Part shown: positions 1-64,000 of the stretch, piece by piece
Numbering within the stretch: the first letter of the stretch is position 1
Layout: each line of letters starts with the position of its first letter
Origin: Helicobacter marmotae
GTDB taxonomy: Bacteria > Campylobacterota > Campylobacteria > Campylobacterales > Helicobacteraceae
Assembly (NCBI RefSeq): GCF_003364255.1
Contig: NZ_NXLR01000004.1
Location: forward strand, 1-64,000
DNA length: 64,000 nucleotides
Direction: 5' to 3'
The notes under the pieces: generated by a model
Database searches by the model: none
What the model was told of the DNA's origin: nothing
What the model saw: only the letters and a program-made list of their open reading frames with translations
Made by a program: the position numbers and the translations under genes

Positions 1-15
1 TCGGGGCGGGGGATA

Positions 16-63
16 TATAAGGGGGAGGGAGCGACTTCGCAATTCAAGCCCCTCCCCCTTATA
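16..63. repeat. GC-rich inverted repeat (hairpin)
   Basis: A perfect 14-bp inverted repeat: the arm at 16-29 (TATAAGGGGGAGGG) pairs with 50-63 across a 20-nt loop. It lies in the leading intergenic stretch and stands out from the AT-rich surroundings. It could be the terminator of a gene upstream of the window or part of the repeat family that follows. No T-run follows; an A-rich stretch does, which on the minus strand would read as a T-run ahead of the hairpin. Confidence 0.6.
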
Positions 64-600
64 GAAAAAGAAAAAAGAGAATCACCAGCGACTCCGTTAG
101 TTTGTCATCACGAGGGAAGGCAACGCCTGACCGAAGAATCTCTCTTATCCGCTAAAGAATCTCTTTCAAAAACACCAAAAAGCACGACTAGTGATTCAGA
201 CAGAGATTCTTCGGTCGTTTCACTCCCTCAGAATGACAAACTTTGCTACCCGCAAGGGAAACCCACACATAATAAACACCTGCAAAGGAAATTACTTTGT
301 CATTCTGAGCGTTATGGAGAATCTCTTCACAAAGCCACTAGACAATCCCTATCTTATTGTCATTCTGAGCGAAGCGAAGAATCTCTACCCGAATCACTAG
401 TCGCACTTTTTAGTGACTCTAAAAGAAAGTCTCTAGTATATAAAAGAGATTCTTCGCCTGCTATGCAGGCTCTAGACATGACAATGAATCCAGCATTTAC
501 TAGAAATCCAAAAAGCAATGCTTCACAGAAAGCCCACAGAGATTCTTCACCCTTTATCAGGGGTTTAGAATGACAATGAGTCTAATCCGCAAGACAAATT
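64..600. repeat. Cluster of degenerate dispersed intergenic repeats
   Basis: This gene-free stretch is built of repeated blocks in both orientations. One is of the form GAGATTCTTCG followed by a variable segment and then TGACAA (near 202-238, 445-484 and 539-576). Reversed copies run from TTGTCAT to GAAGAATCTC (near 101-142, 298-326 and 358-386). A second module of about 70 bp (235-303) carries GCAAAGG and GCAAGGG words. The same modules recur near 14.6-14.8 kb and 32.66-32.83 kb. Short open frames here are translations of the repeat and not genes. From about 600 to 736 I see only AT-rich sequence. Confidence 0.75.
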
Positions 601-737
601 ACCCCCTAACCACATTAAAAAGTATAAAAAATGTAAAAGAAATGTGTAATTTCTACCAAAACATATAAAAATGATAGTATTTATTAATACATCTTTAAGT
701 GTGAAGTGATTATAAATTCATTTGGACAAATAGCTTA

Positions 738-754
738 AATAATAAGAATTATTT
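738..754 (+). promoter_or_regulatory. Fur-like operator upstream of TonB receptor
   Basis: AATAATAAGAATTATTT, with a perfect 7-bp dyad (AAATAAT/ATTATTT from 737 to 754), lies 25 bp upstream of the receptor ATG. Sixteen of 17 positions recur on the opposite strand 31 bp upstream of the second TonB receptor (29211-29227). AT-rich dyads of this form resemble Fur boxes of the group. Iron repression is inferred. Confidence 0.5.
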
Positions 755-779
755 GTGATTTTCTCAAAAAGGTTTTACA

Positions 780-3020
780 ATGAAACAACATACTCCAAAC
801 AAAGGTATGCGCGTGGCTCTAAGCCTTGCCTTAATCAGTGCGCTTGGTATCACAGGCACACTCGCAGATACGCTTCCTCTTAGCGCAACAAGCGAAGATT
901 TAACGGGGGGGGGGGATAATGTAAGAAGTGTGAATCTTGGTCGCTCCGTGGTAAGTGCTACAGGGTATGAGCAAGATATTAAAGACGCTCCAGCTTCTAT
1001 AGCCATTGTTCCTAGAGAAGAAATCCTAACTCGCCCTATTAGAGACTTAGGTGATGCAGTGCAAGATATTCCCGGTGTGTATGTGGAGTCCTCTAAAACA
1101 GGGGGTAATACCATATCTATGCGCGGACTTGGCTCTGCTTATACATTGATCCTTATAGATGGCAAACGTCAAAATGTCGCACAAGGCTTTGATAGCAATG
1201 GCTTTAATGGGACTTTTGCTTCATTTATGCCTCCAGCAAGTATGATCGATAGAATCGAAGTCATTCGAGGACCTGCCTCTATCATCTATGGAAGTGACGC
1301 TATGGGAGGGGTTATTAATATCATCACAAAAAAGCACAGCGATACCTTTACTTCGGGCATACAAGTAGAGACAGATTTAGCAGAGCATTCTAATACCTTT
1401 GGTCATCAATATGGAGCTAATGCCTATGCCAATATCCCATTTATCAAAGATATGCTTTCTTTAAACATTAGAGGAGGCTATAAGCAAGGGGATCAAAATG
1501 CTTTCTATAAGCCCGGCTTTGGTCCGCATTCTCCCGTTGTGCAAGGCACAAATAACCCCTATCTAGGCTGGAGTGCAGCGGCATATACCAACTGGAATGC
1601 AGGCGGACGGATAAACTACACGCCGAACAAAAACAACTATATTTATTTAGATTCTGAAGTGTATTTTGCTCGAGCAGGGACGCTTAATACCTCAGGAAAT
1701 GCCATTGGTGCGATACGAGACTTTTATAAATTTAATAATGTCCTAAGCCATGATGCAAACTATGACTGGGGGAAGCTTAGCTCCTATATCCAATATAGCC
1801 AAACCCAATGGGCACCGCATGCACAAAATGGGCTAAGCAGCGGGGTAAGCCCGGGAGCTAAAAAGGGTGATAGCGTTGATTGGAGTCAGGCACGATATAA
1901 TCGCGACTTGGTCTTTCAAAGTGCGTATATGAATGACTTTGACTTTGGCGGGGCGGGAAGCCTCATCTTCAATGGTGGGCTTTATTACCTCTGGGAGGAG
2001 CTAGAGACAAAAAACACAGGCTATAAAGGGCATATGAATCAAGTGGCAGTCTTTGCTGAAGGGGAATACCTCATCAACCAATATCTCTCTACCACATTAG
2101 GCTTACGATACAACTATAGTGATATATTCCAAGCTATTCCTAATCCGCGATTTTATGTGAATTACAACCCCACAGATTGGCTGACATTTAAAGCAGGGAT
2201 TGCTACAGGTGTGCTTGTGCCACAGCTTAGCTACCTCTATGATGGCTATACACTCTCCACCGCTAGAGGTAGTAGTAGTACCACCACTGCGATTTATGGA
2301 AACAAAGACCTAGAGCCAGAGAGGAGTTTAAGCTATGAACTCAGCACGATAGTAGATAGTGAAAGTGCTATGCTGATACTCACAGGATTTTATACAAGCT
2401 TTAGTAATAAAATCTCAAGTGTTACAGGTATCCAAAAGGGTACTAGCATTGATGGCGTAGCATGTGACGCAGATACCGCTACAGAATGTACCTTTTATCG
2501 TAACCTTGATAGTGCGATGATTACAGGGGCAGAAGCCAGCCTTAAGGTAAAGCCCATTTATGGCATATCCTTAGATGCAAGCTATGGCTTTACTTACTCT
2601 AGGACGCTAGAGGCAAAAGAGGGGCAGGAGTATCTCGTAGGTGAGCCTGTGAATAATGTCCCCCGACATAAATTCACCATTAAGCCTACATATCAGTATA
2701 AAAACTTCAACGCCTATATCCGCTGGAGTGGGAATTATAAAACTCCAACTTCTGCTGTAGCTTCAAGCTCACTTGCTACAAGTGCTAGAGGTATTTTAGG
2801 GAATTTCTATAGAGACTATCAACTAGTGGATTTTGCCGCTACTTATAAGTTTAGCAAAGTCTTTGCCCTCACCTTAGCGGTAAATAACCTCCTCGATGTT
2901 GCCTTTTATGATGATTTAATCGCCTATTCGGGAAACAGAGGCACTACTTCCTATCTCAACCCTTATCAGAGAATCTTACCTAGCAGAAATTATTGGATAA
3001 GCTTTAGGGCTGATTTTTAA
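780..3020 (+). CDS. TonB-dependent outer-membrane receptor, phase-variable
   Basis: Encodes a 746-residue outer-membrane receptor of the CfrA/ferric-siderophore class, expected to import an iron chelate or similar ligand using TonB energy. A signal peptide covers about residues 1-30. The plug domain (about 55-185) includes SKTGG, RGLGSAYTLILIDGKR and the RGPASIIYGSDAMGG signature. A 22-strand-type barrel follows, ending in phenylalanine. Codons 43-45 lie in an 11-G tract just after the signal peptide. The frame is open at this length, so the gene is ON, but slippage would truncate it. A Fur-like dyad precedes it and a hairpin follows. The broken gene at 29259 is a clear paralogue. The ligand cannot be told from sequence. 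Confidence 0.93.
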   Translation: MKQHTPNKGMRVALSLALISALGITGTLADTLPLSATSEDLTGGGDNVRSVNLGRSVVSATGYEQDIKDAPASIAIVPREEILTRPIRDLGDAVQDIPGVYVESSKTGGNTISMRGLGSAYTLILIDGKRQNVAQGFDSNGFNGTFASFMPPASMIDRIEVIRGPASIIYGSDAMGGVINIITKKHSDTFTSGIQVETDLAEHSNTFGHQYGANAYANIPFIKDMLSLNIRGGYKQGDQNAFYKPGFGPHSPVVQGTNNPYLGWSAAAYTNWNAGGRINYTPNKNNYIYLDSEVYFARAGTLNTSGNAIGAIRDFYKFNNVLSHDANYDWGKLSSYIQYSQTQWAPHAQNGLSSGVSPGAKKGDSVDWSQARYNRDLVFQSAYMNDFDFGGAGSLIFNGGLYYLWEELETKNTGYKGHMNQVAVFAEGEYLINQYLSTTLGLRYNYSDIFQAIPNPRFYVNYNPTDWLTFKAGIATGVLVPQLSYLYDGYTLSTARGSSSTTTAIYGNKDLEPERSLSYELSTIVDSESAMLILTGFYTSFSNKISSVTGIQKGTSIDGVACDADTATECTFYRNLDSAMITGAEASLKVKPIYGISLDASYGFTYSRTLEAKEGQEYLVGEPVNNVPRHKFTIKPTYQYKNFNAYIRWSGNYKTPTSAVASSSLATSARGILGNFYRDYQLVDFAATYKFSKVFALTLAVNNLLDVAFYDDLIAYSGNRGTTSYLNPYQRILPSRNYWISFRADF
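905..915 (+). repeat. Poly-G tract (G11), contingency locus in TonB receptor
   Basis: Eleven consecutive G residues inside codons 42-46 of the receptor gene. The reading frame is intact at 11. Loss or gain of one G would shift the frame directly after the signal peptide. Tracts of this length are the usual phase-variation substrate in Helicobacter and Campylobacter. Confidence 0.9.
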
Positions 3021-3048
3021 TCCCATTTCACTCTTATTTCACACTTAA

Positions 3049-3075
3049 CTCACAATCTTTAGATAAGATTGTGAG
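3049..3075 (+). terminator. Hairpin after TonB receptor
   Basis: Perfect 11-bp stem CTCACAATCTT (3049-3059) / AAGATTGTGAG (3065-3075) with a 5-nt loop, followed by AATTTATTT. It lies between the receptor and the PepSY gene and could attenuate read-through between them. Confidence 0.6.
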
Positions 3076-3122
3076 AATTTATTTCACTTCAATTTCACTT
3101 TCTTACTTAAGGAGACCCACTT

Positions 3123-3701
3123 ATGAAACTTCACCGCAAATTTTGGATGCAACTGCATTTATACTTAAGCCTCTTTTTCCTCCCTGCAGCTCTTATTTAT
3201 GCTATTACCGGTGCGCTTTTTATCTTTGAAATACGTGCAAACTCTGGGGCTACCATTGAGAAAATCCCGCTAGATTCTAAACCGGCACGGGGAGAAGAGC
3301 GAGACTTTATCATCAACATACTACAAGAGCATAATCTCAAAGTCCCTGATAACACAGAGATAAAAATGGGTAAAGGAGGCAGCCCAAGTATGGGGAATAT
3401 CAAGTATTCTGCTTCGATAGTCAATGACCAAAAAGATGGCTTAGTGCTACAAGTCATAGATAGAAGCCTCTATGGAATCTTAGTGCTTATGCACTTTAGC
3501 AAGGGGGATCGATTTGAGCTTGGGGGCTTTAAGTTTATGTGGTTTGACTTTATTGCCATTACCTTTGGGCTATCGATGATACTCTTTTATCTCTCTGGGC
3601 TCATTATGACTTCATTTTGTAAAGGCAAACGCAAAGCAGGCTTTGGCGTGATGATTTTGGGCTTTATAGTAACTATAATAGCTACATACTTTAGTATATA
3701 A
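3123..3701 (+). CDS. PepSY-associated transmembrane protein
   Basis: A 192-residue inner-membrane protein. It begins with MKLHRKFWMQLHLYLSLFF, the charged-then-hydrophobic opening typical of PepSY-associated membrane helices. A soluble periplasmic-type segment (about 35-125) follows, then two hydrophobic helices near the C terminus (about 140-163 and 172-191). Start: ATG preceded by AAGGAG. Small PepSY proteins often sit beside TonB receptor genes and are thought to take part in iron-siderophore uptake or reduction. Here the gene follows the receptor by about 100 bp with a hairpin between, so coupling is likely but the exact role is unknown. Confidence 0.75.
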   Translation: MKLHRKFWMQLHLYLSLFFLPAALIYAITGALFIFEIRANSGATIEKIPLDSKPARGEERDFIINILQEHNLKVPDNTEIKMGKGGSPSMGNIKYSASIVNDQKDGLVLQVIDRSLYGILVLMHFSKGDRFELGGFKFMWFDFIAITFGLSMILFYLSGLIMTSFCKGKRKAGFGVMILGFIVTIIATYFSI

Positions 3702-3711
3702 TTCTAAGCTT

Positions 3712-3731
3712 AAGCCCTAAATATAGGGCTT
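3712..3731. terminator. Hairpin between convergent genes
   Basis: AAGCCCT (3712-3718) pairs with AGGGCTT (3725-3731) across a 6-nt loop, between the PepSY gene (+) and the malic enzyme gene (-). A bidirectional terminator is plausible. The stem is short. Confidence 0.45.
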
Positions 3732-3793
3732 TAAACCTTAAAATTCTTAACATACAAAAGTTTGAGTCCGCAAAAGTTTAAATTGCAAAGGTT

Positions 3794-5008
3794 TTAAATC
3801 CTTGCTACTCCGCTTTTAATAGCCGCCTCTGCTACGGCATTGGGCACTACTTCAATTAATCGCTCATCAAAGGCTGAGGGGATAATGTATTCCCTCCCAA
3901 AGGCTACCCTCTGCCCTAAAAGTATCTCTAGCTTTTCTGTAATCTCCTCTCTAGCAAGCTCTGCTATAGCCCTTGCCGCAGCAAACTTCATCTCTTCGTT
4001 AATCTTGCTCGCGCGTACCTTGAGCGCACCTTTAAATATAAAGGGAAATCCTATGACATTATTAATTTGATTAGGGAAGTCGCTTCTACCTGTGGCGATA
4101 ATCGCATCAGGGCGCACGCTTTTAACGACATCTGGCATAATCTCTGGGATAGGATTGCTTAGGGCAAAGATAAGCGGAGATTCTTTCATACCTAAAATAT
4201 CATCTGCTTTTAATAAATCTCCTTTGGATAGCCCTAATAGCACATCTGCTCCATGAAGTGCGTCTTTATATGAGCTATAGTTTTGCTTGCAGGCAAACTC
4301 TCTTTTAATATCACTAAGATCGCTCCTATCCTCGCTTATTACGCCCTTAGAATCAAACATCACAATATCTCGCACGCCAAGGGCTTTATACATCTTCGCA
4401 CAAGCAATGGCTGCTGCCCCCGCACCAAAGACTACTACTTTAATATCTTCTACCTTTTTATTCACAAGATGAAGCGCGTTGATGATTGCCGCAGTAGAGA
4501 TAATGGCTGTACCATGCTGGTCATCGTGCATTACAGGTATATCAAGCTCTTCAATTAATCTTCTTTCTATCTCAAAGCATTCAGGGGCTTTAATATCTTC
4601 TAAATTAATCCCACCAAATGTAGGAGAAATTGCTTTCACTATAGCGATGAATTTATCTATATCTTTTTCATTCACTTCAATATCAAACGCATCTACATCA
4701 GCAAAAGTCTTAAATAAAATCGCCTTCCCCTCCATAACAGGCTTGCTCGCTAATGCACCAATATCACCTAAGCCAAGCACCGCTGTGCCATTACTAATCA
4801 CAGCTACAAGATTGCTCTTAGAAGTATAATCATACGCACTTAAGGGCTCTGCCTCTATTTGCTTACAAGGCACACTCACCCCGGGCGTATAAGCCAAGGC
4901 TAGCTCATCAATAGAGCGCAATCTTTTTTTAGGCGTAATTGATACTTTACCACCGATATGATATTTGAGGGCTTGAGGGTAGGCAGCCTTAAGACTTTCT
5001 AAATTCAT
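3794..5008 (-). CDS. maeB: Malic enzyme (malate dehydrogenase, oxaloacetate-decarboxylating)
   Basis: A 404-residue enzyme that oxidatively decarboxylates malate to pyruvate with NAD(P), linking the citric acid cycle to pyruvate and NADPH supply. The N-terminal malic domain has YTPGVS and SNGTAVLGLGDIGA (about residues 41-85). HDDQHGTAII (about 161-170) and the nucleotide-binding FGAGAAAIACAKM (about 195-207) follow, then SNPIPEIMPD near 285. The length matches the short bacterial form without a phosphotransacetylase-like C-terminal domain. Start: ATG with AAAGGAG upstream. The gene stands alone between a convergent gene and an intergenic gap. The choice between NAD and NADP cannot be read with certainty. 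Confidence 0.93.
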   Translation of the reverse strand: MNLESLKAAYPQALKYHIGGKVSITPKKRLRSIDELALAYTPGVSVPCKQIEAEPLSAYDYTSKSNLVAVISNGTAVLGLGDIGALASKPVMEGKAILFKTFADVDAFDIEVNEKDIDKFIAIVKAISPTFGGINLEDIKAPECFEIERRLIEELDIPVMHDDQHGTAIISTAAIINALHLVNKKVEDIKVVVFGAGAAAIACAKMYKALGVRDIVMFDSKGVISEDRSDLSDIKREFACKQNYSSYKDALHGADVLLGLSKGDLLKADDILGMKESPLIFALSNPIPEIMPDVVKSVRPDAIIATGRSDFPNQINNVIGFPFIFKGALKVRASKINEEMKFAAARAIAELAREEITEKLEILLGQRVAFGREYIIPSAFDERLIEVVPNAVAEAAIKSGVARI

Positions 5009-5149
5009 CTTTTCTCCTTTATGATTTATAGAAAGCAGATTTATAATACTTTTTCACAAACAAAAATTAATATTTCAAAATTCTACAAACGCTTAAATCA
5101 AGTGCTTAGAGGCACTTTAAAAGGAGAAAGATTCCTTACTTTTTAACAC

Positions 5150-6271
5150 TTAGGCTAACTCTAAATACACAATCTCACTTGGGGCTAAAAACCGAATCGC
5201 AGGTCCCCAAAATCCCACTCCACTACTGACATAAAGTTGTGTGTGCTTTGCATTAGGGATATGATAAAGCCCATGCACATAATGCTGATCTAACCACACA
5301 AGCAAAGAGAGCGGGAAGACTTGCCCTCCATGTGTATGCCCACAAAGCACCACATCAAAATCACTTACATCATTTTGATATACAAATTTAGGCTGATGGG
5401 CTAAGAGAATGCTAGGCTTATTGGGGTTAAGTGCGGCTTTTGCAGCTTCTAAATCTGGCTCTAGCTTACCAAAACGATAGCCCGCTAAATCGCTCACACC
5501 CGCGAGATTAAAAGACTCAAATTCAATGCTCGTATTATGCACTATATGGAGATTAAGACTCTGCAAGTGCTCTAAAATAGGCTCTATGCCATGATAATAC
5601 TCATGATTACCCGCCACATAATACACTCCAAGCTTGCTTTGCAAATCTTTTAAGGGTGCTAAATCTGCCTTAACAAATGCGATTTTAGCATCAACCAAAT
5701 CCCCCACAATCACCACAATATCTACATTTAGGGCATTAATCTTCTCTACAATACCCTCTAAAAACGCCTTGCCTAGTGTATTGCCTATATGCACATCACT
5801 TATCATAGCAATACTTATTTTGCTATGAAGATTCTTAACGCGCAAAAAGAGTTTTTTTACAGGCGGGAGGTTTAGGGCATTATGAAAAGCCTTAAAACTA
5901 AAGAGGCTAAAAAGTAGCGCTAAAGCCCAAGAAGTCATCTTCGCTCCAAATGCACGACGCGATTGTATGAAAGAATCTTTTGGGCTTATGCGTTTAAAAC
6001 AAAAACGCACTATATCCACGCATAAACAAGCCATAAAAAGTGTATAGCTAAATACCACACAAGAGCCTACAAGGAGGTATTGCCAACGTGCGATAGGTGC
6101 GTCTCTAAGGAGCAAAAGTGCGACTTCCCCAATGGCTAAAATCACTAAAAACCCAATGCTCATATATTTAGGGATAAAGGGATTAAAGCGTAAAAAACGC
6201 AAATACACATAGCATTTCATGCCACTAAGCACGATAAAAACAATCCCCACAAAGACAAGAATCTTTAACAT
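5150..6271 (-). CDS. Membrane-anchored metallophosphoesterase (YkuE/YaeI type)
   Basis: A 373-residue protein with four hydrophobic segments in the first 130 residues, followed by a calcineurin-like phosphoesterase domain. The metal-binding motifs appear in order: SDVHIGN (about 158), GDLVD (about 190), GNHEYYHG (about 222) and GHTHGGQ (about 313). Related proteins hydrolyse UDP-2,3-diacylglucosamine-like or other phosphodiesters at the membrane, but the substrate here is not evident. It lies 9 bp downstream of ung-side sequence in the same direction (ung ends at 6281), so it may be transcribed with gatC-ung. Confidence 0.85.
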   Translation of the reverse strand: MLKILVFVGIVFIVLSGMKCYVYLRFLRFNPFIPKYMSIGFLVILAIGEVALLLLRDAPIARWQYLLVGSCVVFSYTLFMACLCVDIVRFCFKRISPKDSFIQSRRAFGAKMTSWALALLFSLFSFKAFHNALNLPPVKKLFLRVKNLHSKISIAMISDVHIGNTLGKAFLEGIVEKINALNVDIVVIVGDLVDAKIAFVKADLAPLKDLQSKLGVYYVAGNHEYYHGIEPILEHLQSLNLHIVHNTSIEFESFNLAGVSDLAGYRFGKLEPDLEAAKAALNPNKPSILLAHQPKFVYQNDVSDFDVVLCGHTHGGQVFPLSLLVWLDQHYVHGLYHIPNAKHTQLYVSSGVGFWGPAIRFLAPSEIVYLELA

Positions 6272-6280
6272 CTCTCCTCC

Positions 6281-6991
6281 TTAAAAAGCACCCCAATCAA
6301 TGGGGCTTTGAGAATGCTGCTTTAAGTATGAATTTGCCTCTACAAATACATTACTTCCCACAAAGCCACGTGCTAAAGGGCTAGGGTGAGGGGCAGTGAT
6401 AAGTTTATGTTTCCTTGTATCAATCAAATCTGCCTTTTTCTTCGCGTAATTCCCCCATAGCATAAAGACTAAATGCTCTTTATGCCTAGATAATGCCCTA
6501 ATCACTCCATCGCTAAATTGCTCCCAACCAAAATGCTTGTGTGAAGCGGGTTTATTAGCCTGCACGGTTAAAATGGCATTAAGCAAAAGCACGCCCTGCT
6601 TCGCCCAAGCACTCAAGTCCCCATGTGAGGGCGGAGTAATGCCAAGACTAAGGGCAAGCTCTTTATAGATATTCTGCAGTGATGGCGGGGGAGGTAAGGG
6701 GTTGGGCACGCTAAAGCTTAGCCCCATAGCTTGGGGGATAATCTCGCCATTAATAATCATACTGCCATGATAGGGATCTTGCCCAAGGATCACTACTTTT
6801 AGTGAATCTAAAGGCGTTAAATTAAATGCGGCAAAAATATCCTTTGGCTTTGGGTAGATAATCTCCCCCTTATGCAAAGCCTCCATATAATGAGCCTTAA
6901 TCTCTGCAAAATATGGGCTTAAAAGCTCATCTTTAAGGAGGAGTTTCCAATCATCGGGGATTTTAACAGCCTCTAAAGTAACACTACTCAA
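6281..6991 (-). CDS. ung: Uracil-DNA glycosylase
   Basis: Family 1 uracil-DNA glycosylase, which removes uracil from DNA in base-excision repair. It shows GQDPYHG with the catalytic aspartate, FSVPNPLPPPPSLQNIYKE, VLLLNAILTV, and APHPSPLARGF carrying the catalytic histidine. I place the start at a TTG overlapping the gatC stop, giving about 236 residues, the normal family length. An upstream in-frame ATG (7078) would give 265 residues but adds 29 unlikely residues that lie wholly inside gatC. Neither start has a convincing ribosome-binding site. It forms an operon with gatC. Confidence 0.9.
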   Translation of the reverse strand: MSSVTLEAVKIPDDWKLLLKDELLSPYFAEIKAHYMEALHKGEIIYPKPKDIFAAFNLTPLDSLKVVILGQDPYHGSMIINGEIIPQAMGLSFSVPNPLPPPPSLQNIYKELALSLGITPPSHGDLSAWAKQGVLLLNAILTVQANKPASHKHFGWEQFSDGVIRALSRHKEHLVFMLWGNYAKKKADLIDTRKHKLITAPHPSPLARGFVGSNVFVEANSYLKQHSQSPIDWGAF

Positions 6992-7262
6992 TGATTTTAG
7001 GCACAATGAAGAAATTATCTTGCGCGTGTGGCGCGTGGGAGAGGACATCTTTAGCGATGTTTGCATCTTGGGGGACATCTTCTCTCAAAGGTGTTTTAAG
7101 CTGCTCTTCAAAGCAATCTTTCTGTACCTCTATGATGGAGAGATTCTCCACAAATCCTAGAATCTCTGTAAGCTGGGCTTGCGTAGAAGCGCGTTTATTC
7201 TCATCAATTTTTAACATACTTAGTCGTTCAAGCTTGGATAAAAGTGCATCATCTATCTGCAT
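6984..7262 (-). CDS. gatC: Asp-tRNA(Asn)/Glu-tRNA(Gln) amidotransferase subunit C
   Basis: A 92-residue GatC subunit, the small protein that stabilises GatA-GatB in converting Glu-tRNA(Gln) and Asp-tRNA(Asn) to their amide forms. The N-terminal part (LLSKLERLSMLKIDE, then LTEILGFVENLSIIE) and the C-terminal LREDVPQ match the family. Start: ATG, with a GGAG-type site in the sequence ahead of it. A TATAAT element lies about 33 bp upstream. Its 3' end overlaps ung. gatA and gatB are not in the window. Confidence 0.9.
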   Translation of the reverse strand: MQIDDALLSKLERLSMLKIDENKRASTQAQLTEILGFVENLSIIEVQKDCFEEQLKTPLREDVPQDANIAKDVLSHAPHAQDNFFIVPKIIE

Positions 7263-7294
7263 GGCTCCTCCATTACTCCTTATAAATGCGGGGG

Positions 7295-7300
7295 ATTATA
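7295..7300 (-). promoter_or_regulatory. Putative -10 element for gatC-ung
   Basis: TATAAT on the minus strand, about 33 bp upstream of the gatC ATG, following an AT-rich stretch typical of sigma-70 promoters in this group. No clear -35 hexamer. Confidence 0.45.
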
Positions 7301-7480
7301 TCATACATTCTCTTTTCTATTACTATTGATTTTTCAAGCACTTCTAAAAGTGTCCATACTAAAGACTGCATTGGTAATCAATGCTAAAACAATTAAACTT
7401 TTTAATTCTTCTTTTCATTTCTTGCCTTTAAGATATTCAAGTTTAAAGTTTTTGTATCCAATGTAAAATGGCTGATATAT

Positions 7481-7996
7481 TTAATCAAATTCTATTGTTT
7501 TACAATTTGTAACAAATTCATCGTTATATATTATTGCTGATTCTGTAAGTATCACATCTTCTATCTTAAGTGTTATGTTTTTTAATCTTTTTTTGTTTAT
7601 CTCATTTATCTCGTAGTCTGTTTTATTATTCCAACTCCATTCATTTTCATACCCAATGCTTTCTACACTACTTGAAATAATGTAACCCATTTTGCATTCT
7701 TGTGCTAATTTGTTTAGCTCGTTTCTTCTATTAATTGTAAATGGATTTTTTCCAATCTCGCATTTTTCTGTGTACGTCTTTAGCTTGGTTGTATAATAAA
7801 ATTTTCCTAAATCTTTTCGTTCATCTGTATCTTTAATCTTAAAATCTTTCATTCCTATGCTTGCAATTTTCCACTCATTCTTAAAATCTCCCTCTTCATA
7901 TCCATTTTCACAATAAATCTTAAGCGTTTTTGCTTCTACTACTGCATTTCCCATTGAAATACTTAAAAATAATCCTAATGCTAATTTATGTATCAT
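7481..7996 (-). CDS. Unrecognised secreted protein
   Basis: A 171-residue protein with an N-terminal signal peptide (MIHKLALGLFLSISMGNAVVEA, cleavage near residue 22). The mature part is polar, rich in Lys, Glu, Asn and Ile. It has four cysteines (CENGYEEG, EKCEIG, AQECKMG, TNCKTIE) that could form two disulfides in the periplasm. I recognise no family. Its codon use and AT richness match the 350-residue secreted gene just upstream and differ from the housekeeping genes on either side. The pair, with the small frame between them, looks like an inserted cassette between gatC and aroE. Confidence 0.6.
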   Translation of the reverse strand: MIHKLALGLFLSISMGNAVVEAKTLKIYCENGYEEGDFKNEWKIASIGMKDFKIKDTDERKDLGKFYYTTKLKTYTEKCEIGKNPFTINRRNELNKLAQECKMGYIISSSVESIGYENEWSWNNKTDYEINEINKKRLKNITLKIEDVILTESAIIYNDEFVTNCKTIEFD

Positions 7997-8162
7997 CTCT
8001 TGCCTTTCTTGTTCTCTTAAGTTCTGTAAAGTGTTGGATATTCCTTTGTGTTAAAGTACTCCATTTAAACACTACATATTGTTCTTGGTGTTCTATTTAC
8101 ACAAATTATATCCTCCTTTTTAGCGCTTCATTGCTTTTAACTCAAATCTTTCTCTTGCTTCA

Positions 8163-8264
8163 TTACCTTTTTAGTATCTTTTTATACTCGTTCATTATTC
8201 GTTGTGGCATATCTCCCTTAGCCACTAAGAAACCATCTTTTACTTCCTCTCTATAATTTTGCAT
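8163..8264 (-). CDS. Small open frame overlapping the end of the 350-residue secreted gene
   Basis: A 33-codon frame starting at an ATG inside the end of the 350-residue gene and ending in IMNEYKKILKR. The overlap is 25 nt in another frame. It could be a separate small gene. Alternatively it could be the original C terminus of the larger protein, cut off by a frameshift near its lysine-rich end. Its composition (charged, helical) resembles the protein it overlaps. No family is recognised. Confidence 0.25.
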   Translation of the reverse strand: MQNYREEVKDGFLVAKGDMPQRIMNEYKKILKR

Positions 8265-9292
8265 TCTTCATTTTCTAGTATTTCCTTAATAACTTTGTTG
8301 TATTCCTCTGCTATGGCTTTTTCTATTTTGTTTTCTAATATATCTATATATCGTTTGTCTATCCCATATAGCTTTTTTCTTCCTGCTGGATATAACTCTT
8401 TTTCTTCTCCTTGTTGTATTTTAGCCTCATATCCCCCTTTGCATTCTTCGCATTTATATATGGTTGCATTTTGAAACCATAGGCTACTATCATCGTATTT
8501 GCATACTATCCTTACCTTGTTTTTGTCTATTATTCTTGCTTTTAGTTCTTCCTCTGCCCTTTTCTTTGCCTCTTCCTTTTCTTCTTTGTCCTTTTTTGCT
8601 TTTTCTTCTTTGTCTATTCTCTGTTGAATAAGCAAGGCATTTGTGATTATGTCGTTATATGATTTGTAAAATGCGTTTATCACTGCTTTATCAGTATTGT
8701 TTCTGTATTTTGTGTAAATTGGGCTTCCATATATACCGCTATATTCTATAATCGCTCTATAGTCGCTTATTATGCTTGTTTTATATCCTTTATCTTTGTA
8801 AAAGTCTTTTGTATTGTTTGTTCTCTCTTGCATTGCTTTTTTGTATTCTTTTTGATTTTTTATATATGCTTCTATTGCTTTACTCTTGTAAATATTAACA
8901 ACTTTAAGATATTCATAGTCGTCTTTGTTTTCGTAGTCTTGCCTGTCAAATACTTCTAATGTTTTTATAAGTAATAAAAAATCTCTTAAGCTTAATAAAC
9001 TTAAGTATTTGATTTCGTTGCTTTCTAGGTTTATATAACAATCTTTGTTTTGTTCTTGCCACTCTTGTAATAGTCGCCTATAAGTCTTACCTTTTTTAAT
9101 AGTCGCTTGTATGTCTTCTATTCTCTTCATATATCGTAAGGAGTTACCTGTTGCTTCGTATGCTTCTATTGCTAACACCTTTTTTATGTTTTCTGTGTCT
9201 TTAATGATTTGAGTGCAAGTGAGTTCTGCTGTGTAACTTGGCGTGAGTGTAATTGTGCCTATTATTGCTAGCGATGTGAGTATGTATTTCAT
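8240..9292 (-). CDS. Unrecognised secreted coiled-coil protein
   Basis: A 350-residue protein with a signal peptide (MKYILTSLAIIGTITLTPSYTA, cleavage near residue 22). The mature part is mostly helical and very rich in Lys, Glu, Tyr and Ile. Residues about 222-250 (EEKAKKDKEEKEEAKKRAE) form a strong coiled coil or charged helix. After it comes a segment with three cysteines (IVCKYDD, YKCEECKGG), reminiscent of a small disulfide or metal-binding knot. No family recognised. Unusually AT-rich, with many ATA codons, suggesting acquisition from outside. Likely cotranscribed with the 171-residue secreted gene downstream. Confidence 0.6.
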   Translation of the reverse strand: MKYILTSLAIIGTITLTPSYTAELTCTQIIKDTENIKKVLAIEAYEATGNSLRYMKRIEDIQATIKKGKTYRRLLQEWQEQNKDCYINLESNEIKYLSLLSLRDFLLLIKTLEVFDRQDYENKDDYEYLKVVNIYKSKAIEAYIKNQKEYKKAMQERTNNTKDFYKDKGYKTSIISDYRAIIEYSGIYGSPIYTKYRNNTDKAVINAFYKSYNDIITNALLIQQRIDKEEKAKKDKEEKEEAKKRAEEELKARIIDKNKVRIVCKYDDSSLWFQNATIYKCEECKGGYEAKIQQGEEKELYPAGRKKLYGIDKRYIDILENKIEKAIAEEYNKVIKEILENEECKIIERK

Positions 9293-9393
9293 TGCTTTAT
9301 CTGTCCTTTGAGTGTTTTTATTTCGGCATTGATGTTTGATAGCCTTATTTATTCTTGTAAGGCTTCTTTGTATCTGCTTCTACATTCTCATCG

Positions 9394-10188
9394 CTAAAGT
9401 AAAACCCTGCGCATAAGTGAGGCAATATCTTGTGCTTGCAAATGCAAACTTGGGAGAAAAAGCTTAAAGGCAAGGGCTGCTTGGTAAATAAGCATATCTC
9501 TGCCATCACTGCAAGTGAGATGATAATCTTTTGCCAAAGATAAAAAGGGCGTAACCTTGCCATAAATTAAATCAAAGGCATAAGAAGCTTGGTTAAAAAT
9601 ATCTCTAAGAATCTCCTCGCTACAAGGTAAAAGATTATCATTAAGCCCCGCACTTGTGGTATTAATAACTAAATCATAACTCCCCTCTACGCTAAATTCA
9701 TCGCTTAAAAAACAATTAAAACCTCGCTGTGTGAAAAACTCAAGTTTGGTTTTAGAGCGATTAAGCAATGTAGTAGCGATATTATGCGCTTTAAGTATGA
9801 GAGCTACCGCCTTAGCTGAACCACCCGCACCAATAATGAGCGCACTTTTTACCCCATAGTCTTTAATACACTCATAAAAGCCCTCTGCGTCGGTATTATA
9901 GCCCTTAATCGTATCATCAACACTAACCCAAGTATTACACGCGCCAATCTCTTTGGCTATGCCGCATACCTCATCGCATAAATCATAGGCATATTCTTTA
10001 AAAGGAATGGTTATATTTGCCCCACTTAGATGATGTGATAAAAAGCTCTCTTTCAAGCTTTTGCCATCAGTGAGTAAAATACGACCATAATACGCGCCTA
10101 TGCCTAAATGCGCATAAGTAGCATTATGCAAAAGCGGTGAGAGGGAATGTGCGATAGGATTCCCATACACGGCAAAGAAGCGAAGCAT
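9394..10188 (-). CDS. aroE: Shikimate dehydrogenase
   Basis: A 264-residue NADP-dependent enzyme reducing 3-dehydroshikimate to shikimate in aromatic amino-acid synthesis. Family motifs: YGNPIAHSLSPLLHNATY at the N terminus (substrate serines), NITIPFKEYAYD with the catalytic lysine (about residues 59-70), NTDAEGF, and the nucleotide-binding GAGGSAKAVALIL (about 120-132). Slightly short but complete. The ATG overlaps the stop of the upstream SH3 protein by one base (TAATG), so translation is coupled. Last gene of a purM-SH3-aroE transcription unit. Confidence 0.95.
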   Translation of the reverse strand: MLRFFAVYGNPIAHSLSPLLHNATYAHLGIGAYYGRILLTDGKSLKESFLSHHLSGANITIPFKEYAYDLCDEVCGIAKEIGACNTWVSVDDTIKGYNTDAEGFYECIKDYGVKSALIIGAGGSAKAVALILKAHNIATTLLNRSKTKLEFFTQRGFNCFLSDEFSVEGSYDLVINTTSAGLNDNLLPCSEEILRDIFNQASYAFDLIYGKVTPFLSLAKDYHLTCSDGRDMLIYQAALAFKLFLPSLHLQAQDIASLMRRVLL

Positions 10189-11012
10189 TATTTTTCTTTA
10201 GCAATAAAATGAATAGAGATGTAGCCATATTCTTTATTGGGTAAAAGAATCTTCGCCCACTCATCTTGGATTTGGAGCACTATAACGCGCGCATTATACG
10301 CAAGGCGAGTGAGAAGCGGGGCTTGCTTATCTGGCTTAGTCCTTACATTAAGAGCATTGGAGAGCACAACATAGATCTCTCCCTTATCTCCATCCTCTGC
10401 CTTATCTATAAGATGTGAAGCCACATATCCCTCTATCCCTGCGTGATTCTTAATCTTGCTCCATTCACTCTGCCAATCAAGCACCTCTAGCACTTCACCT
10501 GTATTAGCACGAGCGAGTATTTGAGCTTGAGCCGATGGGGTTTTACGAATATTAATATGATATTTTGCATAAGCATATATAGCCTTAAGCTCCTTTGCAG
10601 GTGCTATTATAGGCTCTATCACCTCTGGCGTGGGCTCTATGTAAGGCGGATTTGGATTATCATCAATATCTTTAACCCCATGAGGGAGGTTAGTTTCTAA
10701 TGGAATCTGGGATTGAATATCTTTATTTTCTTTATCATTTTCTCCGCTATTTTGCTCATTTTGAGGTGGAAGTGTTTGTGTATTATCAGGTAATTCCCTT
10801 GAAGGCTCTTCTAGCGCAGGGGGATTATCAAGCTTTGATTTGGTATTTAAATGAGCAATATGCTCTAAAGTAGCTATATCTTGTGCGTCTGGACGCGAAA
10901 TAATCAAATCCTTTTGCTCCATAAACATAATCAAAGCACCATATATAGCAAGTGCACATACTACGATAAAAAAGGGTAATGAATAGATTTTAAAAAAAGT
11001 GCGTATATTCAA
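10188..11012 (-). CDS. SH3-domain protein with N-terminal membrane anchor
   Basis: About 274 residues. A single membrane helix near the N terminus (FFIVVCALAIYGALIMF) is followed by a proline-, Asn- and Gln-rich linker. Two bacterial SH3 domains lie at the C terminus, each with an N-[IV]-R-x-x-P core (INIRKTPSAQA and LNVRTKPDKQA) and a GY-[VI] strand. Such domains bind peptidoglycan, so a periplasmic cell-wall role is likely. I choose a TTG start at 11012 because AGAGG lies 10 bp upstream. The longer ATG at 11072 would overlap purM by 31 bp and place charged residues before the helix. Confidence 0.75.
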   Translation of the reverse strand: MNIRTFFKIYSLPFFIVVCALAIYGALIMFMEQKDLIISRPDAQDIATLEHIAHLNTKSKLDNPPALEEPSRELPDNTQTLPPQNEQNSGENDKENKDIQSQIPLETNLPHGVKDIDDNPNPPYIEPTPEVIEPIIAPAKELKAIYAYAKYHINIRKTPSAQAQILARANTGEVLEVLDWQSEWSKIKNHAGIEGYVASHLIDKAEDGDKGEIYVVLSNALNVRTKPDKQAPLLTRLAYNARVIVLQIQDEWAKILLPNKEYGYISIHFIAKEK

Positions 11013-11041
11013 AATAAAACCTCTAAATCTATAAATTAAAA

Positions 11042-12055
11042 TTATATGAAATGTATGCCCTCTTGCTCGCATACCTCGCCGATAACATACCCATCAAAAC
11101 TCAAAGCAAGCTGCAATATTTCATCAACTTTGGTTCTATCCACAGCAAGAATCATACCAACACCCATATTGAAAGTGCGATACATTTCACTCTCTTCCAC
11201 ATATTCGCCAAGAAGCCCAAAAATACTTGGGGTTTTTATGTGGCTTTTATAAATCTTTGCTCCCAATGTTTGAGGCAAAATACGCGGGAGATTCTCCACA
11301 ATGCCTCCACCGGTGATATGTGCCAAACCATGCAAACAATCACGTAAAGCAGAAGCATAAATCTCTCTAAAAAGCGGGACATAAATACATGTGGGACTAA
11401 GGAGGGTATCAATCAAGGGTTTTCCCTCAAATACTTGCTCAAAAGACATTTGGAGATGTTCAAAAAGGACTTTTCTTGCCAAAGAATAGCCATTGCTATG
11501 CAAACCGCTACTTCTTAGGGCAATTAAGACATCACCCGCGAGCACGGCTTGCTTCTCTACATCTTCCCTCTCAGCAATGCCCACCGCAAAGCCCGCTAAA
11601 TCAAAATCATCTTTAGCATACATTCCGGGCATTTCCGCACTCTCCCCGCCGATTAATGCACATTTAGCGATTTTGCAGCCTTGTGCTATCCCGCTAATGA
11701 CTTCAAGGGCTTGGGCTTTTTGTAATTTCCCGCTTGCATAATAATCAAGGAAAAATAAAGGCGTAGCAAAATTGCAAATTAAATCATTCACACACATTGC
11801 TACCAAGTCGATACCCACGCTATCAAGCCGCTTTGAGCTAATGGCGAGTCGTAGCTTTGTCCCTACGCCATCGGTTGCCCCCAAAATCACGGGGTTTTTA
11901 TACCCTTGAGGCAAGGCATAAGCCCCAGCAAATGAGCCTATACCGCCAATTACATTTTCATCAAAAGTTGATTTCACAAGAGGCTTTAAGCCCTCTACAA
12001 GGGCATTGCCCTCATTAATATCCACACCTGAATCTTTATAGCTTATCATTTTCAA
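11042..12055 (-). CDS. purM: Phosphoribosylformylglycinamidine cyclo-ligase (AIR synthetase)
   Basis: A 337-residue enzyme that closes the imidazole ring of 5-aminoimidazole ribotide in purine synthesis, using ATP. Characteristic segments: YKDSGVDINEGN at the N terminus, ATDGVGTKLRLA (about residues 60-71), VAMCVNDLI, GGESAEMPGMY (about 137-147), SSGLHSNGYSL and ITGGGIVENLPR (about 247-258). Length matches the family. First gene of a purM-SH3-aroE group. Start: ATG two codons before ISYKDSG. Confidence 0.95.
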   Translation of the reverse strand: MKMISYKDSGVDINEGNALVEGLKPLVKSTFDENVIGGIGSFAGAYALPQGYKNPVILGATDGVGTKLRLAISSKRLDSVGIDLVAMCVNDLICNFATPLFFLDYYASGKLQKAQALEVISGIAQGCKIAKCALIGGESAEMPGMYAKDDFDLAGFAVGIAEREDVEKQAVLAGDVLIALRSSGLHSNGYSLARKVLFEHLQMSFEQVFEGKPLIDTLLSPTCIYVPLFREIYASALRDCLHGLAHITGGGIVENLPRILPQTLGAKIYKSHIKTPSIFGLLGEYVEESEMYRTFNMGVGMILAVDRTKVDEILQLALSFDGYVIGEVCEQEGIHFI

Positions 12056-12159
12056 CTCGCTCTTCTCATCTTAAAAGAGCGCAACTATACCATAAAAAGC
12101 TTATTGAATAATGTTTTCGCCGCTTTTATGGCTTTGGGGCTTAAGCTTAAAGTTTTAGA

Positions 12160-13365
12160 TTAATTACTTGTGCGATAACGAAATTGCCCATTTTTTAGCA
12201 CAAGTTTAAGCCCACCAATGCCAAAAAGCCACTTATTTTCAATAAAATTCTTTAAAAATGCAGCCATTTCTCCGCTAATTGCCCTCTTATAGACAATACC
12301 CACACCATCGGTATGTCCAATAGAGCACACCGTCCCACGATGAGCAAAAGCAAAGGTTTCCTTTTGTGTTTGATTTTTTAAAATTTTTATAAGGCTTTTA
12401 CCCACATAATCCCCCATTTGCGCGGAGAGCTGAGCTGTGGGCGCATGGATAGCATCGCGTGAGGCATAAATCGCGCAATCTCCCACCACATAGACATTAT
12501 GATATTCCGGACATCGCAAAAACTCATCTACCTTTATGCGTCCCTTAGTAGTTGTAAAGCATGATTTCTCAAGGCTATCATTACCTTTCACCCCTGCACT
12601 CCATAAAATGGTATTGCCTTTAATATGCTTTATCTCATCATTATGCTTAATAATCACGCCATCTTCTCTGCATTCTTGCACCTCACCATTGCAAATAATC
12701 TCCACACCATAAGCCTCCAATTTCTTTTGAGCAAGTGCGCTTGAGGCTTTACTAAACATAGGCAAGATTCTCTCACTTCTGCCAATGCAAGTAAGCTTAG
12801 GGACATTGCGAGGAATACCACTAATCAAGCATAGCTCATCAAGCCTAGAGGCAAGCTCAGCGGCAAATTCAATCCCCGTAAAACCTGTCCCACACACAAT
12901 CACACTTAAATCATCTGCATTTTTAGTATGGCAATATTCCTTGAATCTATATTCAATCAATTTATCAAGCTTTAAGGCGGCATTGAGTGAAGAAAGCTTA
13001 TGGGCATACTTTTTTACGCCCTTTATACCAAAATCATCAGGGCGAAAGCCTAAGGCTATCACCAAATAATCATATTCATACACTCCTCCATTACCAATCA
13101 CACGCTTTGCCTCTGGCTCAAAAGAGAGAATCTTGTCTTTAATAAAATGCACCTTATTTAAATCAAGAATCTTGCGAATGTAGATTCTCGCTTTACGCGC
13201 GCTTAATGTGCCAATGGCGACTTTATGTAAAAGGGTGGTTTGGTAGTGATAGTCATGCTTGCTAATGAGTGTAACCTCTGCTTCATCTTTAAGGTTATTT
13301 TGTAATGTAATAGCTGTGCGTAAGCCCCCATAGCCCCCACCAAGAATTAAAATTTTGGGTTTCAT
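12160..13365 (-). CDS. NAD(P)/FAD-dependent oxidoreductase, type II NADH dehydrogenase-like
   Basis: A 401-residue flavoprotein of the NDH-2 family, which passes electrons from NAD(P)H to quinone without pumping protons. The FAD-binding motif LGGGYGGLRTA is at the N terminus (about residues 7-17), and YHYQTTLLHKVAIGTLS follows. The second dinucleotide motif GTGFTGIEFAAEL lies near 160, and VVGDCAIY near 290. The C terminus lacks a strong membrane helix, but NDH-2 enzymes bind the membrane peripherally. Related flavoproteins such as sulfide:quinone reductase are possible, but their catalytic cysteines are not evident. Single-gene unit. Confidence 0.82.
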   Translation of the reverse strand: MKPKILILGGGYGGLRTAITLQNNLKDEAEVTLISKHDYHYQTTLLHKVAIGTLSARKARIYIRKILDLNKVHFIKDKILSFEPEAKRVIGNGGVYEYDYLVIALGFRPDDFGIKGVKKYAHKLSSLNAALKLDKLIEYRFKEYCHTKNADDLSVIVCGTGFTGIEFAAELASRLDELCLISGIPRNVPKLTCIGRSERILPMFSKASSALAQKKLEAYGVEIICNGEVQECREDGVIIKHNDEIKHIKGNTILWSAGVKGNDSLEKSCFTTTKGRIKVDEFLRCPEYHNVYVVGDCAIYASRDAIHAPTAQLSAQMGDYVGKSLIKILKNQTQKETFAFAHRGTVCSIGHTDGVGIVYKRAISGEMAAFLKNFIENKWLFGIGGLKLVLKNGQFRYRTSN

Positions 13366-13508
13366 ACTCCACCTTTTTGTGATAAGTTTTGTAATAAATA
13401 TGGCGGATTCTAACGCTTTTTTGCTAGTTTTATGCTAATTTTGCCCATAAAAGTAAAAAAATAATTTATTTTTTGTGGTTTTTACTCATTTTAAGATACA
13501 CTCACGCT

Positions 13509-14549
13509 ATGGAAAAGATACCCAACCCCCTCTCTCCCCAAGACAAAGCCAAGCGCATAGCCCCCTTATGGCGTGAGCTTGTGCTCACATGGTATAAACA
13601 ATATGGGCGAAGTGCTTTACCATGGCGGAATCTAAGCGGAGAAAACGCCTCTTATGGGGTATATGTCAGCGAGATGATGCTGCAGCAAACCCAAGTTAAA
13701 AGGGTATTGCACTCCTACTACAAGCCATTTATGGAATCTCTCCCTACACTTGAGTGCCTTGCTTATGCCCCAGAAGAGAGGGTATTAAAGCTATGGGAGG
13801 GGCTAGGCTACTATAGCCGCGCAAGAAATATGCTTAAAAGTGCCAAAATATGCGTTGAACGATTTAGCGGGGCTTTACCCAGCTCTTATGAAGAGCTCAT
13901 AAAGCTACCCGGGATTGGCTCATATAGTGCGGGGGCGATTTTATGCTTTGGATTCTATAAAAATGTGAGCTTTGTAGATGGCAATATTAGGCGGCTTTTA
14001 TGTAGAGTATTTGCCCAAAGTGAGCCAAAAATGGCACTTTTAGAAGAGCTTGCTGCATTGCTTTTAGATGTAAAAAATAGCTTTGATTATAATCAAGCCC
14101 TGCTTGATATTGGCGCTACACTTTGCACACCTAAATCGCCATCTTGCCTCCTCTGCCCTCTTATAAAGCTTTGTCAAGGGCGTAACACTCCCCATTCTTA
14201 CCCGATACCCAAAAAATCTACCCTTGAAGCCCTGAGTTTGCATTTGGCTCTTTGCGTATATAATGAAAGCATAGCCCTTGTACGCTCCTCACAAGGGCTT
14301 TACCATGGGCTTTATAACCTCCCCCAACTCCCAACAAAGGGCAAAAACTGGGGCATAAAATATGGGCAATACAAACATCACTACACAAAATATGCTATCA
14401 CTGCTTATGTGTATGAAGTCAGTATAGAAAGCCTCAAAGAAGATATAGCTTGGGAAGAAGTGGAGTTTTTACCAATAAAAAGTCTTCATTCTAAGCCGCT
14501 CTCATCATTATGTAAAAAGGCTCTTAAAATGGGAGGCTATAGGTTGTAA
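13509..14549 (+). CDS. mutY: A/G-specific adenine DNA glycosylase
   Basis: About 346 residues. Removes adenine mispaired with 8-oxoguanine. Features in order: LPWRN, VSEMMLQQTQVKRV (about residues 48-61), the helix-hairpin-helix LPGIGSYSAGAI (about 123-134), FVDGNIRRLLCR with the catalytic aspartate, and a 4Fe-4S cluster C-x6-C-x2-C-x5-C. A NUDIX-like C-terminal domain recognises 8-oxoguanine. An upstream in-frame TTG (13473) exists, but the ATG at 13509 gives the family-like start. The helix-hairpin-helix serine (GSYSAGA) suits the MutY class rather than Nth. Confidence 0.93.
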   Translation: MEKIPNPLSPQDKAKRIAPLWRELVLTWYKQYGRSALPWRNLSGENASYGVYVSEMMLQQTQVKRVLHSYYKPFMESLPTLECLAYAPEERVLKLWEGLGYYSRARNMLKSAKICVERFSGALPSSYEELIKLPGIGSYSAGAILCFGFYKNVSFVDGNIRRLLCRVFAQSEPKMALLEELAALLLDVKNSFDYNQALLDIGATLCTPKSPSCLLCPLIKLCQGRNTPHSYPIPKKSTLEALSLHLALCVYNESIALVRSSQGLYHGLYNLPQLPTKGKNWGIKYGQYKHHYTKYAITAYVYEVSIESLKEDIAWEEVEFLPIKSLHSKPLSSLCKKALKMGGYRL

Positions 14550-14901
14550 GGGAAAATAAAACTGCAGGAAACAAAGAGTTTAGCCCAAGCGATGATAATT
14601 CCCTTGTCATATCTAAGCGGGAACGAAGGAGGCGAAGAAACTCTTTTAAAACCACTAGTGATTCGCACAGAGATTCTTCGGCTTTTGTAAAGCCTAAGAT
14701 ATGACAATAGAATCAAGATTTGCTAGTGGATTTGTGAAGAGAGTCTCTAGTAGATAAGAGGGTTTCTGTCTTTGTGGTGGCAATTGGCTTTCTCGTGGGG
14801 GTAGCTAAATTGAGTAGGGAATTATAGAGTGGGAGGATTGTGTTAAGGGCAAGCTTTGAGAGAAAGAGGTGCATTCTCCCAAAGCAAAAAGACAGATGAG
14901 C
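14550..14901. repeat. Intergenic stretch with dispersed repeats
   Basis: Between the convergent mutY and gdhA genes. About 14604-14790 carries a facing pair of the same blocks seen at 64-600: a reversed one (TTGTCAT to GAAGAAACTC) and a direct one (ACTAGTGATTC, then AGAGATTCTTCGG, then ATGACAATAG near 14655-14710). The rest (14790-14901) shows no gene or clear terminator. Confidence 0.65.
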
Positions 14902-16329
<1,428 letters not shown>

Positions 16330-16352
16330 TTAAGTTTATATAAAGGTATAAA

Positions 16353-16976
16353 TTACAAACCAAGTCCTAAAACTTCCCATAATTCATTCACTTCCCAATC
16401 ATCAAGCATAATGCTACTTGCGCTTTGCAAAAATTGCACGATGCTATCCTTCTTAAAAATATGCCCTCCAACACATGCGCTATGCCCAAAGAGAAACCCC
16501 CGAGAGAGGGCTATACTCTCCCCCAATGCTTCTTCGCATATAAAACATAGCGATTCTTCTCTATGATATGCCCTGCCCTCAAAGGCTAATATCTTCGCAT
16601 ACATTTCAAGCACCACACGTTTGGGATTTTGCACATGGAGATTCTGTGCGCCCTCTTCCAAAAGCTGGAAATAAAACTCATCAATCTCATGCACATCAAA
16701 CAAATGCCTATACAAAAGCTTAATAAAATGCTGCCATATATAATAGCGCGTGTTATCAGATTCCCACTTATGTCCAAGATGTAGTATATGCTTAAGCTTA
16801 GGGAGAAAGGTTATACTCGGCTCTTCTTCAAAATCAATCTTACGTCCTATATTAATGATACTATGGCGCGCACCATAAAAGCGATAAAGCGTTTTAAGAT
16901 ATAAAGGAGTGAGCACTTTTACAATCAAATCCTCACCACGTGTTTTTTGTATATGCAAAATATAGCCTTGCACCAA
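16353..16976 (-). CDS. recO: DNA repair protein RecO, epsilonproteobacterial type
   Basis: A 207-residue protein with an OB-fold-type N terminus (MVQGYILHIQKTRGEDLIVKV) and the helical C-terminal part with CFICEEAL. It matches the short RecO form of Campylobacter and Helicobacter, which helps RecR load RecA onto SSB-coated DNA. The usual four-cysteine zinc motif is reduced (one CxxC visible). The gene lies between divergent-side gdhA and the plus-strand phosphatase. Moderately confident because RecO diverges strongly in this group. Confidence 0.75.
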   Translation of the reverse strand: MVQGYILHIQKTRGEDLIVKVLTPLYLKTLYRFYGARHSIINIGRKIDFEEEPSITFLPKLKHILHLGHKWESDNTRYYIWQHFIKLLYRHLFDVHEIDEFYFQLLEEGAQNLHVQNPKRVVLEMYAKILAFEGRAYHREESLCFICEEALGESIALSRGFLFGHSACVGGHIFKKDSIVQFLQSASSIMLDDWEVNELWEVLGLGL

Positions 16977-17064
16977 CTATCCTTAATTTAAGAAAATCTA
17001 GCGCATAATTTTAGCCCAAATTGTTACATATCACTTTCATATAAATTTCACATAAAGGGTTGCT

Positions 17065-17808
17065 TTGAGCGCATTTTTACACCAAGCTATTCTCGCCACA
17101 GATGAGATTATTAAAGCCATGCAAAAAAGAGAGGCGGCACTTTATGAGCTGCATGAAGTTGGCGCGGGAGGAGATAGGAGCATAGGAGCAGATTTATTAA
17201 GCGAGCAAATATATGCAAAATACCTCCTCTCACTTGCCAATATCCATTCTGAAGAAAGTGGCTTTATGCAAGGAGTGGGGGAAGATTGTGTGATACTTGA
17301 TCCTTTAGATGGAAGTGATAATTTCCTCTCTCATATCCCTTATTATGGCTCTTCTCTTGCCTTATGCGACAAATCCCATAAACCCAAGGAAGCGGTGATT
17401 TTTAATTTCTGCACGCAAGAGGGCGTAGCTCGCATAAATGCAGAGGTCTTTAGCTTTTCTATCCCTGCCTATCTCACTAAAGGCAAGCAAGCCTATAAAC
17501 CTCTAAAATGCTCAACCCATAGCAAATGTGGCATTTTTGAAAAAGCATATTGTAACCCCCATATTGCTGCATTATTATATGAGAAGGCTTTAAAATTCCG
17601 CTCTTTGGGGGCAAGTGCCCTCTCTATGGCTAAGGCTTATGAAGTCAATTTTATGCTCTTTGCAGGGAAGATTCGCGATTTTGATAGCAAGGCTGGATTG
17701 TTTTTATGCGAGGATTTACATCAACTTTACACAGATAATTTTACGCTTATAAGCAAAGATAAGCATATTTTTGATATGATTTATAACATTTTGAACTCAA
17801 AAGCATAA
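17065..17808 (+). CDS. Inositol monophosphatase family protein
   Basis: A 247-residue Mg-dependent phosphatase of the inositol monophosphatase/CysQ/fructose-1,6-bisphosphatase superfamily. Metal-binding motifs visible: EESG (about residue 71) and DPLDGSDNF (about 85-93). The C-terminal W/GD motif is degenerate: GKIRDFDSKAG takes its place. The substrate cannot be assigned. Candidates are 3'-phosphoadenosine 5'-phosphate, inositol phosphate or a sugar bisphosphate. Start: TTG with AAAGGG upstream. It lies 10 bp before accD in the same direction, so the two are probably cotranscribed. Confidence 0.8.
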   Translation: MSAFLHQAILATDEIIKAMQKREAALYELHEVGAGGDRSIGADLLSEQIYAKYLLSLANIHSEESGFMQGVGEDCVILDPLDGSDNFLSHIPYYGSSLALCDKSHKPKEAVIFNFCTQEGVARINAEVFSFSIPAYLTKGKQAYKPLKCSTHSKCGIFEKAYCNPHIAALLYEKALKFRSLGASALSMAKAYEVNFMLFAGKIRDFDSKAGLFLCEDLHQLYTDNFTLISKDKHIFDMIYNILNSKA

Positions 17809-17818
17809 AGGATAACTG

Positions 17819-18703
17819 ATGGGATTGGGTGATTTTTTTAAAACCAAAAAAGAAGAGAGCAAAGAAAATAACAAACATAAAAATGATACCCCGCCCAACC
17901 ACTGGCTCAAATGCCCGAGTTGCAACGCACTTATGTATTATAAAGAAGTCTTTTCACAATCTCACATCTGCCCCAAATGTAACTATCACTTTAGAATCTC
18001 TGCTAATGAACGTATAGAAATGCTTTGTGATAAAGATACCTTTATTGAATTTGATAAAGACTTGCACCCTATTGATCCGCTTGAGTTTGTAGATAAAAAA
18101 AGCTACAAACAACGAATCCGCGAGAGTGAAGAAAAAACAGGCAGAGCAAGCTCGGTAATCGCAGGAGAAGGGCTTGTAAATGGCGTAGAAATGCAAATTG
18201 TGCTTTTTGACTTTGCTTTTATGGGAGGCTCGCTTGGCTCTGTGGAGGGTGAAAAAATCGTGCGCTCCATTGATAGAGCGGTAGCAAAAAGACAAACGCT
18301 TGTCATTCTCTCCACAAGTGGCGGGGCACGTATGCAAGAATCTACCTTTTCCCTTATGCAAATGGCTAAAACTTCTTGCGCACTCAATAAGCTATCTGAC
18401 GCGGGCTTGCCCTTTATATCTGTGCTACTTGACCCAACTTTTGGCGGAGTGAGCGCGTCATTTGCATTTCTAGGAGATATTATCATCGCTGAACCCGGGG
18501 CGATTATTGGCTTTGCTGGACCTCGCGTTATTAAGCAAACTATAGGGGCAGACTTGCCTGAGGGATTCCAAACAGCTGAATTTCTCCTAGACCATGGGCT
18601 TATTGATATGGTCGTGCATAGAAAAGACCTCAAAAAAACATTGAGTGATATAAGTAAAATGCTTAATCCAAGCTATGCAAATCAACATTTATTCTATAGC
18701 TAA
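17819..18703 (+). CDS. accD: Acetyl-CoA carboxylase carboxyltransferase subunit beta
   Basis: A 294-residue subunit that, with AccA, moves the carboxyl group from biotin to acetyl-CoA to form malonyl-CoA, the first step of fatty-acid synthesis. The N-terminal zinc ribbon CPSCNALMY...CPKCNYHF (about residues 29-52) is intact. SGGARMQES and DPTFGGVSASFAFLGD mark the crotonase-fold core, and GFAGPRVIKQT follows. Length is normal. It overlaps rlmH by 29 nt, in another frame. Confidence 0.96.
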   Translation: MGLGDFFKTKKEESKENNKHKNDTPPNHWLKCPSCNALMYYKEVFSQSHICPKCNYHFRISANERIEMLCDKDTFIEFDKDLHPIDPLEFVDKKSYKQRIRESEEKTGRASSVIAGEGLVNGVEMQIVLFDFAFMGGSLGSVEGEKIVRSIDRAVAKRQTLVILSTSGGARMQESTFSLMQMAKTSCALNKLSDAGLPFISVLLDPTFGGVSASFAFLGDIIIAEPGAIIGFAGPRVIKQTIGADLPEGFQTAEFLLDHGLIDMVVHRKDLKKTLSDISKMLNPSYANQHLFYS

Positions 18704-19133
18704 GAAAGACATCGCCTATCAAGCACTACAAGAGGAGTTAAGTATGCAATGTAAGCAATTCAATGCCCAAATCGCACATTTTGACCTCTTCCCCCAGTCT
18801 GTTAAAAACGCACAGAAAAGCTCGCCCCTAGAAGCTAAGCGTTCCTATACACAAGCATTCTTTCCTTATATCAACAAAACTGCCCTTAATATCGCCCTCA
18901 CCCCACAGGGCAAAAGCTATGATTCTGTGCAATTTGCGCATTTATTAGAGCCGCACAAATTGGTGCAATTTTTTATAGGTGGTGCCTATGGTTTAGAACC
19001 CTCTTTTCTCAAACTCACGCAAACACTCAGCCTTAGCTCTATGACCCTTAGCCATAAAATCGCTAAGCTTGTGCTATGTGAGCAAATTTATCGAGCTTTA
19101 AGTATTTTGTCATCTCATCCATATCACAAATAA
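18675..19133 (+). CDS. rlmH: 23S rRNA pseudouridine-1915 N3-methyltransferase
   Basis: A 152-residue SPOUT methyltransferase acting on pseudouridine 1915 in helix 69 of 23S rRNA. It shows LTPQGKSYDS, the SAM-binding FFIGGAYGLEPSF (about residues 102-114) and the C-terminal SLSSMTLSHKIAKLVLCEQIYRA. The start overlaps the accD coding end by 29 nt, but the N terminus (MQINIYSIAKK) fits the family, so the overlap looks real. Confidence 0.93.
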   Translation: MQINIYSIAKKDIAYQALQEELSMQCKQFNAQIAHFDLFPQSVKNAQKSSPLEAKRSYTQAFFPYINKTALNIALTPQGKSYDSVQFAHLLEPHKLVQFFIGGAYGLEPSFLKLTQTLSLSSMTLSHKIAKLVLCEQIYRALSILSSHPYHK

Positions 19134-19141
19134 GGGAATTT

Positions 19142-19498
19142 ATGATTGATTATACTTTTTTTGAGACACTTCTTAATGAGCGCCTAAAGAAGCTTTATGA
19201 AAGCATTGAGCATAAAAACACGCATATTAGCCAGATTCAAAACACTCACCACAAAGATGAGGGGGATATTGTAGGGGCGGGATTACAAGGGAATCTAGAA
19301 ATGAATATGATTGATTTATATCATAATGAAATGCGTGAAATTAGCAATTCCCTAAGGAAGATAAAAGAGGGAGTTTATGGAATATGTGAGATGTGTGATG
19401 ATGAAATTGACATAGAGCGTCTCAAAGTCAAACCTCATGCGAGATATTGCATTAACTGCCGTGAATTATTTGAAAAAACTAGCAAAAAGGAGCGATAG
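19142..19498 (+). CDS. DksA/TraR-family zinc-finger protein
   Basis: A 118-residue protein with a coiled-coil N-terminal half and the C4 finger CEMCDDEIDIERLKVKPHARYC...C (about residues 83-108). DksA family proteins bind in the RNA polymerase secondary channel and modify the response to ppGpp. It lies 8 bp after rlmH and overlaps the next gene by one base, so it belongs to the accD-rlmH unit. The coiled-coil tip is not clearly the DxxDxA of classic DksA (DEGDIVGA is seen), so DksA-like is the safe name. Confidence 0.85.
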   Translation: MIDYTFFETLLNERLKKLYESIEHKNTHISQIQNTHHKDEGDIVGAGLQGNLEMNMIDLYHNEMREISNSLRKIKEGVYGICEMCDDEIDIERLKVKPHARYCINCRELFEKTSKKER

Positions 19499-20523
19499 TG
19501 AAGCTGAAATATTATGTTACATTCTCTTGTATTTTTATGCTTGCTTTGGGGCTTTATGTATATAGCCTTGATAGCACATATTATACTTATACCCTACCCT
19601 TTGGCCAAAACCACCTCTCTTTGCCCATTGCGATATGGATAGTGGGCATTGTGGGTTTGTTTTTTATCGCCACGTTGATATTCTTTGCCTCTGCTTGGGC
19701 GGGAGATTTATTGGAGGGGTATTATCGTAAAAATGACTATGACAAGCTACTCTCACAAATTAACGAACAATCCCTCAATCAAAAGATAAAAAATCGTGTG
19801 TATAAATGCAAGAGTTTCTCTGAATTATCAAAAATCCTGCAACGTTTCTACCTCAAACCGCGCCTTGATTCAGTAGAGAGCTTTAATCGTAAAATTGATA
19901 CGCTTTTTGAAGATTATAAAAATGTAATGAGCGGTAAGGTGGTGGATTTAAAAAGCTACCACTTAAGCAAAGATAATAAATTTAATATCCAAAATCTCAA
20001 AAATAAAATTGCTAGCAACTATAAAAATGGATTTAATATCCTAGAGCAGGACTACCCCAATGAGCTTAAAAGCTATGCTGCACAAGAGATTCTTAAAAAT
20101 GCCCAAAATAAAGAGCTTGATAAGCTTAAAACCATCTTCCCCGCAGAGATTTTAGATAAAAACTTAGCCCAAGAAATCTTCAAGCTCTATCTCAAACATC
20201 ATCAAAATATTGAAGATAAAAACATATATGAAGTGCTAAAAAGTGTAGGCACAAATGGGGCAGAATATGTCCAGTATGCGATTAATGCCAAGGGTGAATT
20301 GCCCCCTGATAGGTGGATACATTTCTTTGAGGCTTGCGCAGATAATGATGAAAACGCAGAAATGGCACTCTTTTATGTGTTCTTTGAACTTGAAATGATT
20401 GATAAAGCAAAAGAGAGACATCGCTCACATGCTAAAGGCGAATATAAAATCATCGATGCGTATTTGGATTTAAAAGGCATAGGCAAGCACTATCCATTTG
20501 ATATATTTCTTTTGCATACCTAA
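19498..20523 (+). CDS. Unrecognised two-helix membrane protein
   Basis: A 341-residue protein with a GTG start sharing a base with the dksA-like stop. Two hydrophobic helices lie near residues 6-25 and 40-64, the hairpin arrangement of LapA-type proteins. A long, mostly helical, charged cytoplasmic part follows (about 75-341), with alpha-repeat-like segments rich in Lys, Asn and Glu. I do not recognise the family. It looks like a conserved hypothetical of the group. Its end overlaps the convergent NFACT gene by 4 nt. It is probably cotranscribed with the dksA-like gene. Confidence 0.7.
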   Translation: MKLKYYVTFSCIFMLALGLYVYSLDSTYYTYTLPFGQNHLSLPIAIWIVGIVGLFFIATLIFFASAWAGDLLEGYYRKNDYDKLLSQINEQSLNQKIKNRVYKCKSFSELSKILQRFYLKPRLDSVESFNRKIDTLFEDYKNVMSGKVVDLKSYHLSKDNKFNIQNLKNKIASNYKNGFNILEQDYPNELKSYAAQEILKNAQNKELDKLKTIFPAEILDKNLAQEIFKLYLKHHQNIEDKNIYEVLKSVGTNGAEYVQYAINAKGELPPDRWIHFFEACADNDENAEMALFYVFFELEMIDKAKERHRSHAKGEYKIIDAYLDLKGIGKHYPFDIFLLHT

Positions 20524-21884
20524 GTCTCTAATAGCCTTAGGGCATTGCCACTTTGCACGCGGTAACTTATGCTTTTATGCTTGGCATAGCTTACTTTGCC
20601 ACCAGAAGCAGGCTTGACAAATCGCCGCCTTGTCCAATCCACTACAAAATCCCCCACCCCCTTGCGTTGCACATAAAGCCCTATGAGTATCTCGGCTACC
20701 TTTTGCAAGGTATCGCTTGATGGCATTTGCTTCCCACAATGAATAATCCCATGCGCGCTGGGCACATCACGGATATGAAGCCATATATCATCAGCCTTTG
20801 CTAATGCCAAAAGCCTTTGATTATCTTTTGCATTACGTCCTATACTCACCTTAAAGCCATTAATATAAAGGGCTTCTGTGCTCTTTGTGCGTTTATTTTT
20901 AAGGGCTTGGCTAAATGGCTCACTCAAATCATCAAAGCGCTCTATAAGGGCGATTTGCTTATCTATAAAATCTATTTTATCTTGCAAATTTTCAATCTGT
21001 ATGTCTAAATGAAGCGCCCTTTTACGATATTTTTTACTTTGCGTGAAGTACCAATTCCCTACTTCTTGCAAATCTCGCATATTTTGAGGAAGCGGTATTT
21101 CCACCTTAGCATTACCATCTTGCAAAATAAGCGATGATGAAGTGATTTTATGGGTTGAGAGTAAATGTAATGAGCCAAAGATAAGCTCTCCATAATGCGC
21201 ATATAATGCAGCATGCTCTAAAAGCTTGTCATAACAAGGGAGGGAAGAGAGCGCATGAGAGAGCGAAGAGCGCTTTAGCCTTAGTATATGAAGAATTTGC
21301 TCTTTTTTAGCCTGCCTGCTCTTTTGATATGATTTTTTGTAGTTTTCTCTTAATGCAAAAGATAACTCCTCAAAGCCCAAAGGCGCATTTGTTTGTTTCA
21401 AGGCAGGTTGAGGCAAGGGCTTTAGCACTTGCCCTATGCGCACTTCACGCCAAGATTTATGCCTAGGGATATGCCGCAATGCTTCAATCACAACCCAATG
21501 TTTATCACAAAGTATCACATTGGTATGTTTGCCCGTAAATTCACATACGAGATAAAAATGCCGCATTTTATAGCTCTCTTTTTGTAAAAGCAAAAACTGC
21601 AAGATTCTATTCTCACCATCTAAGCGCAACTCTTCTATCATAGCCCCATTCAGGGAAGCAAGCTTTAAATCAAATGGTGCGCAAAACTCCTCCCCAAGTA
21701 TTTGTCCCTCACTTGTAAAAATACTGCTTTGCTGGCGGGTGAGGTCAAAGTAAAATGTCTCTCTTTGCCTATTTTTATCTTCACACACAAGCATAAAAAG
21801 ATTATTTCCCTTGCGTTTAAAGCAGAGCATACGCCTCATATCTTGCATATAAGCAACAAAGCCTTTTAAAAAAGCAAGATTCAT
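20520..21884 (-). CDS. NFACT family protein (RqcH-like)
   Basis: A 454-residue protein of the NFACT (formerly fibronectin-binding) family. The N-terminal NFACT-N region includes LVCEFTGKHTNVILCD. A coiled-coil middle follows (about 265-305). The C-terminal NFACT-R part shows ADDIWLHIRDVPSAHGIIH (about 368-386) and KPASGGKVSY. Homologues such as RqcH bind stalled 50S subunits with peptidyl-tRNA and add alanine tails for degradation; that role is inferred from the family. The start codon overlaps the recN stop (ATGA), so the two are translationally coupled. Confidence 0.82.
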   Translation of the reverse strand: MNLAFLKGFVAYMQDMRRMLCFKRKGNNLFMLVCEDKNRQRETFYFDLTRQQSSIFTSEGQILGEEFCAPFDLKLASLNGAMIEELRLDGENRILQFLLLQKESYKMRHFYLVCEFTGKHTNVILCDKHWVVIEALRHIPRHKSWREVRIGQVLKPLPQPALKQTNAPLGFEELSFALRENYKKSYQKSRQAKKEQILHILRLKRSSLSHALSSLPCYDKLLEHAALYAHYGELIFGSLHLLSTHKITSSSLILQDGNAKVEIPLPQNMRDLQEVGNWYFTQSKKYRKRALHLDIQIENLQDKIDFIDKQIALIERFDDLSEPFSQALKNKRTKSTEALYINGFKVSIGRNAKDNQRLLALAKADDIWLHIRDVPSAHGIIHCGKQMPSSDTLQKVAEILIGLYVQRKGVGDFVVDWTRRRFVKPASGGKVSYAKHKSISYRVQSGNALRLLET

Positions 21885-23425
21885 TGCTTACCTAAATGTG
21901 CCTTTGCAAATTCAAGGGCTTGAGGTGTAATATTTGAGCCACTAATAATGCGTGCTATCTCACGCACTCTGCCATCATAATCTAACTTCCTAATACAGCT
22001 ATGCTCTCCAACTTTTTCTACAAGGTAGTGGTTATCGGCTAAAGAGGGCATATGCGTTTGATGAGAAATAGCAAAAATCTGATAATTACGTGAGAGTGCT
22101 TTGAGAATCTGCGCTACCCCCTCGCTCTCCTCCCCACTTAAATTCGCATCAATCTCATCAAGCACTAAAATACCACTATGAGGGCTAAGTTCCGCCTCAA
22201 TACACATCATCACTAAACGCAAGCGATTATACTCACCCGAAGAGAGTGTATTAACCTCACTTGAGCCAAGCTTAATGCTGCATTCACTCACACCCTTAGC
22301 ATAGAGAGGTACTTCTTGCAACTCCAAAGAGCTTGGTTGTAAGCGCAATGTCTCACAAAATGTATTTATGTGTTTGTTGAGGTCTTTTACAAAGTTTAAG
22401 CGAGTAGCATGTAGCGCAAGTGCCTTTTGCTCGCATGACTGGCTAAGTGTGCTTACTTGCTTTTGTAATGAATGCTTATCAAAGCTAAGATTCTCATATT
22501 CTAAGAGTTTTTGCCTTTGCTCTTCAAGGTAGGCAAGTGCCTCTGTAATGCTCCCAAAGCGGCGAATAAGCTCTGAAAGTGCGGCGATTCTATCAAGCAC
22601 TTCCTCAGGATTAATATCACTTACTCTCTCTAACTGCTCCTCTTGGTCGCTGACAATGGCTTCAAACTCACTTAAGGCATCAAACAAACTCGGGCAGCTT
22701 TTATCTACAAGTTGTAAAAATGCCTCCAAATCTCCTGTGCAATCAAGAATTTGATGCACTTTATAGAGTTGTTCTTTAATTTTCTCTTGCTTTGATAGCA
22801 TTTTTTTTAAGCCCAATAACTCCTCATATTCACCCTCTTTAGGCTGAAGAGATTCTATTTTTGCTATTTCAAAGGCACAAAACTCCTTGAGTGTGGCGAT
22901 ATTTGCCTCTTTAGATTCTAAATCTGCAAGTTTTGCCTTTATGCAAGAGAGTTCTTCAAACTCTGCTTGGAATGCTTGGAGAAGCTCTAAATGAGCACTT
23001 TGAGACTTTGCAATAAATAAATCAAGGATTCTTAAAATATTGGCATTTTTAAGTTCATCTGCACCTTTCGTGCTGATATGCTTGGCAAAACCACTTACAA
23101 TATCATGTAGTCTTTTTTTGGAGCTAGAAGTGTGGTTAATAAAATATCGTGTTTTGTCCTTTTTTAAAATACTTAAGACTATCTCTTCTTCATCATCATT
23201 GGGAATCCCCTCTGCTAGCCAATCAAAATGTATAGCATCTAAAGAAATATTTGCTTCAATCAAATCTGCATTGCTCTCTTTAATGCCAAAAATAGCGAGC
23301 AAAGATTCCATAAATACAGATTTACCACTCCCGCTTGCCCCGCTAAATACATTAAACCCCTCTTGCATATAGAGCTCTACATCTTTAAAAGCTGGGGAAT
23401 TATGTATTAAGATTCGCTTAACCAT
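21881..23425 (-). CDS. recN: DNA repair protein RecN
   Basis: A 514-residue SMC-like ATPase that acts at double-strand breaks. It has the Walker A motif FSGASGSGKSVFMES (about residues 28-42) and two coiled-coil arms in the middle (about 150-390). The ABC signature LSSGEYNRLRLVM (about 394-406) and Walker B ILVLDEIDANLSGEES (about 421-436) follow, then the switch histidine in AISHQ. Slightly short for the family (about 550), as usual in this group. Directly upstream of the NFACT gene and downstream of nadK. Confidence 0.94.
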   Translation of the reverse strand: MVKRILIHNSPAFKDVELYMQEGFNVFSGASGSGKSVFMESLLAIFGIKESNADLIEANISLDAIHFDWLAEGIPNDDEEEIVLSILKKDKTRYFINHTSSSKKRLHDIVSGFAKHISTKGADELKNANILRILDLFIAKSQSAHLELLQAFQAEFEELSCIKAKLADLESKEANIATLKEFCAFEIAKIESLQPKEGEYEELLGLKKMLSKQEKIKEQLYKVHQILDCTGDLEAFLQLVDKSCPSLFDALSEFEAIVSDQEEQLERVSDINPEEVLDRIAALSELIRRFGSITEALAYLEEQRQKLLEYENLSFDKHSLQKQVSTLSQSCEQKALALHATRLNFVKDLNKHINTFCETLRLQPSSLELQEVPLYAKGVSECSIKLGSSEVNTLSSGEYNRLRLVMMCIEAELSPHSGILVLDEIDANLSGEESEGVAQILKALSRNYQIFAISHQTHMPSLADNHYLVEKVGEHSCIRKLDYDGRVREIARIISGSNITPQALEFAKAHLGKQ

Positions 23426-23446
23426 TTGTATCTCCTTGCTCTCTTG

Positions 23447-24316
23447 CTAATCGCCCCATTTGAACTTCTCTTGCAATACATGAAAATAGTCTCGCGTGCG
23501 GGGGTAGATAAGCTTAGCGCTCTCCTTTAATGCCCTAATGCGCAAACTATAAGCGGGCATAATATCAATCATCTCCTGCCCATCGATAATAAGCTTTGCC
23601 CTCTGCTCTGCGCAAAATTCTAACACAAATTCATCACTTAAGACTAATGGTCGCTGCGTGAGGGAATGAGGCGCAATGGGAGTAAGCAAGATATTACGAC
23701 AATATGGATAAATCACCGAACCCCCCGCGCTAATATTATAAGCCGTAGAACCCGTAGGTGTGCCGATAATCAAGCCATCACAACTATAGGTATTAAAAGG
23801 CTTATTATCAATGCTCGCATGGATATGCACCATACCGCTAAGCTCGTGCTTGGAGATAAGAAATTCATTAATAGCAAGAAATGTATGCAAAAGCTCTTTA
23901 TTTTCATTATATACCTCTGCTTGCAGCACGAGATGATTTTGCAAGGTGTAATCCCCACTTTTAAGCTTGGGGATAAAATCATGTAGCTCATTTGGCATAA
24001 GTGCGGTTAAAAAGCCTAGACGCCCTGTATTAATCCCCATGCAAGGCAGCCCATATTCAAAAGCCCTGCGCATCATAGCAATTAATGTCCCATCACCGCC
24101 TAAGCTTAAAAGCGCATCACATTCTGTAGCAATATAGCCAAAATCCCTCCCCAATAGCTCAATCATACCTCCGCTAATGCTCTCTAACATCACTTCGATA
24201 TTACCCCCGATAAGCTCTTTATGCACATGTAAAAATACGCTTTTTATCTCGGGGCTTGAGGGACGTAAGATTACGCCCACTTTATGAATTGGTGCATTGG
24301 GTTGATTGGTATTCAC
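23447..24316 (-). CDS. nadK: NAD kinase
   Basis: A 289-residue enzyme phosphorylating NAD to NADP. Motifs: LSLGGDGTLIAMMRR (about residues 67-81), GINTGRLGFLT (about 93-103), NEFLISK, and the glycine-rich DGLIIGTPTGSTAYNISAGGS (about 178-198). Length matches. The gene heads a nadK-recN-NFACT unit, with a 21-bp gap to recN. Confidence 0.95.
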   Translation of the reverse strand: MNTNQPNAPIHKVGVILRPSSPEIKSVFLHVHKELIGGNIEVMLESISGGMIELLGRDFGYIATECDALLSLGGDGTLIAMMRRAFEYGLPCMGINTGRLGFLTALMPNELHDFIPKLKSGDYTLQNHLVLQAEVYNENKELLHTFLAINEFLISKHELSGMVHIHASIDNKPFNTYSCDGLIIGTPTGSTAYNISAGGSVIYPYCRNILLTPIAPHSLTQRPLVLSDEFVLEFCAEQRAKLIIDGQEMIDIMPAYSLRIRALKESAKLIYPRTRDYFHVLQEKFKWGD

Positions 24317-24362
24317 TTTATGCCTTATATGTGAGAGTGAGTAATTCTAGCAAACTTCTTGC

Positions 24363-24977
24363 TTATTGCACATAAAATGCTCGCACGATAAATCCACGTT
24401 CCTCATTCTTTTGCTGGCTTAGTCCTTCAAAAACAGCAATATCAGGCAGTGTTTTAGCAATTATATTGATAGCTTCCTTTGCACGAAAGCTAGCTAACCC
24501 CTCCTGCTTAAGCTCTGGGCTTAAGCCCGCATAAGGGCGTGTATCAACGATACCTGATACTTCAAATGCGACAATAGTATTATCCTCATTTTTCATCTCT
24601 ACAACAGCATTTGAGAGCTCATCTAAGCAGTGTTTAGGTGTATCCCAACGTCCAATTTTACTATCCTTGCAGTGGGCTACGACTTTCTCCTTTGGCTTAA
24701 TAAAGTAGCGTAATTTTGCAGGCACGCTTTGTTGTGCTTGCTTGATTTCTTCATTTTGAGCCTTGAGAAGTTCTATTTGCCTCTCTTTTGCTTCAAGGGC
24801 TGAATTTTGGCTATCAATATCTCTTTGCTTTTGCAAGAGGGCAGATTCTATGCTTTGAGTCATATCTTCAAGGGATTGAGAGGAGAGTGTCTTCATATAA
24901 TAATACCCTCCACCAAGCACGATAAGAAGGGCAATAATGCTACCCACAAAATACCATAAGGCTTTTTTCTTTGCCAT
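24363..24977 (-). CDS. Inner-membrane protein with coiled coil and OmpA-like C terminus
   Basis: About 204 residues. One N-terminal membrane helix (WYFVGSIIALLIVLGGGYYYM) is followed by a coiled coil (about 30-75). The C-terminal part VAFEVSGIVDTRPYAG, then LASFRAKEAINIIAKTL, resembles the peptidoglycan-binding OmpA/MotB fold, where R after A/S in a helix contacts diaminopimelate. The match is partial, so a cell-wall anchor role is only suggested. Start chosen at the ATG following GAAAGGAGTATGT. An ATG five codons earlier lies inside that ribosome-binding site. Confidence 0.6.
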   Translation of the reverse strand: MAKKKALWYFVGSIIALLIVLGGGYYYMKTLSSQSLEDMTQSIESALLQKQRDIDSQNSALEAKERQIELLKAQNEEIKQAQQSVPAKLRYFIKPKEKVVAHCKDSKIGRWDTPKHCLDELSNAVVEMKNEDNTIVAFEVSGIVDTRPYAGLSPELKQEGLASFRAKEAINIIAKTLPDIAVFEGLSQQKNEERGFIVRAFYVQ

Positions 24978-25281
24978 ACATACTCCTTTCACGCTAATGA
25001 TTTAACTTATCCAACCATAGCAAAGATGCAGCAAAAAGCATTCCTATAAATAGCACCATTATTTGGATTCATAAACTCCACCCTAACTCTTGTTTCTTAT
25101 GATAAAAACTGATAAAAACGCTTGTTTAAAAAGAGATTTTATGCCTATTTCCCTACAAATAAGCGCTTAAAATGTAGAGATTCTACACACCTCACTCCGT
25201 AATGCTTGGCTGAAGTGTATAAATTAAACACACTTAGCATATTATTTATGGAAACACAAAATTTCAAAAATGGAGGAAAAT
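24978..25281. other. Divergent intergenic region before pta
   Basis: About 300 bp between the minus-strand membrane protein and pta. It holds a perfect tandem 10-bp direct repeat TGATAAAAAC (25100-25109 and 25110-25119). Both divergent promoters presumably lie here. I see no gene, RNA or strong hairpin. Confidence 0.5.
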
Positions 25282-26292
25282 ATGGGCTTTATTGATTCTA
25301 TAAAAGCACAGGCAAAAGCGTGTAAAAAGACTATCGTTCTGCCAGAGACAGATGATATACGCACGCTTGAAGCAGCAGTAAAAATACTTGATGAGGACTT
25401 TGCAAATCTTGTATTGCTTGGCAAGCAAGATGTGATTTTAAGCAAAGCAAAGTCTGAACTCTCTCATCTCAACACAGACATATTACAAAGGGCAACTTTT
25501 CTTAGCCTTGAAGATAAGGCTCTTTTAGAAGAGCTCACCGCCCTTGTGGTGAAGCTACGTGCGCATAAAGGTATGGATAGCGCACAAGCAAAGGAGCTTT
25601 TGCTGAAAGATTGCCTATATTTTGGCGCAGCTCTTGTAAAGTCAGAAAAAGCAGATGGTATGGTCGCGGGTGCTACTCATGCGACTTCTGCGGTTTTGAG
25701 GGCGGCATTGCAGATTGTAGGCACAGCTAAAGATTCTAAACTCGTATCAAGCTTTTTTATTATGGTAGTGCCTCATTCCCCATATGGGCTAAATGGGACA
25801 TTTGTCTTTTCTGATTGCGGGCTTTGCCAAAATCCTAGCGCACAGGAGCTCGCACACATAGCTGTCTCAAGTGCGAAAAGCTTTGAATCTATCACACAAA
25901 ATGAACCTATTGTCGCTATGCTTAGCCATTCTACTTATGGCAGTGCAAGCCACCCTGATGTAGATAAAGTAATCCAAGCTACACAAATTGCCAAAAATCT
26001 AGCCCCAGCATTTAAAATCGATGGCGAATTGCAGCTTGATGCAGCCATTATCCCTAGTGTGGGGCAATCAAAGGCTAAGGGCTCAAATGTAGCAGGCAAG
26101 GCAAATGTACTTATATTCCCTGATTTAGATGCGGGTAATATTGGCTATAAACTTGTGCAAAGACTAGCAAATGCGGAAGCCTATGGACCTATCACGCAAG
26201 GTATGAGTGCGCCTATTAATGACCTATCAAGAGGTTGCAGTGCTGATGATATTGTCGGCGTAGTGGCTCTTAGCGCGCTTCAAGCAAAATAA
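25282..26292 (+). CDS. pta: Phosphate acetyltransferase
   Basis: About 336 residues, the short single-domain Pta. It converts acetyl-CoA and phosphate to acetyl phosphate, working with AckA for ATP from acetate overflow or acetate use. Visible: KKTIVLPETDDIRTLEAA at the N terminus, DGMVAGATHATSAVLRAAL (about 126-144), AMLSHSTYGSASHPD, and NVLIFPDLDAGNIGYKLVQR (about 273-292). Start set at the second ATG, which has GGAGG 8 bp upstream. The ATG four codons earlier overlaps this site. First gene of pta-ackA-isochorismatase. Confidence 0.94.
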   Translation: MGFIDSIKAQAKACKKTIVLPETDDIRTLEAAVKILDEDFANLVLLGKQDVILSKAKSELSHLNTDILQRATFLSLEDKALLEELTALVVKLRAHKGMDSAQAKELLLKDCLYFGAALVKSEKADGMVAGATHATSAVLRAALQIVGTAKDSKLVSSFFIMVVPHSPYGLNGTFVFSDCGLCQNPSAQELAHIAVSSAKSFESITQNEPIVAMLSHSTYGSASHPDVDKVIQATQIAKNLAPAFKIDGELQLDAAIIPSVGQSKAKGSNVAGKANVLIFPDLDAGNIGYKLVQRLANAEAYGPITQGMSAPINDLSRGCSADDIVGVVALSALQAK

Positions 26293-26312
26293 ATTCACAC
26301 AAAGGAAAGTCT

Positions 26313-27518
26313 ATGAATGTTTTAGTGATTAATTGTGGGAGCTCATCGCTCAAATTCCAGCTTATGAATGTAGATACAGAGAAGATTCTTGCAAGCGGTA
26401 TATGCGATAGAATCGGCATTGAGGGGAGTGTGCTCTCATATAAAGACACGCAAGGCAAAAAGTATGAATACAAAGAAGCCATGCCCAATCACACCAAAGC
26501 TATAGAAATGGTGCTTGAGAGCCTTGTAAGCAAGGAATGTGGAGTTATTAGCTCACTAGAAGAAATACGCGCTATTGGGCATCGCGTGGTGCATGGAGGG
26601 GAGTTTTTTAAAGAATCTGTGCTCATTAATGAAAATGTCATCAATCGTATTAAAGAATGCTCTGACCTCGCCCCCCTCCATAATCCTGCGCATTTAATGG
26701 GTATTGAAGCATGCCATATAAAAATGCCAAATACGCCTATGGTAGCGGTATTTGATACAGCTTTCCACCAAACAATGCCCCCCAAAGCCTATATTTATGG
26801 TGTGCCTTATGAATGGTATCAAAAGCACAAAGTCCGTAGATATGGATTCCACGGGACAAGCCATAAATATGTATCACAAAAGACTGCAGAATTTTTAGGG
26901 CTAGATTATCATAATTCTAAAATCATTGTATGCCATTTAGGCAATGGCTCATCTATTTCAGCGATTAAAAATGGGGAATGTGTGGATACAAGTATGGGGC
27001 TTACCCCACTTGAGGGCTTGATTATGGGGACTCGTAGCGGAGATTTAGACCCTGCGATATTAGAATACATCTCCAAACGCGAAGATTTAGATATTCAAAG
27101 CCTGCTTAATATCCTTAATAAAAAATCCGGTGTGCTTGGTATTTCTGGGCTTTCAAGCGATTTTAGAGATTTACTTGATGCGGATTTAGCGGGGAATGAG
27201 AGGGCAAAGCTCGCACGTACAGCATTTGCCTATCGTGTGATGAAATATGTAGGCGCATATTGTGCTGCGATGAATGGCGTAGATGCGGTGAGTTTCTGTG
27301 CGGGTGTGGGTGAGAATGCCAAATTCATACGCGGTATGATTGTAAAACAGCTCGAATTTTTAGGCGTGGAGCTTGATGAAGAGGCAAACAACATTTGCGG
27401 GAAAGAAGCAATCATTTCTACTCCTAACTCGAAAGTCAAAATATGTGTAATCCCCACAAATGAAGAGCTTGTAATCGCTAGAGATACAAAAACCATAGTC
27501 TCTCAGCTCAAACTCTAG
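26313..27518 (+). CDS. ackA: Acetate kinase
   Basis: A 401-residue kinase transferring phosphate between acetyl phosphate and ADP. Markers: VLVINCGSSSLKFQL at the N terminus, IGHRVVHGG (about residues 88-96), AVFDTAFHQTMP with the catalytic aspartate (about 146-157), RRYGFHGTSHKYVS and CHLGNGSSISAI (about 210-221), then MGTRSGDLDP. Length normal. It lies 20 bp after pta with AAAGGAAAG upstream of the ATG. Confidence 0.97.
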   Translation: MNVLVINCGSSSLKFQLMNVDTEKILASGICDRIGIEGSVLSYKDTQGKKYEYKEAMPNHTKAIEMVLESLVSKECGVISSLEEIRAIGHRVVHGGEFFKESVLINENVINRIKECSDLAPLHNPAHLMGIEACHIKMPNTPMVAVFDTAFHQTMPPKAYIYGVPYEWYQKHKVRRYGFHGTSHKYVSQKTAEFLGLDYHNSKIIVCHLGNGSSISAIKNGECVDTSMGLTPLEGLIMGTRSGDLDPAILEYISKREDLDIQSLLNILNKKSGVLGISGLSSDFRDLLDADLAGNERAKLARTAFAYRVMKYVGAYCAAMNGVDAVSFCAGVGENAKFIRGMIVKQLEFLGVELDEEANNICGKEAIISTPNSKVKICVIPTNEELVIARDTKTIVSQLKL

Positions 27519-27527
27519 GGGCAAATA

Positions 27528-28073
27528 ATGAGAAGCATACTCAAAACAAAGCGTATGTTATTTGTCTGTATAGATATTCAAGACAAACTTATAGGGCATA
27601 TAGCCCATAAAGAGCGGGTGATAAAAAATGCAAATATCCTTTTAGAATCTGCCGCATTGCTCCATATCCCTACACTCATCACTGAGCAATACCCCAAGGG
27701 GCTTGGCAAAACCTGTCAAGAGATAAAGATAGCAGGGCATACGCATATTTTAGAGAAAACGCATTTTGGAATCTTCGCAGATGAGCAAATCGCACATTTT
27801 ATAGCTCAAAGCAAAGCAAAAACACTTGTGTTTTTTGGCATAGAGAGCCATATTTGCGTACTTCAAAGCATTATCGAAGCACAGAATCTAGGCTATGAGT
27901 GCCTGCTAGCTGCTGATGCGTGTAGCTCTAGAGATAGCCACAATCACCAGCTCGCACTTGATTTCTTTAGGCAACAAAATGTAGTAGCACTCCCTACAGA
28001 ATCGCTCCTTTTTAGAATCTTAGGCGATGCCAAACACCCCTGCTTTAAGGCTATTTCCTCACTTGTGAAATAG
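27528..28073 (+). CDS. Isochorismatase-family hydrolase
   Basis: A 181-residue cysteine hydrolase. The family triad is visible: Asp16 in VCIDIQDK, Lys77 in LEKTHFG, and Cys110 in FGIESHICV. HICVLQSIIEAQNLG and AADACSSR fit YcaC-like or nicotinamidase-like relatives, but the substrate is unknown. It follows ackA by 9 bp and so belongs to the pta-ackA unit. The last codons form the left arm of a perfect 17-bp hairpin, which probably ends the operon transcript. Confidence 0.85.
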   Translation: MRSILKTKRMLFVCIDIQDKLIGHIAHKERVIKNANILLESAALLHIPTLITEQYPKGLGKTCQEIKIAGHTHILEKTHFGIFADEQIAHFIAQSKAKTLVFFGIESHICVLQSIIEAQNLGYECLLAADACSSRDSHNHQLALDFFRQQNVVALPTESLLFRILGDAKHPCFKAISSLVK

Positions 28074-28083
28074 CCTTAAAGCA
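28041..28083 (+). terminator. Perfect 17-bp hairpin at the end of the pta operon
   Basis: TGCTTTAAGGCTATTTC (28041-28057) pairs perfectly with 28067-28083 across a 9-nt loop. The left arm lies inside the isochorismatase coding end and the stop codon falls in the right arm. No T-run follows, so the hairpin may act as a terminator or protect the 3' end. Confidence 0.65.
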
Positions 28084-28148
28084 CAAACGCCCTCATTGTA
28101 TTTTAAACCCTGCAAGCCCTACACGCTCAAAAGCTTAAATTCATCGGC

Positions 28149-29003
28149 TTAGCTTGCACGCAAATAACGTTTAATCTTCTCATACGCTTCTTGAATCTTC
28201 CTAAATCTATCATTATAGCTCTGCACTACCTGCTCATCTTGCCCAAAGACATTATCAGGGTGATATTCCTTAACAAGCTTGAGATAATTCTTTTTAACAT
28301 GCTTAAAATCATCTTGATAATGGCATTCCAAAGTCATATAGCAGCTACGTAATACCCGCTCCTCATCGGTAAGAAATGATGATTCTAACCCGCCTAGTCC
28401 CCCGCGATTAGTAAAGCTATCATAATCAAAATCCAAAATCACATTATGTATTACCTTAAAACTAATAAGATTCATAATACTCTCCCAAAAGTAGGGCTTC
28501 GTGCTATCTAAATATATTTCACTCCTATCGCAGCCCACATAATAATCTTCAAACATATGGGCAATATAGCGTCTTGCTACACTATTTGCCTTATCCATTT
28601 GCAGAATCACACGCTTTGTATTAAGCAATCTCAAAGCGATTTTCACGCGCATAATCAAAGCATTTTTACTTACAATTTTAATGCGTATGGGCAGATAGGT
28701 AAAATCAAGCAAATACTTTAAATCAGCCAAAGGCTCCTCTGCTAAGCTATCTTCTACAGACTGCTTGCTAGCATTTTCTCTATGGATTTTTTGGTGCTTT
28801 TCATCTTGCCCAAAGGCATGATATGCCCAATTCACAAGATAATCTTTCTTAAAACGTTCGCCATCATCTAAAATAAGTACCGTGCGCGATAAACGATAAC
28901 TTTTAGAGAAATATTTTTGAGCATAGGCGAGGGCTTTATGAAGAAACTCATTATCTTCTTCAACCGTGATTTGAATAAAATTTTGCGATAATGTTACATT
29001 CAT
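28149..29003 (-). CDS. DnaJ-domain protein with a long unique N terminus
   Basis: A 284-residue protein. The C-terminal about 65 residues form a J domain with the HPD tripeptide (VKEYHPDNVFG) and flanking helices, expected to stimulate a DnaK-type chaperone. The N-terminal about 215 residues are not recognised. They contain no glycine-rich or zinc-finger region, so this is not DnaJ or CbpA. A C-terminal J domain is uncommon but known in conserved Campylobacter/Helicobacter proteins. Single-gene unit. Confidence 0.8.
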   Translation of the reverse strand: MNVTLSQNFIQITVEEDNEFLHKALAYAQKYFSKSYRLSRTVLILDDGERFKKDYLVNWAYHAFGQDEKHQKIHRENASKQSVEDSLAEEPLADLKYLLDFTYLPIRIKIVSKNALIMRVKIALRLLNTKRVILQMDKANSVARRYIAHMFEDYYVGCDRSEIYLDSTKPYFWESIMNLISFKVIHNVILDFDYDSFTNRGGLGGLESSFLTDEERVLRSCYMTLECHYQDDFKHVKKNYLKLVKEYHPDNVFGQDEQVVQSYNDRFRKIQEAYEKIKRYLRAS

Positions 29004-29210
29004 AGCACCTATCTTTCCTACTTTTATTTTGTTAAAGCAAATAAAGTTCCTATAGCTACCTCACCCTCTAAGCAAATGAAAATACATTCTCATCACAAAT
29101 ATTTTGTGATAAAAAGAGCAAAATTGGGTAAATATGAAACATTATTTCACAAATAAAGCCTATCAAAACCTTGCATTTCACTTTTGATTCACTTTTATTA
29201 GAATACTTAC

Positions 29211-29227
29211 AAATCATTCTTATTATT
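29211..29227 (-). promoter_or_regulatory. Fur-like operator upstream of the second TonB receptor
   Basis: On the minus strand reads AATAATAAGAATGATTT, 16 of 17 identical to the box at 738-754. It is 31 bp upstream of the receptor ATG. Conservation at two paralogous loci favours a shared regulator, most simply Fur. Confidence 0.5.
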
Positions 29228-29258
29228 AAGAAAGATTATATATAACTAAGGAGTTTTT

Positions 29259-31567
29259 ATGAATAAAATATTATCTTTTACATTCGCATTATGCACTCTC
29301 ACCCTAGCGGATGAAGCCTTGGAAGCAAGCAGGGATAGAGATGAAAGTCTATCTCATACCTCTACTATCCATTCTGTGAATCTTTCTCGTTCTGTGGTGT
29401 CTGCCTCTGGTTTTGAGCAAGACCACACGCTAGCCCCTGCCTCTATTTCTGTTATCACCCCGCAAGAGATACAAACCCGCCCTGTGCGAGACTTAGCCGA
29501 AGCCCTAAGCAATGTCCCGGGTGTGAGTATAGATTCAGATGTAAGCAAAACAGGAGGCTATGGCATTTCTATACGCGGTATGGGAAGCTCCTATACGCTT
29601 ATCTTAGTTGATGGTAAAAGAATTAATAGCGACTCTAGCCTTTTCCCTAATCGCTTTGGAGATTCTATTACTTCATTTATGCCTCCACTGAGTGCGATTG
29701 AACGTATTGAAGTCATTAGAGGTCCTGCTTCTACACTCTATGGAAGCGATGCTATAGGTGGGGTAGTAAATATCGTTACCAAAAAGTCCTTTGGAGAATG
29801 GGGAGTGAGCTTTGGCTATGATTATACTATGCAGCAAGAAAAGCATTTTGGGAACACGCAAGGCTTTAATTTCTTTGGTGCGGGGGCGTTAAATGCAGCT
29901 AAAAACTTAGGCTTAATGCTAAGGGGACGAGTTTATACGCGCGATTTTGTCTCTAATAATAATTTACGTGTGGTGCCTACAAGCAATGGCACAAATAATA
30001 CTGCTAAACGCAATGAAATCGTAGGCTTAGCCCCAATGCAGACCTATAATATCGGAGCTAGGCTGCTCTATAATAGCAAAGAGGGCATAAACAACACTCC
30101 AAGAGATCATATATACCTTGATATAGATTATGCACAACAAGATTATGACAACTCACAAAGCCTTTAGGCACCTATAGCACCACAGAAACTGATGAGAGTG
30201 CAAGGAGGGGAGCAAATGGATATGGACCCGAAATGCACTTTTATAGGTTAAATACCATTCTCGCCCACAAGGGAAACTATCTCCATAGTCCAAATGTGCT
30301 TTTGCAATCCTTGCAAACCGATACATCATTGCAATATAACATCACTACCAATCCCGACCGCTTCGTGCCTAATGCGACTTTTGCAAACTCTGCTACTTCC
30401 GCTAATGGCGTGAATAGAGGCGATAGCAGGGAGCTTAGCAATGAAGATATTATCTTTGATATTAAAAGCAGGGCTTATCTTAATTTCACACCATCTTTTG
30501 GCTTAAATGCCACACTTGGGGCGAGATATTGGTATAACCGCTTTAAAGATAAGCTTTTTCAAGCAGCAGGCAATAGTGCTACACAAGACCAACATATCGG
30601 CGCGCTCTTTGCTGAAGGGGAGTTTGGGCTTTTTGATAGGGCATTTCTCACACTTGGTATAAGGGGGAACTATAATTCTATCTTTGGTTCTAATGCTAGT
30701 CCTAGAGCTTACTTTGCATATGATGTGATAGATTCTTATCTTGTATTTAAGGGCGGGATAAGCACAGGGTATAAAACCCCAGCCCTCTCAAACCTTGTCG
30801 ATGGTGTAGCAAACTTAAGCACACAAGGCAAGAGCCACACCTATGGTAACCCAAACCTAAAGCCAGAGCAAAGCATTAACTACGAAGCCTCACTGCTAAG
30901 TGATAATGAATACTTTAGCGCTTCACTCACGGGCTTTTATATAGATTTCACGGATAAAATTGCCACAAGCCCAATTGTATCTACCTCCCAAGCCATAGGG
31001 GCTTATACCTGCTCTGCCACAATGGGGTGCAACTCTTATATCAATTATGACAAAGCCAAGAGTTATGGCACAGAAGTGGCTTTTAGCATAAAGCCTATAA
31101 GTGTAGGATATGGTGGCGTAAGCTTGAATGCAGCTTACACATATAACCAAACAAAAGTTACAAAAACCCTCCCAACCCCAAGAAGTGCCTCTACTATAGG
31201 CACAAGGCTAACAAATATCCCCCTGCATAACTTCAATGCCTCACTCAACTATGACACCTTTAAATTTGGAGCATACATAAGAGAGGAATTTAAAGATGGT
31301 ATCTATCGAGGCAACCCCAATGTAGCAAATTCCGCTGCTGCGGTACTTGGGGAGTTTTATAAGCCTATTTATCTTACACATATTGGCGGATATTATAAAT
31401 TTAAGGAGAATCTCAAACTTAATCTTGCTATCTACAATCTCTTAAACCTTGATTTTGTGGATTATCAAGTCTATAGCAACGCTCAAAATCAAATCGCTTA
31501 TGCCAATAACTATAATTATATTAGAGAGGGGAGGAGATATTATTTTTCTATGCAAATGGATTTTTAG
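29259..31567 (+). pseudogene. TonB-dependent receptor, interrupted by a frameshift
   Basis: A paralogue of the receptor at 780. The first part (29259-30167) has a signal peptide and a plug with RGMGSSYTLILVDGKR and RGPASTLYGSDAIGG. It stops at TAG (30165-30167) just after DNSQSL. The reading frame resumes one base off: LGTYSTTETDESARRGANGYG reads on into the frame ending at 31567 with a full barrel and a terminal phenylalanine. One added T in the CCTTT run at 30161-30165 would restore a receptor of about 769 residues. No long homopolymer is present, so this looks like a simple mutation or a sequencing error rather than phase variation. Fur-like box upstream. Confidence 0.85.
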
Positions 31568-31591
31568 CCCCTTTAGCCTCCATTTCAAATG

Positions 31592-32284
31592 TTATGGCAA
31601 AGCCTCCTGCGTGCGTAGCAATGCTTTCTCATAGGCATTAGGAGGATAGAGCTTATTCCATTTGCGCATAAGCTCTAACTCCTCTTTTTCAAGCATAATA
31701 TTATATGTTTCACTCATATAGAGGTAGATTCTCGCGATGATACCCTTGGAGTGATTTTGCGGATAGAATCGCTTTGCCTTAAAATCCGCATATACTTTGC
31801 ATTGCCCATATTGGCTATAGACTATATCTTTAGGGGCATCAGCAAAGCTAAAATTACTTCTATCTGCATTAATCTCACCTATGGCTGGCACAAGATTGCG
31901 TCTATCTCCCTCCATTTTTATAAACTCCCCATCATTTTTGCACGCCTTTCTCCCGCCATTACGCCAACAAGGCAAATCTTTACCAAAGCGATGAGCACTC
32001 ATAATATGCTCAAACTCTATCCTTTGAGTGCGGGGATTGGGTTTGTTTGCTTTAGTGGTGGGGTTACGTGGGGTATAGTGTGGAGAAGGAATAAGTGCGA
32101 GTGTGCTTGGGTCAAACTTCACACCACAATAAAATTCTTCTTCAAAGGGCTCATTCTGATAAGCCCTTTGTAATGCCCTCTTGCTTTGTGAAAAGCTTAA
32201 TGTACCATCCTGCTTTGGGCTTATTTGTGGAGCTTGACAAGCACATAAAAGAAAAGCTATGCAAAAGCTAAAAACAAAGCGCAC
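31592..32284 (-). CDS. Endonuclease I family secreted nuclease
   Basis: A 230-residue protein of the EndA/Dns type, a periplasmic or extracellular DNase. An N-terminal signal (MRFVFSFCIAFLLCAC) has a plausible lipobox, so it may be a lipoprotein. Family features: FEHIMSAHRFG with the catalytic histidine (about residues 90-100), and GGRKACK, GDRRNLVPAIGEINADRSN and YGQCKVYADFKAK further on, the set typical of EndA/Vvn nucleases. It could degrade host or neighbour DNA, or process DNA for uptake. It ends 25 bp from the convergent TonB receptor. Confidence 0.88.
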   Translation of the reverse strand: MRFVFSFCIAFLLCACQAPQISPKQDGTLSFSQSKRALQRAYQNEPFEEEFYCGVKFDPSTLALIPSPHYTPRNPTTKANKPNPRTQRIEFEHIMSAHRFGKDLPCWRNGGRKACKNDGEFIKMEGDRRNLVPAIGEINADRSNFSFADAPKDIVYSQYGQCKVYADFKAKRFYPQNHSKGIIARIYLYMSETYNIMLEKEELELMRKWNKLYPPNAYEKALLRTQEALP

Positions 32285-32309
32285 AGACGCTCCTCTATGC
32301 CTTAAGGTA

Positions 32310-32537
32310 TTAAGATTTATGAGACTTGCGATACTCCAAAATCATCGCATAGGCTTCATCTTTCAGTCGCAATTTTTGCTTCTTAAGGACTTCTAGCTCC
32401 ATATCGCTCATAACTTCCTCTCCGTCTTCTATCTTTTTGATTCTATCATCTAGCTCATTGTGCTCATCAAAAACCTTTGCAAAATGTGCATTACTTGTCT
32501 TTAATGCAGTAACTTCATCTCGATATTCATGGAACAT
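32310..32537 (-). CDS. DUF465 (YdcH-like) small coiled-coil protein
   Basis: About 75 residues starting MFHEYRDEV, with paired helices (LDDRIKKIEDG, then VLKKQKLRLKDE) that match the DUF465/YdcH family. The function is unknown. The ATG at 32537 has AAGGAG 5 bp upstream. A GTG two codons earlier overlaps the site. It lies 25 bp upstream of the endonuclease gene and could be cotranscribed with it. Confidence 0.8.
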   Translation of the reverse strand: MFHEYRDEVTALKTSNAHFAKVFDEHNELDDRIKKIEDGEEVMSDMELEVLKKQKLRLKDEAYAMILEYRKSHKS

Positions 32538-32917
32538 ACTCACTCCTTGTAATGTAAAATAAGCCCTTATTGTAAGATATTTTGGGTAATAGCCTATTAT
32601 ACCCCCACACTCCCCTTATATGCGGGAAGTTAGGCTAAGCCTTAATGCCTTTATTAAGGGCTTTGAAGCGAAGAGTCTTCTTTAGAATCACCAAAAAGTG
32701 CGGCTAGTGGCTCGGGTGGAGATTCTTCGCTCAGGCGTTGCCTTCCCGCAAGAGGTGACAAAATAATTTCCTTTGCAGGCGATTGAATTTGCTATGTATG
32801 GATTTCCCTTGCAGATAGCAAAGTTTGTCATACTAAGGCAAAAGTCAAAAATATTTGCAAATAAAAGCCATACCTACAACAACAAACATTAGCCAAAGTG
32901 GGGAAAGCAAATGCCTA
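32538..32917. repeat. Intergenic stretch with dispersed repeat modules
   Basis: Between argJ and the DUF465 gene. About 32680-32760 repeats the block TAGTGGCTC, GAGATTCTTCG, CAGGCGTTGCCTTCCC, GTGACAAA. About 32756-32831 repeats the second module (AATTTCCTTTGCAGG to AGCAAAGTTTGTCA). Both are found in inverted orientation at 101-142 and 235-303. No gene is evident. Confidence 0.75.
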
Positions 32918-34132
32918 CTAACTCCTATAATCTGCATTAATTTTGACATACTCATGCCCCAAATCACAGCCATAAGCCACAAACTTACCTTCCCCGATGC
33001 CTAAATCACAACTCACCTTAAAGCTCTCCTTTTGCATAACTTTTGCAGCTAAGGCTTCTCTCTCTTCATCAAAGCAAATCTCTCCCCTATCAAATACCAC
33101 TATATTATCAAAGGCTATGCTTAGACTTTCATACGCGCATTTCACGCCACTTGCGCCAATAGTAGAGGCTATGCGCCCCCAATTTGGGTCCCCACCAAAA
33201 AGGGCAGTTTTGACCAAAAGTGAATTTGCCAAAGCTTTTGCGGCTTTTATAGCTTCTGCCTCATCTTGTGCGCCACACACTTCAAAAGCCACAAGCTTGC
33301 TTGCCCCCTCGCCATCAGCTACCATATCCATAGCAAGCTTGTGCATAACTATACTTAATGCCTCTTTGAAAGCCTGCTCATCATATGCCCCGCTACGACC
33401 ATTAGCAAACAAAAATACAGAATCGTTAGTGCTCATATCGCCATCTACACTTATGGCATTAAAGCTATGTTTTACACATTCTCGCAAGATTCTCTCCCCC
33501 GCATCTTCGGGCAGGAGTGCATCGGTAGTGATAAAGCATAGCATAGTAGCAAGGGCTGGGCATATCATACCCGCCCCCTTTGCCATAGCCCCAATGCAAA
33601 AGCTCTCCCCATTGCTAAGATTCACCCTAAGGGCGATTTCTTTGCTAAAAGCGTCTGTTGTACGTATCGCGTCTGCTGCGCGTGCATGGGCATACTCATC
33701 TTTAGCAAAAATCTCAAACCCCCCAAAAGCATTGATAATCTTTTCTTTAGGGAGATATTGCCCTATCACGCCTGTGCTTGCCATAATGGGATTTTGCACA
33801 AAGTCAAAGCGTGCTTTTAGAGAATCTAAAATCTCACACACATCTTGCACGCCTCTTTGTCCTGTCATCGCATTAGCATTCTTGGTATTAATCAGCACAA
33901 AATTGCTTTTTTTACCCTGTACATAGTGCTTAAAATGTGTAATGGGAGCGGCTTCAAAGGCATTACTTGTAAAAAGTGTGAAAGGCTTTAAAGGCTCTTC
34001 ACTATAAATAAAAGCCACATCAAGCGCATTTTTGCCATTGCTTAAAGGGGGCTTTAACCCTGCACTTACGCCATCAGCATAGAATCCTTGCGGGGCATTA
34101 ATGCCTCCTTTGATAGGAATAATCTCAAACAC
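32918..34132 (-). CDS. argJ: Bifunctional ornithine/glutamate N-acetyltransferase
   Basis: A 404-residue proenzyme that moves acetyl groups between ornithine and glutamate in arginine synthesis, and may also use acetyl-CoA. The self-cleavage site [13 protein letters not shown] (nucleophile Thr near residue 194) is intact. [14 protein letters not shown] (about 76-89), [15 protein letters not shown] (about 231-245) and [14 protein letters not shown] also fit. Length matches. It lies 11 bp after the potassium channel gene in the same direction. Confidence 0.95.
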
Positions 34133-34143
34133 TATATGCCTCC

Positions 34144-35271
34144 TTAAACATAATCTACTTCTCTTGGCTTTTGCTTCTTCATAATCAATCTCTTTGTAGA
34201 ACGTATATTTTCACTCGTGCCAATCACAAGGAGCTTACATTCACTTGAGACAATGGTATTACCATTAGGCATAGTAATATATGTGCCATCTTTTTGCGTA
34301 AGCCCTACTACAGAGATATTGGTTACATCACGGAAATGCGCTTCTTTGAGCTTGCGTAATACAAGCCATGAATAACGTGGTACGATAATTTCCTCCAAAT
34401 CTAGCGGTGTATCATGACGATACAAAAACCGCTCTAAAATATTCTCCATATCAGGGCGCACTGCCATGGCAGAGATTCTTTGAGCCATAAGCTTTGAAGC
34501 AGAGATAACAGAATCACAGCCGAGTTTTTTAAGCTTATTATCTTCTTCTTCAGAATTCGCAGTGGCAATAATATAATAAGGCTTCCTCCCTAGCTCCTCT
34601 TCAAAAAGTCGCGCACTCACTACCATAGTGATATTATCTGCAGCATTTTTAGAAAAACTCACAATACCCTTAGCACTTGAGAGATGAGATTTAAGCATAG
34701 CAATATGTGTATGAGGGTCATCAACAATATAATAAGGATATTTTTGCTTTTGGGCTTGGGCTTCAAAGTCTGGAGAATTATCCACCACTACAAAGGGAAT
34801 ATGAGATTCTAAAAACTGCTGGGCAAGCTGTATTGTAAATTCGTTGTGATAGCAAATCACATAGTGGTTTTGCAAACGCGCGATTTTATACACCATTTTT
34901 TGCTCCTTAATTAATCCAATAAGTGTGCCATTATTTACCACACTCATAATAAATGCCACGCTAAAGGTTACAACCCCCGCTCCACATACCATAAGCACAG
35001 CGGTAAATATAATCGTAATCGTGCCAAAGCTATCTTCTTTCAATGAGCCAAAGCCTGTATTTGTAAAGGTATAAGAAGTTTGAAAAAATGCCTGCATTAA
35101 ATCATAATCTTCTAATATTAAATACCCTAAAGTGCCAAAAAGGAGAAAAAATTGAACAAGAATAAGTGGAATGCGGAAAGGCTTGAGCTGCTCATAAAGC
35201 TCGCTTGAGAGAGAAATGTCTGGCTTGGGGTTATTCCCCCAATGAAGCAATCTCTTAAGCTTTGAAAACAA
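34144..35271 (-). CDS. Potassium channel protein with RCK domain (HpKchA-like)
   Basis: A 375-residue two-helix channel subunit. Membrane helices near residues 33-52 and 84-112 flank a pore loop with filter TNTGFG in place of the usual TVGYG. A regulatory RCK domain follows, but its nucleotide loop reads [13 protein letters not shown] where GxGxxG is expected, so NAD binding is doubtful. A C-terminal TrkA-C part (about 285-360) is present. The H. pylori homologue is a potassium uptake channel needed for colonisation (established for that species). TTG start, 13 bp after rpmB. Confidence 0.85.
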
Positions 35272-35284
35272 GAAAATTATAGCC

Positions 35285-35473
35285 CTAAGAGTATTTCTTC
35301 ATCGTGCGTAAAGTAGAGGCTGCTACCTTCACGCGTACCTTTGTGCCATCTTCAAGTTTCAGCGAAACACTGCGGAGATTAGGAAGTGAGCGCTTTTTTT
35401 TCTTATTATTTGCATGACTTACGTGATTGCCAACCATAGGACCTTTACCTGTGAAAAAACATTTTTTTGCCAT
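35285..35473 (-). CDS. rpmB: 50S ribosomal protein L28
   Basis: A 62-residue basic protein with [20 protein letters not shown] at the start and [10 protein letters not shown], then [13 protein letters not shown] at the end, a clear L28. It is encoded ahead of the potassium channel gene. The usual rpmG partner is not adjacent. Confidence 0.97.
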
Positions 35474-35538
35474 GAGAAAACCTTATGTGTAAAATAAACT
35501 TAAGATTCTAATCAACTTTAACACAAAACTACCTTAAA

Positions 35539-36513
35539 TCAATCAATCAGCACGCTCATACCTACGCGCAAGCCGCTCACAGGAGCAATCGGATAAGCCT
35601 CTACTTCAAACGTCTTAATATCATAGCCCTTGTGCGCACTTGTAGCTCTCCAAGTAGCAAAATCTCCCATAACAGAGACAAACTCCACCTTAAACTCAAC
35701 TTCTTTCTCTAATGAGGGAATATAGCCCTTAAAAGTACTCCCCTTAGGAAAGTCTTTTAGGCGATATTCAGGCACGTGGAAGCTAATCCACGCATCTTGC
35801 ATATCAACCATAAGCACCACAGGGAATCCACTTGAAGCAAGCTCGCCCTCATGGAGCAAGACATTGCTCACTTCTCCGCTTGCTGGGGCTATGGCTTGGG
35901 TATCTTTAGCATAGCTCTCTACTTCACTCACCTGCCCCGCTGCGGCATCTTCTTTAGCTTGGGCGGCGATTTTCGTCTCACTTGTTGCACCATCAAGGGC
36001 GATTTTATACTGCTGGAGGGCGACATTTTCATTATGTTTGGCTGTAGTATAGTTTGCATAAGCTTCATCTCGCCGTTGCTGGCTTACCACGCCATCATCA
36101 TACAAAGATTGTATGCGCTCATAAGTGCTTTTAGCAAGATTTGCCATAGTTTTTGCACCCTGCCACACATCTTTTGCAGACTGAATCGCCTCTGCCCTCA
36201 TACCTTGCTTTGTTTCTGTACTTAAGGCTTTGGCAGCCTCATAGCCTGCCTTTGCTTGCTCTAATTTGGCTTCAAGCTCTGGGGAATTAATACTATAGAC
36301 TAAATCACCCTTTTTTAGCATATCACCCTTTTTGACAAAGATATTTTCTACTCGTCCTGCGACTTTAGAGCTAATGGCATATTCACGCGCTTGCACTTGG
36401 GCATAAATCCTCTCATCTTTAGGCTCATAAGCACGAACAAAGCTCACCATAAGCCAAAGCACAAAGCAAAGTATGATGAAGATAAGTGCTACAAACTTAA
36501 GTGATACTCTCAT
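35539..36513 (-). CDS. HlyD-type membrane-fusion protein
   Basis: A 324-residue periplasmic adaptor. An N-terminal membrane helix (about residues 8-27) is followed by the split lipoyl motif (AISSKVAGRVENIFVKKGDML and IAPASGEVSNVLLHEGE) flanking a coiled-coil hairpin (about 85-195). A beta-barrel part with DAWISFHVPEYRLKDF follows. It joins an inner-membrane pump to an outer-membrane channel. ATG with AAAGGAG, 16 bp after the TolC-family gene. No pump gene follows: next is rpmB. Confidence 0.88.
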   Translation of the reverse strand: MRVSLKFVALIFIILCFVLWLMVSFVRAYEPKDERIYAQVQAREYAISSKVAGRVENIFVKKGDMLKKGDLVYSINSPELEAKLEQAKAGYEAAKALSTETKQGMRAEAIQSAKDVWQGAKTMANLAKSTYERIQSLYDDGVVSQQRRDEAYANYTTAKHNENVALQQYKIALDGATSETKIAAQAKEDAAAGQVSEVESYAKDTQAIAPASGEVSNVLLHEGELASSGFPVVLMVDMQDAWISFHVPEYRLKDFPKGSTFKGYIPSLEKEVEFKVEFVSVMGDFATWRATSAHKGYDIKTFEVEAYPIAPVSGLRVGMSVLID

Positions 36514-36529
36514 TGTCTCTCCTTTCCCA

Positions 36530-37894
36530 CTATTGGGTTAAAAATGTATAGAATCGCTCTACTTCATTACTTAGGGCTAAAAGTCGTGAGAGGGCAATCG
36601 TATAGTGATATGCTACACTTTGACGCTCTATAATAGCTAAAGCTAGGGCATTTTGTGCATCGCTTACTTCTGTGCTTGTGCTCATACCTTGTAAAAACGC
36701 ACTTTGCCTTAGCTTGAGATTCTCTCTTGCAAGCTCGATAGAAGAGCTTAAGCTAAAATATTGGGATTTATAAGAAAGCACCTCATTATAAGTTTTCTCA
36801 CAAAGTGTTTTTAAATCTTTCCTTGCTTGAGAAGTCGCATATTGGGCTTCTAGTGTGGCGATTTTGCTCGCTTGATATTTTTGGATTCTCCCGCTTGGGG
36901 TTAAAAGCGACCACCTTGCTCCAATACCTACATACCACTGGGGCATTGCCTTCTCAAGCAGTGAGGTATTATCATTTATCATATAACTCCCAAAAAGCCC
37001 CACATCTGGCAAAAATGATGAAAATTCAATATGTTTAAGCTCGTTGGCGGATTTGATTTTGTTATCCATGATTTGCAATGCTGGATACACCTCAAGTGTT
37101 TTTTCTACGAAATATGAGGCACTTTGCAAAGGGGCATCTTCTTTAATATCAATAAACTCCACAAGCTCTAAAGGCAGCGCCATATCTCTGCCCAATATCG
37201 CATTTAAAGCCATATTCGCACTCTTAAGGCTATCTTTTGCTTTTTGTACTTCAATACTTGATTTATCATAATTCACTTGTGCTTGGAGCGTTTCTAGGCG
37301 AGCGATTTGACCTTTTTCTTGGAGTTTTAAGGCATTTTGATAATGCGCTAAATGCCCGCTATTGGCATCTTGCAAGGTTTGCAAGACTTGATTAGCCAAA
37401 ACTACTCCATAATAGAGCTTTGTGCAATCTTCAAAAAGGCTAAGCTCTTTAAGCTTAAGTGCAAGCGTGGCATCTTCAAGGGCAATTTGAGAAAGCTTAT
37501 TGGCAAATATCTTTTTCCCTCCGCTAAAAAGTGGATAGACAATATTAATCGCACCAAAAGTGATATTCTCATCTTGCAAGGTAATAGGCTGGGCTAAAGG
37601 CGCAAGCAAGGGGGCAAGCAAAGGCTGCGTTGCGGGGTTAATTTGAGAGGTATTAACAAACTGGGCAGTTATAGGCTCTTGCAAGTGAATATAAGCTACA
37701 TCAATTGAAATTTGAGGGAGATAAAGCATTTTAGTCGCACTTCGCAACTTTTCTTGCTTGCTAAGCGCGCTTTGAGAGCTCTTTAAGCCATCATTATCAA
37801 GCAAAACTTGCTGATAGGCATTCTCTAAAGTCAAATACTCCGCCTGCATGATACCCTGAAGCATTGCAAAGAGGAATATCCATTTTTTCATCAT
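36530..37894 (-). CDS. TolC-family outer-membrane channel
   Basis: About 454 residues. A signal peptide (MMKKWIFLFAMLQGIMQAEY) is followed by two OEP repeats with long helices. It shows FGAINIVYPLFSGGKK, ALNAILGRD, and near the C terminus ARENLKLRQSAFLQGMSTSTEVSDAQNAL, the typical TolC inner-helix motif. It forms the exit duct for efflux or type I secretion together with the adaptor downstream. Start chosen at the ATG pair with AGAGG upstream. An earlier ATG would run into the divergent gene. Confidence 0.9.
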   Translation of the reverse strand: MMKKWIFLFAMLQGIMQAEYLTLENAYQQVLLDNDGLKSSQSALSKQEKLRSATKMLYLPQISIDVAYIHLQEPITAQFVNTSQINPATQPLLAPLLAPLAQPITLQDENITFGAINIVYPLFSGGKKIFANKLSQIALEDATLALKLKELSLFEDCTKLYYGVVLANQVLQTLQDANSGHLAHYQNALKLQEKGQIARLETLQAQVNYDKSSIEVQKAKDSLKSANMALNAILGRDMALPLELVEFIDIKEDAPLQSASYFVEKTLEVYPALQIMDNKIKSANELKHIEFSSFLPDVGLFGSYMINDNTSLLEKAMPQWYVGIGARWSLLTPSGRIQKYQASKIATLEAQYATSQARKDLKTLCEKTYNEVLSYKSQYFSLSSSIELARENLKLRQSAFLQGMSTSTEVSDAQNALALAIIERQSVAYHYTIALSRLLALSNEVERFYTFLTQ

Positions 37895-37964
37895 ACACCT
37901 CTGAAAATGAGTTATGTTAGAATGGCAAGATTCTAACGCATAAACACAAATAATTAGGAGAGGA

Positions 37965-38825
37965 ATGCAAAAGCTAAAAGCCACCCTTGAAGCACACTAT
38001 GCCCTAGCGAACACCCCTGAAGAGCTAAGTGAAAACAAGCCCGACCCTCTCCTTGTAGCAAAATCACACCAAAATACACCCTATAGCGCAGAAATTGCCC
38101 TCATATGTGCCATGCTCTCATACGGAAATGCTAAAGCCATCGTAAAAATGCTTCAAAGCCTTGATTTTAGGCTTTTAGAATCTGCACATAAAATCCACAC
38201 TAGCCCTATAGAAGCATTCCCATACTATAGATTCCAAACTAGAGATGATATAAAAAACCTCTTTTTCATCGTGGCTTTATGCTTAGAGCGTGGAGGCATT
38301 AAACAATATTTTAAACAAGCCTATAGTAATCCGCCTTTTGCACAAAAAGCTTGGAAGCAAAGTAAAAACCCCTATCATGCGCATATACTTTATGGAATCT
38401 ACTGCTGCATAGATATGCTTAAAGACTATGCAAAGCAGTCTCATATCCCTATAAGTAAGGGGCTTAACTTCGCACTTGGGACATCTCTAAAAGAGCAACT
38501 TCAGCAAAAAGTCGCCCTTAGCCATAATGCCTCTGCACTGAAACGTTGGAATATGCTCCTTCGGTGGCTTGCGCGTAAAGATGAGCTTGATATGGGTATT
38601 TGGCAAGATTTTATCTCTCCAAAACATTTAATCTTGCCCCTTGATACACACACCTTCAAGCTTTGTAAGCAATTAGGCATACTACACACTCATGCTTATA
38701 ATCTCCAAAGTGCGCTTTATGCAAGTGATACACTCGCCTCTTTATGCAAAGATGACCCCATTAAATATGACTTTGCGCTCTATCGCTTAGGACAAAGCGG
38801 AGAATATAGGCATTTATTTGTCTAA
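37965..38825 (+). CDS. TIGR02757 family protein (DUF2400)
   Basis: A 286-residue protein whose sequence (DPLLVAKSHQNTPYSAEIALICAMLSYGN near the start, ILPLDTHTFKLCKQLGI near residue 225) fits the TIGR02757/DUF2400 family. The helical fold recalls helix-hairpin-helix DNA glycosylases, but no catalytic Lys-Asp pair is clear. Function unknown. Start: ATG with TAGGAGAGG. Divergent from the TolC-family gene and 3'-overlapping the pseudopilin gene by 12 nt. Confidence 0.8.
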   Translation: MQKLKATLEAHYALANTPEELSENKPDPLLVAKSHQNTPYSAEIALICAMLSYGNAKAIVKMLQSLDFRLLESAHKIHTSPIEAFPYYRFQTRDDIKNLFFIVALCLERGGIKQYFKQAYSNPPFAQKAWKQSKNPYHAHILYGIYCCIDMLKDYAKQSHIPISKGLNFALGTSLKEQLQQKVALSHNASALKRWNMLLRWLARKDELDMGIWQDFISPKHLILPLDTHTFKLCKQLGILHTHAYNLQSALYASDTLASLCKDDPIKYDFALYRLGQSGEYRHLFV

Positions 38826-39239
38826 GATTCTATCTGTAAAGTCTTTGCACAAGGGCAAGGCTAGGGGGCAGAATATTTTGGGATTGACTAAAAATGTAGA
38901 TGGCTCTATACTAAAAGAAAGGCTTTGAGTGCCAATAGTAGCAGTCAATCTATGAGGCTCAAGCACAAAGCCACATTGTGCTCTATTTGTGCGCGTGATG
39001 TTAGAAAGCAGGGAGTAAGCATAGGCACTATCAATCTTTTCTTCTCGTATGAAACTATCTGTGTAATAGGCACTTAAGGCATTTTGAGCATGACTTAGTT
39101 GTGCTTTTAAATGCAAGAGGCATTGCTTATGTGAGACATAGCCCAAATAACGCACACCTATGCTTGCTAATATAGCCACTATCATCACTACACAAAGTAA
39201 TTCAAATGCACTAAAAGCGGGCTTTTTAGAATATAGCAT
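38814..39239 (-). CDS. Pseudopilin-like protein with divergent prepilin signal
   Basis: A 141-residue protein with a type IV prepilin-like N terminus: positive leader KKPA, then F-S-A-F-E-L-L and a hydrophobic helix CVVMIVAILASIGVRYL. The glutamate at position 5 of the mature helix is present if cleavage falls just before FSAFE. The peptidase glycine at -1 is replaced by alanine. The globular part is short with four cysteines. It overlaps the upstream prepilin gene by 14 nt, so the two form a pair. Confidence 0.7.
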   Translation of the reverse strand: MLYSKKPAFSAFELLCVVMIVAILASIGVRYLGYVSHKQCLLHLKAQLSHAQNALSAYYTDSFIREEKIDSAYAYSLLSNITRTNRAQCGFVLEPHRLTATIGTQSLSFSIEPSTFLVNPKIFCPLALPLCKDFTDRILDK

Positions 39240-39696
39240 TAGAATTGCTTAATGGCACTTCCCTTGTGGTTTTATGACGTTCAAAAAGCTTAAGACATAA
39301 TGCAGAATCTGCCTTTTGCTGCACAGAAAAAACCAACTTGCCATTATCTTGGGCAAGTGTAATGCAATCATTTTGGCTATCAAGAACGCCATTTTTAGCA
39401 AGTTTCACACCATTGCCTTGTGCTACCCAGCGAGAATGACTAAGCCCAGCAAGTTCTAAAATCTTTACGCCATCAATACTGGAAGGCTCAATATTTTGAC
39501 TAAATACTTCGCGTTGGAGGGCATTTAAAGCACTAATAATGTCATTTTCCACAGCAATTAACTGCGCATCAGAGCGCGTAAGTGAGAGGCGAGGGATAGC
39601 AATAGCTGCAAGAATCCCTAAAATGATGATAACAAACACAAGCTCCATCATACTAAATGCCCCGCGTTTGCAATTCATTTTTACAAACAATCTCAT
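39226..39696 (-). CDS. Type II secretion/type IV pilus prepilin-like protein
   Basis: A 156-residue pseudopilin with KRGAFSMMELVFVIIILG: prepilin peptidase motif (R-G-A or G before FSMMELVF, Glu at +5) and N-terminal methylation helix. The body is predicted soluble with two cysteines. The ATG at 39696 overlaps the upstream stop (ATGA). A second ATG at 39678 (MNCKRG) would leave a shorter, more typical leader. In Campylobacter, pseudopilins of this type act in DNA uptake for transformation. That role here is inferred. Confidence 0.8.
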   Translation of the reverse strand: MRLFVKMNCKRGAFSMMELVFVIIILGILAAIAIPRLSLTRSDAQLIAVENDIISALNALQREVFSQNIEPSSIDGVKILELAGLSHSRWVAQGNGVKLAKNGVLDSQNDCITLAQDNGKLVFSVQQKADSALCLKLFERHKTTREVPLSNSNAIF

Positions 39697-40214
39697 TTTC
39701 TAAAATCTTCAAGCATAAATGGGGGTAAAATAAAGTCAATGCTCGCACTTGCCTCAATATTACCCTCTGGGTTATCATTAATGATAAAACGCATAAGAAC
39801 GCCCTTAGGCACAAGTGCGCGGAAAGAGGGGCAAAGGTAGGTAGCAAAGCTCTTTAAATCTGGCTGATGTCCTACAATAAGCACATTTGAAGCCTTCTGA
39901 AATGCCTTTGTCTGTGTGAGTTTCATATATCCCTCAAGCCCACAATCAGGGGCAATCTCCTCACAAATATGAATGCAATTTGCGTTAATGTATTTCTTCA
40001 GAGGTTTGAGGGTTTGCTGCGTTCGCTTAGCAGGGGAGCAAAAAATGGCATCAAAGTCTAAATGTGCTTTGGCAAAAAGGGCAATACTCTTACTTTGGCT
40101 TTTGCCAAGCTTGCTTAAAGGGCGAAAAATATCGCTTTTATCTTTCTTATTTCTTAGCTTATATTCTTCCCTACTAATCGTATCTGCATGTCGCAAAAGT
40201 GTAATAGTCTTCAT
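39693..40214 (-). CDS. SixA-like histidine phosphatase
   Basis: About 173 residues starting MKTITLLRHADT, the histidine-phosphatase catalytic motif (RHG-type, R8-H9). A second catalytic part LIVGHQPDL lies near residue 128 and CSPAKRTQQT near 55. SixA dephosphorylates phosphohistidine domains in two-component or PTS-linked systems. Start at the ATG with AGGAGG upstream. It precedes the prepilin genes and follows mtnN by 8 bp, so a fabD-mtnN-sixA-pilin transcript is plausible. Confidence 0.82.
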   Translation of the reverse strand: MKTITLLRHADTISREEYKLRNKKDKSDIFRPLSKLGKSQSKSIALFAKAHLDFDAIFCSPAKRTQQTLKPLKKYINANCIHICEEIAPDCGLEGYMKLTQTKAFQKASNVLIVGHQPDLKSFATYLCPSFRALVPKGVLMRFIINDNPEGNIEASASIDFILPPFMLEDFRK

Positions 40215-40222
40215 ATTTCCTC

Positions 40223-40915
40223 CTATTGTAGAATCTTCGCACACATCTGCACCACAAAATCTGCACTTCTTTTTGCAGAACTCTCCAAAAATTCATCAAA
40301 GCTTATATCCGCGCTTCCATCGGCATTATCACTAATAGAGCGCAAAATGCAAAATGGTATCCCGCACGCATCGCATACAACCGCCACTGCTGCGCCCTCC
40401 ATTTCTACCGCTATGGCATTAAATTGCCTAGCTATCCACTGCTTTTTTTCTCCATTAGCAATAAAGCAATCACCCGAGGCGATAATTCCCTCTTTTAATG
40501 GAATTGCCTGTGAGTTTGCAACCTCTCTGGCAATGGCATTAAGTGCGGGGCTAGATTCCACATATAGCTTACTCTCAGGGATAAAGCCTAGAGCATGTCC
40601 AAATGCACTAATATCCACATCATGCTGGCATAATTTTAAACCTAGCACTAAGTCTCCTACTTTCAATTCAGCACTCAAAGCCCCCGCGACACCACTAAAA
40701 ATAATCTGCTCACAGCCAAAGCTTAGAATCATCGCCCCCGCGCTCAAAGCAGCATGCACTTTGCCAATCTTGCTATAGGCAATAAAGATTCTATGCTCAC
40801 CCTGTGCGATTTCATAATACACATTACCGCCCTTATGGTGCTCTTTATAATGACCAAAGTGTGCTAACAAAGGGGTGATTTCTTCTACCATTGCTCCAAT
40901 AATGCCAATAACCAT
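40223..40915 (-). CDS. mtnN: 5'-methylthioadenosine/S-adenosylhomocysteine nucleosidase
   Basis: A 230-residue nucleosidase. MVIGIIGAMVEEITPLL at the start, FSGVAGALS (about residues 74-82), and ALNAIAREVA, then VEMEGAAVAVVCDA (about 169-182) and SISDNADGSA with the catalytic aspartate. It recycles methylthioadenosine and S-adenosylhomocysteine. In Helicobacter the same enzyme cleaves 6-amino-6-deoxyfutalosine for menaquinone (established for H. pylori). Placed 9 bp after fabD. Confidence 0.95.
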   Translation of the reverse strand: MVIGIIGAMVEEITPLLAHFGHYKEHHKGGNVYYEIAQGEHRIFIAYSKIGKVHAALSAGAMILSFGCEQIIFSGVAGALSAELKVGDLVLGLKLCQHDVDISAFGHALGFIPESKLYVESSPALNAIAREVANSQAIPLKEGIIASGDCFIANGEKKQWIARQFNAIAVEMEGAAVAVVCDACGIPFCILRSISDNADGSADISFDEFLESSAKRSADFVVQMCAKILQ

Positions 40916-40924
40916 TTCTCCTCC

Positions 40925-41860
40925 TTACTTGACTTCTTCCAAAGCCTCGATACATTCTTTTAAGCTTGCAAGATTTGATACATTATATGTAGGGTGCTTG
41001 CTTAGACGTTTATTCAACCCACGCAAGATATTCCCATGACCAAATTCAATAAATACATCAACCTCATCTTCAAGCTTTGTGATACCTTGCTTATAATGCA
41101 CAGGCTGCACAAGCTGGGAGCTTAAAAGCTCTTTTGCCCTCTCTTTAGTATTATAAAGCTCCAAAGTCGCATTAGAGAGAATGGGTGTATTGAAAGTAGC
41201 ATTTAATGTCTGTTCTAAAAGCTCTTTAAAAGCTAAAGTCGCGCGTTCTAGCAAAGGGCAATGACTAGCTACTGACATAGGCAAAAGCAAGGCACGTTTT
41301 GCTCCTAATGCCTTAATATCTCCCTCAAGTGCGCTAAGATCGTTCTTTAGTCCTGCTAAAACGACTTGACCATCGCCATTATAGTTCGCACACCAAATAC
41401 TTTTGCCTGCCTTTTGTGCATTTTTACAAAATCCCTCTAATACCTCATCACTTAAGCCTACAACAACCATCATACCAGCATTTTTGCCCTCACATGCCTC
41501 TGCCATAAGCTCTCCTCGCTTATAAATAAGTCTTATAGCAGAGCTAAAGCTAGCCCCTCCGCTTAGTGCAACCGCACTTACCTCACCAAGAGAATGCCCC
41601 ATAGCTACATTTGGACTAATGGGATATTCATTTTGCAAGATATTATAAGCAACTGCGCTTACAAGAAAAATAGCAGATTGTGTATATTGTGTGAGATTTA
41701 GCTTATCATTTTCTTCAAAAAGAAGCTTTTTCATATCGATTTTTAAGACTTCTGCTGCTTCTGCAAAAAGCGTTTTTGCTATTGCAAAGTTTTCATAAAA
41801 CTCCTTACCCATACCTACGCTTTGTGAGCCCTGCCCGGGGAATATAAAAGCATATCTCAT
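40925..41860 (-). CDS. fabD: Malonyl-CoA:ACP transacylase
   Basis: A 311-residue enzyme loading malonyl groups onto acyl-carrier protein for fatty-acid synthesis. Motifs: FPGQGSQSVGMGKEFYE at the start, GHSLGEVSAVALSGG with the nucleophilic serine (about residues 88-102), MAEACEGKNAGMMVVVG, and LPMSVASHCPLL with the catalytic histidine (about 195-206). Length normal. First gene of a unit running on to mtnN. Confidence 0.96.
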   Translation of the reverse strand: MRYAFIFPGQGSQSVGMGKEFYENFAIAKTLFAEAAEVLKIDMKKLLFEENDKLNLTQYTQSAIFLVSAVAYNILQNEYPISPNVAMGHSLGEVSAVALSGGASFSSAIRLIYKRGELMAEACEGKNAGMMVVVGLSDEVLEGFCKNAQKAGKSIWCANYNGDGQVVLAGLKNDLSALEGDIKALGAKRALLLPMSVASHCPLLERATLAFKELLEQTLNATFNTPILSNATLELYNTKERAKELLSSQLVQPVHYKQGITKLEDEVDVFIEFGHGNILRGLNKRLSKHPTYNVSNLASLKECIEALEEVK

Positions 41861-41988
41861 TCTTATCCTTTAAGTAATCTTCAAATGCGTGAGATTGTAG
41901 CAAAAAGTTTGCGTAATTTACAATTTAAAGCTCCACTCTCTTGCTCCCCATTTATTTAATGTTAAGTGTTTTTTTATGATTACTTCCA

Positions 41989-41994
41989 TATAAT
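41989..41994 (+). promoter_or_regulatory. Putative -10 element for tRNA-Ser
   Basis: TATAAT 19 bp upstream of the tRNA 5' end, preceded by a T-rich stretch (TTTTTTATGATT), the usual layout of sigma-70 promoters in this group. Confidence 0.6.
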
Positions 41995-42013
41995 GCACAC
42001 TCTTTTTAGCAAT

Positions 42014-42104
42014 GGACAGGTGGGTGAGTTGGCTGAAACCACATCCCTGCTAAGGATGCGTAGTCGCAAGATTACCGAGGGTTCGAATCCCTCCCTGTCC
42101 GCCA
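42014..42104 (+). tRNA. tRNA-Ser (GCU anticodon)
   Basis: Full cloverleaf with acceptor GGACAGG/CCTGTCC, discriminator G and encoded CCA. The anticodon stem CATCC/GGATG holds loop CTGCTAA with anticodon GCT (42049-42051), reading AGC and AGU. A long variable arm, as in class II tRNA-Ser, and a T loop GTTCGAATCC are present. The 3' side opens into the Bsr-type racemase locus. Confidence 0.95.
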
Positions 42105-42252
42105 TACCCCCGTTTCATTGAATCCGCCCCTTTTAATCTATCTGTTACCTTGTCATTCCCAAATACATTTTAAATTGCAAATATGATAATACATAAAAGA
42201 GCATTGCACGCACAATGCCACGTACAATGCAGAGACCAAACACTATGTTTAT

Positions 42253-43482
42253 TTAATCGCATTTATCTTTTAAGGTACTATCTTTAATAAAAATAGGATT
42301 AGAAGAGCCCCAAATACCTAAACTTTCTGAAAGTATCGTACCTGTGTGCTTTTCTATCTCGCTCTGTGTGATTGCTTGAGTGCATTGCTTCCCAAAAAGC
42401 ACAACTTCATCACCGCTGCTAATTTGGGGATAATCGCTCACATCAACCATAAAGGTATTTTTTGTAACCCTCCCCACGATAGGAAGTTTATGCCCTCTAA
42501 TAAGCACATGCCCCTTATTGCTAAAAGACTTCGCATAACCATCATAATAGCCCATAGGGATATTGGCAAGGAGTGAATCTCGCTTTAATGTATAAGTGCC
42601 ATCATAGCTAACCTTACTGCCCTTGGGGTAAGCATTAACACCTGCCACTTGAGATTTAAGACTCATAACCTGCTCTATACCTAAAGCTTTTTCATCTCCA
42701 CCATAGCCGTAAATGAGCTTTCCGGGGCGAATCATATCAAGCCTTGATTCTCTCACATGCACTGCCGCCCAAGAAGCTGCTGCATGAAGCGTGAGAGATT
42801 TTGGGTTTAAATGTGCATTTTCTATCACAAACGCACTATCGGCTTGAAATCTCTTCAAACCCTCTTTGATTTTTTTCACATCTTCATAAGGGAAGTGCGT
42901 CATTAAGCCCTCAACTTTAAGATGTGGCAAAGTAGCGATACTCACTACATCTGTTTTACCACGACTTGTGCTTAAATCAATGCCATTTCTATCCATACCG
43001 CCAGAATTAAGATTAATGTGAATAGGGAGTTTCTTGCCCTTTGCTAGGGTATCAAAATATTTAGCTTGCTCTAAATTCCCTATCGTTTCAGTGATGTGAT
43101 ACGCCAAGCCATCTTTTAGCTCTCCTGGGGTTGCCATACGTATTCTTAACACCTGCCCCTCATAGCCTAACTCCCTAACTACCCTTGCCTCTTCATTACT
43201 TGTGATAGCCACGCAAGGGATTTTGGCTTTTATCACACTGGGAAGGACATTAGCTATACCCGCTCCATAAGCATCTGCCTTTAAAACAGCACAAACCTTA
43301 GCATTCCCTGCAATGTCTTTAGCAACTTGGAGATTCTTTTCAAACGCATTCAAATCTACTTCCATAAAGGCATTCGCATTTTCGCGCGTGATAGTCGTAT
43401 TTTTATGCAAAATAGGCGAGGCAAAGCCCACACTTAAAAAGCTGAAAACAAAATAAGTTGCAATAATATATTGTTTCATCAT
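42253..43482 (-). CDS. Secreted broad-spectrum amino-acid racemase (Bsr/Alr-like)
   Basis: A 409-residue PLP racemase of the alanine-racemase fold with a signal peptide (MMKQYIIATYFVFSFLSVGFA), so it acts in the periplasm. PLP lysine is Lys68 in AVLKADAYGAG. KAKIPCVAITSNEEARVVRE and LNSGGMDRNGIDL closely resemble the Vibrio broad-spectrum racemase BsrV as I recall it, more than cytoplasmic Alr. YDGTYTLKRDSLLANIPMGYYDG holds the second active-site tyrosine region. Such enzymes make D-Met, D-Leu or D-Arg that remodel the cell wall. This is family inference. The next gene is a tRNA, so it may have arrived by insertion there. Confidence 0.82.
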   Translation of the reverse strand: MMKQYIIATYFVFSFLSVGFASPILHKNTTITRENANAFMEVDLNAFEKNLQVAKDIAGNAKVCAVLKADAYGAGIANVLPSVIKAKIPCVAITSNEEARVVRELGYEGQVLRIRMATPGELKDGLAYHITETIGNLEQAKYFDTLAKGKKLPIHINLNSGGMDRNGIDLSTSRGKTDVVSIATLPHLKVEGLMTHFPYEDVKKIKEGLKRFQADSAFVIENAHLNPKSLTLHAAASWAAVHVRESRLDMIRPGKLIYGYGGDEKALGIEQVMSLKSQVAGVNAYPKGSKVSYDGTYTLKRDSLLANIPMGYYDGYAKSFSNKGHVLIRGHKLPIVGRVTKNTFMVDVSDYPQISSGDEVVLFGKQCTQAITQSEIEKHTGTILSESLGIWGSSNPIFIKDSTLKDKCD

Positions 43483-43568
43483 ATATCCTTTATTTAGTGA
43501 TTGTATGGCATAGCCATATATGATTTTTATGTATAAAGATTAATATTTAATGTTTGTGAGCTTCTCCC

Positions 43569-43599
43569 TTGACAAACACTAAGTGTCAAGCTCTATAAT
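43569..43599 (+). promoter_or_regulatory. Promoter with dyad and 19-bp spacer upstream of alcohol dehydrogenase
   Basis: TTGACA (43569-43574) and TATAAT (43594-43599) are both perfect hexamers but separated by 19 bp. The dyad CTTGACA/TGTCAAG (43568-43574 and 43584-43590) overlaps the -35 element and enters the spacer. Inside it is ACACT-A-AGTGT. Long spacers with central dyads are typical of MerR-family activated promoters. The regulator is not in the window. Confidence 0.6.
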
Positions 43600-43631
43600 A
43601 TACATCTAATCTCATCTTATAAGGAGCATAT

Positions 43632-44723
43632 ATGCTATTAGAAAATAATCTCACGCAAGCCATAAACGGGACACAAATCGACGCATTGGGCTATAGTGTT
43701 GGGCATAAAAATGACACTTTTAAGCCCTTTAGATTCAAACGTCATGCCATGGGAGAATATGATATTTTACTAGAAATTCTCTATGCGGGAATCTGCCATA
43801 GTGATATACACGCAGCAAGAAGCGAGTGGAGGGAGGGCATTTACCCTATGGTGCCCGGACATGAGATAGCAGGCAAAGTTGTAGCTATTGGTAACAAAGT
43901 GAGTAAATTTAAAGTAGGAGATTATGCGGGAGTGGGTTGCATGGTGAATTCCTGCGGAGAATGCGAATCTTGCAAAGCAAGCCAAGAGCAATTTTGCGAA
44001 AATGGAAAAGTAGTCTTTACCTATGATTGCCTTGATTGCTTCCATGATAATGTGCCCACTTATGGTGGATATGCCAATAATATAGTGCTAAGTGAAAAAT
44101 TTGCCATAAAAGTGCCACCAAATGCCCCGCTAGAAAAGGTAGCCCCATTGCTTTGTGCGGGCATTACTACCTACTCTCCTCTACAATTTAGCAAGGTCAA
44201 AAAGGGAGATAAAGTAGCAGTAGCAGGATTTGGCGGGCTTGGAATGATGGCAGTAAAATATGCCCTTGCTTTGGGAGCTGAAGTCTATGTCTTCGCAAGG
44301 AATCAAAACAAAGCCCAAGATGCACTTAATATGGGAGCAAAAGCACTCTTTAGCCAGACAAAGGGCATCAAAGAGAGATTTGATTTTATCATCTCCACTA
44401 TCCCCACAGCCTATGATGTAAAGGCTTATCTCAAATTATTAAAATCAGGGGGAGAAATGGCAATCGTGGGCTTACCTCCCATAGAGGCAAAAACGCATAT
44501 TGATGTCTCAAGCCTTGTCTTTAATGCCAATAAAAAGGTGTATGGCTCGCTTATTGGGGGTATTAAAGAAACGCAAGAAATGCTTGATTTCTCACTTAAA
44601 CATAACATTTACCCCGAAGTAGAAATTATCAATATCACACAAATTAATGAGGCTTATGAGAAACTCACTAGTGGCAAGGCGAGATTCCGCTATGTCATTG
44701 ATATGAGCAGCCTTAAGGCATAA
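43632..44723 (+). CDS. Zinc-dependent NAD(P) alcohol dehydrogenase (YahK/CAD-like)
   Basis: A 363-residue medium-chain dehydrogenase. Catalytic zinc ligands: GICHSD (Cys about 54) and GHEIAGKV (His-Glu about 76-77). The structural zinc cluster is CGECESCKASQEQFC (about 107-121), and the nucleotide-binding FGGLGMMAVKYALALG lies near 201. It probably reduces aldehydes with NADPH like YahK, and could detoxify aldehydes. Start: ATG with TAAGGAG. Preceded by a strong dyad promoter. It ends only 3 bp from convergent murD. Confidence 0.9.
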   Translation: MLLENNLTQAINGTQIDALGYSVGHKNDTFKPFRFKRHAMGEYDILLEILYAGICHSDIHAARSEWREGIYPMVPGHEIAGKVVAIGNKVSKFKVGDYAGVGCMVNSCGECESCKASQEQFCENGKVVFTYDCLDCFHDNVPTYGGYANNIVLSEKFAIKVPPNAPLEKVAPLLCAGITTYSPLQFSKVKKGDKVAVAGFGGLGMMAVKYALALGAEVYVFARNQNKAQDALNMGAKALFSQTKGIKERFDFIISTIPTAYDVKAYLKLLKSGGEMAIVGLPPIEAKTHIDVSSLVFNANKKVYGSLIGGIKETQEMLDFSLKHNIYPEVEIINITQINEAYEKLTSGKARFRYVIDMSSLKA

Positions 44724-44726
44724 AAC

Positions 44727-45977
44727 TTAGGGCTGCAGGGCGAGATTGACAAAAATCTCCCCCCGCTCTTTATAGGAGCTAAATTGATCTAAACTTGCTG
44801 CTGCTGGAGAGAGCAAAACCACATCGCTAGCATGCTCCTCCCGCTTTTGCTTAATGCAATCCATAGCTTTATATATATCTCCGCATAATTGCAAAGGAAT
44901 ATGATAGCTTTTAGCAAGTGTATGTAAGCGCTCTTGATTAGCCCCTATGGCAAAAATCTCAATATCCTTATCTTGCATATATTCAAAAAGTGGCACTAAA
45001 TTCGCTCCCTTATCATCACCACCAAGAATAAGCATAATATGCCTTGATGTATAGCGCCCAATAGCACAAATAGTCGCATCAACATTTGTCCCCTTACTAT
45101 CATCAACCCAAAGGCGATTGTGCTTATCATAAAACTCTGCGATTCTATGAGCGCCAATATGAAAGGTATTTAAAAGTGCTATATTATCTGCATTAAAGGC
45201 ATATTTAGCCACTCCAAGCGCAAGAAGAGAATCTAGCAAAAATGGCTCTTTAAAAGCAATATCCTCTAAAGTAATGCCAAGCTGCTCGCTTAGATCCTTG
45301 CTCCCCTCATAGCATATAAGTTTCCCTTTAAAAGATGAAACCAAAGCATGAGAGCCAAGCTCCACAGGGATAAATGCTACAGAATCTAAAGCCATGCGCG
45401 CTAGTGGGCTAAGCTTATCATCAATATATGCCTCAAAACTCCCATGCCAACTTATATGGTCTTCTCTCACAGGGAGGAGGGCATAAATATGAGGAGTAGC
45501 CTTATGCGTATAATGCAAGCTAAAGGAGCTTGTCTCAAGCACCCATACTTTTGTCTTTTGTGTGTAGAGATGCACAAGTGGCGTGCCGATATTCCCCCCA
45601 CTTTGTGCGCCAAACTCCTTTAATAAAAGCGTGCTCATCTCTGTTGTCGTAGTTTTACCATTTGTCCCGCTTATCCAAACCATAAAAGGCATTTCTTTAT
45701 TATCTTGGGCTAAAAGCGTGGCAAAATAATCATATTCACTTATAAGGTGTTTGGCACTGCACACAAGAGGGTGAGAAGGAGGTATCCCCGGACTAAGAAT
45801 CTCCATATCGCTTTTATTAGGGTCAAAAGCAGATGAGGGAAGCAGGGCATTACCATAGCTATCCATGCTCTTCTCTTGGAACTTATCATCATAAATATGA
45901 AGTGTATGCCCCTGATTGTTTAAAAATGCCACTAAAGGATGGGTTGTTACACCATAGCCAAAAATACTTATGCGCAT
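44727..45977 (-). CDS. murD: UDP-N-acetylmuramoylalanine--D-glutamate ligase
   Basis: A 416-residue Mur ligase adding D-glutamate to UDP-MurNAc-L-Ala in the cytoplasm. The ATP-binding SGTNGKTTTTEM (about residues 105-116), NIGTPLVHLY, ETSSFSLHY, VREDHISWHG, WVDDSKGTNVDAT (about 279-291) and LGGDDKGA are present. Length is short for the family but normal in this group. It follows mraY by 10 bp. Confidence 0.95.
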   Translation of the reverse strand: MRISIFGYGVTTHPLVAFLNNQGHTLHIYDDKFQEKSMDSYGNALLPSSAFDPNKSDMEILSPGIPPSHPLVCSAKHLISEYDYFATLLAQDNKEMPFMVWISGTNGKTTTTEMSTLLLKEFGAQSGGNIGTPLVHLYTQKTKVWVLETSSFSLHYTHKATPHIYALLPVREDHISWHGSFEAYIDDKLSPLARMALDSVAFIPVELGSHALVSSFKGKLICYEGSKDLSEQLGITLEDIAFKEPFLLDSLLALGVAKYAFNADNIALLNTFHIGAHRIAEFYDKHNRLWVDDSKGTNVDATICAIGRYTSRHIMLILGGDDKGANLVPLFEYMQDKDIEIFAIGANQERLHTLAKSYHIPLQLCGDIYKAMDCIKQKREEHASDVVLLSPAAASLDQFSSYKERGEIFVNLALQP

Positions 45978-45987
45978 GATGTCTCCT

Positions 45988-47073
45988 TTAACGAATCTTG
46001 AGACTTAAGAGGGCAATAAGATTTGCCAAAATCGCAATAATCCAAAAACGCACTATGATTTTGTTTTCTGCCCAGCCTCTGACTTCAAAATGATGATGAA
46101 TAGGCGCCATAGCAAAGATTCTCTTATGCCGATACCTATAACTCCCCACTTGCAAAATCACAGAAAGGGCTTCGATAACAAAAATAACGCCAATAAGCAA
46201 AAGAAGAATTTCATTATTTGAAACGATCGCCATAAATGCTATAAATGCCCCCAAAGCAAGGCTTCCGCTATCCCCCATAAAGACTTGTGCGGGGTGGCAG
46301 TTATACCACAAAAACCCAAAAAGTGCCCCAATAAGTGCCACAGAGAGAATCACTAACTCCCCGCTATCTACGACTTTGGGCCAAAGCAAATAGCCTGAAA
46401 ATCCCGCATGTCCAGCCACATAAACAAAAATAGATAATGAAAAGAGCGCACAAATACTTGGCACGGTGGCTAGCCCATCAAGCCCATCGGTAATATTTAC
46501 CGCATTGCTCGTGGCTAAAAATACAAGTATCCAAAAAGCCATTGCTATAGGGGGAATATGGGCGATTTTAAACGCACCCATATCAAAAAGAGGATATTTC
46601 ATAAAAGGCAGATAGAAGTTGGTATTATGCCCAATATACACAAGTGCGCTTGTAATGACTAATGAAGCCAAAAAAAGTAAAAAAAACTTCATTTTCGCAC
46701 TCATGCCTGCATTGCTCTTAGCAGCAATTTTCATATAATCATCTCTTGCACCAATAAGGCTAAAGCTCACAATACAAAATAACCCTAACAACACATAAGG
46801 ATTAAATAAATTCGCACAAAGCAAAGATGAGAAGAACATACTCATAATGAACACAATGCCCCCCATTGTTGGGGTGTTTTTCTTCCCTTCATGTGCAGCT
46901 ACATAAGTAGAGATAGGCTGATTTGCCTTTTTTGCCTTAGCCCATTTGATAAAATAAGGCATAAAGAACATACTAAAGCCAAAAGCAAGGAAAAATGCCA
47001 CCCCTGCACGGAAAGTAATGTAAGAAAAAATATTAATACCAAAATGCTGATAAATCCAATAAAGCATCGGCAA
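45988..47073 (-). CDS. mraY: Phospho-N-acetylmuramoyl-pentapeptide transferase
   Basis: A 361-residue integral membrane enzyme with about ten helices that makes lipid I from UDP-MurNAc-pentapeptide and undecaprenyl phosphate. Active-site signatures: [10 protein letters not shown] (about residues 67-76), [10 protein letters not shown] with the aspartate pair, [16 protein letters not shown] (about 190-205), [13 protein letters not shown] and IHHHFE near the C terminus (about 327-332). First of the mraY-murD pair. Confidence 0.96.
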
Positions 47074-47191
47074 TCCTTATGTGTCCCTAGAGTTTAAGTA
47101 AAGCCCTTAGAAGAGTTAGTGTTTATTTAGTGAAAGGTTTTGGATTTTAGCTACAATAAGTTAATGCTAAATCTCTATTCAAGGAGTGTGT

Positions 47192-48664
47192 ATGAAAACG
47201 ATTCTTGTGATTACTGATGGCATAGGCTATAGCCATAAAACACAACACAACGCTTTCTATCATGCTAAAAAACCTACTTATGATTATCTCTTTGCACATG
47301 TGCCTTATAGTATGATAGATACTTTTGGCTTAAGCGTGGGCTTACCAAAGGGTCAAATGGGGAATTCTGAAGTGGGGCATATGTGTATTGGCTCAGGGCG
47401 AGTGCTCTACCAAGACTTAGTGAGAATCTCACGCGCTATTGAAAGCAATGAACTCAAAGATAATCCAGCCCTCCTACAAGCAACTAAAGACAAAGATGTA
47501 GTGCATTTATGTGGGTTATTAAGCGATGGAGGGGTGCATTCTCATATCGAGCATTTCAAAGCGTTAATAGAGATTCTTAGCCCCAAAGTGAAAAAGCTCT
47601 ATCTCCACCTTATTACCGATGGACGCGATGTATTACCCCAAAGTGCGCAAAAATACATAGCAGATATAGCCACTCTTTGCAATGAAAATGTGCAAATAGC
47701 AAGTATTGCGGGGAGATTCTATGCCATGGATAGAGACAAGCGTTGGGAGAGAGTGCAAAAAGCTTATGAAAGTATAGTAGCGGGGGCAAACCCCACTCCT
47801 CTCTCCCCAAGAGACTATGTAGATTCTATGTATGAAAAGGGGATTTATGATGAATTTATCGAGCCTGCGAGCTTTTATGAATATAAAGGTATGAATGATA
47901 ATGAGGGCTTTGTGTTTATTAATTTCCGTTCAGATAGGGCGCGCGAGATTGTTGATGCCTTAGGGAATGCACAATTTAACGGCTTTATGCGCTCGCGAGT
48001 AGTGCATTGTGATATTGCCACGATGACAGAATATGATGCTACTTTCCCCTACCCCATTCTCTTCCCAAAGCAAAAATTACAAAATACCCTTGCTGAAGTG
48101 ATTGCCTCACATGGCTTAAAGCAACTCCACACAGCTGAAACTGAAAAATACGCACATGTTACATTCTTCCTTAATGGTGGCGTTGAGGAGCCATTTGAAG
48201 GAGAAAAGCGCATACTTATCCCCTCTCCTAATGTCAAAACCTATGACTTGCAACCACAAATGAGTGCCCATGAAGTAGGTGATGAGGTGCTAAAGGGTAT
48301 AGAAGAGGGCTATGATTTTATCGTGGTGAATTTTGCCAATGGCGATATGGTAGGGCATACGGGGAATTTTAATGCCGCCATAAGTGCGGTAGAAGCGGTG
48401 GATAAGGAGTTGGGACGTATTTTACAAAGTGCTAGGGTAAATGGTTATGCGCTTTTTATCACAAGCGATCATGGGAATTGTGAAGAAATGCAAGATGAAG
48501 AGGGCAATATACTCACAAACCACACTGTTGGGCAAGTATGGTGCTTTTGTGCAGCAGAGGGAGTAGCCAAGCTTCATAATGGGGGATTAAATAATATCGC
48601 CCCGAGTATATTAAAAGTTATGGGCTTGCCCATTCCCAAAGAAATGGATAAACCCCTATTTTAA
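47192..48664 (+). CDS. gpmI: 2,3-bisphosphoglycerate-independent phosphoglycerate mutase
   Basis: About 490 residues. Interconverts 3- and 2-phosphoglycerate using Mn. The catalytic serine is in [14 protein letters not shown] (about residues 58-71). [24 protein letters not shown] (about 172-186), [36 protein letters not shown] and SDHGNCEEM match the family. Start at the ATG with AAGGAG upstream. A GTG two codons earlier overlaps the site. It lies 9 bp before the TauE-like exporter. Confidence 0.96.
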
Positions 48665-48673
48665 AGGTGAGAG

Positions 48674-49438
48674 ATGAGCATTGAAGTGCTACTTTTAATT
48701 GGCTGTGTAAGTGGAGTGGCTGCGGGATTCTTTGGCATAGGGGGAGGCGTGATTATTGTGCCCTGCCTTTTATTGCTGGGTATGGAAATGGAATATGCCA
48801 TTGGCGTATCGATTATGCAAATGGTATTTTCATCAACCTTTGGTTCTATTATCAATATCTATCAAAAAAAGCTTGATGTGACTCATGGTATATTTGTAGG
48901 ACTAGGGGGGCTTATGGGGGCTGCTTTTAGCGGAATTATTGTAGATACGCTTCCATCTCAAGTGCTGCTTTTGTGCTTTTTAGCCCTCTCTTGCATAAGC
49001 TTTTATAAATATGCCTTTAATGTCAAAACCACTGCAAACCCCACGCCGCCTATTACTGACCCAATCAAGCAAAAGTGCCTTATGATTGGGGCTGGCTTGC
49101 TTACAGGAATATTTGCAGTAAGCTTAGGGGTAGGCGGGGGGCTGATACTTGCGCCTATTTTGGCATACTATTTGGGATTTGATTCTAAAAAAGTCGTGCC
49201 TATTTCGCTCTTTTTTATTATCTTTGCCTCCATTTCAGGCAGCATATCGCTTGCTTCACATAATCTTATCGACTTCCAAACAGGTATTATTGTAGGTATA
49301 TCATCAATGTTTGGTGTTTCTTTTGGAATCTACCTTATAAGTAAAGTTACTTTGCTTAATCACCGCTACGCCCTCATTGGCATATATGCTATTTCTATTT
49401 TGCTCACCTTATGGAAAGCCATAGATTATTGGCACTAA
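48674..49438 (+). CDS. Sulfite exporter TauE/SafE-family membrane protein
   Basis: A 254-residue protein of about eight helices in two repeats, each starting with a glycine-rich motif: GVAAGFFGIGGGVIIVPCLLLLG (about residues 13-35, split here for display) and AVSLGVGGGLILAPIL. TauE/SafE proteins export small organic or sulfur anions. The substrate is unknown. It follows gpmI by 9 bp and is likely cotranscribed. Confidence 0.82.
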   Translation: MSIEVLLLIGCVSGVAAGFFGIGGGVIIVPCLLLLGMEMEYAIGVSIMQMVFSSTFGSIINIYQKKLDVTHGIFVGLGGLMGAAFSGIIVDTLPSQVLLLCFLALSCISFYKYAFNVKTTANPTPPITDPIKQKCLMIGAGLLTGIFAVSLGVGGGLILAPILAYYLGFDSKKVVPISLFFIIFASISGSISLASHNLIDFQTGIIVGISSMFGVSFGIYLISKVTLLNHRYALIGIYAISILLTLWKAIDYWH

Positions 49439-49760
49439 AGCATAAACTTACTCAATCCACAAGCAAAAGAGCTTCTCTAAGAAGCCATATATAATGAGGC
49501 ATATGCAAAATATGCAAAATTTTAATTAAGAATGGTTATTAATTTATATTTAAGCTTTGGTATATTAAAATAAGACTTGTTTTTAAAACGATGTTTTCCA
49601 ACGAAATCATAAACCTTATGATTTGGCAGGGTGGGTGGGTTAGAAAGCATCTTTTCCTTCCTTATTTGTTGTTTGATTGCATAAATAGGCTATCTTAAAC
49701 CATAAAGATAGCCTATGGACGCAACTTCACATCTTAATCTTACAAACCTTAGGAGCTCAC
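49439..49760. other. Intergenic region upstream of hugZ
   Basis: 322 bp without a gene. It contains an AT-rich stretch 49522-49542 that only weakly resembles the Fur-like boxes at the TonB genes (about 11 of 17). A GC-richer TGGCAGGGTGGGTGGG run lies at 49623-49638, and a strong hairpin (49685-49716) follows. A promoter for hugZ is expected here but none is certain. Confidence 0.4.
49685..49716. repeat. Perfect 12-bp hairpin upstream of hugZ
   Basis: ATAGGCTATCTT (49685-49696) pairs perfectly with AAGATAGCCTAT (49705-49716) over an 8-nt loop, 44 bp upstream of the hugZ ATG. It has no T-run. It could be an operator or a 5' leader hairpin. Confidence 0.6.
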
Positions 49761-50549
49761 ATGGATTTTGAAACTATCCTTAAACATATGAATGACCATC
49801 ATAATAATGAAATTATTGCACTCTGCAAAAAATATGGCAAAGCAGAAAATCTCATTAATGGCGAAGTGCAAAATGCCACCTTAGAGGGGGTGGATTTTGA
49901 AGGCTTAGATATTGTATATAACAACAATGTCTCTCTCCGCATAGAATTCCCGCAAAAAGCCGATCATAGCACGATTAAAGATGCTATTATCTCCCTATGC
50001 CAAGGGGCAAAAACACCCGATAGCAAAGATATTAGTGATGAAATTGCTGCATTTAAAAAGGAATTTGGCTCAATTATCATTGCAAGCATTGATAAAAATG
50101 GATACGCCATTGCCTCATATGCACCCTTAATGCAGGTAGAAAACAAACTCTACATTTACATAAGTGAAGTCGCAGACCACTTCCAAAGCATTTCTGCCAA
50201 TCCCGACAAACTAGAAATACTCTTCCTAGAAGATGAAAGCAAGGCAAAATCTGTGATTTTAAGAAAACGTTTGAAATACCGCGCACAAGCAAGATTTATC
50301 GAGCGCGATTGTGAGGAATTCCAAAAAGCACTTGATAGTTTGCAATCAGCCATGGGCGGAGCAGGGGGCATTAAAACAATTCGTGGAATGCATGATTTTC
50401 ATTTAATAGAGCTTCAATTGGGCTTAGGGCGGTTTGTCAAAGGATTCGGACAGGCATACGACATTCTTCCTGGTGGTGAAATTAAGCATATCGGTGGCTC
50501 TGCTAACCCTCACTCTACTTCACCGCACTCACCGCACAAAGCACATTAA
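49761..50549 (+). CDS. hugZ: HugZ-family heme oxygenase
   Basis: A 262-residue protein closely resembling H. pylori HugZ: HMNDHHNNEI at the start, YNNNVSLRIEFPQKA, ASYAPLMQVENKLYIYISEVADHF (split-barrel core), FLEDESKAKSVILRKRL (about 153-169), GGAGGIKTIRGMHDFHLI and RFVKGFGQAYDI. HugZ opens heme to biliverdin-type products and frees iron. In H. pylori a C-terminal histidine binds heme iron. Here the tail has NPH and several more histidines (SANPHSTSPHSPHKAH), longer and richer than I recall for HugZ. Single gene with hairpins on both sides. Confidence 0.93.
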   Translation: MDFETILKHMNDHHNNEIIALCKKYGKAENLINGEVQNATLEGVDFEGLDIVYNNNVSLRIEFPQKADHSTIKDAIISLCQGAKTPDSKDISDEIAAFKKEFGSIIIASIDKNGYAIASYAPLMQVENKLYIYISEVADHFQSISANPDKLEILFLEDESKAKSVILRKRLKYRAQARFIERDCEEFQKALDSLQSAMGGAGGIKTIRGMHDFHLIELQLGLGRFVKGFGQAYDILPGGEIKHIGGSANPHSTSPHSPHKAH

Positions 50550-50588
50550 CCAAATATGTATTTGGCTTATATTCACTATAAGCCAAAT
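50550..50588 (+). terminator. Two overlapping, competing hairpins after hugZ
   Basis: Starting one base after the hugZ stop, CCAAAT (50550-50555) can pair with ATTTGG (50560-50565). That arm also pairs as ATTTGGCTTATA (50560-50571) with TATAAGCCAAAT (50577-50588), a perfect 12-bp stem with a 5-nt loop. The larger one is a likely terminator. The rest of the 343-bp gap to tilS shows no gene. Confidence 0.6.
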
Positions 50589-50855
50589 ATTCATAGCAAT
50601 ACAACCACATAAAACACACCAACAATGATAAAATTACCCTCAATACACCTTGAATTCAAACCCACTTTTTCAAAAAATATCTCATAGCATTACTCTCAAA
50701 TAAAGGGAGTTGGGTTTTTATTAAAGCCAAAGAAAATGTATCGCCTCAAAATTTCTCGCTTCTAGTGAAAACACAAACAAGTGAAGAATCTCTTAATACA
50801 AGCTTGCTGGTAATTTTACACTGGATTCTATATTTTCCTTGCCCTAAGAGTGTGC

Positions 50856-50861
50856 TATAAT
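50856..50861 (+). promoter_or_regulatory. Putative -10 element for tilS
   Basis: TATAAT 32 bp upstream of the tilS TTG start, in the context GTGCTATAATACCC. No matching -35, as is common in this group. Confidence 0.5.
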
Positions 50862-50892
50862 ACCCCCACACATCGCAAAACAAAGGCTTATT

Positions 50893-52041
50893 TTGTCTAT
50901 CTATGAGCAGCTCTCTCCAGCGACGCAATCCCTTAAAGGTGGCAAACATCTTCTTGGATTCTCTGGAGGTGTAGATTCTGTAGCATTATTTTTTATTCTT
51001 CTTAGGCTTAATGTGAGTTTTGATATTGCCATTGTGCATTATCATGTGCGTAAGCAAGCCGATGAGGAAGTCCTCTATGCCAAAGAGTTAGCACAAAAGT
51101 ACCACAAGCAATGTTTTATCGCACATGCTCCACATTTTCACTCAGATTTTGAGCATAATGCCCGCAATTTCCGTTTTAGGTTTTTTAATGACATTATGGC
51201 TACACATCATTATCATAGCCTTATCCTTGCCCATCAGCTTAATGATAGGTTTGAATGGTTTATAATGCAGCTCACACAGGGGGCTGGGCTAAATACATTG
51301 CTAGGCTTTGATAATAAACGCACATATCCTATTGTGCGCCCTTTAGAATCTATCCCTAAAAATAGGCTTTATGAGTTCTGCAGCGTGCAGAAGCTTAAAT
51401 ATTTTGAAGATATAAGTAACACAAATACACATTTCAAACGTAACTACTTCCGCCATACATTTTGCAATCAAATGATTGAGCACTTTAGTGGAGGCATCGC
51501 TAAAAGTATGGCATATTTAGAGCAAGATAAACTTGCCCTTCTTGCCCAACTCTGCCCACAAACCCTTCATTTAGAATCTTTAAGTCAAAAACTTTCCTGC
51601 ACGGATAAAACCACTATCTTTGCCTTTGATAATAAAAATGAACATCTCTTATTGCTCGCTTGTGATAGGGTAGCAAAATATTATGCATATATCCTTAGCA
51701 GCAAGCAAAGAGATGCCATTAAAAAAAGCCATTTTAATTGCAAGATTCACCATATTATCATTGCCAAAGCCCCTCATAAAATGTTCATTGCTTTTGACAT
51801 ACTTTCTGCCTATAATATCTCCACACATTCACCTATGGATAAGGCTTTTAAGGCATTATGTGCTTCTTTATATATCCCCCCCAAACTCCGCCCTCTCCTA
51901 TGGAGTGAATTTTGCCTTTTTGCTCAAATAAGCGACTTTCCACAAAAAAATACAAATACCGACAAAAGCACCTTAAATAAAGAAATACACCACTTTTGCC
52001 ACATCTTTTATTCCAAAATTAAAGACTTTTTTTCCCCATAA
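50893..52041 (+). CDS. tilS: tRNA(Ile)-lysidine synthetase
   Basis: A 382-residue PP-loop ATPase that makes lysidine at C34 of tRNA-Ile(CAU). The PP-loop LGFSGGVDSVALF (about residues 22-34) is intact. IVHYHVRKQADEE, HAPHFHSDFEHNARNFRF (about 76-93), LAHQLNDRFEWFIMQLTQGAG (about 112-132, catalytic region) and ISNTNTHFKRNYFRH follow. The C-terminal extension differs from E. coli TilS. TTG start. Confidence 0.92.
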   Translation: MSIYEQLSPATQSLKGGKHLLGFSGGVDSVALFFILLRLNVSFDIAIVHYHVRKQADEEVLYAKELAQKYHKQCFIAHAPHFHSDFEHNARNFRFRFFNDIMATHHYHSLILAHQLNDRFEWFIMQLTQGAGLNTLLGFDNKRTYPIVRPLESIPKNRLYEFCSVQKLKYFEDISNTNTHFKRNYFRHTFCNQMIEHFSGGIAKSMAYLEQDKLALLAQLCPQTLHLESLSQKLSCTDKTTIFAFDNKNEHLLLLACDRVAKYYAYILSSKQRDAIKKSHFNCKIHHIIIAKAPHKMFIAFDILSAYNISTHSPMDKAFKALCASLYIPPKLRPLLWSEFCLFAQISDFPQKNTNTDKSTLNKEIHHFCHIFYSKIKDFFSP

Positions 52042-52080
52042 ATTTTTTTTATTATTTTTACATTAACTTTTTAAGGTATC

Positions 52081-52086
52081 TATAAT
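52081..52086 (+). promoter_or_regulatory. Putative -10 element for the cbb3 oxidase operon
   Basis: TATAAT 52 bp upstream of the ccoN ATG, after a T-rich stretch. The gene has a strong AAGGAGAG ribosome site. Confidence 0.5.
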
Positions 52087-52137
52087 TGCAAGGCTATTAA
52101 AATCTCTCTTGCATTTAAATAAAAATAAGGAGAGTAC

Positions 52138-53601
52138 ATGCAGACAAACACACTCGAGTACGATTACTCAATTGCTAAATTATTTGTTTTCTCTGCGATG
52201 GCATTTGGATTTGTGGGGCTACTCATTGGGGTTATTATCGCATTTCAAATGGCTTTTCCAGATTTAAACTATTTAGCTTCAGAGTATGGGACTTTCGGCA
52301 GGCTTCGACCACTCCATACCAATGGCATTATCTATGGTTTCACACTTAGCGGTATTTGGGCTTCGTGGTATTATTTAGGGCAAAGGGTGCTGAAAATCAC
52401 CTATAAAGAGCATCCTTTCTTGCGAGGAGTGGGGCTAGCACATTTTTGGATTTATATTGTGCTTATGGTTCTTGCGGTTATTTCGCTTTTTGCAGGATTG
52501 ACACAATCAAAGGAATACTCTGAACTTATTTGGCCCCTAGATATTATGGTGGTCGTTGTATGGGTATTATGGGGAGTGAGTTTATTTGGGAGTATGGGTG
52601 TAAGACGCGAGCAAACCATATATATTTCATTATGGTATTTTATTGCTACATTTGTTGGAATCTCTGCACTTTATATCTTCAATAATCTCTCCGTTCCAAC
52701 TTATTTTATTGCAGGTGTGGGTAGCATTTTACATTCTATTTCATTCTATGCAGGCACAAACGATGCGATGGTGCAATGGTGGTGGGGGCATAATGCCGTT
52801 GCATTCGTCTTTACTTCTGGTATTATTGGGTTAATCTATTACTTCCTTCCTAAAGAATCTGGGCAGCCTATTTTCTCATACAAACTCACACTCTTCTCAT
52901 TCTGGGGTCTTATGTTTATCTATATCTGGGCTGGCGGACATCATTTAATCTACTCTACTACACCTGATTGGATTCAAACATTAGGCTCGGTGTTTTCTGT
53001 TATCCTTATTTTGCCCTCATGGGGGACAGCCATTAATATGCTTCTTACCATGCGCGGACAATGGCATCAAATCAAAGAATCGCCGATGATTAAATTCCTC
53101 ATTCTCGCCTCAACTTGGTATATGCTTACCACACTTGAAGGTCCTATTCAATCGATTCGTTCAGTCAATGGACTAGCGCATTTCACAGATTGGATTATCG
53201 GGCATGTGCATGATGCCGCTCTTGGCTGGGTAGGATTTATGGTGATTGCCGCGTGCTTCCATATGGTGCCTCGTATATTCAAACGCGAGCTTTACTCCAA
53301 AAAGCTTATGGACGCACAATTTTGGATTATGACCACAGGGATTATCCTTTACTTCTCAAGTATGTGGATTGCAGGTATTACACAAGGTATGATGTGGAGA
53401 GATATTGATAGCAATGGGAATCTTGTCTATAGCTTTATTGACACCGTATCCGCACTCTTCCCATACTATCTTATCCGTGCCATTGGGGGCTTGATGTATC
53501 TTGCAGGATTTGTTATGTTTATCTATAACATTCTTATGACAATCTCATCAGGCAGGGTTCTTGAGAAAGAACCTCAAAACGCTACGCCAATGGCTGCATA
53601 A
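52138..53601 (+). CDS. ccoN: Cytochrome c oxidase cbb3-type subunit I
   Basis: A 487-residue heme-copper oxidase core, the site of oxygen reduction and proton pumping for microaerobic respiration. About 12 helices. Metal ligands include PLHTNGIIYG (heme b, about residues 56-65), WWWGHNAVAFV (CuB, about 217-227), WAGGHHLIYS (about 269-278), and the heme histidines in IIGHVHDAALGW (about 353-364). First gene of ccoNOQP. Confidence 0.97.
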   Translation: MQTNTLEYDYSIAKLFVFSAMAFGFVGLLIGVIIAFQMAFPDLNYLASEYGTFGRLRPLHTNGIIYGFTLSGIWASWYYLGQRVLKITYKEHPFLRGVGLAHFWIYIVLMVLAVISLFAGLTQSKEYSELIWPLDIMVVVVWVLWGVSLFGSMGVRREQTIYISLWYFIATFVGISALYIFNNLSVPTYFIAGVGSILHSISFYAGTNDAMVQWWWGHNAVAFVFTSGIIGLIYYFLPKESGQPIFSYKLTLFSFWGLMFIYIWAGGHHLIYSTTPDWIQTLGSVFSVILILPSWGTAINMLLTMRGQWHQIKESPMIKFLILASTWYMLTTLEGPIQSIRSVNGLAHFTDWIIGHVHDAALGWVGFMVIAACFHMVPRIFKRELYSKKLMDAQFWIMTTGIILYFSSMWIAGITQGMMWRDIDSNGNLVYSFIDTVSALFPYYLIRAIGGLMYLAGFVMFIYNILMTISSGRVLEKEPQNATPMAA

Positions 53602-53611
53602 GGAGGAATAA

Positions 53612-54352
53612 ATGTTTAGTTTTTTAGAAAAAAATCCATTCTTTTTCACAGTCGCATTTTTATTGGTTTTTTCTATTGCGGGGCTTGTAGAGGTATTACC
53701 CGGCTTTGCTAAAAAGGCTCAGCCTATTGAGGGTTTAAAGCCTTATTCACTCCTTGAGACTGCAGGGCGACAAGTCTATATTGCTGAGGGTTGCTATAAC
53801 TGCCACTCTCAACTTATCCGCCCATTTAAAGCAGAAACAGATAGATATGGTGCATATAGCTTAAGTGGGGAATACGCCTATGATAGACCTTTCTTATGGG
53901 GTTCTAAACGAACAGGACCTGATTTGCACAGAGTGGGCGATAGCCGCAATGCCGTGGATTGGCATGATGGGCATATGAGAGATCCAAAATCTCGCGTGCC
54001 AAACTCCATTATGCCCGCTTATGAGCATCTCTATACTAAAAATGCTGATTTTGAAACTGCATTTGCTGAAGCCTATACGCAAAAAGTTGTTTTTGGTGTG
54101 CCTTATGATACAGAAAATGGCGTGCAAATTGGGGCACAAGATTATCAAAAAGGAAATGAGGAGACACTCAAGGCTGCAAAAGAAATCTTTATGCAAGAGG
54201 CAAGGGCTATCGTTGATGATATGGTAAGTCAAGATGTCAAAGACGCGTTTGAAAAAGGTGAAGTCAAGCAAATTGTCGCACTTATTGCCTATATGAATAG
54301 CCTTGGGCAATCTCGCCGCACATCAGCACAAATATCACAGGCAGCACAATGA
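53612..54352 (+). CDS. ccoO: Cytochrome c oxidase cbb3-type subunit II
   Basis: A 246-residue monoheme cytochrome anchored by an N-terminal helix (about residues 10-28). Heme motif CYNCH near residue 61, with axial methionine likely in NSIMPAYEHL. KRTGPDLHRVGDS is also typical. It passes electrons from CcoP to CcoN. Overlaps the ccoQ start by 4 nt (ATGA). Confidence 0.96.
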   Translation: MFSFLEKNPFFFTVAFLLVFSIAGLVEVLPGFAKKAQPIEGLKPYSLLETAGRQVYIAEGCYNCHSQLIRPFKAETDRYGAYSLSGEYAYDRPFLWGSKRTGPDLHRVGDSRNAVDWHDGHMRDPKSRVPNSIMPAYEHLYTKNADFETAFAEAYTQKVVFGVPYDTENGVQIGAQDYQKGNEETLKAAKEIFMQEARAIVDDMVSQDVKDAFEKGEVKQIVALIAYMNSLGQSRRTSAQISQAAQ

Positions 54353-54564
54353 TAGTCCAGTTCGTCATGACTCATCAAAAAGAGATCTATCTTGTTGTTA
54401 CACTTTTGCTCGTAGCATTTTTGTATGGATATGTCTATCATCTCTATTCTTCACAAGCTAAAGGCGTGAAAGATTATGAGAAATATGCCAAACTTGCATT
54501 AGATGATAATTTAGAGGACGAACCCATTGAACCACGAAAACAAAATCCAATAAAGGGGAAATAG
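54349..54564 (+). CDS. ccoQ: cbb3 oxidase subunit CcoQ
   Basis: A 71-residue single-helix protein (helix about 13-33), with a polar C terminus rich in Lys, Glu and Pro. Position between ccoO and ccoP and length identify it as CcoQ, which stabilises the complex. Overlaps ccoO by ATGA and abuts ccoP. Confidence 0.85.
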   Translation: MIVQFVMTHQKEIYLVVTLLLVAFLYGYVYHLYSSQAKGVKDYEKYAKLALDDNLEDEPIEPRKQNPIKGK

Positions 54565-55434
54565 ATGAATTGGTCAGATAATATAACAACGCTAGGGCTA
54601 CTAGGTGCATTTGTTATCTTAATACTCACTATCTCTGTAATGGGGATATATCTTAAAAAAATTAAAGATAGCAAGGCTGAAGGTGAGAGCATAGGTGAGA
54701 GCTGGGATGGTATCGGCGAGCAAAGCAATAATATCCCTGTTGGCTGGGCTGCGTGCTTTTTAGGTGTGATTATTTGGGGATTTTGGTATATCTTCTTAGG
54801 CTATCCACTCAATGCCTATTCACAAATAGGAGAATATAACAAAGAAGTCCAAAATTACAACAAAAAATATGCCACAGCTTGGGAGAGCCTCGACCAAAAA
54901 GGGCTAGAAGAAATGGGCAGTCAAATTTTCTTAGTGCAATGCTCTCAATGCCATGGCATTAGCGCAGAGGGAATGGATGGCAAGGCAGGAGACCTCACAA
55001 AATGGGCTAAAGAAGAGGGGATTATTGAGGTCATTCAAAAAGGAAGTAAGGGGCTAGAATATATGGCAGGAGAAATGACCCCACTAGGCTTAGAAGATGA
55101 TGAAGCCAAAGCCATAGCCGCCTATGTTATGCAAGATATTTCAGCAGTTAAAAGCACAAAATACCCACTAGAAGTAAGCAAAGGCAAAGAACTTTTTGCA
55201 CTTAATTGTGCTGCGTGTCATGGAGATGAAGGTAGAGGCGATGGCGGCGGTATTGAAGGATTCGCACCCGATTTAAGCAAATACGGCACAACGGAATTTC
55301 TCGCAGAAGTGTTGCAAAAGGGTAAAAAGGGCTTGATTGGCGTTATGCCATCATTTGGATATGCCAATCTCGCAACAAGTCAAAAAGAAGCTCTCAATAG
55401 CTTTATCCGCAGCTTAGAATCTCAAGCAGAATAA
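54565..55434 (+). CDS. ccoP: Cytochrome c oxidase cbb3-type subunit III (diheme)
   Basis: A 289-residue diheme cytochrome. Two membrane helices lie in the first 95 residues, with two CxxCH sites: CSQCHGISAEG (about residue 128) and CAACHGDEGRG (about 215). GEMTPLGLEDDEA and GVMPSFGYAN supply methionine ligands. It receives electrons from soluble cytochrome c. Starts immediately after the ccoQ stop. Confidence 0.95.
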   Translation: MNWSDNITTLGLLGAFVILILTISVMGIYLKKIKDSKAEGESIGESWDGIGEQSNNIPVGWAACFLGVIIWGFWYIFLGYPLNAYSQIGEYNKEVQNYNKKYATAWESLDQKGLEEMGSQIFLVQCSQCHGISAEGMDGKAGDLTKWAKEEGIIEVIQKGSKGLEYMAGEMTPLGLEDDEAKAIAAYVMQDISAVKSTKYPLEVSKGKELFALNCAACHGDEGRGDGGGIEGFAPDLSKYGTTEFLAEVLQKGKKGLIGVMPSFGYANLATSQKEALNSFIRSLESQAE

Positions 55435-55444
55435 GGAGGCTAAT

Positions 55445-55642
55445 ATGAATGGTTTATTTGGTTTAAATGGTTTGAGCGGTTATATTATTGCTGTGGTGCT
55501 TTTATTAAGTGTGGTTGCAGGCTTAGGCACTTGTGCTATCCTCACTCAAAAATCAGTAGCAACTCAATATTACACCATTGATACAAAAGATATTGAGCAA
55601 ATTAATGCTGATAACGCAAAATACCGCACCGATGTGCAATAA
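55445..55642 (+). CDS. DUF4006 small membrane protein
   Basis: A 65-residue protein with one hydrophobic helix (about 13-37) and a polar tail ending in RTDVQ. It matches the DUF4006 group found beside cbb3 genes in Campylobacter and Helicobacter. Function unknown. SD AAGGAGG 6 bp before the ATG, 10 bp after ccoP. Confidence 0.8.
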   Translation: MNGLFGLNGLSGYIIAVVLLLSVVAGLGTCAILTQKSVATQYYTIDTKDIEQINADNAKYRTDVQ

Positions 55643-55651
55643 GGAGAGAAT

Positions 55652-55759
55652 ATGAAATTTACACCTATTGAAAAGCTACTTGGGGCATTGCTCATTATTA
55701 CTATTGTTGTGACCATTGTCATTCCTTTTATTCCTAATTTCTTTTTGCACTTGGTTTAA
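55652..55759 (+). CDS. 35-residue membrane peptide in the cbb3 operon
   Basis: Encodes MKFTPIEKLLGALLIITIVV and onward to FFLHLV, a single hydrophobic helix with a charged N terminus. AAGGAGAG lies 6 bp upstream of its ATG. It sits 9 bp after the DUF4006 gene and ends 2 bp before the next gene. Too short for length-filtered gene calling. Likely a small accessory subunit or assembly factor. Confidence 0.7.
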   Translation: MKFTPIEKLLGALLIITIVVTIVIPFIPNFFLHLV

Positions 55760-55761
55760 TA

Positions 55762-56430
55762 ATGCTTTCTTTGATAAAGAGGTTAGTTCTTGCTAGCCTC
55801 TTGTACATCTCTATACTTTATGCTCAATATACCCCCATAGATTCCCAAACTTCTTATATATGTGATAATTCAGACTGGCTACTCGTGCCAAAAAGCGTTG
55901 ATTTTGTCCAAACCTTATCAGAAGAGCTATATGCGAAAACAGGCTATTTTCTCTGCGTGGCTGTGATTAATAAACTTCCACAAAGCAAGGAGCAAAAGCC
56001 TCAAAACTCCACACAAGCAGCACTTGCTAAACTTAGCCGTGATGAATATAGAAATAATCTCACAAAGCATCTCCCCAAGCCATACACGCTTATTTACTTT
56101 ATGAAAGATTCCCAAAAAATGGGCATTATAAGCTCAGAGCCTCGCACATACCTTGATGAGGATAAAATATATTTTGAATACATGGTGCCACTCTTACCAA
56201 AGACCAAAAACGATGAGCTCACACCGCAGCTCATATCTGCTATCGTGCTTAATGGCTATGCGAGCGCTGCGGATATGATAGCCAAACACTTTAATGTGGC
56301 ACTTCAAAATAATATGCCCCTTGATGAAAGCGGTGGGCGAGAGTTTGTGCGCTTTAGTATGTATGCTATGTTGCTAATTATGTTTGCCATTATTGGTGCT
56401 CTTTATCTCACGCGTAAAAGTAAAACTTAA
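55762..56430 (+). CDS. Membrane-anchored protein of the cbb3 operon, TPM-like
   Basis: A 222-residue protein with a signal peptide (about 1-21) and a C-terminal helix (about 198-217) followed by basic residues, so the body is periplasmic. The central part (LVPKSVDFVQTLSEELYAKTGYFLCVAVINKL) weakly recalls the TPM fold. It corresponds in place to the HP0149-type gene after ccoNOQP. Possibly oxidase assembly. Function not established. Confidence 0.6.
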   Translation: MLSLIKRLVLASLLYISILYAQYTPIDSQTSYICDNSDWLLVPKSVDFVQTLSEELYAKTGYFLCVAVINKLPQSKEQKPQNSTQAALAKLSRDEYRNNLTKHLPKPYTLIYFMKDSQKMGIISSEPRTYLDEDKIYFEYMVPLLPKTKNDELTPQLISAIVLNGYASAADMIAKHFNVALQNNMPLDESGGREFVRFSMYAMLLIMFAIIGALYLTRKSKT

Positions 56431-56439
56431 GGAGAATAT

Positions 56440-57033
56440 ATGAAAGAAAAAAATTATTGGCCCCTAGCGATTATTGGTGTCTTGCTTTTTGGTGTGTTTA
56501 TGGTGAGTGTGTCTATCACTATCGCACTTAAAAACCCCGTGCAAGATGAAGATACTTACCTTAGCTCAAAACGCGATGTCGATGAAAGAATTAATGAAAT
56601 CATCAAAGACCAACATCATTTCTTGCATATGTATAAGCCAACTTTTTCATTCCTTGATTCACAAGGTTATGCTATCACGCTCAATGACTTTCACTTCCCC
56701 TATATTACTAAGCCTAAACGCAATAAAAAAGAGCAGCAAAGCTCTAAAGAATATCTCCCCAATCAAGGACAGCTCTACATCGAGCTAGCCCCACTTACAC
56801 AAGAGTCAAATATCCCCCTATCAATGCGACTTTTCCTCGCCTCATTTCATAAGGCAAATGCACTTGAAGATTTAGGAATACTCACCGAATCCACCAAACC
56901 CTTTGTGTATATCTCCGATTTACTCTCTCTGCCTTTTGGTCGTTGGAAATTTATCCTTGAAGTTACATATGATGAAGATAATAAAAAAGCCTATTTTGAG
57001 CGCGAGATTTTTGTAAAAGCAATCAACCTATGA
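56440..57033 (+). CDS. FixH-like membrane protein
   Basis: A 197-residue protein with an N-terminal membrane helix (about residues 7-28) and a periplasmic domain. LSMRLFLASFHKANALEDLG and GRWKFILEVTYDEDNKKAYFEREIFV resemble FixH/CcoG-neighbour proteins that help assemble cbb3 oxidases. Spaced 9 bp from the previous gene and overlapping the next by 4 nt, so it is still in the cco transcript. Confidence 0.65.
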   Translation: MKEKNYWPLAIIGVLLFGVFMVSVSITIALKNPVQDEDTYLSSKRDVDERINEIIKDQHHFLHMYKPTFSFLDSQGYAITLNDFHFPYITKPKRNKKEQQSSKEYLPNQGQLYIELAPLTQESNIPLSMRLFLASFHKANALEDLGILTESTKPFVYISDLLSLPFGRWKFILEVTYDEDNKKAYFEREIFVKAINL

Positions 57034-57317
57034 GGAATACCCGCCCTGCCTTTATGCTCCTTGATGCAGTAATGGGAATCTCCATTTGTGCAAGTGCCTT
57101 TATGCTTGCCTTTACATTCCTCCATACGCTCACACCTAGCCCTACCCCCTCTACCTACAGGGCATATAAATATCTTTTTCTCTCACCCCAAAGCTCCCCT
57201 CTTAGCATAAGCACCTCTTCTGCGCCCACGCTTACCTATGAGCTAAGAGAGCAAAGCTATAGCGACCCACTTACCTTTGAGAAATTACGATTTTATATCC
57301 CCACCAGCCTCCGATAA
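57030..57317 (+). CDS. Small pseudopilin-like protein
   Basis: A 95-residue protein with RPAFMLLDAVMGISICASAFMLAF: a basic leader and a hydrophobic helix beginning after A-F, the position of a prepilin helix, but with Asp instead of Glu near +5. The globular part is short, with many Pro, Ser and Thr residues. Overlaps the FixH-like gene by ATGA and the next by one base. It fits a minor pseudopilin. Function inferred. Confidence 0.6.
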   Translation: MRNTRPAFMLLDAVMGISICASAFMLAFTFLHTLTPSPTPSTYRAYKYLFLSPQSSPLSISTSSAPTLTYELREQSYSDPLTFEKLRFYIPTSLR

Positions 57318-58072
57318 TGCCAAAGCTCCATAAATTTACCCATAATGCTTTCTCGCTCTTTGAAGCCCTGCTTTGCATTGTGATTTTAGGCATTATTGGC
57401 GTGATTTGTAACTCCATGCTATTAAACATCACGCAAAACATCACTTACGCCAAAAGCTTAAATAGCACAAGCGCGCATATTGCTTTATTACAGATAGAAA
57501 ATCTCCTCCAATATGCCATTATAGAATCTATCCAAACGCAAAATGCCGCCCTACTCAATGCACCCACTTCTGCTATTACCTTCTCTAGCATACAAGAGCC
57601 CTTGCTTTTTGGCGGTGGGGTGAAAGCCTCTAACCAAGAAGTACTAAATAACACGCTTTTACCCCATATATCACTTCATATACAATCCCACCATGATGAC
57701 ATACTTTATTTTGACAAACTCAAAGGTTGGCAAAAGTCCCAAGAAGCCTATCTTTTTACCGAGCCCAAAGAGCCATTTAAGCCATATCATATTGTAGAGC
57801 TTAACACTCAAAGCCTCAAGCTTGATAGAAATCCTACTCACACACCCTTAGCCATTCTCCCCATACAAGCCCACCAAATTAGCCTCCATGATAATATACT
57901 CTGGCTTGATAACACACCCCTAGCCCACAATGTGCATTCATTCCTTATTACACCCCTCTTTTTTACAGAAGGTACTTTCCTTGAGTTAGAGCTTTGCATA
58001 AGCAGAGGCGGGAGAGTGCGTTGCCAAAATGGCGGCGTATGGCTTGATCATATTATGGAGCTTATCTTGTGA
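57317..58072 (+). CDS. Pseudopilin with prepilin methylation helix
   Basis: A 251-residue protein with NAFSLFEALLCIVILGIIG: the AFSL cleavage context, Glu at +5, and the hydrophobic helix of type II secretion or transformation pseudopilins. The body has beta-rich segments and ends with CISRGGRVRCQ. Coupled to its neighbours by one- and four-base overlaps. It looks like a GspJ-type minor pseudopilin. In Campylobacter, similar genes act in DNA uptake. Confidence 0.72.
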   Translation: MPKLHKFTHNAFSLFEALLCIVILGIIGVICNSMLLNITQNITYAKSLNSTSAHIALLQIENLLQYAIIESIQTQNAALLNAPTSAITFSSIQEPLLFGGGVKASNQEVLNNTLLPHISLHIQSHHDDILYFDKLKGWQKSQEAYLFTEPKEPFKPYHIVELNTQSLKLDRNPTHTPLAILPIQAHQISLHDNILWLDNTPLAHNVHSFLITPLFFTEGTFLELELCISRGGRVRCQNGGVWLDHIMELIL

Positions 58073-58464
58073 GTTTTGCCACTAAGCGTCATAGTGCATT
58101 TTATATGATTTATGCGATTTTATTTATCCTATCCATTGGTTTAGCCTGTAGCTTCTATCTCCACCAATCCTATCAACGTTCATACACTCATAGCGCGCTT
58201 CATGCCAAAGTCCAGCTTCATCTCTATGCGCGCAGTCTTAAAAATATGCTAAAGCTTTGCTTGCAAACTTATGATTTCAACACTTGCCAAATGCAAACAT
58301 TCTCCTTCCCTAATGACTATCACTTCCGCGCTGCCCTAACCGAGCTTAACTCTCAAGTCATTCTCCTTGATATACATGGGCATATCCTTCACCCTACAAA
58401 CAACAACACCTTTCGCATTACTAAACGTTACGTGCTCCTCAATCCCCCAAAGCACTCCCCTTAG
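58069..58464 (+). CDS. Pseudopilin-like membrane protein
   Basis: A 131-residue protein with basic leader KRHSAFYMIYAILFILSIGLAC, again a single hydrophobic helix after A-F, but without Glu at +5, as in GspK-type tip subunits. Two cysteines (KLCLQTYDFNTC) follow. GTG start overlapping the previous stop. It ends 26 nt inside the convergent D-lactate dehydrogenase gene. Confidence 0.6.
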   Translation: MSFATKRHSAFYMIYAILFILSIGLACSFYLHQSYQRSYTHSALHAKVQLHLYARSLKNMLKLCLQTYDFNTCQMQTFSFPNDYHFRAALTELNSQVILLDIHGHILHPTNNNTFRITKRYVLLNPPKHSP

Positions 58465-61351
58465 GACTACTCACAGAATCCACCAAATAAAGCAGATTCT
58501 GCCAAATAAGATGTGTTTTATCATTTAAGCCTATCTCACAAGTACTTGAGCTTGCAAACCCTAGCCTTAGCTTTTGCCCATTATGCGCATAAAATGTGCT
58601 TAGCTCTCTCAATGCACTTGCATTCAGTTCGGGGCAAGTAAAGCCCTTATTCCCCGCAAAGCCACAACACTGCGTTTTCTCATGCTTAATAACCTCTCCG
58701 CTTACACACGCTCTTGCGATTTTTTCTAAAGAATCTTCCCATTTGCCCTTTTTAGTCGCACACATCGCATATAAAGCTATATCTTCATCTTTTGGGCTTA
58801 ATAAAAGGCGTGATAAGAGGACAGATTCTATATATTGGGGCATATCATAAATCATCATCTTATCATTTATCTCCCCTATCTCATCACTCACAGAATCTGA
58901 TTCTATGTTTGCTACATTACTCATAAGCTCATAGCTACACGCACTATGATCACACACTATGGCTATCTTTCCATATTCCTTTTGTGCGGCTTTTAGCACA
59001 TTGTAGAGTTCTCTTGCTTTTGCTTTTGCAATTTGAGGATAGTCTTTATATGCCTTGCCACAGCAGAGATTGGCTAAGCCCTTAGGATATATCACGCTCA
59101 CTCCCGCCTTTTTGCATACAGATTCAAACACTTCTTGCAAACTTCGTTTATCCCATGCCTTTTGAGAAGCCCCAAAAGCCCGATTAAGGCACGCACTAAC
59201 ATACAGCACCGCCTCAGTGTTTTTGTGCGTTTGAGCATTGAGCCTATAGGCATTAGATGTAGGCATAGCACTTGGGATATAAGGGGTTTTGATAACCTTA
59301 TGTGCCCCAAGACTTAGCTTACTTACTCTCTTTGCCCCCAAAGCAGCACTCAAAGCATTATTTAAAACAAGCGCCCCCTTTACCCCTCGCACGACACTAG
59401 AGAAATGCGCGCTTGTTTGCTTGGCAATAAATGTAGCCACATCGTTAGATAGCGTGGGCTTTAACTTTAAGGCAATGCGCGCGGTATCAATTTCTAAAGG
59501 GCAGAGCTTAGCACACATCGAGCAAGTCGCACAAGTCTCTATACCTTGATACACATAGCCCGCTTCAAGCTCGCTTAATAGTTCCTGCTCTTCACTGCTC
59601 TTATCCTCTTTATTCTTAAGTCTTTGTATTTCCTTACGCAAGGCAATTCTCTGCCTTGGCGTTAAGGTTAGCTCTTTGCTAGGGCAGACCTTTTCACAAA
59701 AGCCACATTCCATGCATTGGTTGATAAAATCCTCCACTTCACTAGAGGCTTTAAAGTTTTTCATATGGATTTGTGAATCTTTTGAAATAATCACATCAGG
59801 GTTAATAAGCCCCTTAGGGTCAAAGATCGCCTTTATTTTGCAATTTATACCATATGCTTTCTCTCCCCATTCTCTCTCTACAAATGGCGCTACCATTCTT
59901 CCGGTGCCATGCTCTGCCTTTATGCTCCCTCCTAGCTTTAGCACGTTATCACTCATCGCCTCCATAAAGCTCCCAAAACGCAAAGATTCTGACTCTTTAT
60001 CCAAATATGGCGTGATGATAAAATGCACATTGCCAGAGAGCGCATGCCCAAATATAATCCCCTTATAATCAAACTCCCTAAAAAGTTGCGTGATTTCCTC
60101 TATCCCTTGGGCAAAAGATTCTATAGGGAAGCAAATATCTTCGGTAATAACAATGCTCCCGCTAGGGCGGAGGCTCGCAGAGAGGGGGAGGAGGGCTTTA
60201 CGAATTTTCCACCATGAAGCCATCTCTTGCTCTTTAGAGCTAAAATGCACGCCAAAGAGGCTAGGGATAGGAGATAAAGCCTCACAAATAAAGGCAATCT
60301 TACTTTCTAATGCGGCTTGTGTGCTATCCTCAAGCTGGACTAGAAGCGCACAAGCCCCCTCTTGCAATGTTGATAACTCACTGGGTGCGTCCTCTATATT
60401 TTTAGCACTCTGCAAGCACGCATAGTCCATAATCTCTGCAGCACTCACTTTATCTTCATTATGCGCTAGGACTTGCACAGCCAAACTTGCGCTTTTAAGA
60501 TTAGCATAAAATATCAGCGCACAAGCCTTAAAGCTAAAATCATCGACACATTCATATTCCACCCTTGAGACAAAGCCCAAAGTCCCCTCTGCTCCGATAA
60601 AAATATGATTTAATATATCTTTTATATCTGCAAAATCAAGCAAGGTATTAATGCTATAGCCTGTCGTGTTTTTAATAGCAAATTTCCTTTTAATAAGCGC
60701 GCTTAAAGAGGCATCTTGGATAATCTCTTCTCTTAGGGCTAAAAGCGCCTTGCACTTCTCTTCATATTTTGCAATAAAGGCTTGAGTGCCCTCACTTGGC
60801 TTTGCCTTAGGGCTCGTATCAAGCACAAAGCCATCATGGAGGACCACTCGCACGGATTTAATGGTGTTATAACTATTTTGCTTCACTCCACAGCACATAC
60901 CGCTAGAATTATTAGAGTAAATGCCTCCAATCATCGCATTATTAATAGTCGCAGGGTCTGGTCCTATCTTTTTACCATAGGGCTTAAGGGCAGCATTTGC
61001 CTCACTGCCTATCACTCCACAATCACAAAATATGCTCTCCCCATTTGGAGCTACTTCTATGCCCTGCCAATACGCATTTGCTAGCACAAGTACATTTTCA
61101 CTGCAACCTTGCCCACTTAGGCTAGTCCCTGCTGCCCTAAAGGTAAGTGGGGCATTGTATTTATCGCTTAGGCTAAAAAGCAAGATAATCTCTTCTTCAT
61201 TGATTGCACGCACAACTACCTTTGGCACATACGCATAGCATGAGGCATCTACCCCATAAGCAAAGCGATGTAAATAATCTGTATAGATTCTATCCTTAAA
61301 GTAAGCCCTAGCCTCCTTGGCAAAGCCCTCAAAATCCGCATTTTCTCTCAT
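58439..61351 (-). CDS. FAD/Fe-S D-lactate dehydrogenase
   Basis: A 970-residue respiratory enzyme like HP1222. The N-terminal FAD domain has FRAAGTSLSGQGC (about residues 72-84) and GNVHFIITPY. Two 4Fe-4S motifs follow, CMECGFCEKVCPSKEL (about 540) and CATCSMCAKLCPLEID (about 606). The C-terminal part holds CCG pairs (NLCCGKAYKD, TQCCGFAGNKG), typical of heterodisulfide-reductase-like domains. It oxidises D-lactate and feeds quinone. Length is near HP1222 from memory. The gene stands alone. Confidence 0.9.
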   Translation of the reverse strand: MRENADFEGFAKEARAYFKDRIYTDYLHRFAYGVDASCYAYVPKVVVRAINEEEIILLFSLSDKYNAPLTFRAAGTSLSGQGCSENVLVLANAYWQGIEVAPNGESIFCDCGVIGSEANAALKPYGKKIGPDPATINNAMIGGIYSNNSSGMCCGVKQNSYNTIKSVRVVLHDGFVLDTSPKAKPSEGTQAFIAKYEEKCKALLALREEIIQDASLSALIKRKFAIKNTTGYSINTLLDFADIKDILNHIFIGAEGTLGFVSRVEYECVDDFSFKACALIFYANLKSASLAVQVLAHNEDKVSAAEIMDYACLQSAKNIEDAPSELSTLQEGACALLVQLEDSTQAALESKIAFICEALSPIPSLFGVHFSSKEQEMASWWKIRKALLPLSASLRPSGSIVITEDICFPIESFAQGIEEITQLFREFDYKGIIFGHALSGNVHFIITPYLDKESESLRFGSFMEAMSDNVLKLGGSIKAEHGTGRMVAPFVEREWGEKAYGINCKIKAIFDPKGLINPDVIISKDSQIHMKNFKASSEVEDFINQCMECGFCEKVCPSKELTLTPRQRIALRKEIQRLKNKEDKSSEEQELLSELEAGYVYQGIETCATCSMCAKLCPLEIDTARIALKLKPTLSNDVATFIAKQTSAHFSSVVRGVKGALVLNNALSAALGAKRVSKLSLGAHKVIKTPYIPSAMPTSNAYRLNAQTHKNTEAVLYVSACLNRAFGASQKAWDKRSLQEVFESVCKKAGVSVIYPKGLANLCCGKAYKDYPQIAKAKARELYNVLKAAQKEYGKIAIVCDHSACSYELMSNVANIESDSVSDEIGEINDKMMIYDMPQYIESVLLSRLLLSPKDEDIALYAMCATKKGKWEDSLEKIARACVSGEVIKHEKTQCCGFAGNKGFTCPELNASALRELSTFYAHNGQKLRLGFASSSTCEIGLNDKTHLIWQNLLYLVDSVSSPKGSALGD

Positions 61352-61450
61352 CTTTACTCCTTTATTATGACCCTCACATTGTAAGATAAATCACAAAAGA
61401 TTAGGTTAAGTTAGCTAAACTTGCAAAACACATTCACACAAAGGGTAGAG

Positions 61451-64000
61451 ATGATAGAGAGCAATAATCTCAAAGAGGTATTAAAAATTTTAGGCTTTAA
61501 GCCCAAAGATTCAGACACAATCCCACATTCATCTCCAGCATCTCCAGCCCAGCCCATAACTCAACCCAATAATACACAAGTTTTAAGCGATGAGCTCAAC
61601 AGGGGGGGGGGCAGAACAAGACTTTATAGAGTTTATAAAGCATAATATTTTCATCAAATTTTTTAGCAAAGATACTTTCATAGAAGTAGATTTTAAAAGT
61701 GGGAGCATTGCTTATCCAAAAGATATGATAATAGAAAGCTCCACCACAAGCAATTTCTTGCAAAATGAAAATTTTGTCGTGCTTGAATGCGTTTGTTCCT
61801 TGCTTGAAAAGGGCTATTTGGCAAGTGATTTAGCCTTAGAAAAAACTTGGACTTTAGGGCATAGTGGCAAAAGTGGAAGAGCAGACATTACTATTTACAA
61901 AGAAAATGACAAAAAAGACAAAGAAGTGTATTGTATCATCGAATGCAAGTGTGCGGGCAAAGAATACGAGCAAGCCAAAAGAGATTTAGAAAACAACAGC
62001 TTGGGCAAACAGCTTTTTTCTTACGCAGCTCAAGCTAGAAGCGTGGAGTATCTAGCACTTTATGCGAGTGATTTAGAAAAAAATTGCATTAAAAGATATG
62101 AAACAACCTTGCGTTTTAAAGATGATAAAAACATCTTAGATTTAAGCAAGAAAGATGATAGTTTGCTCACTTTTGAAGCCGCAAGTGAGGCAAAAGACTT
62201 TTTCCGTGTTTGGGAAGAAACGTACAACAAACAAAGTTTTAGCGATATTTTATTTAGCTCAAAAGCTTATGAAATTGGCGTAAAACCGCTTTTAAAAAAA
62301 GATTTAAAGCCTTTCAACAAAGAAGATGGCATTAACATCAAATTCAAAGAAATCCTAAGGCACAACAACATCAGTGATAAAGAAAATGCTTTTAATAAAC
62401 TCCTAAACCTCTTCCTTTGTAAATGTGTTGATGAGCAAAGCAAAAATGATAATGAAGAGCTAGATTTTCAATACAAAAGCTTTAGTGATGATTATTTTAG
62501 CCTTTATGAGCGTATTTTTAAGCTTTTCATTAAAGGAATGAATGAGTTTTTAAAAGAAGAGGTCTATAAAACCAAAGATAATTTCATCGCAAATGCCATA
62601 GCCTCCTACACAGGCAAAAATCGCAAAGTTTTACAAAAAGAGCTAGAAAAAGAGATTCAAAAAGCTACGCTTTTTTCTTCTAACGCCTTTTCTTTTAAAG
62701 AAACGCACAATGAAAACCTTTTCAATCAAAATGGCAAAATTCTCGTTGAAATCATACAGCTTTTTAGCCCTTATAAAATTTCTTATTCAAGCAAAGAGCA
62801 GTTTTTAGGTGAGCTTTTTGAGCAGTTTTTGAATGAGGGCTTTAAAGAAGATGAGGGGAGGTATTTTACGCCTATTCCTATTACTCGCTTTATTTGGAAT
62901 GCCTTGCCTTTTGAGAATTTTATACAAAATTCAAAGCTTCCTAAAGTGATTGACTTTGCTTGTGGTTCAGGGCATTTTTTAACCGAAGGTGTGAGTGCCT
63001 TAAGCGAATACCTTAAAAACACGCTCGAACCTAAAGAAGATGAAGAAATTTCAAAATTTTTTTACGGCATTGATAAGGACAATCGCCTTACCCGCACCAC
63101 TCAAGTAGCAATGCTTTTAAATGGTGCAAATAAGGCTAAGATTAGAGCCATTGACGGCTTAGAATACAATGCAGATTTTTACGGAGATAAGCAACAAGAC
63201 TTTGACATTCTGGTTTCAAATCCGCCTTATTCTGTGAAAGATTTTAAGCAACATTTAAGTAGAAATATCCTCAAAGCCAAAGAGCCATTTAAGGAATTTA
63301 AAGTCCTAGAGCATATCAGCTTAAATTCTAAAGCCATAGAAAATGTATTTGTCGAGCGACTTACTCATTTATTAAAGCCAAATGCCCTAGCAGCTATCAT
63401 TTTGCCTAGCTCCATACTCTCAAATACCGACCTAGCCACCATTACCACAAGAGAGATTTTACTTCAAAATTTTGCTATTGTGTCTATCGTTTCTTTTGGG
63501 AATCAAACCTTTGGCACAACGGGCACAAACACCATAGTTTTGTTTTTGAAAAGATTTAATGAGCCACCTATAAAAACCGAGCTTATAAAAGATAGCATAG
63601 AAGCAATTTTAAACGCTGAAAATTTACAAGATTTTGAAGATGAAGTGCTTTTTAAAGCGTATTTAAAAACCTTAAAACTAGATTTTAAGCTCTATGAAGA
63701 CTTTTTAGCAGAAAATGAATCTTGCTTAGAAAATGAGTATTTTAAGGCTTATTATAAAGATTTTTTAGATTCTAGTGAGGCAAAGGCTCTAAATAATTCC
63801 AAAGCCTTTAAAGAGTCTAGCCAAGAAGAAAGGCAAAAACAGCTTTATCATAAATTTTTTAGCCAAGCTAAAGCAAAAGAAAGAGAAAAATTAAGTATCT
63901 TTGCTCTCACTTTCAAGCAAACTACCCTTATCATCAACGCCCCAAGCGAGAATGCTGAACAAAAAAGATTTTTAGGCTACACCATAAGCCAAGCCAAAAA
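61451..64000 (+). CDS. Phase-variable restriction-modification enzyme, OFF, 3' end outside the window
   Basis: Opens with MIESNNLKEVLKILGFKP, reaches a G10 tract (61602-61611), and in the present frame stops at 61645. One base shorter (or two longer) it continues without a stop to the window end: GAEQDFIEFIKHN and onward. The N-terminal nuclease part has GKSGRADITIY and IIECKCAG (PD-ExK-like, about residues 135-165). The adenine-methylase part has VIDFACGSGHFL (about 500) and SNPPYSVKDF (about 589). This is a single-chain type I/IIG-like enzyme, like phase-variable ones in Campylobacter. ATG start with GGGTAGAG upstream. Codon use is very A/T-rich. The end is not visible. Confidence 0.8.
61602..61611 (+). 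repeat. Poly-G tract (G10) controlling the restriction-modification gene
   Basis: Ten consecutive G residues. Frames before and after it do not match: the upstream frame ends in NRGGGRTRLYRVYKA, and the downstream frame opens at GCAGAACAAGAC. A count of 9 or 12 would join them. The gene is thus OFF in this sequence. Confidence 0.9.

Follow-up and report, generated by a model that had tools for sequence, protein, structure and literature searches.

Does the restriction-modification gene that runs off the end of this stretch of DNA only switch on and off, or can it also change the target that it recognizes? The window, by which we mean the whole stretch analysed (64,000 bases), comprises positions 1-64000 of contig C44 (122,641 bases) in a draft genome of 1.96 Mb and 61 contigs. 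The original prediction described a single-chain restriction-modification enzyme with an ON/OFF switch, and possibly a phasevarion in which switching would alter the expression of many genes; its view stopped at the window edge, beyond which lies the 3' half of the gene with a GA tract and the recognition domains (TRDs). The whole gene (61451-66455, + strand) extends 2.5 kb beyond this edge and is followed on its 3' side by a urease cluster, as read from the open reading frames. Our analysis makes it quite probable that the gene encodes a single-chain Type IIG enzyme on the AloI/CjeI/TstI plan, which carries three recognition domains and two slipping repeats that act as an ON/OFF switch and a specificity switch.

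Gene anatomy and enzyme class

The anatomy of the gene, its frames and its tract positions are read directly (Table 1), as is their conservation among relatives.

Table 1. Features of the gene on contig C44 (positions above 64000 lie beyond the window)
Feature	Position	Strand	Evidence
Gene portion inside the window	61451-64000	+	Frames, ORF lists
N-terminal leader frame MIESNNLKEVLKILGF..., conserved start of the family	61451-61601	+	Six other relatives have a matching start motif 5' of their G tract
Long-frame ATG immediately 5' of the tract, possible weak start at G10	61590-61592	+	ORF list; use as start inferred
G10 tract, probable ON/OFF switch; its present length puts it out of frame with ATG 61451	61602-61611	.	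Frame simulation G7-G14; homologous tracts
Nuclease motif D...E-x-K (IIECK)	61884-61949	+	Invariant D99, E118, K120 in eight relatives
N6-adenine methylase domain	62796-63566	+	PF02384, E=3.9e-28; invariant motifs
Methylase motif I, FACGSG	62952-62972	+	
Methylase motif IV, NPPY	63219-63230	+	
TRD1	64272-64730	+	PF01420 Methylase_S
TRD2	65187-65696	+	PF01420 Methylase_S
(GA)13 tract, predicted specificity switch, encodes Glu-Arg repeats, now in frame	65760-65785		
TRD3, made only with the GA tract in frame	65949-66395	+	PF01420 Methylase_S
Stop codon	66453-66455	+	

The nuclease motif IIECK and the methylase motifs FACGSG and NPPY, on which the original prediction was built, are present, and the catalytic residues D99, E118, K120, D455, G459, G461, N544, P545, P546 and Y547 (long-frame numbering) are invariant in an alignment of eight relatives. 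Pfam identified three Methylase_S (PF01420) stretches, while its HSDR_N_2 match to the nuclease region falls below the cut-off, and PADLOC matched the protein to REase_MTase_IIG (E=2.5e-272). Pfam, PADLOC and the motifs thus support the predicted single-chain restriction-modification enzyme.

The N-terminal PD-(D/E)xK nuclease and the gamma order of the N6-adenine methylase (motif I, motif IV, then TRD) within one chain agree with the AloI/CjeI/TstI plan. The single-chain Type IIB enzymes AloI, PpiI, TstI and CjeI, members of a class that cleaves on either side of a bipartite site, likewise combine a nuclease, a gamma-class adenine methylase and Type I-like TRDs, but they comprise ~1250 aa with two C-terminal TRDs, and no switch is described for them in the literature searched. 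The present enzyme has three TRDs and 1667 aa, and is therefore described as a variant on this plan and not as a plain member. Its recognition domains are fused in one frame, in contrast to the separate S subunit gene of BcgI-like enzymes, and they match PF01420 Methylase_S and HsdS structures instead of an MmeI-like recognition domain.

The N-terminal G tract

Frame simulation confirmed that the G10 tract separates a short N-terminal frame from a long one, and that the two join at 9 or 12 G. At G10, the frame that begins at ATG 61451 meets a stop after 64 codons; G9 gives a protein of 1667 aa and G12 one of 1668 aa, whereas G7, G8, G11, G13 and G14 all terminate within 65 codons. A downstream frame closed by stops once the missing 3' end was added had been named as grounds for abandoning the prediction. 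On the real contig, the long frame past G10 runs for 1621 codons without a stop and is open to position 66452, so these grounds fall away.

The gene therefore has the hallmark of repeat-driven phase variation, a long repeat in the coding region whose length sets the reading frame. Runs of at least 10 G or C occur twice in the window, against 0.02 expected under a first-order chance model. A tract of G10-G15 lies at the equivalent site in seven homologs with a matching start (the present gene counted), two of them ON and five OFF, and it is preceded by the conserved start MI..[DEN]N[LF]...L..LGF or a close variant. These homologous tracts lend good support to the view that the G10 tract probably acts as an ON/OFF switch.

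The further claim, that the gene had been caught OFF, holds as a likelihood, given the frame broken at G10, but not as a certainty: ATG 61590, which is in the long frame, precedes the tract, and the G10 length is one snapshot, possibly with a sequencing error, because the assembly is a draft. Initiation at this ATG would produce a 1621-aa enzyme at G10, in which case the gene would not be off and the tract would tune expression or the N-terminus. We regard this as possible though unlikely. The codon lies 12 bases 5' of the tract, its product would be 46 aa shorter, and the relative G080 likewise has a long-frame ATG right at its tract; however, no clear ribosome-binding site is visible upstream by eye, the lost 46 aa contain the conserved start motif of the family, and three other OFF relatives have no such ATG. 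It is quite improbable that G10 is a sequencing or assembly error and that the gene is ON. Homopolymers are prone to error and the draft assembly is in 61 contigs, but the anatomy is unaffected by such an error and the tract is long enough for slippage in either state. Finally, the G10 frameshift could represent a fixed loss of function in a decaying gene, with the repeats as neutral leftovers. The frame is indeed broken in the assembly and extra stops occur in some relatives; among the 14 three-TRD relatives, the enzyme body is interrupted by frame breaks in three (G020, G049 and G070), and a further frameshift lies inside TRD3 of G022, so some copies may be decayed. Nevertheless, the present gene retains 1621 stop-free codons past the tract and intact catalytic residues, and the homologous tract is in frame in two relatives; we judge plain gene decay to be very unlikely.

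Long G tracts also occur elsewhere in this genome. A G11 run at window positions 905-915 lies inside a 746-aa outer-membrane receptor-like ORF (780-3020), ~42 codons past its start and now in frame, and this ORF is likely another switchable gene. Genome-wide (G000), there are 367 overlapping matches to nine G, corresponding to ~130 tracts by extrapolation from the listed places, and the overlapping nine-G matches number 193-770 per genome across all 11 genus genomes.

A GA tract before the third recognition domain

ON/OFF switching as the sole switch becomes unlikely once the whole gene is analysed, since a second repeat, (GA)13, lies between TRD2 and TRD3 and had been overlooked. It is the only tract of at least six GA units in the genome. 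In frame simulations, a gain of one GA unit leaves a protein of 1451 aa and a loss of one unit a protein of 1446 aa, whereas a change of three units in either direction preserves full length. The GA-shifted form would thus carry two TRDs in ~1450 aa. Its end falls ~60 codons past the second copy of the conserved IPLPPL region that follows each TRD (CR; the second copy is CR2), near the natural end of the two-TRD relative L042, 47 codons past its own second copy. Hpy99XIV has the same arrangement, with an additional C-terminal recognition domain after its second repeat. Because a one-unit change in a tract at this position would truncate the protein, the gene is probably a specificity switch through (GA)13 as well as an ON/OFF switch.

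Structural comparisons place the tract at a domain boundary. In a sequence alignment to the HsdS structure 1yf2, it lies past the end of the first conserved region and before the next TRD begins. For TRD2-tract-TRD3, an AlphaFold model built from a 38-row alignment reached a pLDDT of 78.9 and a pTM of 0.70; in this model the conserved-region helix stops at residue 235 and the next helix starts with the tract, with moderate confidence there. The model matches complete HsdS subunits, best 1yf2 (TM 0.62/0.68), and TRD2 and TRD3 can therefore be read as an HsdS-like pair joined by the switch. A single-sequence AlphaFold model of the three-TRD part had a pLDDT of 35 and was discarded.

Substitution patterns and domain identities suggest that TRD3 is both kept and exchanged. 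The dN/dS ratio is 0.11-0.26 for TRD3 pairs or for TRD3 against the matching TRD2, including pairs with one copy out of frame, although these values are approximate, synonymous sites being nearly saturated in several pairs; the close pair G050/G046 is an exception, with a TRD3 dN/dS of 0.71. By this measure, TRD3 is under purifying selection, with values of 0.12-0.22, even between an out-of-frame copy and an in-frame copy. The present TRD3 shares 74% identity with TRD3 of G080 and 72% with TRD2 of G022, TRD2 of G019 shares 87% with TRD3 of G044, and the enzyme body is ~80% identical between the present gene and G085 while most recognition-domain segments are far less so. Judged by these identities, TRD sequences swap positions between species, and domain movement of this type has been described for H. 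pylori (PMC3077401).

These data bear on whether the gene is a plain ON/OFF phase-variable Type IIG gene, with TRD3 and its GA tract as passengers that have no effect on specificity. The N-terminal tract is clear and conserved, and two TRDs are enough for the known AloI/CjeI enzymes. However, the GA tract stands at the TRD2/TRD3 junction, +138 to +147 nt past CR2, in 14/14 three-TRD relatives (Helicobacteraceae) and in no two-TRD relative; moreover, purifying selection appears to keep TRD3, its sequences act as TRD1 or TRD2 in other species, and in two H. pylori precedents a repeat before an extra TRD alters the motif. We therefore consider it unlikely that TRD3 is a passenger, and favor the specificity switch.

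Under the two-switch reading, slippage of the N-terminal G tract would turn synthesis of the enzyme on or off. When the gene is ON, slippage of the GA tract would decide whether the chain ends after TRD2, like the ordinary two-TRD relatives, or continues to TRD3. Type I-like recognition domains work in pairs, so TRD3 could pair with TRD1 or TRD2, and the bipartite target would then be changed or added to, as shown for JHP1422. Our inference is that the tracts slip in the present strain and that the two forms, both active, methylate different motifs. One gene would then have at least three heritable states (off, two-TRD and three-TRD), and surveys that score such genes as only ON/OFF, or as broken, would overlook a specificity switch.

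Repeats in relatives and in known systems

The survey covered 128 homologous loci with a recognizable conserved region, obtained from family, order and species-level genome collections. An alignment query gave matches in the genome-collection contigs, for which an earlier single-protein query had given none; a search of the plasmid collection gave no match. The collections hold one genome per species, and the variation in tract length is thus seen between species. GA tracts of the relatives range from GA5 to GA14, and 8 of the 12 examined in detail are in frame and 4 out of frame. Across six gastric-type relatives of genus group g2, which share 72-95% identity in their flanks, the tract varies from 9 to 14 units.

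G tracts are strongly enriched at domain boundaries. In 539 kb of homolog gene sequence, there are 36 runs of at least 8 G against 1.4 expected: 8 at the N-terminus, 2 at the methylase/TRD1 boundary and 26 at the TRD1/TRD2 boundary, so that 34/36 lie at the N-terminus or between TRD1 and TRD2 (128 homologs, several phyla). Within one 36-nt window, 24/26 of the TRD1/TRD2-boundary runs are found, where 0.012 would be expected. Relatives are not independent samples, and therefore these counts are not probabilities of independent events. The TRD1/TRD2 poly-G tract is present not only in the Helicobacter order but also in homologs that carry the labels Bacteroidota, Actinomycetota, Bacillota, Planctomycetota and Pseudomonadota, although labels of metagenome-assembled genomes may err. 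On a tree of the enzyme body (FastTree, with several long branches), the TRD1/TRD2 G tract requires 17 changes and the GA tract 9, showing that neither simply descends with the body from one origin; among these changes, gains, losses and domain exchange are indistinguishable.

Taken together, we lean toward a model wherein a dinucleotide repeat exactly at a module boundary toggles the enzyme between two and three TRDs, and hence between DNA motifs, on top of ON/OFF switching, and wherein boundary repeats (N-terminus, methylase/TRD1, TRD1/TRD2 and TRD2/TRD3) are a general design of the family across several phyla. If so, the same logic could be read directly from the genomes of many bacteria. 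It would also provide a natural test of how one catalytic unit serves several TRDs in AloI/CjeI-like enzymes, for which the stoichiometry is unexplained and the working has been called a mystery (PMC3874165); TstI is a homotetramer (PMC4027205).

Precedents in H. pylori (Hpy99XIV, HpyUM032XIII and JHP1422) indicate that the switch principle is already known. The Type IIG enzymes JHP1272 (Hpy99XIV) and HP1353-HP1354 (HpyAXVI) carry two homopolymer repeats: the first is an ON/OFF switch, and through the second the enzyme gains a C-terminal recognition domain and a different motif, as determined by SMRT sequencing (PMC3936762). They resemble the present gene in having two repeats in one single-chain enzyme, but they are ~1071 aa long with the first repeat in frame and have an MmeI-like recognition domain and two homopolymer tracts, where the present gene has three Type I-like TRDs and a dinucleotide tract. 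In HpyUM032XIII, a BcgI-like Type IIG enzyme, a poly-G tract that separates two Type I-like TRDs switches the one-TRD motif CYAN7TRG to the two-TRD motif CYAN7TTC (PMC4450513). As predicted for the present gene, a repeat between TRDs is the switch, although the S subunit is separate, the tract lies between TRD1 and TRD2, and there is no third TRD. JHP1422, the S subunit of the Type I system JHP1422/JHP1423, has three TRDs in one chain, like the present gene, and its TRD3 pairs with TRD1 or TRD2 to yield two motifs (PMC3936762); M and S are separate in that system, TRD2 and TRD3 are identical, and no repeat switch is reported between them.

Other systems share single elements. The shortened one-TRD S subunit of NgoAV yields a symmetric motif, a similar change of target by TRD number, but in a Type I system with separate subunits. 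Cj0031 of C. jejuni is a poly-G ON/OFF Type IIG enzyme, as the present one probably is, and methylation and gene expression differ between its two states (PMC4889913); it has one tract, one predicted TRD and no specificity switch. Against this background, the three-TRD single chain with a predicted GA specificity switch appears to be new. The open-licence literature searched contains no report that describes a single-chain enzyme with three TRDs, a specificity switch formed by a GA tract or the TRD1/TRD2 tract as a family-wide pattern, an absence in that literature which is not proof of novelty.

A poly-glycine linker is disfavored as the reason for the TRD1/TRD2 G tract, as tract-less homologs are mostly without glycines there; this is not a full exclusion. 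The two methylase/TRD1-boundary tracts, G13 at L045 5069 and G15 at L049 4854 (reverse complement), mark a further switch position in two relatives, and in G042 the TRD1/TRD2 boundary holds 33 consecutive G (L073 4921-4953, reverse complement). In G000, contig C1 holds two opposed single-TRD specificity genes (68271-68774, +, and 71315-71809, -; locus L199) with a common 30-base inverted repeat, which are possibly an invertible pair. Two specificity-gene fragments at contig ends, the start of C6 and the end of C19 (L200 and L197), share the same conserved region, and thus a repeated gene probably broke the assembly there.
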